Positions 1-43,813 of a stretch of 43,813 bases of DNA are shown here, one piece after another. The stretch covers positions 1 to 43,813 of the forward strand of contig CAADGB010000404.1 in NCBI GenBank assembly GCA_900696455.1, written 5' to 3'. Each line of letters begins with the position of its first letter. Position 1 is the first letter of the stretch. A program made the translations under genes and the position numbers. The notes under the pieces are model-generated. The model ran no database searches. It worked only from the letters and a program-made list of their open reading frames with translations, and was not told where the DNA came from. Source of the stretch: an uncultured delta proteobacterium (GTDB lineage: Bacteria; Myxococcota_A; Polyangia; Haliangiales; Haliangiaceae).

Positions 1-132
1 CGTCTCGACGTATGCTTTGTCACCGTCGACGAAGAGAAGCTTGCCGCGGCCGTGGGTGCGGCGACCGTCCTTCCAGACGATCTCGCACGTCACCTCCGTC
101 CCCTTCGCGAGCTTCGTTGGATCGGCCTTCAT
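1..132 (-). CDS. Hypothetical small protein, 3' end outside window
   Basis: A frame opens with ATG at 132 and runs off the left edge of the window, giving at least 44 residues. Its ATG overlaps the TGA of the upstream gene (ATGA), the usual coupling in this genome. The visible part begins MKADPTKLAKGTEV and alternates short hydrophobic strands with Gly and charged turns, as in a small SH3-like beta-barrel. That fold is a guess from pattern only. I do not recognise the family. The call rests on the overlap and on codon use like that of its neighbours. Confidence 0.65.
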   Translation of the reverse strand, partial: MKADPTKLAKGTEVTCEIVWKDGRRTHGRGKLLFVDGDKAYVET

Positions 133-494
133 GCTCGCGCCCTCTGCTCGACGTTCTTGACGATCTCCGGTGGCGTACCGACGAGCCAGATGGTCGCGTG
201 TTGCGGCGTGCCGCACGGGCTCACGTAGGCGCGTTCGATGCCGCTCCACGGCTTCCCGTTGACGCGCCACACGACGACGAGCCAGCCGTAGGCGGTGCGC
301 ACCTGGAAGCCCCAGCCGTAGTACGTCGCGCGGTGGCCGAGGACGCTCACGGGCGTCGGGTCACCGCCCGAACGATCCCACGTGCCATCCGAGCGCTCGT
401 AGCCGCCGAGCCAGAGCACCCACTGGCGGAGGCGCTTGAGCAACGGGCGCTTGTCGAGCCACCACACGGATCCGTTGAAGCGGTAGACGTTCAC
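129..494 (-). CDS. Hypothetical Trp-rich protein
   Basis: This 121-residue protein starts MNVYRFNGSVWWLDKRPLL and has many Trp and Tyr residues throughout. There is no signal peptide or membrane segment I would trust. It overlaps the gene on each side by 4 bp (ATGA at its end, and its start overlaps the stop of the 491-721 gene), so it is translated as part of the last operon in the window. No catalytic motif is visible and I do not recognise the family. Confidence 0.75.
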   Translation of the reverse strand: MNVYRFNGSVWWLDKRPLLKRLRQWVLWLGGYERSDGTWDRSGGDPTPVSVLGHRATYYGWGFQVRTAYGWLVVVWRVNGKPWSGIERAYVSPCGTPQHATIWLVGTPPEIVKNVEQRARA

Positions 495-721
495 GATCTA
501 CCTCCTCGCACGATCACGAGCTCGGCGTTGCCGCAGTTCGTGCGGATGCGGTCGCTGTCCACGTCCAGCGACGGGTCGGCACTCGCCTCCGCCCACGCGC
601 GGAAGTACGCGTCCCCGTCGAGCGTGATGGAGACGCACAACGGCTTGCGCATCGTCTCCTCGTGAATCTTCCCGACGAGCGCGTGCGCGGCCGTGCGGAT
701 CGAATCGAGCGACGTCGCCAT
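491..721 (-). CDS. Hypothetical 76-residue protein
   Basis: The start is the ATG at 721, whose A is shared with the TGA of the DNA methyltransferase gene (TGATG), so translation is coupled. The 76-residue product begins MATSLDSIRTAAHALVGK and is mixed alpha/beta with no Cys cluster or membrane segment. A longer frame upstream of this start is Arg-rich and antisense-like in composition, so I reject the longer form. Function unknown. Its position directly after the methyltransferase might mean an accessory role, but nothing in the sequence shows this. Confidence 0.75.
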   Translation of the reverse strand: MATSLDSIRTAAHALVGKIHEETMRKPLCVSITLDGDAYFRAWAEASADPSLDVDSDRIRTNCGNAELVIVRGGRS

Positions 722-1551
722 CACGACCTCCGCGACATGCGAAGGGTGACCGTGCGGACGTCGGTGCCGCTCTCGCGGAACGAACCCTCGGGGAGCTCGT
801 CGAACTCGCCGCCGTTGGCCGACACCCACGAGCGGAAGTCGCGGTGTCGCGCGTCCTGGCGGAACATGACACCCTGCGGGAGCACGCTCACCAGGATCGC
901 GCCGGACGCGTCCGACGGCTGCATGTGATCGTAGGCGAGGCGGACGTGGTCGAGGTGGTTGCCGATGCCGACGCGGCAGAACGGCGGGTTCATGAGGACG
1001 CGGTTGGGTCGGATCCAGTCCGCGATCCCGGTGAAGCGCATGAAGTCGTCGACGCTGGAGACCATCGCCTGCGTCCCCATCTCGCGCAGCGGGTGATCGC
1101 CGGACATCGGCCGCTCGGTGAACAGGCCGAGGTTGAGCGCGAGCGTCGCGCGGCGCTTCTCGTTGCGCTCGACGACGATCACGTTGGCGCCCTGCTCGAG
1201 GGCCGCGAACACGAGCGCGCCGTCGCCGGCGCTCGGCTCCAGCACGACGTCGCCGTGGCGCACGTTCGCCTGACGAACGAGCTCGGTGGCGAGCTTGCCA
1301 GGCGTCGCGAAGAAGCCCTCGTCGGCCGCCGTCGTGACGACGCCGGTAGCGACCGCGCGATCGATAGCGTCGACGGGCGACTCCTTGAACACGTGAGCCT
1401 GCGCGCGGCGGTTCCACTTGCCGCCGATCGCCTGGAGCACCTTGTCGACGGCCTGGTACTCGGAGCGGCCGAGGCGCACCTGGATGCGCACGTTGTTGCC
1501 CTGGACCTCCAACTGCTGGAGCGTCTCGAGCGTGGCGGTGTCGATCTTCAT
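721..1551 (-). CDS. DNA adenine-type methyltransferase (class I SAM fold)
   Basis: This 276-residue protein has the two signatures of N6-adenine DNA methyltransferases. The SAM-binding motif I is EPSAGDG (residues 105-111) and the catalytic motif IV is NPPF (188-191). The acidic end of the second strand (VVERN, about 126-130) fits motif II. The N-terminal 70 residues contain a GGKWNRRAQ stretch, which I have seen in phage and plasmid methylases of this group. The start is ATG 1551, preceded by GGAAAGAG. It has no restriction partner nearby, so it is probably an orphan methylase that protects phage DNA or regulates it. The recognition sequence cannot be inferred. Confidence 0.9.
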   Translation of the reverse strand: MKIDTATLETLQQLEVQGNNVRIQVRLGRSEYQAVDKVLQAIGGKWNRRAQAHVFKESPVDAIDRAVATGVVTTAADEGFFATPGKLATELVRQANVRHGDVVLEPSAGDGALVFAALEQGANVIVVERNEKRRATLALNLGLFTERPMSGDHPLREMGTQAMVSSVDDFMRFTGIADWIRPNRVLMNPPFCRVGIGNHLDHVRLAYDHMQPSDASGAILVSVLPQGVMFRQDARHRDFRSWVSANGGEFDELPEGSFRESGTDVRTVTLRMSRRS

Positions 1552-1568
1552 GGTCGGTCTCTTTCCTT

Positions 1569-2063
1569 TCAGTGACGCGTAGCGAGTTGCTGCGTGACGG
1601 CCTCCTGCACGTCGTCGGGAAGCGGCCACAAGCCTAACATGCCCTTCGCCGCGATCGGCGTCGAAAGGCGGCGCACGTTGGTCAGCGCCCACGCGAAGCG
1701 GCCGGCGGTGTAGTCACCGAACGAGGCCTCGTGCTCGGCGGGCTTGGGCCACTCGGGGAACCCAAGCCAGCTCATGTCCGGGACGGTGCCCTGGACGCGC
1801 GTGACGTCGACGAGCTCGGCGACGGCGATCACGTGGCCGCACTCCGCCATGAGCGCGCGGAGGTTGGCGTAGCCGGCCGCGTGCAGGACCGTCGAGAACG
1901 GCGGGTTGCCGACGCACAACTCCTTGCAGTCGCGCGGGAAGCCCTTGCCGGCGTGGATCGCGAGCGGGCCGCGATACGGAGTCGACCAGCCGCGGGTCTC
2001 GTAGCGCTTGAGGTCGTGCGCGACGAGCGCCGCCCACGGTTGTGTGAGGGTGATCGCTTTCAC
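1569..2063 (-). CDS. ASCH-domain protein
   Basis: This 164-residue protein has the ASCH fold signatures: an N-terminal ITLTQPWA strand-helix, then YETRGW, then LAIHAGKG. ASCH domains are PUA-like beta-barrels thought to bind RNA. One bacterial member is an N4-acetylcytidine amidohydrolase, so nucleoside or RNA modification is a reasonable class-level guess. Many phages carry one without a known role. The start is GTG 2063, which overlaps the TGA of the upstream gene (GTGA); no ATG is available nearby. The C-terminal half continues as a normal globular domain without added motifs. Confidence 0.83.
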   Translation of the reverse strand: MKAITLTQPWAALVAHDLKRYETRGWSTPYRGPLAIHAGKGFPRDCKELCVGNPPFSTVLHAAGYANLRALMAECGHVIAVAELVDVTRVQGTVPDMSWLGFPEWPKPAEHEASFGDYTAGRFAWALTNVRRLSTPIAAKGMLGLWPLPDDVQEAVTQQLATRH

Positions 2064-2923
2064 GACGACGCCTCGGCCGCGCGCTGCTCCGCGTACGTCT
2101 TCGGCGCGTCCGGGTGCATCGCGGCGTAGAGCCGGCGGAACACCTGCGCCGCTTCCCAGCACCACAGCGGACCTGACTTCCACCCTTCGCACTCGGGCGG
2201 ATCGCTGTTGCCCTGGTCGCACCACGCCTCCCACCATGCCCGGCTCTGCTCGCTCGGCGTCGCGTCGGACACGTACGACATCGCCTCGCGGACCTTGGCG
2301 ATGCGATCCAGGACGGGGTCGAGCTCGACGCCCGCCTCGGCCGCCGCGTCCTCGATCGTCGTGCCCCACAGGCCGTTCTTGGCGTTGTACGTGAGCGGCG
2401 TGCGCTTGACGTCGTCGGCCGCGAAACGGTCGGCGCAGGCGTCGCACGCGTCGTACTCCTCGTCCTCGGTCTCGACATGGACCGTCGCGCGTCGACGGCA
2501 ACCCTCGCCGTCCGGTGGCGTCGGGCAATCGCACCGCGGGCGCTCGGCTTCGCGGTCCTCGTCGAGCTCCTTGCGCCGCTCGCGCTCGCACTCGAGGAGG
2601 TGCGCCATCGCGTCGCCGAACATGAACTCCTTCTTGGCGCCGTCGTCGCACGCGCGCAGCTTCTCGAGGAAGTAGTCGCGCGACCCGGCGTAGAGCCACC
2701 ACGCGAGACCGTTGGCGTCGCTGTGCCGGAACGCGAACTCGCCGATGTCGCCCCACACGAACACGACGCCGGGCGCGGCGAACACGTTGAACGAGTAGAT
2801 GCCGGTGCCGGGCTTCGCACACCGCCAGGTCCCGTCATCACGCTTCGTCAGGACGTGGTCCTTGAACGACTCGGCGGCGAGACGTTCGATGAGGGCTGAT
2901 TGCTCTTTGCTCGTGCGTGACAT
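2060..2923 (-). CDS. Hypothetical protein with Cys-rich insert
   Basis: This 287-residue protein starts at ATG 2923 behind AAGGACCGACC, the conserved initiation element of this genome. A central Cys cluster (CDC, then C, then CDAC spread over about 40 residues near 150-190) looks like a structural zinc site. A preceding acidic helix is rich in Glu and Arg. The C-terminal part is rich in Trp (WWEAW, WCWE). There is no recognisable catalytic motif. It follows a 120-bp gap with a long hairpin, so it may head its own message. Function unknown. Confidence 0.8.
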   Translation of the reverse strand: MSRTSKEQSALIERLAAESFKDHVLTKRDDGTWRCAKPGTGIYSFNVFAAPGVVFVWGDIGEFAFRHSDANGLAWWLYAGSRDYFLEKLRACDDGAKKEFMFGDAMAHLLECERERRKELDEDREAERPRCDCPTPPDGEGCRRRATVHVETEDEEYDACDACADRFAADDVKRTPLTYNAKNGLWGTTIEDAAAEAGVELDPVLDRIAKVREAMSYVSDATPSEQSRAWWEAWCDQGNSDPPECEGWKSGPLWCWEAAQVFRRLYAAMHPDAPKTYAEQRAAEASS

Positions 2924-2953
2924 GGTCGGTCCTTGCTGGTGAATCCGTGGGGA

Positions 2954-3007
2954 CCCGCCACCGGGTGTCACTCGGCCTCGGCCGTGTGGGGCTTTCCCGG
3001 TGGCGGG
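2954..3007 (-). other. Long stem-loop between endolysin and next gene
   Basis: CCCGCCACCGGG (2954-2965) and CCCGGTGGCGGG (2996-3007) form a perfect 12-bp inverted repeat. The loop itself contains CGGCC-TC-GGCCG (2973-2984). No T-run follows on the minus strand, so it is not a standard intrinsic terminator. It could be a processing site, an mRNA-stabilising element or an attenuator ahead of the 2060-2923 gene. Confidence 0.7.
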
Positions 3008-3043
3008 CTCAGGCGCGTTACCGATCGCTCGGCTCGCGCAGAG

Positions 3044-3895
3044 CTAGTATTTGTTGCCCTTGTAGGCGGGGTTCCACGCCTCGGGGATGGTCATGCCCTT
3101 CCCGATCTTGAAGGTCGGGCCGCCGTCCTTGAGGCCGAGCTCCTGCTGCATCGGCAGCACGATCGACTTCCAGATCGCCGAGCCGGGGGCGCTTTGACGC
3201 GTCCCGCTCGACTGGCGGTGTGCGACGAGCGCGCGGATGTTGCCGCCGCTCGCGGCGACGCGCGCGACGATCCACCTGATGACGTCGTGGCCGGCGGTGA
3301 TCATGGCCGGCGTCGGAACCATCTCGCGCCGGTTCGGCTCCGTCGCCGGCTTCCACAGCGTGCGCTCGTCGCCGGCGATGCCGGCATAGGTGCCGTTGAA
3401 CTCGATGCCGACGCACTGCTCGTTGAACCCGTGACCGTGGATCACGATGCGGTTGAAGTCGTGGAGCCAGAACTTCCCGCCACCGCGGCCGACGACGATG
3501 TGGGCGCCGACGGACCGGAGGCGCTCGCGCGTCTCCGCGAACACGCACGCCGTCTGGTGGATGCAGATGCCGGTCACCCGCTTCCACGAGCGCGGACCAC
3601 GATCGTCGTCGCGGTCGGATTCGAGGCGCATGTCGACGAGCCCCGGCGGATCGGGAGGCATCGCCGGCACGGTGAGCAACGCGTAGATGAAGTTGAGCTC
3701 GTGGTCGCTGATGACGTCGCGCTCGTTGTCGTTCGGTGCCACATCGCCGTGATCGGCGAGGACGCGATCGACAGCACCGAGGGTCTCATCGCCGAGGGCA
3801 CCGTCGGCACCGAACCGGGGGAGCTTTTTACCGAGGAGCAGGATCGCCTTCTGGAGCTTGACGACTTCCTGTCCCTTGTCACCGCGCTTGAGCAT
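3044..3895 (-). CDS. Endolysin: peptidoglycan-binding domain plus amidase_2
   Basis: This 283-residue lysin has an N-terminal peptidoglycan-binding domain (about 1-70, with LKRGDKGQEVVKLQ) and an N-acetylmuramoyl-L-alanine amidase domain (about 105-250). Family hallmarks are the zinc-ligand-type His in CIHQTA (H113), GHGFN followed by GIEFNG, and a second His in AHRQ (H226) followed by APG and IW. It should cut the bond between MurNAc and the peptide to lyse the host. The ATG at 3895 is chosen because AAGGAG lies 6 bp ahead; a GTG three bases earlier sits too close to it. No signal peptide is seen, so export probably needs a holin. A gene encoding an HExxH peptidase precedes it. Confidence 0.93.
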   Translation of the reverse strand: MLKRGDKGQEVVKLQKAILLLGKKLPRFGADGALGDETLGAVDRVLADHGDVAPNDNERDVISDHELNFIYALLTVPAMPPDPPGLVDMRLESDRDDDRGPRSWKRVTGICIHQTACVFAETRERLRSVGAHIVVGRGGGKFWLHDFNRIVIHGHGFNEQCVGIEFNGTYAGIAGDERTLWKPATEPNRREMVPTPAMITAGHDVIRWIVARVAASGGNIRALVAHRQSSGTRQSAPGSAIWKSIVLPMQQELGLKDGGPTFKIGKGMTIPEAWNPAYKGNKY

Positions 3896-3916
3896 CACGA
3901 TCTCCTTGATGATGGA

Positions 3917-4531
3917 TTACAGCAGCGACGCTTGACGTTGCCGTGGTTGGCGTCGTCGGGCCGCCTCCTCGATCTTGCGGCGAGCCGCGGCGCGCTGGCG
4001 CTCCGCCTGGATAACCTGATCCCAGGTTCGGGTCTCGACCGGCGTGAGGGTGTCGCGCAGCGCCTCGAAGGTCCGCGGACGGACGAGGCGCAACAGGTCG
4101 GGGTTCGTCAGGAACACGCGGAACGCCTCGGCGTACCATTCGTTGATGCGCATCGTCCCCGTGTACTCGTCGGGGTACGAGCTGATGGCAGGCTCGCCGG
4201 CGAACTCGAACACCGCCGGCGACAACGTGCCGGGCTCGCGACCATGCGCCTTGTCGACGTGGTGGCCCATCTCGTGGCACAGGACGCCGTAGGGCGTGCG
4301 ATCGACGGTGTAACCGGGGTAGCTCCAGGCGCGGCCGGCGGTGCCGATGAGCGCGCAGGCGCGCACGTCGATCCTGATGACGTCGGAACGGTAGTAGGCG
4401 CACACGCCGAACGACGCGTTGATCGTTGCGTCCAACTCGACCTCCACCGGCGCGACGGCGGGGTTGGCGCGGCGGAACGCGGTGAGCAGGTCGACGCCAC
4501 GCTGGTAGAGCTGCTCGCGCTGGCCGCTCAT
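3917..4531 (-). CDS. Putative zinc metallopeptidase (HExxH)
   Basis: This 204-residue protein carries HEMGHH (86-91), a zinc-binding HExxH motif. About 50 residues later comes NEWYAEAF, whose Glu could be the third ligand as in gluzincins. A stretch around 50-75 (RIDVRACALIG, then YPGYTVDRTPYGVL) precedes the helix. The C-terminus is a basic, Gln/Arg-rich helix. There is no signal peptide, so it would act in the cytoplasm unless released at lysis. It overlaps the upstream gene (ATGA) and ends 21 bp before the endolysin start, so it may be a lysis-associated or virion peptidase. The zinc peptidase call is firm at motif level; the substrate is unknown. Confidence 0.78.
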   Translation of the reverse strand: MSGQREQLYQRGVDLLTAFRRANPAVAPVEVELDATINASFGVCAYYRSDVIRIDVRACALIGTAGRAWSYPGYTVDRTPYGVLCHEMGHHVDKAHGREPGTLSPAVFEFAGEPAISSYPDEYTGTMRINEWYAEAFRVFLTNPDLLRLVRPRTFEALRDTLTPVETRTWDQVIQAERQRAAARRKIEEAARRRQPRQRQASLL

Positions 4532-4908
4532 CGCTCGCCTCCGCCGATGACGTGGAGCTCGTCGAACGATGCCCACGCCGTGACATGGCCGGTGGTGCCG
4601 CGCGTGCGCACGAGCGCGCGCAAGCCGGGGATGTCGACCTTCTCGACGCGCCCGAGCTGGCCGCGCTTGACGCCGATCGTCTCGCCGCGGTCGGTGCAAA
4701 TCTCGACCATGCAACCCTCGATCGGTGTGCCGCCGGTCCCCTGCACCGGGAACACCTCGAGCTCGCGTGCCGAGAACGACGCGTGATCGCCGGTTGCGAA
4801 CTCGACGCGCAGCTTGCCGCCGACGTCGGGGCCGACGATGCGGCCGTGGAGCTTGTGATACGAGCCCGGCGACTGCACCACGCACCATGGTCGGTTGTCG
4901 GAGATCAC
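4528..4908 (-). CDS. Hypothetical beta-rich protein
   Basis: This 126-residue protein starts at GTG 4908, which overlaps the upstream TGA (GTGA) and has GGAG 6-9 bp before it. The sequence consists of repeated short beta strands with Gly turns (HGRIVGPDVGGKLRVEF, then KRGQLGRVEKVDIPG), like two SH3/KOW-type barrels. No catalytic residues stand out. The family is unknown to me. Its place between a coiled-coil protein and the peptidase gives no functional hint. Confidence 0.75.
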   Translation of the reverse strand: MISDNRPWCVVQSPGSYHKLHGRIVGPDVGGKLRVEFATGDHASFSARELEVFPVQGTGGTPIEGCMVEICTDRGETIGVKRGQLGRVEKVDIPGLRALVRTRGTTGHVTAWASFDELHVIGGGER

Positions 4909-5864
4909 TTCGTCTCCTCGCCGTCGAGGGTGGTTGCCGTTGTGTCGACGGGCTTGGCGATTGGCGGTAGCACGGTCTCCTCGAGCACCGGCGGATCGGG
5001 TTGCCAGAGCAGCCTCGCCACCGCGCCGATGACGTCCGCCGTCGAGACGCTCTCCTCGGTGTCGACCTGGCCGTGGGGTTCGCGCGCGACCTCCACGATC
5101 ACCTTGCGCATCGCTTCCAGGCTCATCCACTCCGGGAACAGGAAGCGGTCCTCGGGATCCGACGCGAAGCCGCCCTCGTAGGTACGCATGAGGAGATCGT
5201 GCGCCAGGCGGAACACTTGGCCGTAATCCTCCTGCGTGCGCCAGATGTCCTCGGCGACGTCGCCGGCGAGCGACGCGTTGGCCATGCGCACCTTGTGGAG
5301 CTCCTCCTGGAGCCTGGCGATCTCCGCGTCGCGCTCGACGACGAGCTCCTCGCCCGACTTCGTGCCCGGCCGGTGAAGCGCCAGCGTCGCGCGATCGAAC
5401 GGCGCGATGACGCCGGCGATCTGGATCGTGACGAAATTCTTGGCCGCGCTCTTGTCGGCGTGCTCGATCAGCATCGCGAGCGCCGACTCGAGCATGGCGT
5501 GGTTGTGGACCGCGCGCAGCACGCGCCCCTTCGACTCGGCCGCCTTCGCGTCGGCCTCATCGAGCACCGCCTCCAGCGCGTCGGCCGACGTCGGCGGTGG
5601 AATCACCGGCCGTCGCGGGCGCGCAGCGGCGATCGCGGTGCGCACGTCGCGCGCGACCTCGTTGACGGTGTCGGCGAGCTCACCCGACGCAGCGTCGAGG
5701 ACGTCGCCCTCGATCGAGGACAGCGCCTCGGAGGCGGGCGTGATGTGCTTGGACGCGATGTACTCGACGAGGATGCGAGTGTCGTCGGTGTCGAGGGTGA
5801 CGCCCTCACCGTTCTCGACGGCATTGAGGACGGTGCGGAGGACGCGTGCGTGCGCGAGAGCCAT
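4905..5864 (-). CDS. Hypothetical 319-residue helical protein
   Basis: Starts at ATG 5864 (MALAHARVLRTVLNAVENGE). It is mostly helical and acidic, with a probable coiled coil near residues 175-200 (VERDAEIARLQEELHKVR). A Pro-rich break (PRRPVIPPPTS) separates an N-terminal domain of about 90 residues from the rest. There is no membrane segment or catalytic signature. It begins 2 bp after the stop of the small membrane protein upstream and overlaps the next gene by GTGA. I cannot assign a role. Confidence 0.8.
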   Translation of the reverse strand: MALAHARVLRTVLNAVENGEGVTLDTDDTRILVEYIASKHITPASEALSSIEGDVLDAASGELADTVNEVARDVRTAIAAARPRRPVIPPPTSADALEAVLDEADAKAAESKGRVLRAVHNHAMLESALAMLIEHADKSAAKNFVTIQIAGVIAPFDRATLALHRPGTKSGEELVVERDAEIARLQEELHKVRMANASLAGDVAEDIWRTQEDYGQVFRLAHDLLMRTYEGGFASDPEDRFLFPEWMSLEAMRKVIVEVAREPHGQVDTEESVSTADVIGAVARLLWQPDPPVLEETVLPPIAKPVDTTATTLDGEETK

Positions 5865-5866
5865 GG

Positions 5867-6028
5867 TCACTTGCCTTTCCGGTTGGCGCGCTCCTCGAGC
5901 GTGCCGCAGAGGACGACGATGAACGCGCACGCCAGCAGCATGTAGCCGACCGGCTCGGGCGCGGTGATGGCGACGTAGATCCCGAGCGCCAGGATCGCGA
6001 GCTTGAGGGCCGTGTTGATCACACGCAT
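5867..6028 (-). CDS. Small two-helix membrane protein (possible holin)
   Basis: A 53-residue protein from ATG 6028. It has two hydrophobic segments (about 5-22 and 26-43) joined by a short PEPVG turn, and a charged C-terminus ending ERANRKGK. The size and two-helix topology fit class II holins. It lies four genes ahead of the endolysin in the same operon, which is compatible with a lysis role. Other small membrane proteins in the window (23616-23852, 6341-6460, 7553-7645) compete for the same role. It overlaps the upstream HNH gene by 10 bp. Confidence 0.7.
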   Translation of the reverse strand: MRVINTALKLAILALGIYVAITAPEPVGYMLLACAFIVVLCGTLEERANRKGK

Positions 6029-6351
6029 GACGGGACCTCGTACGGCGTTCGCAGCCCGAGGAGACGACGGGTCTGCTCGATGCCGTCGTCCTCGAATTCG
6101 GTGCGCTGCGACTTCGACATGCCCTTGAAGGCGCCGTTGCTCTGGTGAAACTCGCCGTGATGCCCGCGGCAGAGCGGCATCCCGTCGTGATCGTGCGCTC
6201 GGCGGTCTCCGCCCTTCACCGGCGGACGCGCGACGCGGCCGGTGATGCGGTGGTGGATCTGCACCTCGCCGACGCATGGCGTGAGACCGCACGGTGCGCA
6301 GCAGTGCAGCCGCGTCACGCGAGCGGCGTAGTCGGGGTCCTCACCGGCCAC
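6019..6351 (-). CDS. HNH-type nuclease, Ref/DUF968-like
   Basis: This 110-residue protein has a Cys/His metal site: CC and CGLTPC upstream of VQIHHRITG, then HDGMPLCRGHHGEFHQ. The IHH and LC-x-x-HH pattern is that of HNH nucleases. The layout resembles phage Ref/DUF968 proteins, of which P1 Ref is a RecA-dependent HNH nuclease. The start is GTG 6351, 10 bp inside the preceding small gene; no upstream ATG fits. It may cut recombination intermediates or host DNA. Family-level assignment is good; the Ref relation is an inference from motif spacing. Confidence 0.75.
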   Translation of the reverse strand: MAGEDPDYAARVTRLHCCAPCGLTPCVGEVQIHHRITGRVARPPVKGGDRRAHDHDGMPLCRGHHGEFHQSNGAFKGMSKSQRTEFEDDGIEQTRRLLGLRTPYEVPSCV

Positions 6352-6460
6352 GGCGCGACCTCCACGGCCACGGCGCGACGTCGAGCGCGGCGGCGACGAA
6401 CCCGACGCAGCCGAGCGCGACCAGGCCGATCGCGAAGGCTATGCGGCGCACGGGCGTCAC
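6341..6460 (-). CDS. Small single-helix membrane peptide
   Basis: A 39-residue frame starts at GTG 6460, overlapping the queD stop as GTGA, and ends at TGA 6341-6343, 10 bp inside the HNH gene. It has one hydrophobic segment (about 7-27, AFAIGLVALGCVGFVAAA) flanked by basic residues. The overlaps at both ends fill what would otherwise be an odd 105-bp hole in a tightly packed operon, which is the main support. No function is visible; a membrane-acting peptide is plausible. Confidence 0.55.
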   Translation of the reverse strand: MTPVRRIAFAIGLVALGCVGFVAAALDVAPWPWRSRRGR

Positions 6461-7080
6461 CGCTGCGTCCTGTCCACGGTGTCGGCGGTGTGCTCGTCGA
6501 GCGGCGCGCGGTTGAGCGCGTCAACGCGCTGGCGCACACGCGAGCGATGGTCGGCGACACGCTGATCGGCGTCCTCCTCGGGCGAGGGAACGCCTGGCGG
6601 CCGACCGACGCGGACGTTACGCAGGCGGACCACCGACTCGAGCGTCACGGTCGCGGAGCAGTTGGGCGTCTCGAAGATCGTGACCTCGGCGACGCGGACG
6701 CCGGTGTCGGCCAGGAGCTCCTCGGCGAGGCGCGCGAGCTCGGCGGCGATCACCTCGGCGGTGGGTTCGCCGGGGAACACGTACGGCGGACGCTGGCCGC
6801 GGTCGCGCGCCTGGTTGACGCAGAACATGCGGAGCGCCTCGTCGTCGACGTTGACGAGCGTGGCGTGGTCCCACGTGCGATCGATCCAGCCGCCGACGCG
6901 CTCCTTGATCACGCCGAAGTCGACCACGCGGCCCTTGTCGTCGAGCTGGTCGGCGATGCAGGTGATGAGCGCGGTGTAGCGGTGACCGTGGAGGGTGGCG
7001 CACTTCGACTCGTGGCGAAGCACGCGGTGCGCGGCGTCCCACTCGAGGCGACGAGTGCAGGTCGTCGGGGCCGGTCTCAT
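6457..7080 (-). CDS. queD: 6-carboxy-tetrahydropterin synthase (QueD/PTPS family)
   Basis: This 207-residue protein has the QueD active site: zinc His in DAAHRV, catalytic-type Cys and two zinc His in KCATLHGHRY, the FGVIK and WDHATLVN segment with the Asp-His pair, PTAEVIA, and the substrate-binding Glu in FETPN. QueD turns 7,8-dihydroneopterin triphosphate into 6-carboxy-5,6,7,8-tetrahydropterin on the way to preQ0. In phages this pathway usually feeds 7-deazaguanine DNA modification. The last 50 residues, rich in Arg and Asp, extend past the usual 120-150-residue enzyme. The start ATG overlaps the lipoprotein gene (ATGA). FolE, QueE, QueC and DpdA are not seen in this window. Confidence 0.9.
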   Translation of the reverse strand: MRPAPTTCTRRLEWDAAHRVLRHESKCATLHGHRYTALITCIADQLDDKGRVVDFGVIKERVGGWIDRTWDHATLVNVDDEALRMFCVNQARDRGQRPPYVFPGEPTAEVIAAELARLAEELLADTGVRVAEVTIFETPNCSATVTLESVVRLRNVRVGRPPGVPSPEEDADQRVADHRSRVRQRVDALNRAPLDEHTADTVDRTQR

Positions 7081-7550
7081 GGCGCACACGCCCGCGTCGG
7101 CTTGGTCTCGGAGACCTGGTAGGCCGGCGCGCCGGTGAGGGTGTCGCCGATCACGCCGCGCGCCCACACGTCGAGGCCGCACGACAGATCGAACCATGTG
7201 GTGGACGTTGACGAGAACCCGCACGTCCACGTGAAGGACGCGATGTCGATCAGGCCGAGGTTGCTGTAGAGCTCGATCGCGCCGGCGTGCGGTCCGTCGG
7301 GCGCGCCGTCGGGACAGTTCACGTAGAAGCTGACCCGGGCGTAGTCGTGGTCGCCATCGGGACCGATGGTCACGGCGACCTCGATCAGCGTCGACGGCGG
7401 CGCGTCGACGTCGCGCGCATCGGTCGCCGCGTCCACGTCGGCGTCGGGCGCGAGCGCAGCGTCGACGTCGAGGACGTCGGCATCGGGGAGCGGTTCGTCG
7501 TCGGTGACGCACGCCGCGGTGAACAGGATCGCGAGAATGGCGAGACGCAT
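7077..7550 (-). CDS. Putative secreted/lipoprotein-like protein with Asp-rich linker
   Basis: A 157-residue protein from ATG 7550 with AGGAG 6 bp upstream. It has a short signal peptide, MRLAILAILFTAAC; the Cys at 14 could be lipidated although the -3 residue is Thr rather than Leu. An Asp/Ala-rich linker (about 15-50) leads to a beta-rich domain with Cys pairs (YVNCPDG, WTCGF, LSCGL). Secreted proteins with such Asp-rich linkers are common in Myxococcota, which hints at the host. In a phage it could be a superinfection-exclusion or surface-altering moron. The function is inferred only. Confidence 0.75.
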   Translation of the reverse strand: MRLAILAILFTAACVTDDEPLPDADVLDVDAALAPDADVDAATDARDVDAPPSTLIEVAVTIGPDGDHDYARVSFYVNCPDGAPDGPHAGAIELYSNLGLIDIASFTWTCGFSSTSTTWFDLSCGLDVWARGVIGDTLTGAPAYQVSETKPTRACAP

Positions 7551-7552
7551 GG

Positions 7553-7645
7553 CTAGCTCCTGATGAGGTACGAGAGCGCCCCGAACGCGGCGAGGCCGGT
7601 CGGAGCGGATGCTACCGCGAACATGACGGCGATGACGAAGAACAT
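7553..7645 (-). CDS. 30-residue membrane peptide
   Basis: A short frame, MFFVIAVMFAVASAPTGLAA and then about ten more residues, starts at ATG 7645 behind a GGGGGG stretch and ends at TAG 7553, two bases before the lipoprotein ATG. Most of it is one transmembrane helix. Support comes from its hydrophobicity, tight spacing and possible ribosome site. It is very short, so it may be only a leader for the next gene. Confidence 0.45.
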   Translation of the reverse strand: MFFVIAVMFAVASAPTGLAAFGALSYLIRS

Positions 7646-7679
7646 GAGACCCCCCAAGGCGGCCGGTGGCCGCCAGCGA

Positions 7680-7934
7680 TCACTTCTTGCGGCGGCCGGA
7701 ACGAACCGGCTTGCCGCCGACCCACTTGGTACCGCCGCTGATGAGCGGCGGCCGGGGCTCGATCACGCCCACCGCGCCGGACGTGACCAGCTCACAGAGC
7801 TCGGCCATGCATTCGTGGACACGACTCCCCTTCTCGATCGTCGTGTGCCCCTCGGCGATGTTGATCACGCCCTGCGCGATGCCCGCCATGACGGCGTCGA
7901 GCTGCTGCTGGATGCGGTCGCGTGCGATCGCCAC
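7680..7934 (-). CDS. Hypothetical 84-residue protein
   Basis: Starts at GTG 7934, one base after the stop of the ParB-like gene, with GGAGG about 13 bp before it. The product is a helix-rich N-terminal region (ARDRIQQQLDAVMAGIAQGV) followed by a Pro/Gly segment and a basic tail (RSGRRKK). Two Cys (HECMAELCEL) could bind metal or be incidental. No family recognised. Its close coupling to the ParB-like gene may mean the two work together. Confidence 0.7.
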   Translation of the reverse strand: MAIARDRIQQQLDAVMAGIAQGVINIAEGHTTIEKGSRVHECMAELCELVTSGAVGVIEPRPPLISGGTKWVGGKPVRSGRRKK

Positions 7935-7935
7935 G

Positions 7936-8862
7936 TCACTCGCCTCCGCCGATGGCCGCCACCGCGCCGGCGATCCGCGCGTCGGGCTTCCCCATGCCGA
8001 GGATGGCGAGGATGGCCGCGCGCACGCCCTGGCCGAACTCGCCGGGGACCGGCGCGGTCGCCGCGAGGAACGCCTTGAGGTTCTTGCGGCCGACGATGCC
8101 GATGTTGTCGCCCTCGTCCGCGTCGCCGCCCTCGGCGGCCTTCACGGCGCGGCGCGCAGCGGTGACCGTCGCCGCCTTGGCGCCCTTCTCGGCCTTCGCG
8201 GCGCGCACCTTGCGCACCGCCTCCTTCTGAGCCTCGGGCGACTTCGACCGGCCGATCTCCACGCCGGCGGCGACCGACATGGTCCCGTCCTGGACGGCCT
8301 CCTTGACGTCGTCGGTCGCGCCGTCGAGCGTGAGGAGCGCGCGGAGGCGCGAGTCGCTGATCTTGAGCGTCGCGCACACGTCGGCATCGGACACGCCGCG
8401 CGCCAGGAGGAGCTTGGCGTCCGCCGCCTTCTGGAGCGGGTCGAACACCTTGCGGGCGTAGTTGCCGACCATCATGCGCTGCATGGCCGACAGCTCGTTC
8501 CCGATCTCCTGCTTCGCCTGCACCTTGAGGAGCGGCTCGCCGCGCGCCGCGCGCCGAACGTTGACGACGCGCGCCGCACGGATGCGGGTACGGCCGTCGA
8601 CGAGGACGGGAACGCCGTCGATCTTCTGGATCGTCACCGGCACCTGGACGCCGAACCGATCGATCGAGGCGATGAACTCCTCCTCGAGCGGTGCCTCCAG
8701 GTCATCGCGGTACAGGTCGTGTGACGACGCGTCCTTCGTGTCGTTCGGACCGCGCTCGTCGCCCTTGAGCACGCGAGCGCCGCCGATGATGACGGCGTCG
8801 GTGGGGTCGATGCTCCAGATGGAGTTGCGCGAGAAGTCGAAGGCCTTCTTGGAATCGGACAT
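7936..8862 (-). CDS. ParB-like nuclease-domain / HTH protein
   Basis: A 308-residue protein. Residues about 55-100 form a ParB N-terminal fold (EEEFIASIDRFGVQVPVTI, then VLVDGRTRIRAARVV), in which the usual GERR box of CTP-binding ParBs reads DGRTR. A helix-turn-helix follows (SDADVCATLKISDSRLRALL). The second half is an Ala/Lys-rich helical region and a short C-terminal domain. It could be a transcription factor, a partition protein or a DNA-binding nuclease. No ParA is seen in the window. A parS-like palindrome lies 14 kb away at 22807. The start is ATG 8862 behind GAAAGACCGACCAGCC. Confidence 0.82.
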   Translation of the reverse strand: MSDSKKAFDFSRNSIWSIDPTDAVIIGGARVLKGDERGPNDTKDASSHDLYRDDLEAPLEEEFIASIDRFGVQVPVTIQKIDGVPVLVDGRTRIRAARVVNVRRAARGEPLLKVQAKQEIGNELSAMQRMMVGNYARKVFDPLQKAADAKLLLARGVSDADVCATLKISDSRLRALLTLDGATDDVKEAVQDGTMSVAAGVEIGRSKSPEAQKEAVRKVRAAKAEKGAKAATVTAARRAVKAAEGGDADEGDNIGIVGRKNLKAFLAATAPVPGEFGQGVRAAILAILGMGKPDARIAGAVAAIGGGE

Positions 8863-8898
8863 GGCTGGTCGGTCTTTCTGCCGCACGCAGGGCGGCGC

Positions 8899-9111
8899 TC
8901 AGGTCTTGGGCCGCGGCGGTGGATCGCCGTGGCGCTCGAAGTACTCGTTGAGGGCGATGGTGACGATCGAGGTCTCGTCGAGGTGGCGGTGATACGCCTC
9001 GTCGGCGAGCTTTTCCTTGAGGCGGCCGTCGATCCGCTGGTTGAGGCGGCCGGTCTTGACCGGGCGCGGCTCGTAGTGCTTGAGCGGCGGCTCGTCCTTG
9101 GGCGGGCTCAC
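8899..9111 (-). CDS. Ribbon-helix-helix-type DNA-binding protein
   Basis: A 70-residue protein from GTG 9111, overlapping the upstream TGA (GTGA). Its core, RLNQRIDGRLKEKLADEAY and then a second helix ETSIVTIALNEYFERHG, fits the beta strand plus two helices of Arc/CopG ribbon-helix-helix repressors. It is the second gene after the promoter at 9508-9536, which carries an inverted CGTACG operator. Autoregulation of this unit is therefore likely. The fold is inferred from pattern; the DNA target is inferred from context. Confidence 0.7.
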   Translation of the reverse strand: MSPPKDEPPLKHYEPRPVKTGRLNQRIDGRLKEKLADEAYHRHLDETSIVTIALNEYFERHGDPPPRPKT

Positions 9112-9497
9112 AGCTGCTCCAGGCACTCCGCCAGGGCGGCCACCGCCGTCACGAGGGCGGCGACCTGGCGAGCGTCGGCGGGCGTCGACGCACCCGACAC
9201 GCGAATGGCGGTGACGATGGCCATGCGGTGCTGGACGCCGTCGGTCAGCGACACCGCCAGGCCCACGGTCGCAGACCGGCCGCGGGGACCGACCTCCCAC
9301 TCCACCGTTCCCGCGCTGTACGGCCCCAGGCACGCACGGAGCGTGTCGCCGGGGCTCGGGTTCGCGGAGCCGACGCGCGCGCCGGGGGGCAGCACGAACG
9401 CGTCCACGGCCGCCACGGCGAGGACGATCAGCTCGCCACGACGGGCCAGGGAGGCCGTGGTCGGCGCGGGCGATCCGTTGTCGGTGCGTCCGTTCAT
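9108..9497 (-). CDS. Hypothetical protein, first gene after operator-promoter
   Basis: A 129-residue protein from ATG 9497. No Shine-Dalgarno sequence is present, and the -10 box ends only 11 bp ahead, so the message would start about 3-5 bases before the ATG and be effectively leaderless. The sequence has a hydrophobic stretch (GELIVLAVAAVDAFVLP) and an alpha/beta C-terminal half rich in Ala. I see no catalytic motif. It is co-transcribed with the ribbon-helix-helix protein. Confidence 0.7.
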   Translation of the reverse strand: MNGRTDNGSPAPTTASLARRGELIVLAVAAVDAFVLPPGARVGSANPSPGDTLRACLGPYSAGTVEWEVGPRGRSATVGLAVSLTDGVQHRMAIVTAIRVSGASTPADARQVAALVTAVAALAECLEQL

Positions 9498-9498
9498 T

Positions 9499-9536
9499 GT
9501 GCGTACGGTTGTAGACCCTCGTACGCACGCTGTCAA
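9499..9536 (-). promoter_or_regulatory. Sigma70-like promoter with inverted-repeat operator
   Basis: On the minus strand TTGACA (9531-9536) and TACAAC (9508-9513) are 17 bp apart, close to the sigma70 consensus. A perfect 9-bp inverted repeat, GTGCGTACG (9499-9507) and CGTACGCAC (9520-9528), straddles the -10 box with 21-bp centre spacing. Each arm holds a CGTACG palindrome. This is the typical layout of a repressor operator. The ribbon-helix-helix protein encoded by the second gene is the obvious candidate. Confidence 0.85.
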
Positions 9537-9567
9537 CACACGATCCGCACGCCGGACGCACAGCGGG

Positions 9568-10239
9568 CTAAACGGTCGAAATGTCGGTGGATTCGTCGGT
9601 TGAAAAAAGCCCCGTACCGGAGATTTCGGGGAACCCGAGAGCGACCGCGAGCGCGTCGAGCCCCACGGTCCACGCGCGCCGCGGCTCGCCGAACCATGGC
9701 GGACCGTGATCGCCGGCCAGGGCGAACAGGAGCGCCTCGGCACCGACGGCGTACCCGTCCGCGGTGACCTCGTACGGCTCGATCACTCGTGCGGCGGCGA
9801 TCGGCCCGTCGCCGACGAGCGCCTCCACCGCGTGGTCGGCGGCGAGCGCCAGTTCATCGGCGTCGGGCATCCGATCCCAGCCGGTGAGCGCGACGACGCG
9901 ACGACGCGCGACTAGGATGACGGCCGCGCGATCGGCGCGCGCCCATGAAGTCTCGATCTCCGTCGCGATCGCCGGCGTGAGCTGCGCGAGCTCGCGCGGC
10001 GGATCGGCCTCGCCGCGCTCGAGGCGTTCGACGTGGCGTCGGAGCGTCCGGTTCTCGGACAAGAGACGAGCGCCGGCCGAGCCTGGCCGCGGCACTGGTA
10101 CACCGCACGCGCGCGCCGCGAGGATGTCGTCGCTGCGTCGACGGGCGAGCTCGAGGTCGAGGCTCACCACGCGACGGCGTAGCCGGCGGATCTCCGCGTC
10201 CTGTGACTCAAGGCCGAGTAGTCGTCGCAGCATGGTCAT
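9568..10239 (-). CDS. Hypothetical protein with N-terminal coiled coil
   Basis: A 223-residue protein from ATG 10239 (MTMLRRLLGLESQDAEIRRL), overlapping the PolX-like gene by ATGA. Residues about 10-35 and 60-80 look like coiled coil (IRRLRRRVVSLDLELARRR and ENRTLRRHVERLE). The C-terminal half is a globular alpha/beta region (YEVTADGYAVGAEALLFALAG). No catalytic motif. It is the last gene of its operon: an intrinsic terminator hairpin lies within its last codons. Confidence 0.78.
   Translation of the reverse strand: MTMLRRLLGLESQDAEIRRLRRRVVSLDLELARRRSDDILAARACGVPVPRPGSAGARLLSENRTLRRHVERLERGEADPPRELAQLTPAIATEIETSWARADRAAVILVARRRVVALTGWDRMPDADELALAADHAVEALVGDGPIAAARVIEPYEVTADGYAVGAEALLFALAGDHGPPWFGEPRRAWTVGLDALAVALGFPEISGTGLFSTDESTDISTV
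9603..9631 (-). terminator. Intrinsic terminator inside 3' end of a gene
   Basis: Reading the minus strand, CCCCG (9627-9631) pairs with CGGGG (9610-9614) around a 12-base loop, and CTTTTTTC follows directly (six T at 9603-9608). This is the only clear intrinsic terminator in the window. It ends the DNA-metabolism operon some 70 bp before the next promoter at 9531-9536. Confidence 0.8.
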
Positions 10240-10838
10240 CTCCGCTGGTGAGGCGGCAGGTAGCGGTACCCGCACGCCTCGATGAACTCTTGCTCGGTCG
10301 GCGTCGCTCGCACCTCGCCGGCAGACGAACCCTCGCAGTAGAGCAGCCGACCGTCCTCGCACTTGAAACCGCGCTCGCGAGCTCGGGTGACGAGGTTGCG
10401 CGCGTAGTCCGCAGGGCCGGTGCGGATCGCCAAGATCGCTCCCCATTGAGCCGGCGGCCGAACGTTGAACAAGTCGACGGGAATCCCCTGGAAGATGAGC
10501 GCGTAGTAGCGGCGACCCTCGAGATTCTCGGGCTCCGACACCGCGCCGCCGCCTCGGCCGCGCCACTGGAGTCGCTTCTCGCGGACGCGGAGGCGGATGA
10601 CCTCGTTGAGCATGTCGTCGCCGACACCGCCGAATAGATCCGGCCGGAACTTCGCCTCGGTCACGAGCTCGATGTCCTTGACGTCGAGCGCGCCGCGCCG
10701 GATCGAGCCGGCGATCTCGATCCGCTCGCATCCGTCGAGCAGGAGCGCGCGGAGATCCTCGGCCGCCCGCAGTGCCGTCGCGTGCGAGTGCCGTCCGGTC
10801 GGGTTTGTGTACGTGCCCTGACGGTGCGTCGTCGTCAT
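10236..10838 (-). CDS. Compact DNA polymerase X-like nucleotidyltransferase
   Basis: A 200-residue protein with Pol beta superfamily palm motifs: GSIRRG (44-49), the carboxylate pair in KDIE (D55, E57) and a third carboxylate in VDLF (D122). The C-terminus has the PolX thumb signature, ATPTEQEF (178-185) and then YRYLPPHQR. It lacks the N-terminal 8-kDa lyase and fingers domains of full PolX enzymes, which run to about 330 residues or more. It could fill short gaps or join ends during phage repair, or transfer nucleotides to another substrate. It sits among recombination and nuclease genes and overlaps both neighbours (ATGA). Confidence 0.82.
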   Translation of the reverse strand: MTTTHRQGTYTNPTGRHSHATALRAAEDLRALLLDGCERIEIAGSIRRGALDVKDIELVTEAKFRPDLFGGVGDDMLNEVIRLRVREKRLQWRGRGGGAVSEPENLEGRRYYALIFQGIPVDLFNVRPPAQWGAILAIRTGPADYARNLVTRARERGFKCEDGRLLYCEGSSAGEVRATPTEQEFIEACGYRYLPPHQRR

Positions 10839-11041
10839 CGCGCCGCTCCGTTCCGCCAGCGCATGAGCTCGAGGGCCCCGTCGAGAGCGCTGATCTCGGC
10901 GCGATCGAAGTCGGCGGCCGGCGTTCCGCTGTAGTCGGCGCGCTCGAGGCGTCGCGCGAGATGCGACCGTCGACGCTCCAGCGTGCCGACCTTCGAGGTC
11001 AACCCTTCGATGAACGGAGGCGGCGTTGCCTTGGTAGCCAT
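10835..11041 (-). CDS. Hypothetical 68-residue protein
   Basis: Starts at ATG 11041 behind AAGGTAAGGACCG. The product is a basic helical hairpin (KVGTLERRRSHLARRLERAD, then SALDGALELMRW) that could form a short coiled coil. It overlaps the PolX-like gene by ATGA, so the two proteins are probably made together. No family recognised. Confidence 0.72.
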   Translation of the reverse strand: MATKATPPPFIEGLTSKVGTLERRRSHLARRLERADYSGTPAADFDRAEISALDGALELMRWRNGAAR

Positions 11042-11054
11042 CGGTCCTTACCTT

Positions 11055-11366
11055 TCATTCGTTCTTGCCCGCGAGCGCGAACCCGATCGCTTCGTCGAGC
11101 ATCTCGTGATCGACACCCTCCGCTTCGTGGAGGCGCGCACGCCACGCCTCCGACGCTTCCACCGTGCCGCGCCGGATGAGCTCCATGATGAGCTGCGTGT
11201 CGTGCTCCATCGCCGCGGTGTGCGCGTCGAGCATCGTCGCTTCCTGCTCCGGGCTCATGCTCTTGGGGTGAAGCGTACCGAAGGACAGCAATCGTAGATA
11301 GAGGGACCGAACGAACCGCCACACGGTAGGTTCCAGTCCGTCCTCGCCTTCGACCGCGTCAGCCAT
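11055..11366 (-). CDS. Hypothetical 103-residue helical protein
   Basis: The ATG at 11366 is chosen because AAGAAG lies just upstream and the start overlaps the last 8 bp of the nuclease gene; a GTG at 11381 is a weaker alternative. The sequence is almost wholly helical and acidic (SPEQEATMLDAHTAAMEHD). No metal sites, membrane helices or known motifs. Function unknown. Confidence 0.72.
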   Translation of the reverse strand: MADAVEGEDGLEPTVWRFVRSLYLRLLSFGTLHPKSMSPEQEATMLDAHTAAMEHDTQLIMELIRRGTVEASEAWRARLHEAEGVDHEMLDEAIGFALAGKNE

Positions 11367-11865
11367 GGCTTCTTGTACCACGCGCAGGTCCGACCTCCTG
11401 GATCCAGTTGCAGCGGTCGCACACCAGCGCGGGGATGTCGGGCTTACCGACCGGCCGAGGCAACGTTCCGAGTCGGAGGTGTCGCGACGTCTCCTTCCAG
11501 TCCGCGCGGATGTGGACCTCGCCGTCGATCACGTCGACTCCGCACCGGGGACACCGCGGATGCCCGATCGCGTCGAGTGCCTCGGCCGCGTTCTTCACGA
11601 CGACAGGCGGTTTGCCACGCCACGCACTCCACCACTCCTGTTGCGTCTCCAGCAGACCACGCTCGTCGGTGGCCCTGCCCTGACGCTTCACCTTGCCGGT
11701 CTTCGTTTCGAGCTTCACTTCGAGCAGGAACGTCTCGAGGTTGTACCCGACGAGGAGATCCGGCTGCCCCTTCGCGTTGAGCTTGCACACCGTCGCGCCG
11801 ACCGCCTCGAGCGCTTCGACGATCTCGGGTTCGTTGGCGTCACGCTGGCGAGCGAATGGCGGCAT
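11359..11865 (-). CDS. VRR-NUC-like PD-(D/E)xK nuclease with zinc ribbon
   Basis: A 168-residue protein. Residues 31-51 read AKGQPDLLVG, then a strand ending LLEVK, giving the D36, E49 and K51 catalytic set of PD-(D/E)xK nucleases. The preceding helix starts with Glu 12-14 as in VRR-NUC domains. A C-terminal zinc ribbon follows, with CPRC (105-108) and CDRC (149-152). VRR-NUC enzymes cut branched DNA or Holliday junctions. The start is ATG 11865 with GGAGG upstream; it overlaps the methylase gene by 26 bp. The fold call is strong; the DNA substrate is inferred. Confidence 0.8.
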   Translation of the reverse strand: MPPFARQRDANEPEIVEALEAVGATVCKLNAKGQPDLLVGYNLETFLLEVKLETKTGKVKRQGRATDERGLLETQQEWWSAWRGKPPVVVKNAAEALDAIGHPRCPRCGVDVIDGEVHIRADWKETSRHLRLGTLPRPVGKPDIPALVCDRCNWIQEVGPARGTRSHG

Positions 11866-12436
11866 GGACACCCTCCACGGCTGGAACCTGATCGCCGAGG
11901 CACGTCCAGCCGCGGCGTCGACGTCGTGCGAACAACTCGGCGTAGGGTCCTTCGCAGAGCGCCGACACGATGTCGTAGAACTTCTCGGGCTTCGCCGAAT
12001 GGATCGGGTGCCCTTCTTTCGGGTGACCGAGCGGGTAACGCGGGACCGGCGCGCGGAACGTCGAACGCACGTTGCGAAGCCTGACCTGGGGGTTGCCGCG
12101 CGTCGCGATGATGCAGCGCTCGTGCTCGGCGCGGACATGTCGACCCATGCCGAAGTGGCGCTTGCCGTGCTTCGTCGTCTTGAGCCAGATGATCTCCGAC
12201 TTCGGCGTGAACCCCCACGCCTTGACGACGTCGAGCGCCTCGCGCGGCATCGCCGCGACCACCCACAGGAACAGGTGGCAGTCCCGCGCGAGCTCGGGCA
12301 ACGGGAACAGGCAGAGCTGCGTCATCGAAAGCGGTTTGTAGTGGCGTTCGATCGTCCCCCAGCGAGCCTCGCTGTCCTCGCCCTGGTCGAACGGCCACGG
12401 TGGATCCGCGGTCAGCACACGGTGCTCAGTCGTCAT
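11840..12436 (-). CDS. MT-A70-family adenine methyltransferase
   Basis: A 198-residue protein from ATG 12436. It has the catalytic DPPWPF box at residues 11-16, the conserved LFLWVV strand, KAWGF, and the closing RRGWTCLGDQ motif typical of MT-A70 enzymes in phages. This permuted class has DPPW first and methylates N6 of adenine in DNA or RNA. It is the second methylase in the window and belongs to a different class from the 721-1551 enzyme. It probably serves anti-restriction. It overlaps the genes on both sides. Confidence 0.9.
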   Translation of the reverse strand: MTTEHRVLTADPPWPFDQGEDSEARWGTIERHYKPLSMTQLCLFPLPELARDCHLFLWVVAAMPREALDVVKAWGFTPKSEIIWLKTTKHGKRHFGMGRHVRAEHERCIIATRGNPQVRLRNVRSTFRAPVPRYPLGHPKEGHPIHSAKPEKFYDIVSALCEGPYAELFARRRRRGWTCLGDQVPAVEGVHAAIRSPA

Positions 12437-13109
12437 CGTTCGCTCCGGTGGTGAATGGCCGCGGACCTCCGCCGCGGCGCACGCGTTGCGGCTCGAACAG
12501 CCCCGCGCCGGCGACGTCGCCGGTCGTAAGCCAAGCCGGCGACGGGTTGCGCTCGCCGGCGACACGCCAGCTCCACGCTTCGATGTCCGCCTTCTCGATC
12601 GGCGCCTCGCCGACGTCGACGCCGAAGTGGAGCCGCGCATGGCCGTTGATCACTGTCATCCAGTCGACGAGCTCGGAGTCCTCGCAGTCGGGATCCGACG
12701 TGATGAACTCGGCCTTGCGATACGACTGAACGAGGACCTCGAGCGCCTTGGACGCCCGATCCTGGCGGAGCTTGTTCTCGCGCGCCCACGAGTACAGGTC
12801 CGCCTTGAGGTCGGCGTCGGCCTTCACGGTCGAGATCGAAAGCGAGCGCTGCTGCTTTTCGTCGTCGGGAAGGTGCGCCGGCAACGCGAGGTACTCGGGC
12901 ACGGCCGCCTCGTTGGAGCGGATGGTCAACACGAGCATCTCGACCATGCCGCGCGCCTCGGCCGCGGCGTCACCGCTCATCGTCCGACGCCATGCCGCGA
13001 AGAAATCGCCGCCGACACGTTGGACGGCGCGGTTGAGGCTGCGCATCGGATCGACATGCTCGCGCGGCTTCGGCGGTTCCTCGTAGCCGTCGTCTTCCGT
13101 GTCAGTCAT
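12426..13109 (-). CDS. Hypothetical protein in replication cluster
   Basis: A 227-residue protein from ATG 13109, overlapping the zinc-knuckle gene by 8 bp. It opens with an acidic tail (MTDTEDDGYEEPPKPREH) and continues with helical segments (SISTVKADADLKADLYSWA). The C-terminus is basic and Gly/Arg-rich (RVRRGGGPRPFTTG). No motif identified. The acidic and basic ends and the neighbours suggest a DNA-metabolism accessory role, but this is only context. Confidence 0.75.
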   Translation of the reverse strand: MTDTEDDGYEEPPKPREHVDPMRSLNRAVQRVGGDFFAAWRRTMSGDAAAEARGMVEMLVLTIRSNEAAVPEYLALPAHLPDDEKQQRSLSISTVKADADLKADLYSWARENKLRQDRASKALEVLVQSYRKAEFITSDPDCEDSELVDWMTVINGHARLHFGVDVGEAPIEKADIEAWSWRVAGERNPSPAWLTTGDVAGAGLFEPQRVRRGGGPRPFTTGANDDD

Positions 13110-13899
13110 GACTCGATGCCTTTCTCGCACGAATGGTGGCCATGTGTTCGACGAATCGCATGGCGAGTTGCCACGTCGACGAGCCGGGCCGATATGGATT
13201 CGGACTCTCCTCGTGTTGCCGTTCGAGCATCTGCTGGCGTGCGGCCAGCGCCACGCGCCGCTCGCGGCGACCGCGCGGCAGATCGGGACACCAGCGCATG
13301 TTGTGCCCGACGCGATGACACAGGCGGCATCGCTGCTGCGACGGTGGTGGCGGTGGCTTCCCGTGCCACCAATCGACCGGAGGCAGCCGATCAGGCACGA
13401 CATAGGTGCCTGCGCGGACCTTCGCGTCCATACCCGGCGTCCCGAGGACGCGTTCGATGTTGGCGACGATCTCACGCGTGCGCGCGCGTCGGACCTCGCG
13501 CGCCAGCGCCGAACGTGGAGGCGACGGAGGTGGCATCGGCCGCGGCGGCCGGACGACGAACTTGGCCGGCCGCGGATCGTTCTCGATGGGGTGACCGGCG
13601 ATCCAGCTCCAGCCGACGACGTACGGTTCGCGTCGCTGCCCCCTGCCGTTCACGCCGGCGGGCAACACGACGCCCACGACGACCGCGCACCCGTCGACCT
13701 CGCCGACGTAGATGTTGTCGAAGCGGTGGAACACGATCTGCGGCTCGTGCCGCATCACCGACGGGCGATCGCGCGGATCGGGCCTCTCGTTGTCCTCGTT
13801 GTCGTCGTGCTCGAGGTCGAGCCCCTGCGCGCGACCCTCGCGGTATCGCATCGCTTGCGGCGACGTCGGATCGTGACGGCTCTGCGCCCATGTCGTCAT
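13102..13899 (-). CDS. CCHC zinc-knuckle protein
   Basis: A 265-residue protein. Residues 191-204, CRLCHRVGHNMRWC, match the CX2CX4HX4C zinc knuckle exactly; this motif binds single-stranded RNA or DNA in retroviral nucleocapsids and many eukaryotic proteins. It is preceded by Pro-rich runs (PPRPMPPPSPP and KPPPPPS) and followed by a basic helix (RGRRERRVALAARQQMLER). A folded part with YVGEVDG and YVVGWSWIAGHP lies at 55-105. Its neighbours are the helicase-loader-like gene and a methylase, which fits single-strand binding during replication. The start is ATG 13899 (ATGA overlap). Confidence 0.8.
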   Translation of the reverse strand: MTTWAQSRHDPTSPQAMRYREGRAQGLDLEHDDNEDNERPDPRDRPSVMRHEPQIVFHRFDNIYVGEVDGCAVVVGVVLPAGVNGRGQRREPYVVGWSWIAGHPIENDPRPAKFVVRPPRPMPPPSPPRSALAREVRRARTREIVANIERVLGTPGMDAKVRAGTYVVPDRLPPVDWWHGKPPPPPSQQRCRLCHRVGHNMRWCPDLPRGRRERRVALAARQQMLERQHEESPNPYRPGSSTWQLAMRFVEHMATIRARKASSHD

Positions 13900-14486
13900 C
13901 GGCGCTTGCCCATGAGCTTTGCCAGCTCGCCGGCGGCTTGCTCGTACTCGGTGTTGCGGCCGTCCTTGCGGAGCTCGGCCATCTTGCGACGGAGCGCAGT
14001 GATCTGCTCCTCCACGCCACCCTTCGACGCGTCGGCGTTGACGACTTCGATCGCGCCCGTCTTGAGGACGCCGCGTTCGATGAACGACTCCAGCTTCGTC
14101 CCGTTGCGACAGATGAGCTCGAGATCGTCGTAGCGCTTCCCGTTGTCGTCGTTCTGGTAGGCAGCCTCGGCCGCGCCCTCGATCGCCTTGCGAATCTCGG
14201 CCTCGGTGTAGCCCTGGCGGAGACGACCGAGGACGGCGCGCGTGCGCTCGGGCGTGAGCTTCGCAGTGCCGTGGTTGCACCGCTGCTGCCAGTACACGAA
14301 CAGGCGCCGCACGGTGTCGGTATGGTTCGCCACCGGCTCGGGAGCCTCGGGCATTCCGGGCAACGTCGCCTGACCAGGGCCAGCCTTCGCCATGCGGCGA
14401 ACGATGGTCCACGCGCCATCCTCGTCGCCGCTCGCGAACAGGCCGATCGCCGTCGCGAGCTCCTGGATCGCTGTCTTCGGTGTCAT
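13896..14486 (-). CDS. Probable replisome organiser / helicase loader
   Basis: A 196-residue protein from ATG 14486 behind AAGGAACGCGG. The middle part reads FVYWQQRCNHGTAKLTPER, then a helix-loop LRQGYTEAEIRKAIEG and DDLELICRNGTKLESFI. This order is shared by C-terminal domains of phage replisome-organiser and helicase-loader proteins (the O/DnaT-like group). The N-terminal part is short and lacks an obvious origin-binding winged helix. A coiled coil with basic residues closes the protein. It follows the SSB gene and a 240-bp gap that could include an origin. The call rests on motif resemblance only. Confidence 0.68.
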   Translation of the reverse strand: MTPKTAIQELATAIGLFASGDEDGAWTIVRRMAKAGPGQATLPGMPEAPEPVANHTDTVRRLFVYWQQRCNHGTAKLTPERTRAVLGRLRQGYTEAEIRKAIEGAAEAAYQNDDNGKRYDDLELICRNGTKLESFIERGVLKTGAIEVVNADASKGGVEEQITALRRKMAELRKDGRNTEYEQAAGELAKLMGKRR

Positions 14487-14726
14487 CCGCGTTCCTTGCC
14501 TTGCTACCCGACGAGCGGGCGGTTGATCGCTGACCCGAGGGTCACACACCTCGGGTCTGAGTGTCGACGTCGATCAGGACATGGTCCACCTCCTCCCTTC
14601 GTGCCACCGGCGCGGCGTCGAACCGGCAACCGACAAGGCCGCGACCAGCCAGCCTCTTCCTCGTCGGCGATCCTTCCTTCGGTGGCGAAACAGCCGGCGC
14701 GCGTCGCGTGCGCGCCGTCTCGGTCC
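14487..14726 (-). other. 240-bp non-coding gap with hairpin and strong orphan SD
   Basis: No convincing gene is present. It contains a perfect 9-bp inverted repeat, GACCCGAGG (14532-14540) and CCTCGGGTC (14549-14557), with an 8-base loop. It also holds the best Shine-Dalgarno match in the window (AGGAGGTG on the minus strand near 14587-14594), 4 bp before an ATG (14582) that opens a two-codon frame only. The gap lies between the SSB and helicase-loader genes, a common place for a phage origin, but I see no iterons or AT-rich unwinding element. Confidence 0.6.
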
Positions 14727-15338
14727 TCAGAACGGGATGTCGTCGTAGCCACCGCCGGCTCCGCCGTCACCACGGCCACCACGCCGGCCGCCACCGCCCA
14801 TGAAGTCGTCGTCGCCAGGCGGCGGGACCCCGTCGTCGGGCATCCCGTACTCGTTGCCGCCGTCGCGGTGACCGCCGCCGTTGAACTCGTCCTCCTCCTG
14901 CTTCTCGATCAGCCACCGCTCCATCACCTCGCGCTCGGAGTCCGAGACCTTCGTGATGTAGCGCTGGATGCCGTTGTTGACGTACTCGCCGCTGATCTTG
15001 CGGTTGACGGTCGCCTTGAACGGACGGCCGCACAGCTTCGCGCGGAGGATGTTGTCGTCGTCGAGATCGAACGCCTCGGTGACGCCGCACTGCTCGCACA
15101 GGAGCGACAGGCGGAACATCGCGCCGCTGTTCTCGGTGTCGAGCGAGATCGAATCGAAGAACGACTTGCCCTTCGCGGGGCCGTGGATGATCACGAACCG
15201 GCCGCGGAGATACAGCTTGCCGCTCTCCTTGGCCGAGCGTCGCTCGAACGACTTGAGGATGAGGAGGTAGTCGGACGCGGGGACACCCTGGTCCTTGTTG
15301 TCGGACTTGGGTCGATTCTTGGGGTCGAACATTGCCAT
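14727..15338 (-). CDS. ssb: Single-stranded DNA-binding protein (DUF669-like) with SSB tail
   Basis: A 203-residue protein. An OB-fold-like N-terminal region (SDYLLILKSFERR, then LYLRGRFVIIHG and KSFFDSISL) resembles DUF669 phage proteins. The linker is Gly-rich (GGGGRRGGRG) and the extreme C-terminus is YDDIPF, the acidic tip by which SSBs recruit repair and replication proteins. It sits next to the Sak4-like recombinase, its usual partner in phages. The start is ATG 15338 with GGAAGGA 8 bp ahead; an in-frame ATG two codons on is possible. Confidence 0.88.
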   Translation of the reverse strand: MAMFDPKNRPKSDNKDQGVPASDYLLILKSFERRSAKESGKLYLRGRFVIIHGPAKGKSFFDSISLDTENSGAMFRLSLLCEQCGVTEAFDLDDDNILRAKLCGRPFKATVNRKISGEYVNNGIQRYITKVSDSEREVMERWLIEKQEEDEFNGGGHRDGGNEYGMPDDGVPPPGDDDFMGGGGRRGGRGDGGAGGGYDDIPF

Positions 15339-15386
15339 GACGTTGTTCCTTCCGATCGTCTGAGTGGTGGTGCGTTGCCCGTCGTG

Positions 15387-16457
15387 TTAGCTCGGCTGGA
15401 CGCCGGTTCCGTCCTGGATGGTCTGCGACGGGTCGGGCTTCTTCTTCGAGGCCTTCTCGCCCTTGCCCTCGGGCTTCGCCTCGGACTTGCTCGAGGTGGC
15501 CGCCTGCTGCGCCGTGGACGTGTCGGCCGCCGGCGCAGCGGTCGCCGGCGCGTCGGCCTTGGGCGCGTCCTGGGGCGTCGTGGTGGGCGCGGTGACGTCG
15601 CCGACCGCGGCCGTCGACGGCGCCTCGTCCTCGGGCGGAGGCGGAGCAGCCTGGCCGTCGTCCTTGCCGTGGATGCGCTCCACCCACGACGCGAAGTCGG
15701 TGACCTCGAAGTCGCGGAGCGGCCGGTACGGCTTGAGCAGCATGTAGTCCGGCCCCACGGTCGCGATGCCGTAGGTGTACGTGGCGTCACCGTCGGCTCC
15801 CTTGTCGCCGCGCTTGCGGTACGTCACGCCGACGACGTTGACAGCCGCCGCGACGACGTCCGCGAGCTTGTGCATCGGGAACTGCGGTCCCACGACGCGC
15901 ACCTTGTTATCGTCCTTCCCGACGTCGCGATCGGCCATCTGGCACAGGTAGACGACGTGGACCGGCGTGTCGCGGAACGCGCGGATCAGCTTCGTCACGC
16001 GATCCTGGAGGACATTCCAGTAACGCTCGGAGTCGACGGGGAGTCCGTCCTTGCCGGTGGTCTGCGGCGACTGCTCGCGGATCTCGGCGATCACGCGGTC
16101 GCACGCGTCGGTGAGGGAATCGAGCACCACCGACTCGGGCCAGACGTCCGACGTGAACAGGACCTCGTTGGTCGCGTTCATCACGACGAACGGCTTGTTC
16201 TTGTCGCCGTGCAACGCGCGGAGCACGTTGCGGTAGTCGTCGAGCGTCTCCATGAACAGGATGCCGCACAGCTTGCGACCGAGGCGCTTGGCCGCCGCGC
16301 GGACGTGGACGAGCCCCTGACGCTCCGAGAGGAGGATCAGCGGGAACGGGGCCGACGCACCGAAGTTGGTCTTTCCCGAGCCTGGCTTGCCGTACACGAG
16401 CACCTTGACCAGGTGCTCCAGGATCGAGCTGTTGTCGTCGAGCATGAGGTTCTTCAT
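15387..16457 (-). CDS. Sak4-like RecA-fold recombinase ATPase (AAA_24)
   Basis: A 356-residue protein. Walker A is GKPGSGKT (23-30) and Walker B is VVLDSL (110-115); the core spans about 1-240. The arrangement is that of AAA_24/Sak4 phage proteins, a short Rad51/RecA-like group that anneals single strands. The C-terminal 115 residues are a low-complexity Ala/Pro/Lys/Glu tail, longer than in most relatives, that ends with basic KKKPD. SSB follows directly and a RecB/Cas4-like nuclease precedes it, making a recombination module. ATP binding is clear; annealing activity is inferred from family. Confidence 0.87.
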   Translation of the reverse strand: MKNLMLDDNSSILEHLVKVLVYGKPGSGKTNFGASAPFPLILLSERQGLVHVRAAAKRLGRKLCGILFMETLDDYRNVLRALHGDKNKPFVVMNATNEVLFTSDVWPESVVLDSLTDACDRVIAEIREQSPQTTGKDGLPVDSERYWNVLQDRVTKLIRAFRDTPVHVVYLCQMADRDVGKDDNKVRVVGPQFPMHKLADVVAAAVNVVGVTYRKRGDKGADGDATYTYGIATVGPDYMLLKPYRPLRDFEVTDFASWVERIHGKDDGQAAPPPPEDEAPSTAAVGDVTAPTTTPQDAPKADAPATAAPAADTSTAQQAATSSKSEAKPEGKGEKASKKKPDPSQTIQDGTGVQPS

Positions 16458-16486
16458 CGTTGAGCTTTCCGTGTGATGGGTTCTTG

Positions 16487-16984
16487 TTACGGGTGAGCGT
16501 TGTTGTCGTCGTGATCGTCGTCGTCACCGTCGCCGGTGTCACTGTCGTCGTCGTCGTCGTCGTCCTCGCGCGGCGGGTTGTCGATCGTCGACGACGAGCC
16601 GGTGAACAGGCCGAGCTGCGGTGACTTCATCTCTGCGAGCAGGTCGCGGATCTTCTGCTCCGACGACTTCACCGCGTCGACGGCGGCCTTGCAGACGTCC
16701 TTCCGCTCGGCGCGCGCCTCCTCGAGGTCCTGCCACCGCTGCTCGCACACCGACAGCTTGAGGATCTGATCGGCCTCCGACTGATGGCCGACCTCCATGG
16801 CCTCCTTGAACGCGGCCAGCCGCGCCTCGAGCTTTTCCTTCGTGCGCTTCCGCTCCTTGACGGCGAACTCGCGGCACGTCTCCCAGCGGGTGAACAACAT
16901 GAGGAGCTCGCCGGCGCGCTCGGCGACTTCGGCGTTGCTGGGGTCGGTCAACTCGGCGGCGACTGCGTCTTCGATCGTGGCCAT
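16487..16984 (-). CDS. Coiled-coil protein with poly-Asp tail
   Basis: A 165-residue protein from ATG 16984 behind AAGGAGAGACC. Residues 20-120 form a long charged helix/coiled coil (KERKRTKEKLEARLAAFKE). The tail is very acidic, with seven Asp in a row and further Asp-rich repeats. Near it is LGLFTG, which resembles a QxxLF clamp-binding peptide (QLGLF), although this is speculative. It lies between the RecB-like nuclease and the Sak4-like genes. It may be a DNA mimic or an adaptor for the recombination machinery. Family unknown. Confidence 0.75.
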   Translation of the reverse strand: MATIEDAVAAELTDPSNAEVAERAGELLMLFTRWETCREFAVKERKRTKEKLEARLAAFKEAMEVGHQSEADQILKLSVCEQRWQDLEEARAERKDVCKAAVDAVKSSEQKIRDLLAEMKSPQLGLFTGSSSTIDNPPREDDDDDDDSDTGDGDDDDHDDNNAHP

Positions 16985-17013
16985 GGTCTCTCCTTGCGCG
17001 GTTTGCGGTCGTA

Positions 17014-18261
17014 TCACGCGGGGGTGTCGGCTTCGGCTTCCGCCTCCCGGACCTCCGTGTGGATGTCGTCGACGACGCGGAACTGCCCGCGCAGCTCGAC
17101 GGATTCGGGATCGAGGCAAAGCTGACGGTACTCGCACTTCATCGACCACGCCATGGAACAGTGGCCAGGGTTGCGCGTGCGCGCGTCGGGGTTCCGGTTC
17201 GCCTCGCGGATGCGGGATGCGTCCATGAACGCCTCGCGCCGCCACCGCTCGATCTCAGCGGGCGTCCGCTGGTACTCGACGCGAGCGAAGAACGTGTCGC
17301 CCTTGTCGGCGAGCTCCTTCGCCTTCGCGTACTGCTTCTCGGTGACGGGGATCTTGCGGACGTTCGCCTGCTCGTCAAGCGCGGCGACGTACATCGTCGC
17401 GAGCGTATCGATCGCCGCCACCGACACCGTGCCGTCCTGGTTGACCTTGGGCGTTGACGGCACCTTCTTCTTGCAGGCGTTGTACGAGAGCCGACCGACG
17501 ACGGCATCGCGCGGCACGGGTTCGCCGGTGGTCGCCAGCTTGAGGCGGCCGGCCGCGAGGTCCTCGATGAGGCTGTTGATGTACGTCGTCGTCTGCGGAT
17601 CCATCTCCGCGCGCCGATCGATGTCGCGCGGGTTCTGGCCGACGGTCTTGTGCTCGTGGAGGTCGAGCGCGTTGTAGGTCGGATCGTAGAACACGGCGTC
17701 GCGCACGCCCTGCGAGATGAGGTGCTTGACCGGACGGCCACGCACGTCGCGCAGCGGCACCGAGAACGGAGTCTCGGTCTCGACGAGGATGAGGCGCTCG
17801 AGGTCGCCGCGGGTGACGTGGAAGTAATGGCCGAGCATCCACTTCACCATGGCCGCCGTCTCCTCGGCCTCGGTCGCCAGGCGCTCGAAGTCGAGATCGC
17901 GGCCGTGCTCGATGCGCTTGGCCATCCACTTGTTCACGAGGTCATCGATCCCCGACGTCGCCGCGGCGGTCTGCTTCGCCACGCGCTGCTCGATGTCGAG
18001 GCCGTCCACGTCGAGCCAGCCAGCGCGGAGGCCGGTGGACATGCCGCGGTGGAAGATGGAGCCGATGGCGAGCGCGGGCGCGTCGACCTTCGTGCGGAGC
18101 TTCTCGCGGTACTTGAAGTGATGCTTCTGGAGGCAGTCGCGCGCCGTCTGCGTCTCCGAGGCGGTGATGATGGTGAGCGCGGCCGAACGACGTGCGCGAC
18201 GCGGCGGCTCCGCACCGTCGACGACGTCCTCGATGTTCGCGAGGTCGGGGCGCGCCTCCAT
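17014..18261 (-). CDS. RecB/Cas4-like PD-(D/E)xK exonuclease, probable Fe-S cluster
   Basis: A 415-residue protein. The nuclease core shows GVRDAVF (D188), ALDLHEHKT (D200, E203, K205) and the RecB motif QTTTY (223-227). A Cys near the N-terminus (RDCLQKHH, C43) and a C-terminal group (GHCSMAWSMKCEYRQLC) have the 1+3 layout that holds a 4Fe-4S cluster in Cas4 and AddB enzymes. It should degrade one strand of DNA ends to feed the Sak4-like recombinase. The start is ATG 18261 (TGATG with the previous gene). The assignment is strong for fold; the cluster is inferred. Confidence 0.86.
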   Translation of the reverse strand: MEARPDLANIEDVVDGAEPPRRARRSAALTIITASETQTARDCLQKHHFKYREKLRTKVDAPALAIGSIFHRGMSTGLRAGWLDVDGLDIEQRVAKQTAAATSGIDDLVNKWMAKRIEHGRDLDFERLATEAEETAAMVKWMLGHYFHVTRGDLERLILVETETPFSVPLRDVRGRPVKHLISQGVRDAVFYDPTYNALDLHEHKTVGQNPRDIDRRAEMDPQTTTYINSLIEDLAAGRLKLATTGEPVPRDAVVGRLSYNACKKKVPSTPKVNQDGTVSVAAIDTLATMYVAALDEQANVRKIPVTEKQYAKAKELADKGDTFFARVEYQRTPAEIERWRREAFMDASRIREANRNPDARTRNPGHCSMAWSMKCEYRQLCLDPESVELRGQFRVVDDIHTEVREAEAEADTPA

Positions 18262-18470
18262 CACACGAGCCCTTTCTGCTCGGCGAACCACTGCGAGATG
18301 ACGAGCTCGCCGCGGGTGCCGGGCTCGTAGACCTCGGAGTTGTCGTCGATCTGCGACTGCGGGATCCACACCTCCTTGCCGTCGACGGCGACCAGGAGCG
18401 CGTCACCGCTCTTGCTCTCCTTGATCGCCCGGCAACCGGGGAACGTGGCCTTGTTCTCGAAGTCCGGCAT
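18261..18470 (-). CDS. Small conserved phage protein next to exonuclease
   Basis: A 69-residue protein from ATG 18470, coupled on both sides by TGATG. The pattern AIKESKSGDALLVAVDGKEVWIP and then SQIDDNSEVY resembles small beta-barrel proteins found next to phage exonuclease and SSAP genes. No catalytic residues. Probably an accessory to the recombination module, judging by position only. Confidence 0.72.
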   Translation of the reverse strand: MPDFENKATFPGCRAIKESKSGDALLVAVDGKEVWIPQSQIDDNSEVYEPGTRGELVISQWFAEQKGLV

Positions 18471-18730
18471 CACACGCCGTCCTTCGCGGGCTTCGGGTCG
18501 GGCGCGCCGGCAACGGTCATGCCCATGTCGTAGCCGACGCGGACGCCCTCCTCGAACGCGGTGCGCGCGACCGTCGCCCACACCTCGATCTCGGTCTGCT
18601 TCTTCGACAGACCCTTCTTCTTGTCGGGCTTGATGCCGACGTTGACGAACATGTGGATGGGGCCTTCGATGGCGTTCTTCACGCGCTCCCACAACGCGCT
18701 GAGGACGCCGGGGTCTACCTGATGCTTCAT
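18470..18730 (-). CDS. Hypothetical 86-residue protein
   Basis: Starts at ATG 18730 after AAAGGACCGACCCCC, the recurrent initiation element. It contains a central strand-turn-strand (IHMFVNVGIKPDKKKG) followed by a helix (TEIEVWATVARTAFEEG). No known family. It is the first gene of the recombination operon after the vWA gene, separated from it by three hairpins. Confidence 0.75.
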   Translation of the reverse strand: MKHQVDPGVLSALWERVKNAIEGPIHMFVNVGIKPDKKKGLSKKQTEIEVWATVARTAFEEGVRVGYDMGMTVAGAPDPKPAKDGV

Positions 18731-18751
18731 GGGGGTCGGTCCTTTCGTCTG

Positions 18752-18817
18752 CGGCCGTTGAGGCCGTCGGGGCGTGCGTCCGGGAACCGGACATCCGCAC
18801 CCACGGTCTCACCGTGG
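18752..18817 (-). other. Three consecutive hairpins after the vWA gene
   Basis: Three short inverted repeats lie in the 94-bp gap: CCACGGT-CTC-ACCGTGG (18801-18817), GTCCGG-GAA-CCGGAC (18778-18792) and CGGCC-N5-GGCCG (18752-18766). None is followed by a T-run. Together they may slow or stop transcription between the vWA gene and the recombination genes, or stabilise message ends. Confidence 0.65.
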
Positions 18818-18824
18818 TCTGTCC

Positions 18825-20390
18825 TCAGATGGCGAACACCGCCGAGCTGATCTTCGACGTGTCGCCCTTCGTGCAGTCCTCGCGGCCGAGGACGAGCGAT
18901 TCGTCGGCCGCCGCCTTGAGGTGCTCGGGCGGGTTCTGGCCGATGCCGACGTAGTACAGGTGGCCGCCGCGGTTCTTGATGCGCTCGATGGCCTTGTTCT
19001 GGACCTCCACGTCCCACGAGTCGCCGTCGGTCACCAGGACGACGTCGGCGCGCTTCCAGGGTCCCTCGTTGCGCTCCATGACATCGGCGGCCTCGGTGAG
19101 CGCCGCGCCGATCGACGTGCCACCGCCGGTGAAATGCATGGCGGCATCCTCGATGCTGGCGAGGGTCATCTCCGACGGGTTGAGCCATTCGTCAACGCGC
19201 GTCACACCGCCGTCGAAGTGGATCAGGTACGCCGGCCGCTTCTGGCGTGCGGCGATCTCGAGGAGGCCGCACATGACGGCCTTGCTCCATTCGTCCGGCG
19301 CGCCGGACATCGAGCCCGACTCGTCGACGGCGAGGATGATCGGCCCCTCGCTCCGGTGTTCCTTGCCGCGGAGCTCATAGTTGAGCGCCGACCCTTCCAT
19401 CAGGCGGCGGTAGAGCAGCGCCTCGGTCGTCTCGTCGGCCAGGTTGCCGAGCTCGACGGGCAGCAGGCGCTGGAGGTTGTCGCCGGCGGTGACGTCGCAC
19501 AGCTCCTCCGCGCCCGGCCGCGCCTTCGTGCGCTGCTTCGCGATCGCGGCGGCCTTCATGCGGCCGGCGAGCTTCGCGATGCGGCGGAGCTTGTCGTTCT
19601 TCATGAGGGCGTCGCGGAGGACCTTCGGCGGCAACTTCACCGTCGAGCGGAAGCCCGACCCTTCGCCCGCGCCGAGCGCCGCCATCGCGCCCTCCATCTC
19701 GTCGATCGCCTCGTTCGCCGCAACGCAGCCCGCGCGGAGCGCCGACCGGATCGACGGCGCGCGGTGCGCGAGCATCTGCGTCGCCTGCCCGACCTCCTCC
19801 TTGGCGGCCTGGAGCTGGCGCTGGAGCGCGGCCAGGCGGCGCATGTGCGTCGGCGAGGTCTTCTTCCCTTCGCCACCCTCGCCGGCCATGAGCGACTTGA
19901 CGAAGTCGAGCTCGTCCTGGATCTGCTGGGGGTCCTGCGTCGGCGGTTGGACCTGGCCGGCGACGACCTTGAGCGCCTCGCCGGCCGCCACGCCGCACGC
20001 CCACGCGTCACGCCGGGCGCGCTCGCGGAGCGCGCGGTACTCGGGCAGGGCCTCGGCGGTGTCGTGGAGCTTCTCGACCCACTCCGAACCCTGGGGACGG
20101 TCCTCGGCGGGGACGGGCTTCTCTTCGGTCGCGCCGTAGAGCTTCGTGAAGACCTCGCGCGCGAACCCGGCCCACGCGGGGCCCTTGTGCGGCTCGAGGG
20201 CTTCGCCGAACGAGCCGCCGGCCGCGGCCTCGGTGCCCGCCTGGTAGCGGTCCCACTTGGACACCGCGATCGTCTGATCGCGGCCGGTGCGTACCTCCTT
20301 GGGTCCGTCGAACAGCGACGCGCGCGCGGCTGCGTCGGTGCGGTCAGTGGGTCCACGGAAGGGTTGATTGGTCGGTCGGGTCTGGCGCAT
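18825..20390 (-). CDS. vWA (ViaA/CoxE-like) protein
   Basis: A 521-residue protein. The C-terminal von Willebrand A domain (about 348-515) has a full metal-ion adhesion site: DESGS (D356, S358, S360), GGGTS (T425) and VTDGD (D455). The N-terminal 340 residues are helical and basic, as in E. coli ViaA, the partner of RavA. The upstream gene encodes a RavA/MoxR-like ATPase, so the two likely form an ATP-driven chaperone pair in the cytoplasm. The start is ATG 20390 behind GGAGACCGACC; an ATG at 20453 sits in the -10 box and cannot be used from that promoter. The target is unknown. Confidence 0.87.
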   Translation of the reverse strand: MRQTRPTNQPFRGPTDRTDAAARASLFDGPKEVRTGRDQTIAVSKWDRYQAGTEAAAGGSFGEALEPHKGPAWAGFAREVFTKLYGATEEKPVPAEDRPQGSEWVEKLHDTAEALPEYRALRERARRDAWACGVAAGEALKVVAGQVQPPTQDPQQIQDELDFVKSLMAGEGGEGKKTSPTHMRRLAALQRQLQAAKEEVGQATQMLAHRAPSIRSALRAGCVAANEAIDEMEGAMAALGAGEGSGFRSTVKLPPKVLRDALMKNDKLRRIAKLAGRMKAAAIAKQRTKARPGAEELCDVTAGDNLQRLLPVELGNLADETTEALLYRRLMEGSALNYELRGKEHRSEGPIILAVDESGSMSGAPDEWSKAVMCGLLEIAARQKRPAYLIHFDGGVTRVDEWLNPSEMTLASIEDAAMHFTGGGTSIGAALTEAADVMERNEGPWKRADVVLVTDGDSWDVEVQNKAIERIKNRGGHLYYVGIGQNPPEHLKAAADESLVLGREDCTKGDTSKISSAVFAI

Positions 20391-20452
20391 GGTCGGTCTC
20401 CGGGCGTTCGGGGCGTTAGGGTCAAGCGGCGTCGGAAGCCGCCAACCCGTCA

Positions 20453-20481
20453 TTTGTACCCCGCTGGACGTACGGTGTCAA
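20453..20481 (-). promoter_or_regulatory. Promoter of the vWA gene
   Basis: TTGACA (20476-20481) and TACAAA (20453-20458) are 17 bp apart on the minus strand. A CGTACG palindrome (20469-20474) lies in the spacer next to the -35 box, as at 9499-9536. Transcription would start about 60 bp before the vWA ATG. The gene thus has its own promoter although it follows the ATPase gene. Confidence 0.78.
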
Positions 20482-20493
20482 CACAACGGAGGT

Positions 20494-20535
20494 ACGCCAG
20501 GCGGCCGGTCGGGGGGGATACCGGCCGCCTGGCGT
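20494..20535 (-). other. 16-bp-stem hairpin between ATPase and vWA genes
   Basis: ACGCCAGGCGGCCGGT (20494-20509) and ACCGGCCGCCTGGCGT (20520-20535) are perfect inverted repeats around a 10-base loop. It begins 9 bp past the ATPase stop codon and ends just before the vWA promoter. It lacks a T-run, so it may be a terminator of a non-standard kind, a message-end stabiliser or a protein-binding site. Confidence 0.85.
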
Positions 20536-20544
20536 TCCGGGGTC

Positions 20545-21720
20545 CTACAGGCCGAGGGCGGCCGTCGCGTCCTTGCGGAGCTGCTTGTAGCGCTTGTCGA
20601 GGTCCGCCTTGAGGGCGGCGATCTTCGGCTTGGCGCTGTCCTTCGCCGCGGTGGCGAACCCGTCGATCTTCTCCATGGCGCGCTTGAGCTCGCGCGTCAT
20701 GGTGGTGACCTTCGTGGCGTAACCCTCGTCGGTCTTCGCCGGCAGCTCCTGGAGCAGGCCCACCATGGCGTCGACGATCTCCTGGACCTCGGCGAGCTCG
20801 GCCGACGCGTACCGCTGGACGATGGGGTTGATCTGCGCGATCTGCGCGGGCGTGTCCCACATGACGTGAGCCAGGATCGGGAAGTGGTCGGGGGTCACCT
20901 CGGGGTCGCCCTCGAACCAGGCCACGGCGCGGAGGATGCGCGCCGCCTTGCGCCACCGGCGATCGCTCGCGACGACGCCGACACCGCCGAGGTCAGCGCG
21001 GAGCTTGAACAGCTCCTCCACCGTCGCGTCCGGGATGGCCACGGCGTCGACGTACGCCTGAGCGGCGTGGAGCTCGTCGAGCGTCACCGTCGCCGTGATC
21101 GACGGCTCGGAGCCGGTGAGCAGGCGGCGGAACGCCTCGGGGGTCTTCGTGTACGCCGTCCAGTACCGGAGCATGAAGCGGTCGTAGAGCGCCGCCAGCT
21201 CGGGACCCTCGGGGAGCTCGTTGGACGCGCCCACGACGGTCTCGAGCGGGATCGCTGACCGGCCGCCATCGTTGTCGAACGCGCGCTCGTTGAGCGCCGT
21301 GAGGAGGCTGTTGAGGACGGCGCTGTTGGCCTTGAAGACCTCGTCGAGGAACGCCACCGACGCCTCGGGCAGCTTGTTCGCGGTGACGCGGCGGAACACG
21401 TCGGTCTTGAGGCCGTTGAGCGACACCGGCCCGAACAGCTCCTCGGGGGTCGAGAACCTGGTAAGCAACCACTGGAAGTAGGTGCCGCCGAGCGCGGTGC
21501 AGAACGTGTGCGCCAGCGCCGACTTCGCCGTGCCGGCCGGCCCGAGGATGAGGACGTGCTCGCGCGCCAGGGCGGCGAGGATGACGCCGTGGATCTCGCG
21601 GTCGCGCTCGGCGAGCGTGCCGTTGAGCTGCTTCTCGATGTCCGAGAACTTCGCGCGGAGCGCGGCTGCGGTCGGGAGCGTGGTCGCGGTGGTCTCGGCG
21701 GTGGCGGTGGTCTTCGTCAT
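20545..21720 (-). CDS. RavA/MoxR-like AAA+ ATPase
   Basis: A 391-residue protein. Walker A is GPAGTAKS (60-67), Walker B is VAFLDE (122-127) and sensor 1 lies in GASNELP (N167). Segments TPEELFGPVS and LNSLLTALNER are typical of the RavA branch of MoxR ATPases. A C-terminal helical part (about 290-391) is rich in Lys and may dock the vWA partner. MoxR ATPases with vWA proteins remodel or assemble target complexes. The start is ATG 21720 behind AAAGGACCGACCAGCC, and its own promoter lies 45-75 bp ahead. The family call is strong; the role in a phage is unknown. Confidence 0.9.
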   Translation of the reverse strand: MTKTTATAETTATTLPTAAALRAKFSDIEKQLNGTLAERDREIHGVILAALAREHVLILGPAGTAKSALAHTFCTALGGTYFQWLLTRFSTPEELFGPVSLNGLKTDVFRRVTANKLPEASVAFLDEVFKANSAVLNSLLTALNERAFDNDGGRSAIPLETVVGASNELPEGPELAALYDRFMLRYWTAYTKTPEAFRRLLTGSEPSITATVTLDELHAAQAYVDAVAIPDATVEELFKLRADLGGVGVVASDRRWRKAARILRAVAWFEGDPEVTPDHFPILAHVMWDTPAQIAQINPIVQRYASAELAEVQEIVDAMVGLLQELPAKTDEGYATKVTTMTRELKRAMEKIDGFATAAKDSAKPKIAALKADLDKRYKQLRKDATAALGL

Positions 21721-21765
21721 GGCTGGTCGGTCCTTTCGATTCATGGTTCGTGAAAACGTGCGTCA

Positions 21766-21795
21766 GTTGTACGCCCAACGGCCGCCTACAGGCAA
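21766..21795 (-). promoter_or_regulatory. Promoter of the MoxR ATPase gene
   Basis: TTGCCT (21790-21795) and TACAAC (21766-21771) are 18 bp apart on the minus strand. The -35 box lies inside a 19-bp sequence repeated at the 23116-23134 promoter. The message would have a leader of about 40 bases including the ribosome site. Confidence 0.7.
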
Positions 21796-21807
21796 CTCCG
21801 TTCGGCG
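21789..21807 (-). repeat. 19-bp promoter repeat, copy 1
   Basis: The minus strand reads CGCCGAACGGAGTTGCCTG, identical to positions 23116-23134. It covers the -35 box and 13 bp upstream, and lies in the gap between the 319-residue protein gene and the ATPase gene. A shared activator or repressor site is the simplest explanation. Confidence 0.85.
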
Positions 21808-21814
21808 GAATCAG

Positions 21815-22774
21815 CTAGGCGGCGTCGGGGATCTCCTTGCCGACGATGGCGTCCCGGAACGCGGTCTGCGCGTCGGCCAGGGCCGCGCGGAGCTCGTCCT
21901 GGTAGTCGCCGAGGATGTCGGCGTAGAGCTGGATCTGGCCCTCGAGTTCCTTGAAGCGTTTGACGCGGGCGTTGACCGACTTGGCCGACGGGTCCTCGTC
22001 GGCGGCCAGGCCGGCGACCCATTCGCGGGCCTCGTCGCCGATGGTCTTGACCCGCTCGAGGAACGCCTCGCGCGCGTCGCGCTTGGCCTCGGACGCGTTG
22101 ACGTCGGTGGCGGCGATGTCCCACGTGGTCAGGACGACGTCGGTGTGGACCGTCAGGAACGACTGGAGGGCGCGGATCCGCTCCATGCTCGCCGCCGGGA
22201 TGAAGTACACGCCCGGTCGCAGCGGCAACGCGCCGGCGACGTCCATGGCCGCCTGGAGTGCCTGGCTCATCTCCTGCGTGAGGACGTTGCCGAGGAGGTC
22301 GGTGTAGTGGGTCACGACGTCGGCGATCACCTGGTCGCGGGCGTCGTCGGCCGGCGCGTCAGTCGCGACCGTGACGGTCGGGGTCGGCGACGGCTGGCCG
22401 CGATCGACGGCGATCCGCGCCTCCTCCAGGTACCGGACGCGGGTTCCCCCCGTCGCGTCAGGGACGTCACGGCGCATCAGGACGGCGTAGACCGCGTGGG
22501 TCCCCTTCGCCTTGAGCTCGACGCGGGCGCGCGCCACGCCGCGCCCCTGGCCCCTGGAAGCGATGCCGGCGGCCTGGTTGAGACACGCCTCGGCCTTGGG
22601 GTCGCGACCGACGGCGGCCCCGAACCCGGCGACGGTGAAGCCGGTGCGGAACACGTCGCGGGCGACGCGGACGTTGGAGAGCCCGCGCCAGTACACGAGG
22701 GCGCCGAGCTGGCGATCGCCGGCGGCCATCGCATCGCGGACGTCGGACAAGGTCACGGGGGTGTGGTCGGTCAT
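21815..22774 (-). CDS. Unrecognised 319-residue partner of the MoxR-vWA pair
   Basis: Starts at ATG 22774 behind AAGGACCGACCAGCC. The N-terminal 110 residues are alpha/beta. A Thr/Pro/Ala linker (about 130-145) follows. The second half (150-319) is helical, with LRPGVYFIPAASMERIRAL and a long coiled coil (VNARVKRFKELEGQIQLYAD). There is no nuclease, NTPase or protease motif. Its place directly before the ATPase suggests a client, adaptor or effector of the pair. MoxR-vWA conflict systems often have such a third gene, but I cannot assign it to any described family. Confidence 0.75.
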   Translation of the reverse strand: MTDHTPVTLSDVRDAMAAGDRQLGALVYWRGLSNVRVARDVFRTGFTVAGFGAAVGRDPKAEACLNQAAGIASRGQGRGVARARVELKAKGTHAVYAVLMRRDVPDATGGTRVRYLEEARIAVDRGQPSPTPTVTVATDAPADDARDQVIADVVTHYTDLLGNVLTQEMSQALQAAMDVAGALPLRPGVYFIPAASMERIRALQSFLTVHTDVVLTTWDIAATDVNASEAKRDAREAFLERVKTIGDEAREWVAGLAADEDPSAKSVNARVKRFKELEGQIQLYADILGDYQDELRAALADAQTAFRDAIVGKEIPDAA

Positions 22775-22806
22775 GGCTGGTCGGTCCTTGCTGGTGAAAT
22801 GTGGGT

Positions 22807-22820
22807 GTTCCACGTGGAAC
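22807..22820. promoter_or_regulatory. parS-like palindrome
   Basis: GTTCCACGTGGAAC is a perfect 14-bp palindrome. The 16-mer at 22806-22821 agrees with the bacterial parS consensus TGTTTCACGTGAAACA at 13 positions, and at 15 if the T/C variation seen in natural sites is allowed. It overlaps the first base of the TAG stop of the 22820-23080 gene and lies 33 bp before the next start. Host ParB or the phage ParB-like protein could bind it. Confidence 0.72.
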
Positions 22821-23080
22821 TAGCGCGCGGCCTGCGACGCGCGCCATTCGGCGGCGACCTCGTCCAGCGTCTGGACGGGGATGCGCACCGTGACCGGCTC
22901 GGGCTTGCCCCACAGTTCGCCGATCGCGTCGAGGTGGTCGGCGGTGGCGCGGCACTCCGCGGCGTCGGCCGCGTGCGTGGCGTCGAGCGACGCGGCCAGG
23001 ATGCGCCAGCCGCGGGCGGTGGTGCCGTGGGCTCGGCAGGCGGCGAGAACTTCGGTCGGGGTCGGCTTGTGGTCGGTCAT
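22820..23080 (-). CDS. Hypothetical 86-residue protein, first gene of the MoxR-vWA island
   Basis: Starts at ATG 23080 (MTDHKPTPTEVLAACRAHGT). There is no Shine-Dalgarno sequence; the -10 box of the promoter ends 13 bp upstream, so the message has almost no leader. The first ten residues resemble those of the next gene (MTDHTPVTLSDVRDA), which may reflect a duplicated 5' cassette. The sequence is helical, with three Cys and a TVRIPVQTLDEV strand. No known motif. It may be an early regulatory protein of the island. Confidence 0.72.
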   Translation of the reverse strand: MTDHKPTPTEVLAACRAHGTTARGWRILAASLDATHAADAAECRATADHLDAIGELWGKPEPVTVRIPVQTLDEVAAEWRASQAAR

Positions 23081-23093
23081 GGTCGGTCAATTC

Positions 23094-23122
23094 GTTGTAG
23101 GGGAAGTCGAGGCGGCAGGCAA
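23094..23122 (-). promoter_or_regulatory. Promoter of the island's first gene
   Basis: TTGCCT (23117-23122) and TACAAC (23094-23099) are 17 bp apart on the minus strand. The predicted start of transcription is about 7 bases before ATG 23080, giving a nearly leaderless message. It shares the 19-bp upstream element with the 21766-21795 promoter. Confidence 0.72.
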
Positions 23123-23134
23123 CTCCGTTCGGCG
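23116..23134 (-). repeat. 19-bp promoter repeat, copy 2
   Basis: An exact copy of the 21789-21807 sequence, CGCCGAACGGAGTTGCCTG on the minus strand. It again includes the -35 box TTGCCT. Flanking bases differ, so the match is not part of a longer duplication. Confidence 0.85.
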
Positions 23135-23364
23135 CTTTCTCGGCTGATTTTCCACCGAAGGACAAAATCGCCTAGTTCCTGGCCAGGCAGCCTAGATCCT
23201 TCCCAATCCCATGTCCTCGTTATCCTTCCGATCCTCCGGGCCTTCCCTCCCCTTCCCTCCCTCCCTCCTATCCGGGGCTACATGGGTGAAATCCTGAATC
23301 AGGACGCACCTGTAGCCAGCCCCCTCAAGTCGGTCGGTCGGTCGGGTATGGGTCCGAGCGTTCG
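23135..23364 (-). other. Non-coding boundary with G-rich tract and hairpins
   Basis: No gene is supported here. On the minus strand 23242-23269 is a purine tract with at least four runs of three or more G, suited to a G-quadruplex. GGCTACA (23276-23282) pairs with TGTAGCC (23311-23317), with an inner TCCTGA/TCAGGA stem. GACCGACC is repeated in tandem at 23331-23346. A CCTGGCCAGG palindrome (23178-23187) lies between two GCCTAG repeats. This gap separates the tail operon from the MoxR-vWA island. Confidence 0.7.
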
Positions 23365-23571
23365 CTAACGGTGGTACACCCGGTCACGAATCCAGGTCAA
23401 CCTGTGCGCGCCTGAAACGTAGCTCACCCGCACAGGGTGACAGGATCGCCCTGCGCGCCTGTCCAGCTTGACCTCGGCCGCCGAAAAGGCGTCGGCCCAC
23501 GCTCGGGAGGGAACGTGGGCCGACTGGAGCTGGTGAACGCTCGGGACGGCGACCGACCAAGGAGCCGCCAC
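23365..23571 (-). CDS. Hypothetical protein, start uncertain
   Basis: The frame ending at TAG 23365 looks protein-like (SVHQLQSAHVPSRAWADAFS, then SYVSGAHRLTWIRDRVYHR). The nearest normal start is GTG 23571, giving 68 residues; a CTG at 23619 would overlap the previous stop as CTGA and give 84. No ribosome site is clear for either. It follows the small membrane-protein genes at the end of the tail cluster. No family recognised. Confidence 0.45.
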   Translation of the reverse strand: MAAPWSVAVPSVHQLQSAHVPSRAWADAFSAAEVKLDRRAGRSCHPVRVSYVSGAHRLTWIRDRVYHR

Positions 23572-23615
23572 GAAGTCCAGCTGTACCTCTGGTGTACGCG
23601 CGATGAGCGCACGAG

Positions 23616-23852
23616 TCAGGCGCCAGCGGGCGCGTCGGGCGGTGGCGCATCGTCGTCGACGGGCGGACGCGCCTTCGAGCCGGGCATCGAGAGGACGCCG
23701 GGGCTGTTGCGCGGCTGGAAGAACGACAAGCGCTCGAGGAGCCGCCGGACGAACGACACGAGCTCGTCGTCGGCTTTCGTCGGCGTCGCCGCGACGACGA
23801 GGCTGATGAGGGTCCACGCAGCGATCACGATCGCGATGTGCTCTTCGGTCAT
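23616..23852 (-). CDS. Small membrane protein, holin-like
   Basis: A 78-residue protein from ATG 23852 (ATGA overlap). One transmembrane helix (about 5-21, HIAIVIAAWTLISLVVAATP) is followed by TKADDELVSFVRRLLERLSF, a pattern common in short phage proteins encoded near holins. The tail is Pro/Asp/Ala-rich (VDDDAPPPDAPAGA). Located after the fibre gene, a frequent place for lysis genes, but the endolysin is 20 kb away at 3044-3895. Holin or virion membrane accessory are both possible. Confidence 0.65.
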   Translation of the reverse strand: MTEEHIAIVIAAWTLISLVVAATPTKADDELVSFVRRLLERLSFFQPRNSPGVLSMPGSKARPPVDDDAPPPDAPAGA

Positions 23853-24325
23853 GACTTGTCCTTCCGTGCGGGGCGTTCCGTGCCGGTGACGCGGAACAAG
23901 TGATCGGCGTCGGTGTCGAGGCGTGCGACCTGGTCCTGGATCGTGTCGATCACGCGTCGGGTGCTGGCCGTCTCCTCGGCGAGCGCGCGCGTGCGGATCG
24001 CCTGGCGCTCGATGAGCGTCGTCTGGCGATCCTGCGTCGCCGCGATGCGTTCCTGTGCCGCGGCCACGTGCTCGAGGGTGGTCGCGATACGCTCCTGCGT
24101 CGTCGACATCGCGCGCACATGTTCGAGCGTGTCCTGACGTTCCTGTTGATCGCGGATGACGGCGGCGATCGCCTCGGGGGTCGGCGGGACGGCCGCGGCG
24201 CGCCCGTCGGCGATTGCCTTGGACGTCTCGCGCTTCGCGAGGAAGTCGAGGACGACCTTGATGACAAGGAACGCGAAGATGCCCCACGCGGGCACACTGA
24301 CCAGGAGCTCCTTCGCGTCGTCCAT
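23849..24325 (-). CDS. Membrane-anchored coiled-coil protein
   Basis: A 158-residue protein from ATG 24325; a GTG at 24334 is also possible. It has one N-terminal transmembrane helix (about 10-28, VPAWGIFAFLVIKVVLDFL) and then about 120 residues of coiled coil with repeated ATxEHVAAAQERIAATQ-like heptads. This is the topology of spanin inner-membrane subunits or phage membrane sensors. It overlaps the next small membrane protein by ATGA, so the pair may act together in lysis. Confidence 0.72.
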   Translation of the reverse strand: MDDAKELLVSVPAWGIFAFLVIKVVLDFLAKRETSKAIADGRAAAVPPTPEAIAAVIRDQQERQDTLEHVRAMSTTQERIATTLEHVAAAQERIAATQDRQTTLIERQAIRTRALAEETASTRRVIDTIQDQVARLDTDADHLFRVTGTERPARKDKS

Positions 24326-24338
24326 GACCGGCACTCTA

Positions 24339-25931
24339 CTACATCGAGAAGCCGACTACACGGACTGCGAGCGACGCGCCGGCGTTGCACACCTGCGAGA
24401 GCAGACCGTTCGCGCCGTAGATCACGCCGTTGGGGTCGCGGGTCTCGACCTTGTAGGTCAGCGTGCCGACCGCGGACACCGGATCGTCGTCGGGCATCGG
24501 CACACTCAGGAACTGATACCGCTCCTGAATCAGAGGGTCGACTAGCACGCTGCCGAATGACGGTGAGTTGTTGGCCGCGACGACTCCGCTCGTCGTGGGC
24601 GTCACCAGGAGGAGACCGCCGACACCGCCGGCCGACTGCGACGGCGTCCTGGCGAGCATCCCGATCTGGAGGTCGACATGGCGAACGAGGTTGACCGGCA
24701 ACACCGCCGGCGTCGTCACGCCCTGCGCCTGGCCGGCCATCGTGTGCGGCGTCGTCGACGTCCACACGAGCGAGCTCGCGATCTTCGCGTGGCCGGCCTG
24801 ACTCACGTACATCGGAGCCCAGCCGGTTCCCGTTGCATCCTGGAGCAAGGCGCCCACGCACACCGCGTTGCCGATGGCGATGTTGGTCCCCGAGAACGGA
24901 GCCTTCGCCGCCAGGGCCGTGCTGTTTCGACCGTCGGCGCGCGGCGCGCTCGTCGACAGAACGAGGAGGCAGTTGGAGACGATGGCCTCCTGTTGCGCAG
25001 CCCAGCACGCGTTGCCCGCTTGGCCGCCGATCGGCGACGGCGCGAGATAGATGTAGTACCAGGTCGAATCCGTCGGCGCGCCGCCAACGTCGATGTACTT
25101 CGTGATCTCCGCCGCCGTCGCGACGGTGTGAGCGGTGAGGAGCACACCGTCGACGAGTGCCGCGAGGTCGAACGTGACCGATTGCGACGCGACCGATGGC
25201 AGCGTCGAGAACGTCGCCAGCTTGCGCGACAGAACGCGGGTGACGCCCTTGAACGCACCGTCCTCCTCGTTCTCGGTGCGGTCGCCGACCGCTTGCGTCG
25301 ACTGGCGAAGGTCGACGACCTGCGACATGAGCGGGATGGTCGCGCCCGCCGTCGGGATGACGAACCCGTAGAGCGGCGTCCAACCAGCCGTCGGTGCCGG
25401 GATGGCCGAGCCCGTGCCGGTGATGATCTGGAACGCGAGACGCTTGAGCTTGCGCTTGACCACGCTCGTGTCGGTGTAGTCGTCGGTCGCCGGGTTCGTG
25501 AGGATGTCGCGGTTCTCGTTGACGTCGACGTTGACCACGCGGCACTCGAGCAGGTGCCACAGGTCATCGGCCGCGGGAATCGCGACGGCGATCGGCGCGA
25601 GGTTGAGGCCGATGCGAAACGACGAGTCGTCGGCGCTCGGCGCCTCTGCGCCGTCGTCCACCATGAGAGAACCGACACCGATCGTCAATTCTCGCGGCGA
25701 GTCGTCGATTGACGTGATCGGAAGTCCCCATCCCCGAGTACGGGTCGCCATGTTGAACAGGTTGGCGTCCGTCCCGAGGATGGTCTGGTGTCCGAGGAAC
25801 GACGGAAGACCGACGAGGCCGCGGAGCGCCTCCGCGATCGATCGTCCAAGCAACGTGTCCTTGAGCTGCTCATCCGAGGCGAGAGCCTTCTCAAGGGCAT
25901 TCGTGAAGACGGCGTCAACGGAAGTGGTCAT
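24339..25931 (-). CDS. Putative tail fibre / receptor-binding protein
   Basis: A 530-residue protein starting at ATG 25931 behind GAGGCCACA. The sequence is rich in beta strands, Gly, Thr and Ala, without Cys-rich or catalytic motifs. The first 160 residues may attach to the baseplate; the rest (YYIYLAPSPIGGQAGNACWA and beyond) looks like a trimeric fibre or adhesin. It follows two baseplate-J-like genes, where fibres are found in contractile phages. The role is inferred from position and composition. Confidence 0.7.
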   Translation of the reverse strand: MTTSVDAVFTNALEKALASDEQLKDTLLGRSIAEALRGLVGLPSFLGHQTILGTDANLFNMATRTRGWGLPITSIDDSPRELTIGVGSLMVDDGAEAPSADDSSFRIGLNLAPIAVAIPAADDLWHLLECRVVNVDVNENRDILTNPATDDYTDTSVVKRKLKRLAFQIITGTGSAIPAPTAGWTPLYGFVIPTAGATIPLMSQVVDLRQSTQAVGDRTENEEDGAFKGVTRVLSRKLATFSTLPSVASQSVTFDLAALVDGVLLTAHTVATAAEITKYIDVGGAPTDSTWYYIYLAPSPIGGQAGNACWAAQQEAIVSNCLLVLSTSAPRADGRNSTALAAKAPFSGTNIAIGNAVCVGALLQDATGTGWAPMYVSQAGHAKIASSLVWTSTTPHTMAGQAQGVTTPAVLPVNLVRHVDLQIGMLARTPSQSAGGVGGLLLVTPTTSGVVAANNSPSFGSVLVDPLIQERYQFLSVPMPDDDPVSAVGTLTYKVETRDPNGVIYGANGLLSQVCNAGASLAVRVVGFSM

Positions 25932-25938
25932 TGTGGCC

Positions 25939-27195
25939 TCACGTCATGATGGAGATCGGCGGCTCGAACGCGATGCCCCATGGCACCGCGCCGCCCTTGA
26001 TGTTCGCGATGGAGCGGCTCATGGCGGAGAGCGCCGGCCCCGGTCCATCTGGTAGCGCGTTGAGGGCGGGGCCGTCCACCACGAACAGGAAGCCGATCGA
26101 GTACGTTCCATTGGCGACGGCAGGGCCGGCGTAGAAGCGACCCTTGCGCCACGCGCGCGGATCCGAGAACGCGTGCTTGGCGTCCTCGCCGGGATCGTCG
26201 CCTGACCACACGAACCCGACGCCGGGACCGAACGCCTCGTAGAACTTGAACGGGATCCCGAGCGGGTCGAGGACGGCCGCCGCGGCGCGGATGAGAGCGT
26301 TGGGGGACACGACGTCGGGCAGAGCCGCCACGCGCTGGCGGAACTGCGGATCGGTCTCCTCGAGCGCCCGCGCCTGGTTGTTGCGCTCCAGGGCGAGGTA
26401 GTCGAGCTCGGCGGAGCGACCTTCGACGAGCTGCTCGACGAGCACGCCCGTCAAGCCGAGGTCGGCTAGGCCGATGACTTCGCCTGCGCCTCCGACCTGG
26501 TTGGGCATCGAACCCGACGCATCGAGCGTGATCTCGTCGTCGGCAACGTAGGAAAGGCGCCGCGCGTACTGGCCAACGTTCGCGCCGTCGGTGAACCGGA
26601 AGAACAGGCCGCCCATGGTCGGCGTGAACCGATCGCCGGCGTCGGTGTCCGCGATGACGTGGAGGGATCCGCCGCTCTGCGTCGCGTTGTCGACAACGAT
26701 CGAGGCGTTGCCGGCGTGGACGAACACTAGCGGCGTCCCGACGGGGATGTTGGCGTGGAAGCCTTCGCGAGCGGCGCGCACCGTCACCAGCGTCGGCCCC
26801 GTCGAACCCGAAGGGATCGTCACGTCACCGACGATCTCGAACTCGGGCTGGAGGACGAACTCGCCATCGGGGTTGCGGAACACGGCCGCCAGCAGATCGC
26901 CATCGTCGAGCGGAATCGGACCTCCGACGATGATCGAGCGGGTGATGTTCGCCGTGAAGCGCGCCTTGACGCCACCGCTTGCCGGCGGAGCGAGCTGCGT
27001 CGAGTGCTCCTTGAGGTACAAGGCCTGCGTCGAGTTGAGCACCGCCGTCGACGCGCGCTCAAGCATGGCGGCGAGCCCGGAGATGACGTCGAACCCCCGG
27101 CCGTCGTCCTCGGATTCGATCGGGATCGTGTAGCCGGGGTCGAGGTCGCGTCGCCACACCTCGAGCAGTTGTTCCTTGGTCAGGCGCTCGCTCAT
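25939..27195 (-). CDS. Second baseplate-J-like protein
   Basis: A 418-residue protein overlapping the baseplate J gene by ATGA. It repeats the J layout: TVRAAREGFHANIPVGTPL (like the Gly-Asn-Val box of J proteins) and then ETDPQFRQRVAALPDVVSPN (like the SFRERV box). An N-terminal helical part (MSERLTKEQLLEVWRRDLD) and a C-terminal beta domain are added. Contractile phages usually have gpI here, so this may be a gpI replacement or a duplicated J. I consider a baseplate role likely and the paralogy a reasonable inference. Confidence 0.7.
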   Translation of the reverse strand: MSERLTKEQLLEVWRRDLDPGYTIPIESEDDGRGFDVISGLAAMLERASTAVLNSTQALYLKEHSTQLAPPASGGVKARFTANITRSIIVGGPIPLDDGDLLAAVFRNPDGEFVLQPEFEIVGDVTIPSGSTGPTLVTVRAAREGFHANIPVGTPLVFVHAGNASIVVDNATQSGGSLHVIADTDAGDRFTPTMGGLFFRFTDGANVGQYARRLSYVADDEITLDASGSMPNQVGGAGEVIGLADLGLTGVLVEQLVEGRSAELDYLALERNNQARALEETDPQFRQRVAALPDVVSPNALIRAAAAVLDPLGIPFKFYEAFGPGVGFVWSGDDPGEDAKHAFSDPRAWRKGRFYAGPAVANGTYSIGFLFVVDGPALNALPDGPGPALSAMSRSIANIKGGAVPWGIAFEPPISIMT

Positions 27196-28319
27196 ACGTT
27201 GGTCACCAGGTCAGGGCGCGTGCGGATGACCTCGCCGCTGTTGGGCGTCGGCACGATGTCGCCGGCTGGCGTCGTGATCGCGTTGGCGTTGACGATGACG
27301 CCGGGCACCGAGCGCGCGATCTCGAACAGGAGAGAGCGCTGGAGCGTGACCATCGGCGCGAGCTGGTTGACGCGCGCGACCGTCGATTGGCGGACCTGAT
27401 CGAACGCGAGGACCGTATCGACGTTCGTGATGAAGCTCAGGTGGTACTCGATCGACACGAACACCGGCAGACCGCCGGTCACGATGACGTTGATCCCACC
27501 ACAGCGGTATTCGCGTAGCGCCGCGACGACCTCGGCGATGAGCGCCGTGTTCGCCTGGCCGTTGGCGTCGGCGATATAGAGGAACATGCGGCCGGTGAGC
27601 ACGCCGGTTCCGTCACCCTCCTCGATCGCCGTCGCCTGGCGCACGCCTGGCACCGTGCGCGCACCGTACTCGACGGCTGCGACGGTGCCGCGAGCCAGCG
27701 CGAAGAAGAACAGGCGCACGCGCTCGCGGAACGACACATCGGTCTCGGTCGCGTCCCCGCCGGTGGCCGCCACAGCGTTCGTAACGACGAGTGACGGATC
27801 GGCCGGCGCGGTGATGAAACGCGTGATCGAGCCGGGCGTGACGTTGCCGCCGGTGCCCGCATTGAGGGCGCGTGCGTTGACGGTGATCGGCCCCACGGAA
27901 CCGACGCCGAACGGGACATCGGACAGGGTCTCGAACTGCACACCGCCGGGCGTGCCGATGCGCGAACCGGCCGGGTACGTATACGCACCGCCCCCGACGG
28001 TGCGCGCGAAGACGACCGGAACGCGCGCCGGCGAGGCGCTCTTGCGCACGATGAGCGAGGCGTAGCGATCTGCGACCCACCGATCGAGGGCTGCGCCGCT
28101 GGAGCCGTCGAGCGTCGTCTCTGCGGTCGAGCGTGCGAGCTGGCGCATGACCTCCTCGGCCATCGCCGAGCCGCCCGCGCCGATCAGGTTCACGTCCGAT
28201 CCGGGGTTGAAGATTTGATCGACGGTGATCTGGCGTCCCGTCGCCCTCGTGCGCGCGCGCGCGAGGATCTCCGCGGCGAACACGTTGAACAGGTCAGTGC
28301 GAGTCGGCAGATCGGGCAT
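27192..28319 (-). CDS. Baseplate J-like wedge protein
   Basis: A 375-residue protein. The block YPAGSRIGTPGGVQFETLSD, followed by VNARALNAGTGGNVTPGS and DVSFRERV, is the clear signature of Baseplate_J (P2 gpJ, T4 gp6). It forms the wedge that links the hub to the fibres and triggers sheath contraction. The length fits the family. It starts 3 bp after the stop of the gp25-like gene. Confidence 0.93.
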   Translation of the reverse strand: MPDLPTRTDLFNVFAAEILARARTRATGRQITVDQIFNPGSDVNLIGAGGSAMAEEVMRQLARSTAETTLDGSSGAALDRWVADRYASLIVRKSASPARVPVVFARTVGGGAYTYPAGSRIGTPGGVQFETLSDVPFGVGSVGPITVNARALNAGTGGNVTPGSITRFITAPADPSLVVTNAVAATGGDATETDVSFRERVRLFFFALARGTVAAVEYGARTVPGVRQATAIEEGDGTGVLTGRMFLYIADANGQANTALIAEVVAALREYRCGGINVIVTGGLPVFVSIEYHLSFITNVDTVLAFDQVRQSTVARVNQLAPMVTLQRSLLFEIARSVPGVIVNANAITTPAGDIVPTPNSGEVIRTRPDLVTNV

Positions 28320-28322
28320 GGG

Positions 28323-30161
28323 TCACTCTCCCGTGAAGTCTAGCGTGCCGGTCATCTCGAATGCACCGTTGTCGTCTTGGACCGTGAGGCGCACGGCGAC
28401 GACACCGATCGCGATCTCCGACATGCGCACGCGCACCGCGACCACGCCTTGCTCGGCCAGGACCTGCTCTTCGATGTTGAGCTGGAGCTGGCGGAGCGAC
28501 GTTGGCGTGATCGGCGACTTGTCCTGAGGACGGAGACCGTACCCGTCGAGGTGGAAAAAGCCGTCGCGCACCGTCGACAGGCGGCGGTAGATGCGCTTGC
28601 GGAGGCCGGTGCGTCCCGAGTCGTTCTCGAGGTCGCCGGCGTCGGTGACAGGGATGGTGCCGAGCGTCGACGTCCCAGCGTCGTATGGCGTCTGCGGGTT
28701 GGCGATGTCGACGCGCTGGATCGCGAGCTCGGCCGCGATCGCCGGCGACACCTCGTCGCCAAACGCGATGAACGACACCGTGGTCTCGACGACCTCGATA
28801 GGGATCAGTGACGCCACGATGTCGTGTACGAACACCCGACACAACGCGCCACCGTCGATCGGCGCGTCGAAGTACAGGATGACCTCGGCGTTGGTCGCGC
28901 CGCGGCCGACCGATTGCACACGAGGCAGGCCTGGCGTCCCCGAGATGTCGTAGTGCGTGGGGTTGAGCGCGTCGGTGATGCCGTTCGGATCGAACTGGAG
29001 GACGTTGTCCGAGAAGGTCACGCGCGCCGAGTTGAGGGTCAACTGTTCGATCCCCGTCACCGTGACGTCGTCGTAGCCAATCTCGAAAGGCGCCATGAGC
29101 GCGTAGGCGTGCGCCGTGCCGTCGTTCAAGCAGCCGTAGGCCGCCGCGCCCTCGGTGAGCTCGTAGGAGCCGCTCGCGAAGGTCCCGTGGCCGGTGGTCG
29201 CACCGCTCACGATGAGCTCGCCGGTCGCGAGGACGACCTCGAGCGTGAGCTGTTGGCCCGGCGAGAACGTGATGGAGCCCGACGCCACCGACGGACCGAC
29301 GAAGTGCTGACATCGCGCCCGCACCGCGCCCGGTCCCGTCCCCTCGAGCCACAGGACAAGCGTGGTGTCGAAGTCCTCGGTGTCGTTCGAGAACACCACA
29401 AACGCGTCGAACTCCACCACGTCGGCCGACGAGAACTCGGGCTCGAAGCGCGCTCGGATGCGACGCGGTCCCTGCGCCACCATGGCCGCCGTGATCGCGC
29501 CGGGCAGGTAGACGTCCTTGTGGCGCGTCATCGTCTCGAGGATCGGCTGCGACGCGAAGCGCGCGTTGTTCGTCGGCGCGCCCGAGTCGAAGCACTTCTC
29601 GACGCACACGCCCCACAGGAACAGCTCGTGGCTGATGGAGCTGAATGTGATGCTCTTGTTTCCCGCGCCGGCGAGGTCGATCGCCTTGTGCTGGCCGCGA
29701 TTCCAGGTTCCCACCGGCGCGTTGATCGTCGTGTCGGTGTTCGGGTTGCCGTTGGTAATCCCGACGTCGGCAGAACCGCTGCCGGCCTCGGTCGGCGAGT
29801 CGCGCGCGTACACGGACGCCGTCACGAGGACGTTCTCGGCTCCGACGAGGAACTGTTGCGTGGGGCTGTCGCCAACCCCCGCGTACACCAGGAGCTCGTC
29901 GTCGCCGCGCGGCGTGGTGACGAGCTCGAGCGATCCTGTCACCGCCGGCGACCAGGCGGCCGTGGAGAGATCGAGCGGGTCGGTGATCAGGTTGACGCGC
30001 GCGCCCTCCATCCAGATCCACGGGTCGCCGGCGCGCTCGACGATGCGGCGCACGTCGGTCGCGACCTCATAAACGAGGCCGGCGTCGTCGGTGTACCAGG
30101 CCTTGCTGGCGCGAACGAACGAACCGTCGATCCGGTTGTTGAAGGGCTTGTAGTAGAACAT
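28323..30161 (-). CDS. Adhesin-like region fused to gp25-like baseplate wedge
   Basis: A 612-residue protein from ATG 30161 (TGATG). Residues 50-250 include EGARVNLITDPLDLSTAAWS, a form common at the start of carbohydrate-binding modules of phage fibres, then beta-rich domains (about 250-430). The last 120 residues (GLRKRIYRRLSTVRDGFFH and then LRQLQLNIEEQVLAEQGVV) match the gp25/gpW wedge. Normal gp25 proteins are about 110-140 residues, so the N-terminal 480 residues are an addition. It lies exactly where gpW lies in P2-like clusters. Confidence 0.8.
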   Translation of the reverse strand: MFYYKPFNNRIDGSFVRASKAWYTDDAGLVYEVATDVRRIVERAGDPWIWMEGARVNLITDPLDLSTAAWSPAVTGSLELVTTPRGDDELLVYAGVGDSPTQQFLVGAENVLVTASVYARDSPTEAGSGSADVGITNGNPNTDTTINAPVGTWNRGQHKAIDLAGAGNKSITFSSISHELFLWGVCVEKCFDSGAPTNNARFASQPILETMTRHKDVYLPGAITAAMVAQGPRRIRARFEPEFSSADVVEFDAFVVFSNDTEDFDTTLVLWLEGTGPGAVRARCQHFVGPSVASGSITFSPGQQLTLEVVLATGELIVSGATTGHGTFASGSYELTEGAAAYGCLNDGTAHAYALMAPFEIGYDDVTVTGIEQLTLNSARVTFSDNVLQFDPNGITDALNPTHYDISGTPGLPRVQSVGRGATNAEVILYFDAPIDGGALCRVFVHDIVASLIPIEVVETTVSFIAFGDEVSPAIAAELAIQRVDIANPQTPYDAGTSTLGTIPVTDAGDLENDSGRTGLRKRIYRRLSTVRDGFFHLDGYGLRPQDKSPITPTSLRQLQLNIEEQVLAEQGVVAVRVRMSEIAIGVVAVRLTVQDDNGAFEMTGTLDFTGE

Positions 30162-30919
30162 CAGGTCCCTCGGATGCGCGCCGAGAGGTACTGCTGGCGT
30201 GCGTTCTTGAAGGTGTTGACGGCGGCCTTGAGCGACTGTGCGGCGGTCTGGAACGACCCCCAATTCACCGAGCCGAACGCTCCCACAGGGACCAGGGCCA
30301 AGTCCAGGAACGTTGACAGGGCGTCGAGGAAGACGGCCTCGGCGTCGGCGTAGTCGTCGCCGCGCACGAACGGCTGCTCGGCCTCGTTGTCGGCGAGACG
30401 CACCTGCTGTCCCAGGAGCTTCGCCGTCTCGCGCCCGGTCATGCGGAGGTTCTGGTGCTCGGTCTCCTTGTCTTCCGTCGGAAACGCTTCGATCCACGTC
30501 CGCGAGGCCATGGCCTCGGTGATCTCCGCGCCGTTGACCGTCGTGGCCGGCTGGTGCTCGAGGTCGTGCAGGTACCCAACGATCACGCACTCGACGTTTG
30601 GATCGCCGGCGATCACGTTCACCGCGACGAGCGCACCCTGGCGCGGCGGATCGTGCTTTCCGGCCGCCGCGCCTGCGCCGGTTGCACCCATGCGGCACAC
30701 CACCGGCCCCTCGCCGTCGAGCGCACCGCCGACGAACGTGACGTCGACGAGCCAGCCGAGGACGGGATCCCACACCGTCGCGTCGGGATCGACGTCGACG
30801 CGCGCGAGCGCCGTCCACGTACGCGTGTCGATCCCCGGCCGTGAAAGCCCGTCGGCGAGGCGCCCGAAGTCGATGAGCTTGCGCGTACCGCTGCGCGCCG
30901 ATGGATCGCGGCGGCTCAT
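30161..30919 (-). CDS. Baseplate spike protein (gpV/gp5-like)
   Basis: A 252-residue protein from ATG 30919 (ATGA). The segment PRQGALVAVNVIAGDPNVEC and then VIVGYLHDLEHQP has the OB-fold pattern of gpV/gp5 spikes: a basic strand, a Gly-Asp turn and a VIxGYL strand. The C-terminal part is helical (FKNARQQYLSARIRGT) rather than a triple beta-helix, so the tip may be another protein. It sits between the hub and wedge genes as expected. Confidence 0.75.
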   Translation of the reverse strand: MSRRDPSARSGTRKLIDFGRLADGLSRPGIDTRTWTALARVDVDPDATVWDPVLGWLVDVTFVGGALDGEGPVVCRMGATGAGAAAGKHDPPRQGALVAVNVIAGDPNVECVIVGYLHDLEHQPATTVNGAEITEAMASRTWIEAFPTEDKETEHQNLRMTGRETAKLLGQQVRLADNEAEQPFVRGDDYADAEAVFLDALSTFLDLALVPVGAFGSVNWGSFQTAAQSLKAAVNTFKNARQQYLSARIRGT

Positions 30920-32688
30920 TCGCCTTCCCTCACGGTGATGTAGTTGATGAAGTTGACGGCGATCTTGAGCCCGTCGTCCTGGTCGAAGTCGATGCGGATG
31001 TCCTGCGCACGGAACACCGTCTGAAACCCGTTTGCCTCCTGGAGCTGCGCGAAGCGTCGCGCCACCTTGTCGGGCCAGCCAAGGCTGCGCAGGTAGTCGG
31101 CACGCGCGGCACGCGATAGCGCCTGGAGGTCGGCCAGAGTTGACACTGGCGCGTTGGTTCCCGGTCCGCCGGCGGCGACCACGAGGATCTCGATCGGGTC
31201 GCCGTCGAACACGTTGAGAAGGTCGGCCTCGTCGGGTTCACGGTCGTACGAATGGACGTCGCTCGTCTCGAGGACGCCCTCGATCTCCTGGCGGCCGATC
31301 TGCTCGGACGTGTTGCGCGCGACGCGGCGGAGCGTTTCGGGGTCGGTGACCTTCGACACTTCGATCACGCGGACCTGCTCGGTCGGGTTCGCGCCCGACG
31401 GTGACACCTCGTTCGCGCGCAGCGGCCGCGGTGGGTTGTCGAGCCCGAGAACGCCAGACGAGCGCTCGCCGGCGCGAACCGGGTAGCGCGCCCACCGCGT
31501 GCGGCCGAGCTCGGGATCGTACGCGCGCACCTCGATCGTGGGCACCTTGACGCCGGCCAGGCGGCGCGTGAAGCCGAGCTTCTGGAGGTTCTGCCCGTAG
31601 ACCATCCGGCGCACACCTTCCGTCGCGAACAGGGTGCGTGCCTCAGCGATCACGAAGCCGTAGTCGCGGACCTGGGGGATGAACCCGATCGAACCGCACA
31701 CGTCGGTGACGTGGTCCCATGCGCTCATCTCCTGGCCGGCCTTCTGAGCGCCCTTGCGCGCACGCTTGACGACGCGTCCACGTCGCGGCTGACGGATCCC
31801 CTTCGCCGCCGCGGCCGGCGTTGGCGGATCGCCCTCGCCTTCGTAGCGCACGAGGACGCCGGCCATGCTCGGGATCGTGTCGAAGAAGCGGCCGATGCCC
31901 TGGTCGATCGGTAGCGTCAGGTCGATCGCCTGGCCGGTGAACAGGCGTTGATCGCGCAGCGGCGCGGACATGTCCCGGCACTCGAGCGTGACGGTGTCGC
32001 CGTCGTCGTCGTACTTCACTTGCCATTCGTCGACGAAGCCGACGAAGCGCGTGGCGCCGCGGAGCTCGCCGTCGGTGCCCTTGCCGACGATCGACACCAG
32101 GGAACCGTCGGCGCGCTTCACGCCGCGATCCATGCCCGCCTCGAAGTCGTCTGCCGGCACAACGCCGATCAGGAGGTCGACGTGCGCCGCGCGGAGGATG
32201 CGGGGATCGAACGGCGCGTCGGCGAAGTCGATCGTGATCGAGCATCCATCGGCGGTGGCGAGGCCGTTGCGCTCGATCGTGCAACCGAGCGGCTCGATGT
32301 CGCCGATCACGGTGAGGTCGTCGACAGGCGACGCGACCGACGGCGGTGCGAGGCCGAACGGCTCCAGCACGCGGAGGATGTTCGCCGACTGGATCCGTTG
32401 CCGCTTCTCGAGGAGGCGCTGGCGCTTGCCCTCGTACTCCTCCTTCGACATGTACTCGCGATCGGCGTTGAGCGCTCGGAGCTCCGCTTCGTTGCGGCCG
32501 AGCGCCACCGCCACATCCTCGCTCGTGAGCTGCGCGGGGACGCGCGGCGGCTCGGGCGTCGCCGGCGGGGCGTACGGATCCACCGGCGTCGACGCTGGCG
32601 GAAGGCGCGCCTCGAGTTCGTCGGTCTCGGCAAAGTCCTCCGTGCGGAGAGTCAGCCGTAGCCGCGCGCTGGGTCGAAACGTCGTCAC
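30916..32688 (-). CDS. Baseplate hub protein (gpD/gp27-like)
   Basis: A 590-residue protein from GTG 32688, which overlaps the LysM gene as GTGA. It has hub-type strands (GCTIERNGLATADGCSITID, then RFVGFVDEWQVKYDDD and VTLECRDMSAPL) and a second barrel with FIPQVRDYGFVIAE. An N-terminal helical insert (EYMSKEEYEGKRQRLLEKRQ) is unusual. The protein connects tail tube to spike. Assignment is from order and from the pattern shared with late-control gpD proteins. Confidence 0.75.
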   Translation of the reverse strand: MTTFRPSARLRLTLRTEDFAETDELEARLPPASTPVDPYAPPATPEPPRVPAQLTSEDVAVALGRNEAELRALNADREYMSKEEYEGKRQRLLEKRQRIQSANILRVLEPFGLAPPSVASPVDDLTVIGDIEPLGCTIERNGLATADGCSITIDFADAPFDPRILRAAHVDLLIGVVPADDFEAGMDRGVKRADGSLVSIVGKGTDGELRGATRFVGFVDEWQVKYDDDGDTVTLECRDMSAPLRDQRLFTGQAIDLTLPIDQGIGRFFDTIPSMAGVLVRYEGEGDPPTPAAAAKGIRQPRRGRVVKRARKGAQKAGQEMSAWDHVTDVCGSIGFIPQVRDYGFVIAEARTLFATEGVRRMVYGQNLQKLGFTRRLAGVKVPTIEVRAYDPELGRTRWARYPVRAGERSSGVLGLDNPPRPLRANEVSPSGANPTEQVRVIEVSKVTDPETLRRVARNTSEQIGRQEIEGVLETSDVHSYDREPDEADLLNVFDGDPIEILVVAAGGPGTNAPVSTLADLQALSRAARADYLRSLGWPDKVARRFAQLQEANGFQTVFRAQDIRIDFDQDDGLKIAVNFINYITVREGE

Positions 32689-33761
32689 CGCACCGTTGCC
32701 CCCTGGCCCGACGGCCGGGGGATCACGAGCCGCGTCCCGACAGGCACGTTGGAGCCGACGATGTTGTTGGCGTCGGCGATCACGGTCCACGCGTCGGCCG
32801 AGCCGAGCTCGCGCCGCGCGATCATGCGGAGGGTCTCACCCTGCCCCACGGTGACGATCCGTTGCGCGCCTGGCGTGTAACGCTCCTCCACGGCCGCGCC
32901 GGCGCGCGCCGACGTCGCCGCGTAGTTGCGACCGGAGGCCCCCAGGTCGCGCCGCCACCGTTCCACGGCGAACACCTCGCGGAGCCCGTCCGTGGGCAAC
33001 AGGGCGACGTAGGGGACGTCGGCGATGTTCCCCGCGCGGATCGCCCGTCCGGCGTTCACGGCGCGCCTGGAGAGGACCTGGACGCGCTGGACGGATGCCA
33101 GCGTGGCGGACGACTCGGCTTGCACCTGTGCCAGCGCCTCCGTGAAGGCCGCGCCCGAGGCTCGCACCTCGTCGATCGCCGCTCGGATCCCCGACGCCTC
33201 GTTCGGCAGGATCCCGCGCGGCTGCTCGGCGGCGATCAGGTCGAACGCGTCGAGCGCGGCGCGCACGTCGTTCGTCATGTCGCTCGCGATCGCGGCGCGC
33301 GTCGGCTGGCGCGTGCCCTTCTGGCTCCACGTGAACTTCGCCGTCCAGTCGATGTCCTCGGGACGGTCGTAGGTCGGCACGAACGACGTCATGACGCCGC
33401 GCCGGACCTCCGGTCCCCAGCGGACCTCGAGCTGGTTGCCGCTGCTCACGATCGAGTCGAACGCGGCCACGAGGGTCTCGGCCGAGACCGCGCCGTCGGG
33501 ACCGATCGACACGAACCCCGACGCCTGCACCATGCCGCCGCGGAGGAGGAAGCGTGCCTTCCACTTCCCCGTCAGCTCGACGTCGCCGACGCGCGGCCCC
33601 AGCACCTGGATCGTCGCCGACGGGTTGCCCGGGTACCACCGCTGTACAACGTGTTGCTCGCGCGGGAACGCCACGCCCTGGTAGGGGAGCGCGCGATCGA
33701 GCAACCGGATCTCACGCTTGGATCCAGTCAGCTCGCGGATGATGAAAGCCTCGGCCGCCAT
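32685..33761 (-). CDS. Tail protein with C-terminal LysM domain
   Basis: A 358-residue protein. The last 55 residues (VTVGQGETLRMIARRELGS, then ANNIVGSNVPVGTRLVIP) form a LysM domain. The N-terminal part is a beta-rich tail domain (PREQHVVQRWYPGNPSATIQ). Proteins of this kind follow the tape measure in many contractile phages and link tube to hub, like T4 gp53. The LysM domain may also touch peptidoglycan. Confidence 0.83.
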   Translation of the reverse strand: MAAEAFIIRELTGSKREIRLLDRALPYQGVAFPREQHVVQRWYPGNPSATIQVLGPRVGDVELTGKWKARFLLRGGMVQASGFVSIGPDGAVSAETLVAAFDSIVSSGNQLEVRWGPEVRRGVMTSFVPTYDRPEDIDWTAKFTWSQKGTRQPTRAAIASDMTNDVRAALDAFDLIAAEQPRGILPNEASGIRAAIDEVRASGAAFTEALAQVQAESSATLASVQRVQVLSRRAVNAGRAIRAGNIADVPYVALLPTDGLREVFAVERWRRDLGASGRNYAATSARAGAAVEERYTPGAQRIVTVGQGETLRMIARRELGSADAWTVIADANNIVGSNVPVGTRLVIPRPSGQGATVR

Positions 33762-33764
33762 GAT

Positions 33765-35873
33765 TCACCGGGTGAGCGGGGCGACGAACCCCGACTGCGT
33801 GCGCTGGAGTGCCTCGCGCTCGAGGGCGCTGCGGAGCTGGATCCACACTCGATCCGGATCCGCGTTGCGGAAGTCCTGGTGGACTTCGATCTTGGAGCCG
33901 CGGAAGTCGTTGACCACCTTAGGCCGGTCCTTGGGGTTGAGGAGATCCTTCTCGCGCTCCTCGCGCTTCGCCTTGGCGACGGCCTCCGCGACGTCCTTGT
34001 TGATGCGCGCGTTCGCCTTAGTCACCTCGTCCATCATCTGCGCCGCGAACGCCGCGCGCCGCTGGCGGGTGTCCTCGGCGAGGATGCGGCCGAGTTCCTT
34101 CTGGCTCGCGGCGGTGCCTCGTTCGGGGCCGGCGATAGCGTCCCATGCGTCGCCGGCCAGGTCGCCGACCGCGTTGATCTTGTCGAGGATCCAGTCGACG
34201 ACCTTCTGGATCGCTTCGCCGAGCGCCGAAATCTTGCTCGCCACCCACTCGAACCCCTCCACGGCCTTCTTCATGGCCACGCCGAGGAGCTCGAAGATCG
34301 GCCCGATGATCTCCTCGCCGACCCAACGCAGGATGCCGGCGACGAGCCGGATCGGCGGCAAGAGGATGTTGTTGAGCACCCACGCCATCATGCGGAGCTG
34401 CGCGATGACCTGCATGATGAGCGCGCCGCCGAGCACTTCGAGCACCGGCTTCACCGCCAGCCACAGGTCGCGGAAGATGTCGTAGAGCTGCTTGCCGATC
34501 ATCTTGAACGAGTCGACGAGCGGTCGCGCCATCGAGATGATCGTGTCCTTGAACTTGAGGAAGCCCGCGACGAGAGCCGCGATGACGGCGATCACGAGCG
34601 CGAACGGCGCGACCGCGGCGAGCACGATCTCTCCGAGAGCCAGCATCGCGCCGCCGAAACCGGCGGTGGATACGGTCAACGAGAACATCTCGAACGCGGC
34701 GACGATCGGACCGAAGGCCGCCGACAACATACCCGCGAACGACATAATCCCGCTCACCAGCGTCGGGATGAACGAGAGCGCCGACACCAGGCCGCCGACG
34801 ATCGGCGCGACGGTGCCGATCGCGAACGACGCGGCCGACATCACCGCGGCGACCTTCGCCGCCTGCGTGATGATCGGCTTCAACTCGTGGTAGCGCTCGA
34901 TCATGTGTTCGAGCTTGGCGCGGATCGCATCGATGTTGGCGGTGGCGTTCGCGTAGAGCACCGCGCCGCGGTTGATCAGGCGGTCGAATGCCTCGCCGAC
35001 GCGTTCGCCGAGCCGGCGGAGGTTCGACTCGATGAGCTCGCGGTTCTCGAGGAGGTACTTATTGATCCGCTCGAGCGTTGCACGCATCCGCTCGAACACC
35101 GCCGTGCCGAACGCGCGCTTGAACGAGTCCATGATGTCCTTGAACGTCGACGTCAGACCCTTCCACGTGCGTCCGTACGCCTCGCCCGCCTCGCCGCCCA
35201 TCTGCGCCATGACGTCCATGATCTTCTTGGCGCGCTTGTCGGGGGCGAGCTTGTTCCATTCCTCGGTCGTCTCCTTGATGAGGCCCATCGAGCGGAGCAA
35301 CGAGAACGTCTTCACCTCAAGCCCCGCCGTGCCACGCGCCATCATGGAGATGTCGCGCTGCGCCTGCTCGAAATCAACGCCGAGCGCCGCCGCGGCGATG
35401 GCCGTGTTCTTCGTCGTCTCCAGGAGCTCGTTCATCGTCAGGCCGCCGCGACGCAGCGGGCCATAGATGCCCTGGAAGATGTTCATCAGCTCCGTCGTCG
35501 TCGACGGCGACTCGATCGCGAGGATACGGAGCTTGTCGAACAGGATGCCTGCGTCGGAAATCGCGTCCTTGAAGCTGATCTTCTCGACGGCGGAGTACAC
35601 CGTCGCCAGCGACAGCGACATGCTTTCGACGTCGGCGTTGGCCGACATGACCGACTTGCCGAACCCGGTGATCCCGCGCGTGATGGCGTTGATCGAGAAG
35701 TACGTGGCGCCGAGGGCGATCGCCGAGCCGAGGATGCCCTTGAACCCGATGTTGACGCCGCGGAGACGCTCGGACATGCCGCGGAGCTGGCCCGCGATCT
35801 TGTCGAGGGCGCTGATGACCTTCGGGGAGTTGAACTCCAGCCGGGCATCAACTTCGTATTCCTCGGCGGCCAT
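33765..35873 (-). CDS. Tail tape measure protein
   Basis: A 702-residue protein. It is helical throughout, with two long hydrophobic stretches (about 325-480: AAVMSAASFAIGTVAPIVGG and VLAAVAPFALVIAVIAALVA) as found in tape measures, and a coiled-coil C-terminus. By the usual 0.15 nm per residue it would set a tail of about 100 nm. It directly follows the two-frame assembly chaperone, the standard order. Confidence 0.9.
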   Translation of the reverse strand: MAAEEYEVDARLEFNSPKVISALDKIAGQLRGMSERLRGVNIGFKGILGSAIALGATYFSINAITRGITGFGKSVMSANADVESMSLSLATVYSAVEKISFKDAISDAGILFDKLRILAIESPSTTTELMNIFQGIYGPLRRGGLTMNELLETTKNTAIAAAALGVDFEQAQRDISMMARGTAGLEVKTFSLLRSMGLIKETTEEWNKLAPDKRAKKIMDVMAQMGGEAGEAYGRTWKGLTSTFKDIMDSFKRAFGTAVFERMRATLERINKYLLENRELIESNLRRLGERVGEAFDRLINRGAVLYANATANIDAIRAKLEHMIERYHELKPIITQAAKVAAVMSAASFAIGTVAPIVGGLVSALSFIPTLVSGIMSFAGMLSAAFGPIVAAFEMFSLTVSTAGFGGAMLALGEIVLAAVAPFALVIAVIAALVAGFLKFKDTIISMARPLVDSFKMIGKQLYDIFRDLWLAVKPVLEVLGGALIMQVIAQLRMMAWVLNNILLPPIRLVAGILRWVGEEIIGPIFELLGVAMKKAVEGFEWVASKISALGEAIQKVVDWILDKINAVGDLAGDAWDAIAGPERGTAASQKELGRILAEDTRQRRAAFAAQMMDEVTKANARINKDVAEAVAKAKREEREKDLLNPKDRPKVVNDFRGSKIEVHQDFRNADPDRVWIQLRSALEREALQRTQSGFVAPLTR

Positions 35874-35882
35874 GGCTCGACT

Positions 35883-36137
35883 CTACGCCTTTCGCGGGGT
35901 GTTTTCTTCTCGGATGAGCTTGGCGAGCTGGCCCATGAACCGGGCCGCGTAGTCGACGTCCATCTCCTCCGCTTCGGTTAGGGTGGTCGACGAGTACCGC
36001 GTGACGAAGGCGAGGCGGAAGAAGATGTCGTCGATCGCGGTCTCGACGTCGGTGACGGCGTTGGCGGTGACGACGGCGTGGAGCCAGGCGCAGAGAACGA
36101 TCGGTCGAAGGTCTACTCGATCTCCACGCCGAGCGAC
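35883..36137 (-). CDS. Tail assembly chaperone, T part made by -1 frameshift
   Basis: This frame has no start codon of its own. It is reached by a -1 shift on GGGAAAG at 36137-36143, which adds about 84 residues (from VARRGDRVDL to EENTPRKA) to the first 156 residues of the upstream chaperone, giving a fusion of about 240 residues. The T part is acidic and helical (TLTEAEEMDVDYAARFMGQL). In lambda the G and GT proteins are made the same way and bind the tape measure during tail assembly. The tape measure gene begins 10 bp after the stop, as expected. Confidence 0.85.
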   Translation of the reverse strand, partial: VARRGDRVDLRPIVLCAWLHAVVTANAVTDVETAIDDIFFRLAFVTRYSSTTLTEAEEMDVDYAARFMGQLAKLIREENTPRKA

Positions 36138-36604
36138 TTTCCCAGGCTCGCCGCCGACGCCCCCGTGCAGTACTTGAGGTAGCAGTTCATGACGGCGATG
36201 CGTCCGGCGAACCCGAGCCCCTCCCACAGGACGGGGAGCACCGACGACTTGATCGGCTTCTCGTTCATGCGACGGATCGAGCGCCGCGCCATCGCGAGAC
36301 CCATGGAGAGACCGTCGGCCGCCTCCTTGAGCGCGTCGAGCTCCTGCGGAGCCGACAGGCCCTCGATCGTCAGCTTGAACGGCGCGTCGAACAGGCCGGG
36401 CTCGCACATGTCCGGGTAGAGCGTGACGTGCGCGATGCGCCGGCGGATGCTCTTGCCGCTCCCGCCCTCCGATGCCTTCGACGACACCTTCGCGAGGAAG
36501 GCGTCGAGCGCGCCGGGGTCGAACGTCTCCTCCTTCGTGTCGACGAGGACAGGCGGGGAGTCACCCGGGAAGACGGCGTCAGGGGATGCGGAGTCGGTGG
36601 TCAT
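36113..36604 (-). CDS. Tail assembly chaperone, G part
   Basis: A 163-residue protein from ATG 36604 behind AAAGGACCGACTGACC. It lies between the tube and tape measure genes. The middle part (SIRRRIAHVTLYPDMCEPGL, then SAPQELDALKEAADGLSMG) fits the gpG-like chaperones, and its 3' end holds the slippery heptamer. Most ribosomes should stop at TAG 36113; a fraction shift to make the longer form. Confidence 0.85.
   Translation of the reverse strand: MTTDSASPDAVFPGDSPPVLVDTKEETFDPGALDAFLAKVSSKASEGGSGKSIRRRIAHVTLYPDMCEPGLFDAPFKLTIEGLSAPQELDALKEAADGLSMGLAMARRSIRRMNEKPIKSSVLPVLWEGLGFAGRIAVMNCYLKYCTGASAASLGKSLGVEIE
36137..36143 (-). promoter_or_regulatory. -1 ribosomal frameshift site GGGAAAG
   Basis: The minus strand reads CTG GGA AAG in the G-part frame, so the heptamer G GGA AAG is in the right phase for simultaneous slippage to GGG AAA. 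It is the same heptamer as in lambda G-GT. The -1 frame is open for 84 codons to 35883, and the zero frame closes 24 bp downstream. Confidence 0.88.
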
Positions 36605-36651
36605 GGTCAGTCGGTCCTTTCCTTGCTCGGTCCGGTTGCGTGGTGTGCGGC

Positions 36652-37086
36652 TTAGGCCGCGAGGATGTCGCCGTCGTCGGCCGCAAAGTCGAACGACACC
36701 GACACGAAGTCGTCACGGCTCGGCGCCTGGATCGGGATCGATCCGAACTTGGCGTCGGGCACGATGACGCGACGGCGCTGGCCGTCGGGGAAGTTGAACG
36801 TGGTGCTGATCTCGAACTGCTCGCCGACGAGGCGACGACGGGTGACCTCGTTGATGCGGAAGATCAGGTCCAGCACCTCCGCGTTGCGGACGTGGAACTC
36901 GATCTTGCCGGTGAGGCCCTTGAAGATGTCGTCCTTCTGCTCGGTGGTCTGCCCGAGGTAGCCCTCGGACAGGATGTCCCGCTCGAAGGTGAACTCGGCC
37001 GACTTGACGTCGGCCACCGACGTCTCGACGCCGTCCGCGCCGGTGACGACGACCTGGGTTTCCTGTCCCTTGACTCGAACGCTCAT
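36652..37086 (-). CDS. Tail tube protein
   Basis: A 144-residue protein from ATG 37086 with GAGGAGAGACACC upstream. It is a beta-rich small protein (EFTFERDILSEGYLGQTTEQ, then FEISTTFNFPDGQRRRVIVP) with a helix in the middle. Size and position between sheath and chaperone genes fit the contractile-tail tube family. No Cys or membrane segments. Confidence 0.85.
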   Translation of the reverse strand: MSVRVKGQETQVVVTGADGVETSVADVKSAEFTFERDILSEGYLGQTTEQKDDIFKGLTGKIEFHVRNAEVLDLIFRINEVTRRRLVGEQFEISTTFNFPDGQRRRVIVPDAKFGSIPIQAPSRDDFVSVSFDFAADDGDILAA

Positions 37087-37135
37087 GGTGTCTCTCCTCG
37101 GTGGTCCTGTTGATCAGCGATGGTGACGAGCGCCG

Positions 37136-39352
37136 TCACGAGTCGCGGGTGATGACGACGCCCTCGCCGATCTCGGTCTCCACCAGGAAGGTGTCGAGCG
37201 AGTTGAGCAGGCCGACCTGGACCTTGCGCGACGAGATGCCGCGGTCGGCGAACGTCGGGTTCTGCGCCGTCGTGTTGGTCATCTTCTGCGTGCGGATGCG
37301 CGCGCGGTCGGGATCGTTCTTCGACTCCAGCCCGCGCAGGAGCGCGTTGAGCTTCGAGTCGATGCCCGCCTCGCGCGCCTCCGTGGCGAGCTTCTTCGAG
37401 TACGGCAGGAGCAGGATCGCGATGGTGTCCTGGATGAAGTCGGCCATCTTGCGCCGCTTCTGCGTCTTCCGGCCGTCCTCCTGCGACGTGGTCACCTCCG
37501 ACTGGAAGGCCACCACGGCGCGCTGATCGACACGCGGCACGCACAGGCCGGCCGCCTTGAACGCCTCGTAGCTCTCGAGCGTGAGCTGCTGGGGCGACGT
37601 CGCGCCGGTCGGGATGACGCCCTCGAGCCCGAGGACGAACGACAGGAGGCCGGTGTCCTGCCCCGGGTTCTCTTCCGGGGGGAGCGCCGCGTTGATGTAC
37701 GCGAGCGCGCCGTTGGCGCCGACCAGGACCACGCCGTCGTCGGTGAAGCCCGTGCCGCCGGCCGAGCCGAGCACCGCGATCTCGGGCACGCGGATCGCCA
37801 TGCCGAGGTAGGTGCAGAACACGCGATCGGAGGCGAACTGCGTGGCGTCGGCGACGTCGGCGATCGCCTGCGACTGCGTGCGGCCGAACGCGATGCGCGC
37901 GTGGAACTTGCGGCCGAAGTTGCCCTCGGCCGACGCGGTGATCGCGTTCGTGCGACCGGCGCGGTTGACGACGGTGGAGCGCCGCGCCGACAGCGACACC
38001 GACGCCTCGCGGGTGACCTTCGTGGTGTCGACCGTCGCGGCGAACGCGGCCTCGTAGGCGAGGTCGATCGCCGACTCGGACAGGGCCGCCGACACGTTGT
38101 CGGCGTTCGTCACCGAGAACATGCGTCCGCGCGGGATGTCGACGAGGGTGGTGATCGTGCCGGCGACGGCCGCCAGCGCCGTCCCGTTGTCGAGTGCCGG
38201 GCGGATCGGCGCCGAGTAGAACGCCGGGTTCGGGTTCGCGACGGTGCCGGCCGGAACGCTGATCGTCTGCATCACCACCCACTCCGCGCCGCCGGCGGTG
38301 CGAACGCGCGTGCCGGCGGGGATGACCGCGGCCTCGCCGACGTTGGCGACCACGGTGGTCCCGGCGAGGAGGCCGAGCGCGGTGGCCATCGCGCCGGCGG
38401 TGACGTTGATCGAGCCCGTGGCGACGGTCGGGCTGTAGACGACCACGCGGCCGTCCGCATCCACGATCGCGTCGACACCGGCCAGGGCGTTCACCAGCGC
38501 GGCGACCTCGGCCGCGGTGACGGCCGCGAGGTTGGCCACGTTGCCGGTTCCCGCGGTCGAGCCGGCGGTGTGACCGATGTTGGTCAGCGGCGTTCCCGAC
38601 ACGTTGCGCAGCGTGACCTCGCCGCTCGTCCCCAGGACGACGCCGGCAATGCGGACGCCGGTACCCGCGAGGATCGTCGACGCGCCGGCGTAGCCGATGA
38701 ACCCGTTGATCCGGGCCGCAACCTGCGCGGCGGTCTGATCGGCCGCCTGGAACGTGACGATGACCTCGGGGTTGTCGTCGATCGTGATGCCGATCTGCTC
38801 GCCGCCGACGAACTCCGAGTTGTTGCCCGCGCCGGGGAACGCGATGCCGTCGCGCGTCGCCGCCGTCGCCGCGATCGCCGTCGTGGTGACGCCCGCGCCG
38901 CCGTCGGGCGCGACGGTGAGCTGCTGACCGACCGCGAGCGCGAACGGACCGAGCGCCGTGCGCAGCGAGGCCAGCGGGCGGAGCTGGACGTTGCCCACAC
39001 GCGTGTCGACGCGGACGCACACCTTGCGCGGCGGACGGAGAAACTTCGCCTGGATGAAGGCGTTGCCGTTCCAGTTCTCGCCGAGGTGAACGCGTGCGCA
39101 CGGGTTCTGCGAGACGAGCGAGCCGTACTTGTACCCGAACCCGCCGAACTTGGTCGCCTCGTCGTTCTCACCGAAGACCTCGGTGGGTTCGTTGAAGGGA
39201 CCGTCCTCGAACTCGCCGACGAGCATGAGCATCCCGGTACCGACTCCGGTGACCGGCGATCGCGGCGTCGCGTCGACGATCGCGATCTGCTCGATGCGGG
39301 TGAGCTGCTCGATGGTGGGCGTGGCGAGAAACCGACGGATGAAGGCAGTCAT
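37136..39352 (-). CDS. Contractile tail sheath protein, large insertion
   Basis: A 738-residue protein. The N-terminal part carries GVGTGMLMLVGEFEDGPFNE and KFGGFGYKYGSLV; the C-terminal third carries LESYEAFKAAGLCVPR, KMADFIQDTIAILLLPYSKK and the closing VGLLNSLDTFLVETEIGEG, all typical of tail sheaths. Residues about 130-400 are an Ala/Gly/Thr-rich beta insert not needed for contraction, probably exposed on the tail surface. It makes this a myovirus. The gene overlaps its upstream neighbour by ATGA. Confidence 0.93.
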   Translation of the reverse strand: MTAFIRRFLATPTIEQLTRIEQIAIVDATPRSPVTGVGTGMLMLVGEFEDGPFNEPTEVFGENDEATKFGGFGYKYGSLVSQNPCARVHLGENWNGNAFIQAKFLRPPRKVCVRVDTRVGNVQLRPLASLRTALGPFALAVGQQLTVAPDGGAGVTTTAIAATAATRDGIAFPGAGNNSEFVGGEQIGITIDDNPEVIVTFQAADQTAAQVAARINGFIGYAGASTILAGTGVRIAGVVLGTSGEVTLRNVSGTPLTNIGHTAGSTAGTGNVANLAAVTAAEVAALVNALAGVDAIVDADGRVVVYSPTVATGSINVTAGAMATALGLLAGTTVVANVGEAAVIPAGTRVRTAGGAEWVVMQTISVPAGTVANPNPAFYSAPIRPALDNGTALAAVAGTITTLVDIPRGRMFSVTNADNVSAALSESAIDLAYEAAFAATVDTTKVTREASVSLSARRSTVVNRAGRTNAITASAEGNFGRKFHARIAFGRTQSQAIADVADATQFASDRVFCTYLGMAIRVPEIAVLGSAGGTGFTDDGVVLVGANGALAYINAALPPEENPGQDTGLLSFVLGLEGVIPTGATSPQQLTLESYEAFKAAGLCVPRVDQRAVVAFQSEVTTSQEDGRKTQKRRKMADFIQDTIAILLLPYSKKLATEAREAGIDSKLNALLRGLESKNDPDRARIRTQKMTNTTAQNPTFADRGISSRKVQVGLLNSLDTFLVETEIGEGVVITRDS

Positions 39353-40044
39353 GGTGCGTCTCCTGGGTCGCTGGGGTCTGTGACTTCAACCGTGGCCTCC
39401 GGGCTGAGGAGGACGGCGAGGCGAAGGTCAACCACGTCGACTTCGCAGCGCACCGCGCACTGGAGCCGCCGTTCATTCGGATACACGGAGTCTTCGATGT
39501 CGATCTGACGATGTGAAAGCAGGGTTGCCCGGACCTCGCGCGCATAGTAGCGCGGGTGCCCTCCCAAGAGAACCCCCGTCCGCTCCTGGCCCGGGTTGAA
39601 CAGGTACCCGAGCTGCGCCTCGATCGCCTGGCGATCGGGATCGTTCGAGCACCAGAAGTCGAGCTGGAACTCGACGGATGCCTCCGCCGTCTTCCACAGG
39701 ACGGTCCGCGGCAACTGCGGATCCGGCGTCGCGACTACCATGCAGTCGTAGACGCCGAGCGTGTCCTCGAGCGGGAACGGAACGAACAAGGCCTCGTGGA
39801 ACGTGTCGGTCTGCTCGACGATCGAAGCCGCGGGGTACTCGAGCGCCTTACCGGCGTCGGGCCACTTCATGTGGATCGCCTGGAGCGCGAACGTCCGGTC
39901 GGGCGCATCCTTGCCCCATACGCGAAACACCGCGCATCGCAGGTACTCGGCGAGGGTCTCCGCGATCGCGTCACGAGGCCCGATCGTCGCGACGACGGCA
40001 GGCTTGTTCTCGAGCGTGTGGAAGATGGGTCGACCGAACGTCAC
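39349..40044 (-). CDS. Probable tail completion / terminator protein
   Basis: A 231-residue protein from GTG 40044 (GTGA overlap). It is alpha/beta with no catalytic motif (AIAETLAEYLRCAVFRVWG, then YPNERRLQCAVRCEVDVVD). Its place between the HK97-gp10-like neck gene and the sheath gene is where tail terminators are found. It is somewhat longer than most of these (about 130-180 residues). The role is from position. Confidence 0.65.
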   Translation of the reverse strand: MTFGRPIFHTLENKPAVVATIGPRDAIAETLAEYLRCAVFRVWGKDAPDRTFALQAIHMKWPDAGKALEYPAASIVEQTDTFHEALFVPFPLEDTLGVYDCMVVATPDPQLPRTVLWKTAEASVEFQLDFWCSNDPDRQAIEAQLGYLFNPGQERTGVLLGGHPRYYAREVRATLLSHRQIDIEDSVYPNERRLQCAVRCEVDVVDLRLAVLLSPEATVEVTDPSDPGDAP

Positions 40045-40568
40045 TTGCGTCCCCTCCGCGCAAGCGCCTCAAGCCGGCGCGCGATGCACCGCTCGGCGAC
40101 CTTGCGCGCCCGGAAGCGCGCCCACGCCTTGCGCATGTAGTGCCGCGGCTCGATGCCGTCGCGGCCGATCTTCTGCTGGACGGCGTACGCGATCGATCGC
40201 GCCTGCGCCTCGCGGTTCGCGAACCGGCCACGACGATCGCGGCCGGTAGCGAACCCCTTGCGCTTCACCCATCCGATGAGCGGCTCGATCGGCGGGAAGA
40301 ACGGCCTGGTCCCGTTCTCGATGGCGTCGGCGTGCGGTGCGTCGACGCCGATGACCACGGTGCGCTTCGTCGTGCGCATGGATACGCTCGCACGCAGCAG
40401 CCCCTGATCGACGGCCGGGAACGGCTTGGCGCGGTCGATCTCGCGCACGACCTCGCGCTTGAGCTCGATGCCGGCGTCCTGGAGACCGAGGCCGACCGTC
40501 TCCTCCAGCTCGGGACCGAGGTTGGCAACGCGACGCGCGAACGCGGTGAGACCGATGCGCTTCCTCAT
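40041..40568 (-). CDS. HK97-gp10-like head-tail/neck protein
   Basis: A 175-residue protein from ATG 40568 (ATGA). The segment GVDAPHADAIENGTRPFFPP, then LIGWVKRKG, is a good match to HK97-gp10-like proteins (also called minor tail U/Z type). A basic C-terminal helix follows (RKAWARFRARKVAERCIARR). These proteins join the connector to the tail. Length and position agree. Confidence 0.83.
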   Translation of the reverse strand: MRKRIGLTAFARRVANLGPELEETVGLGLQDAGIELKREVVREIDRAKPFPAVDQGLLRASVSMRTTKRTVVIGVDAPHADAIENGTRPFFPPIEPLIGWVKRKGFATGRDRRGRFANREAQARSIAYAVQQKIGRDGIEPRHYMRKAWARFRARKVAERCIARRLEALARRGRK

Positions 40569-42412
40569 CGGGGCTGACCTCCGACGCGGGTGCGGGCCTC
40601 GTCCTGCTTCGTCAACCGGACCGTCCAGTCGAACGCGCGCCGCTCGGGCGTGCCGCTCGCGACGTAGGGCTGGCGCTGGATCGCTTCGCCGTCGCGTGCG
40701 TCGCCGCGCACCTCGATGTAGTGCTCGTCGCCCGGCTGGAGCTGGCCGGGGAACAGGACGCTGATGTTGTCGACGGTGTACCGCGGCGACAAGCCCTCGA
40801 GCACGACCTCGCCGCGCGAGACCTGACCGGCCGCGCGAAGCTCCCTGTTCACCGACGAGATGTTCTTCACCTTAGGCGTCGGCAGGAACGGCAGCTCGGA
40901 GATCACGCGCGGCTCGCCGCGGTGACGTTCGCCGCCGCTCCACCGCACGACGATCGACCACACTTCGTAGGTGCGGAGGCCGGCGTCGCCGAGCGCCTGG
41001 CGCGCCTCGTCCATCATGGCGGCCGAACACGAGGCGATCGTGTTCGCCGGCGCGCGATGGAGGCGTCGATCGAGGTCGGGGGTCTGACCCGGCCGCGGCT
41101 GGCGCGGCGCTCGCTCGTGAGCTCGCCGCGGCGGAACCGCGATCGGCACGCGAAAGATCGCCGGCAGGTCGAGCCGGATCTCTCCGGTGAGCGTCGCATC
41201 CGCCAGGGTCACGGTGAGCTCGCCGGTGGTGCCGTCGCCCACAGCCGCCGCTGCGAGGGTCGCGTCGGCGAGCGTGACCGTCAGGCCGCCCGTGATCGGC
41301 GACGTACCGGCCGCGGCCAGGGCCGCCGGTGCGAGCGTGATCGTCGCGGTCCCCGTGATCGTCGCGTCGCCGTCGCCGGCCAGCGTGGCGTCTTCGAGGG
41401 TGACCGCGAGCTCGCCCTCGATCGGCTCGCCGCCTCCGCCGGCGACGAGGGCGGCGTCGTCGAGCGTGATCTCGAGCGTACCGACGATCGGCAGGTCGCC
41501 AGCGCCGGCGACGGTCGCATCCTCGAGCGTGATGGTGAGCGTTCCCGTGGTGACGACCTCTCCATCGGCGTCGAGCGTTGCATCGTCGAGGACGACATCG
41601 AGCGTTGCAACGATCGGGACGTCGCCGGTCGCCGCCAGGGTCGCAGCATCGAGCGTTACCGTCAGGTCGCCGGTGATCGGATCGTCGCCGGTCGCCGCAA
41701 CGGTGGCGTCGTCGAGGGTGACGTTGAGCGTGCCGTCGGTGCCGGCCGCGGCGTAGGTGAGCGTCGGGTTCGACTCTCCGCCAACCATGCGGCGACCGAA
41801 CACCGTGAGCCGGACACTACCGGCCGCGGCTGGCGTACCGACACCGACACTCGCGATCAGCGTCCAGCCGGCCGGCGTCTCGAGTTCCTCGTTGGCCGTC
41901 TGCGCGACGAGAAGGCTGTAGAACGTCCCGTCGGTCCCGTAGATGCCGAGGTCGACGACGACGTTGTCCGCTCCCTCGGCAATCGTGCCCACGCCGTACG
42001 TCGACGGAAGCGAGCCGCCGTTGCTGCGAAGCGCGAACGAGATGTTCGCTTGCTTCGTTGCGCCTCCGTCCCAATTCGACCCGAACGTCCCGCAGTTGCC
42101 AGCGGTGACCTTGTTTCCCGATCCCGAGAAGAAACCACCGCCGACACCGAACGTTCCCTGCATCCACCAGGCGAACGACATGCCGGTGAGCGCCGCGTTC
42201 GTCCAGCTCGACGAGCCGACAAAGGACGCCGTGTCGAGTGCGCCGCCTGAAAGGCCGAACACGGCGCAGTCGTTGTCCGTCGTCGTGCCGGCGACGATTG
42301 ACACCGGAGCCGCGGCCGGATCGACCACCGCCGTCGTGATCGCCTGAAAGGGCGTGCCCGACGAGAGCACGTCCCTGACGACGATGTTCCTGGCGATGAT
42401 GTGGTCGGCCAT
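40565..42412 (-). CDS. Neck/virion protein with 21-residue tandem repeats
   Basis: A 615-residue protein from ATG 42412. Residues 1-226 form a beta-rich Gly/Thr-rich domain. Residues 227-411 are eight full and one partial copy of a 21-22-residue repeat (consensus G-L-VTL-DATLAATGD-PIT). A low-complexity Arg/Pro segment (about 425-460) links to a 150-residue domain (MMDEARQALGDAGLRTYEVW, then ISELPFLPTPKVKNIS) that looks like a separate neck protein. The frame is open all the way and no ribosome site precedes the internal ATGs, so I treat it as one fused protein. The N-terminal part could be a surface adhesin. Confidence 0.78.
   Translation of the reverse strand: MADHIIARNIVVRDVLSSGTPFQAITTAVVDPAAAPVSIVAGTTTDNDCAVFGLSGGALDTASFVGSSSWTNAALTGMSFAWWMQGTFGVGGGFFSGSGNKVTAGNCGTFGSNWDGGATKQANISFALRSNGGSLPSTYGVGTIAEGADNVVVDLGIYGTDGTFYSLLVAQTANEELETPAGWTLIASVGVGTPAAAGSVRLTVFGRRMVGGESNPTLTYAAAGTDGTLNVTLDDATVAATGDDPITGDLTVTLDAATLAATGDVPIVATLDVVLDDATLDADGEVVTTGTLTITLEDATVAGAGDLPIVGTLEITLDDAALVAGGGGEPIEGELAVTLEDATLAGDGDATITGTATITLAPAALAAAGTSPITGGLTVTLADATLAAAAVGDGTTGELTVTLADATLTGEIRLDLPAIFRVPIAVPPRRAHERAPRQPRPGQTPDLDRRLHRAPANTIASCSAAMMDEARQALGDAGLRTYEVWSIVVRWSGGERHRGEPRVISELPFLPTPKVKNISSVNRELRAAGQVSRGEVVLEGLSPRYTVDNISVLFPGQLQPGDEHYIEVRGDARDGEAIQRQPYVASGTPERRAFDWTVRLTKQDEARTRVGGQPR
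41180..41734 (-). repeat. 63-66-bp in-frame tandem repeats
   Basis: Eight complete units and one partial unit encode the repeated peptide in the 40565-42412 gene. Six of the complete units are 63 bp and two (starting at residues 311 and 375) are 66 bp. The peptides have diverged, with conserved VTL, DATL and PIT positions, so the array is old or under selection. It is a coding repeat, not a CRISPR. Confidence 0.9.
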
Positions 42413-42453
42413 GGGCGCGCGCGCCGGGACTCAGCGCGCCCGGCGCTCTCCGA

Positions 42454-42846
42454 TCAGGCGTTGCCGTCGGTGATGGTGAAGGCCGTGATCGTCACCGACT
42501 GGCCCACCGCGATGTTCGTGTTGACGAGCTGGAGATCGCCGCCTCCGCCGCTCGCCGTGACCGAACCCTGGATGTGGCACGTGGCACCGGCCTTGATGCG
42601 GAAGTGACCGGCCACGCCGGCCGCGTCCGCGGCGAGGTCCTCCCACGTGCCCGACTTCGCCTTCGCGCCCGCCGCCGCCGCCATCCAGTCCGCGGGGAGC
42701 GCCATGGACGCGAGGAGCGTGCCCGTGTCGGCCGCGGCGCAGTTGGCCGGGGCTGCACCGGAACGGATCTCGAGGGTGGGGCTGGCACCGATGACCGTCT
42801 CGATCGAGTCGAGGCGGCCGTTACGAACTGCGACGGAGAGCTGCAT
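42454..42846 (-). CDS. Small virion protein (decoration-like)
   Basis: A 130-residue protein from ATG 42846 behind AAGGACGCTCACC. It is made of short strands with Ala/Gly turns (LEIRSGAAPANCAAADTGTL, then FRIKAGATCHIQGSVTASGG). The type is common among virion proteins encoded near phage neck genes. No enzymatic signs. The structural role is inferred from position. Confidence 0.7.
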   Translation of the reverse strand: MQLSVAVRNGRLDSIETVIGASPTLEIRSGAAPANCAAADTGTLLASMALPADWMAAAAGAKAKSGTWEDLAADAAGVAGHFRIKAGATCHIQGSVTASGGGGDLQLVNTNIAVGQSVTITAFTITDGNA

Positions 42847-42861
42847 GGTGAGCGTCCTTGG

Positions 42862-43296
42862 TTACGAGGAGACCTTCGCGTTGATACCTCCGCCGATGCC
42901 CTCGTACGCACCCTGCGAGTACGGATTGACCACCACGCCGAGATCGTCGGCGAGGCGTTGCGTCCACAGCTTGAGGTCGGCGATGAGGAGCTGGCGTTCC
43001 TCCTTCGAGTTGAACTCGACGGAGTCCGAACCGCCGACGCGACGCATCTTGTAGCGCGATCGCGCCTCCGAGAGTTGCGCCTCGATACGCTCGAGCTCGG
43101 CAAGGTCCTCGCGGATCTTCGCGCGCGCCGGGCCGGTCATGCGCTTGAAACTATCGCGCACGAGAAACAAAGGCTGCGACGCGGCCGGGTACCCGAGCTG
43201 CATCGACTGCGCGAGCGACTGCCAATCCGGGTAGCGAAGGAACCGCAGGATCGCGGTCTCCTCGCTCTCGGTGAAGTTGGCTTCGCTCATCGTCAT
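42862..43296 (-). CDS. Hypothetical head-tail region protein
   Basis: A 144-residue protein from ATG 43296; an in-frame ATG at 43290 is equally possible. The N-terminal half is helical with aromatic residues (FTESEETAILRFLRYPDWQS). The second half has a coiled coil (AELERIEAQLSEARSRYKM) and ends with a Gly-rich tail. The small genes around it lie next to neck genes, so a connector or head-completion role is possible. Confidence 0.75.
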   Translation of the reverse strand: MTMSEANFTESEETAILRFLRYPDWQSLAQSMQLGYPAASQPLFLVRDSFKRMTGPARAKIREDLAELERIEAQLSEARSRYKMRRVGGSDSVEFNSKEERQLLIADLKLWTQRLADDLGVVVNPYSQGAYEGIGGGINAKVSS

Positions 43297-43319
43297 CGGT
43301 CAGCCCTCGTGGTTGATGG

Positions 43320-43499
43320 TCAGCGCGCGCCCTTGAGCCGCGCGAGCATTCCCGCCTTGAGGACGGGCTTCGGTGGACCGCCTTGCGCCTTGGGCGGCCC
43401 CGGTGGCGTCGTCGGCGCGGACGTCGGCGCGCCGGTCTTCTTGAGCTTGCCCTTCGGCTTCGCCGGGGCGAGGTTCTTGGCCTGGCCGGGCTTGAGCAT
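43320..43499 (-). CDS. Small Lys/Pro-rich protein
   Basis: A 59-residue protein from ATG 43499 (TGATG with the upstream gene). It is basic and low-complexity (KPKGKLKKTGAPTSAPTTPP, then LARLKGAR), without secondary-structure signs except a short C-terminal helix. It could bind DNA or a capsid surface. No family recognised. Confidence 0.65.
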   Translation of the reverse strand: MLKPGQAKNLAPAKPKGKLKKTGAPTSAPTTPPGPPKAQGGPPKPVLKAGMLARLKGAR

Positions 43500-43813
43500 C
43501 ACACCACTCCGTGGTGACGGTGCGGCTGGTTGGCGCCGAGGTCGAGCTCGGTGGTCTCGTCCGGCACCTGGACGAGCGGCACACCCTGCGCCTTGAGCTC
43601 GGCGATGTCGTGGGTGAGGCTGGTGACGAGGGAGTTGGCGACGAGCGGATAGATCGCGCCGTCCTTGCAAAACCGGCTGTAGCGGTCGGTCCTGTAGTAG
43701 GTGACCGCGCGAACGGGCGGCCGCTCGTCGAGGACCTTGTCCAGCTTGGCGTCCTTCGCCGCCTGCGCGGCGTCCTCGGTGCCGGTGGCATCCGCGGGCG
43801 CGGTGTCGGCCGC
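43499..43813 (-). CDS. Hypothetical protein, 5' end outside window
   Basis: The frame runs in from the right edge without a start and ends at TGA 43499-43501, giving 104 residues. It begins with an Ala/Asp-rich stretch and continues with VRAVTYYRTDRYSRFCKDG and IAELKAQGVPLVQVPDETTE, ending in a His-rich tail. The TGATG coupling with the next gene and the codon pattern support it. It is probably in the head-gene region, but I do not recognise it. Confidence 0.7.
   Translation of the reverse strand, partial: AADTAPADATGTEDAAQAAKDAKLDKVLDERPPVRAVTYYRTDRYSRFCKDGAIYPLVANSLVTSLTHDIAELKAQGVPLVQVPDETTELDLGANQPHRHHGVV

Follow-up and report, generated by a model that had tools for sequence, protein, structure and literature searches.

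The window, meaning the whole 43,813-nt stretch of DNA that was analyzed, carries on its minus strand a 615-aa open reading frame with an ATG start (42412-40565) whose product is a three-part chain. As proposed in the first-pass annotation and upheld here, an N-terminal domain is followed by tandem repeats and a neck-type C-terminal domain. The frame is single and uninterrupted, and its two halves meet at residues ~411-416; each half has free-standing relatives, and a second front end is found in the IMG/VR phage L003. A surface cassette has probably become joined in frame to the native N-terminus of the stopper, giving stalks anchored at the neck as a collar or whisker. The cassette would consist of an N-terminal globular domain and a stalk of 21-residue beta-type repeats, and the acceptor would be the native proline-rich N-terminus of the only recognisable stopper gene of this phage. 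Within this reading, the single fusion chain with its stopper domain is better supported than the projection of the repeats as a whisker.

Repeat array and N-terminal domain

Based on lag and unit analysis, residues 227-396 form eight full repeats of 21, 21, 21, 21, 22, 21, 21 and 22 aa, followed by a partial ninth copy of 14 residues (397-410). The whole array extends from 41734 to 41183 on the minus strand, within one codon of the 41180-41734 first reported, and the earlier count of eight to nine copies was confirmed. The consensus is about GTLTVTLDDATLAATGDxPIT. Self-identity of the protein at lag 21 was 0.41, far above the maximum of 0.26 obtained from 1000 composition shuffles over all lags from 5 to 49. 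Mean pairwise identity between copies was 55% at the amino-acid and 70% at the nucleotide level (79% for the top DNA pair), and Tandem Repeats Finder reported in the array only a 1.9-copy, 66-bp stretch (41387-41513), which points to an old array that has diverged in DNA. The repeat is therefore real and not freshly amplified. With copies this dissimilar in DNA, and no close sibling for comparison, the suggestion that copy number and length vary by recombination was not borne out. A close relative with this array was found neither in INPHARED nor among the genome and viral contigs: tblastn searches of INPHARED returned nothing for the full-length protein, its repeats or its neck domain, and no relative was revealed by a repeat-only scan of the viral contigs or by a scan of the genome contigs.

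The 615-aa protein had no match in PHROG or Pfam, and a Pfam scan at E values up to 1 revealed no fibritin and no named adhesin family. The N-terminal domain (residues 1-226; 42412-41735, minus strand) likewise gave no match to Pfam, PHROG or PDB sequences, the PDB yielding only chance matches, and its profile matched no other genome among 379 genomes of the phylum. The adhesin-like character first proposed for it thus has no database match behind it. An AlphaFold model of residues 1-440 (pLDDT 39.7) was too poor for structure search.

The 224 N-terminal residues were 44% identical to part (6001-6648) of a 463-aa protein of IMG/VR phage L013, an otherwise different and unrelated phage. In that protein the homologous domain is followed by a repeat of the same 21-residue period and by a short tail; in contrast to the focal protein, the repeat sequence and the phage backbone are different and there is no neck (stopper) domain. 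A tblastn search of INPHARED with the L013 protein returned nothing. The gene preceding it resembles, by eye and unscored, the gene upstream of the focal gene (42454-42846, minus strand), a virion structural protein of PHROG 3758 (E 4.6e-29) and a possible partner in the cassette. In Pan4 and Mae-JY02, which have PHROG-3758 relatives, proteins with repeats of ~20 residues are encoded two genes on. L013 and these PHROG-3758 neighbours suggest that the front end may be a mobile surface cassette. The repeat proteins of Pan4 (L014 6331-8223) and Mae-JY02 (L016 6481-8373) are closely similar to each other, each ~630 aa in length with many ~20-residue GTASGTLDLTGSATGAVRVA-type repeats. A large open reading frame of L013 (7801-10392, minus strand) appeared terminase-like by eye and contains an apparent intein-like insertion (CWEGGIVVEKRRGMIALRDVCVGDHVLTHAGRFRRV ... 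VENDHSFVYEGVAVHNS).

C-terminal domain and gene neighbourhood

The C-terminal ~160 residues are, by modelled fold and gene position, most likely a stopper/head-closure protein. The domain (residues 459-615; 41038-40568, minus strand) was modelled with AlphaFold from seven sequences as residues 455-615, giving moderate scores (pLDDT 73.5, pTM 0.69) and an N-terminal helix with a beta barrel. The best solved match was neck protein gp7 of cyanophage A-1(L) (Z 9.3), followed by the necks of NF5 (8.6) and SaPI1 (8.4); the rows with Z above 8 numbered three and were all phage neck entries (8kef_A, 9m6x_S, 9mu3_C). The next matches, at Z 6.5-7.5, were connector, stopper or neck entries of phiXacJX1, FCWL1, T1, GTA, SPP1 and XM1, including the T1 stopper (7.3), GTA (7.1), the SPP1 connector (6.9) and the XM1 neck (6.5). 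A search of BFVD with the model gave head-to-tail stoppers among weak matches. Most of the structural Z values lay between 6 and 8, and since tail tube and terminator barrels score in the same range (6-6.7), the fold by itself is not diagnostic of a stopper. The label was therefore assigned from the top structure rows together with gene position, the structural lists also containing tail tube and terminator proteins.

Only one homologue of this domain is present on the focal contig. One homologue, L002, belongs to the same genome but to a different contig and was 57% identical over 180 residues; further ones were found in the IMG/VR phages L003 and L007, and profile searches added homologues from other genomes (L005/L018, L010, L011 and L019-L024). 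The stopper homologue lies directly before the Neck1, terminator and sheath genes in the focal phage, L002, L003 and L007, and a Neck1-like gene also follows it in L005/L018, L010 and L011; for L019-L024 no Neck1 profile match was obtained within their short flanks. Fold, gene position and homologues thus all back the neck-type domain first read from the sequence.

Downstream of the focal gene, and overlapping it by ATGA, is a Neck1/tail-completion gene (40568-40041; phrog_5, E 5.6e-11), followed by a probable tail terminator (40044-39349), which had no family match and was assigned by position, the order being kept in L002, L003 and L007. Next are a tail sheath-like protein (39352-37136), assigned from its position and a weak Gp18 domain match below the Pfam cut-off, and a tube-like protein, with a Baseplate_J gene further on; all three coordinates given are on the minus strand. 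Based on the sheath-like, tube-like and Baseplate_J genes, the phage, whose contig belongs to a bacterial genome assembly, was judged to be contractile-tailed. Elsewhere in the window, also on the minus strand, a MoxR-type AAA ATPase (20545-21744) adjoins a VWA-domain protein (18825-20453), both matching PHROG families, and a Sak4-like annealing protein/AAA_24 (15387-16457) and a PD-(D/E)XK nuclease (17014-18369) make 15387-18369 a probable recombination module.

Proposed disposition of the front end at the neck

The stopper part would take its place in the neck as a probable hexamer, the state reported for XM1 (PMC10457771), A-1(L) (PMC10966104) and phage 812 (PMC12886913). The N-terminal arm would exit at the adaptor-stopper junction, and up to six repeat stalks, each tipped by the N-terminal domain, would stand out around the neck. 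Such a collar or whisker, covalently anchored, may touch the host surface or stabilise the neck. An extension reaching the outside at this junction is plausible because the N-terminal helix of A-1(L) gp7 hooks the adaptor ring (PMC10966104) and the termini of the phage 812 stopper are in contact with surface decoration proteins (PMC12886913).

The stoppers SPP1 gp16, XM1 gp4 and A-1(L) gp7 share with the focal protein the predicted N-terminal helix and beta barrel and the same gene place, upstream of Neck1, terminator, sheath and tube, whereas ~410 extra N-terminal residues with repeats are present only in the latter. Gp97 of phage 812 is likewise a stopper with an extra surface domain in the chain, an external beta-sandwich (PMC12886913); however, the extra part of the focal protein is N-terminal and much longer, and in the excerpts of the phage 812 report no tandem-repeat stalk is described for gp97. 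Neck appendages are also formed by the XM1 collar spike gp40 and the A-1(L) neck fibres gp82/81/80, but those are separate proteins docked via their own N-terminal domains (PMC10457771, PMC10966104). The focal repeats, unlike an XM1-type collar spike, are in the same frame as the C-terminal stopper domain, and the appendage is predicted to be covalent and C-terminally anchored. A whisker would also resemble the neck fibres of T4 fibritin (wac), although fibritin is encoded by a separate gene in T4 and the focal protein is without a Pfam match. A neck whisker is plausible only by analogy with these systems.

Instead of projecting, the front end of the fused chain might lie against the neck or the capsid vertex and serve as a decoration or collar that stiffens the neck. 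This would be consistent with the external beta-sandwich of the phage 812 stopper and the neck decoration proteins of that phage (PMC12886913), with the sheath-like collar of Milano, which is without fibres (PMC10491603), and with the membership of the neighbouring gene in PHROG 3758, a head and packaging family. Such packing, which overlaps the preferred reading until its last step, is rather doubtful: a series of eight repeats capped by a large terminal domain would suggest a stalk, and other phages have long repeat proteins with repeats of similar period.

Projecting stalks fused to the stopper would, if real, represent a direct covalent route for putting exchangeable surface modules on a conserved ring. 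A still more specific version, in which the stopper itself grows whiskers as up to six covalent stalks with their N-termini distal, modules being exchanged at a fixed point and collar contact being coupled mechanically to the genome gate of the DNA-retaining ring, is at present speculative.

Probable fusion point and translation start

Among the 13 members of the family, 11 are free of a large fused front end; the stopper stands alone in L002, L005, L007, L010, L011 and L019-L024. In most of these the start lies no more than about 20 residues from the core (e.g. MSLRDDLLPLFD...). In the focal protein the core is preceded by a proline-rich arm (residues 411-458; 41182-41039, minus strand) with a TPxxDxxLHRxP motif common to L002 and L003. 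In L007, a close relative of L003, the stand-alone gene opens with GTG-ADDE-LPPLPIEV immediately behind the stop codon of its upstream neighbour, and the arm is therefore an N-terminal extension native to the stoppers of this clade. Between L003 and L007, dN and dS were 0.14 and 0.51 for the arm and 0.12 and 0.62 for the core; based on this resemblance, the arm is translated and under purifying selection. L003 carries in frame before the arm ~190 residues unrelated to the focal front end, in a gene with ATGA overlaps with both neighbours. Two mutually unrelated front ends are thus joined in frame at nearly the same point; a tblastn search of INPHARED with that of L003 returned nothing. Given that relatives have stoppers which are unfused or differently fronted, the focal front end looks like a swappable surface module. 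The position immediately ahead of the LPPLPIEV-type arm would then be a natural acceptor point, one that can be sought in other phages.

No stop codon separates the focal repeats from the arm, which they reach at residues ~411-416. The frame being open from the repeats through the neck domain, a product started at 42412 includes the latter, barring an indel in the contig. Two proteins could nevertheless arise from one frame, the stopper being produced by an internal start or by cleavage in the proline-rich arm and the repeat protein being separate. A split of this kind near residues 430-466 had been named in the first-pass annotation, and the relatives support it in so far as they encode the neck protein separately; in L002 the stopper ATG overlaps the stop (TGATG) of a separate upstream gene in another frame. 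It also agrees with a GGAGAG preceding CTG codon 416, the expected start position of the native gene, and with the collar gene of Milano, once misannotated as a longer protein (PMC10491603). The focal frame itself argues against it, since it is open from 42412 to the end of the neck domain and includes, at residues 411-467, no ATG, GTG or TTG served by a good ribosome site. A candidate relic ribosome site at residues 410-411 was rejected, 7.6% of internal codons being equally good by chance. Separate production of the two parts is accordingly considered unlikely. An indel in the draft contig, artificially joining what are two genes in the actual phage, is very improbable. Although this is a single draft assembly with one copy of the phage, relatives have separate genes and one indel between residues 411 and 443 would be enough to mimic a fusion, L003 independently shows an in-frame fusion at almost the same position and third-position G+C is steady at 0.80-0.82 throughout residues 401-460.

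A point against the fusion reading is the weak start of the focal gene. The ribosome site at the focal ATG was scored at -2.2 kcal/mol, compared with -3.4 to -10.2 at seven neighbours, and no Shine-Dalgarno sequence is nearby. A GGAGAG lies ~31 nt upstream (42413-42456, minus strand), and the interval from there to the ATG includes an 8-bp inverted repeat (GCGCCGGG...CCCGGCGC). The inverted repeat could bring the GGAGAG closer by looping; the predicted folding of the hairpin was no better than that of shuffles (z -0.27).

A 552-aa open frame in L002 was considered as a further fusion and rejected, being an out-of-frame reading with the upstream repeat gene in another frame. That upstream gene (2208-3155, minus strand), on a second phage-like contig (C267), encodes a GxVxG-type repeat protein directly before the stopper gene.
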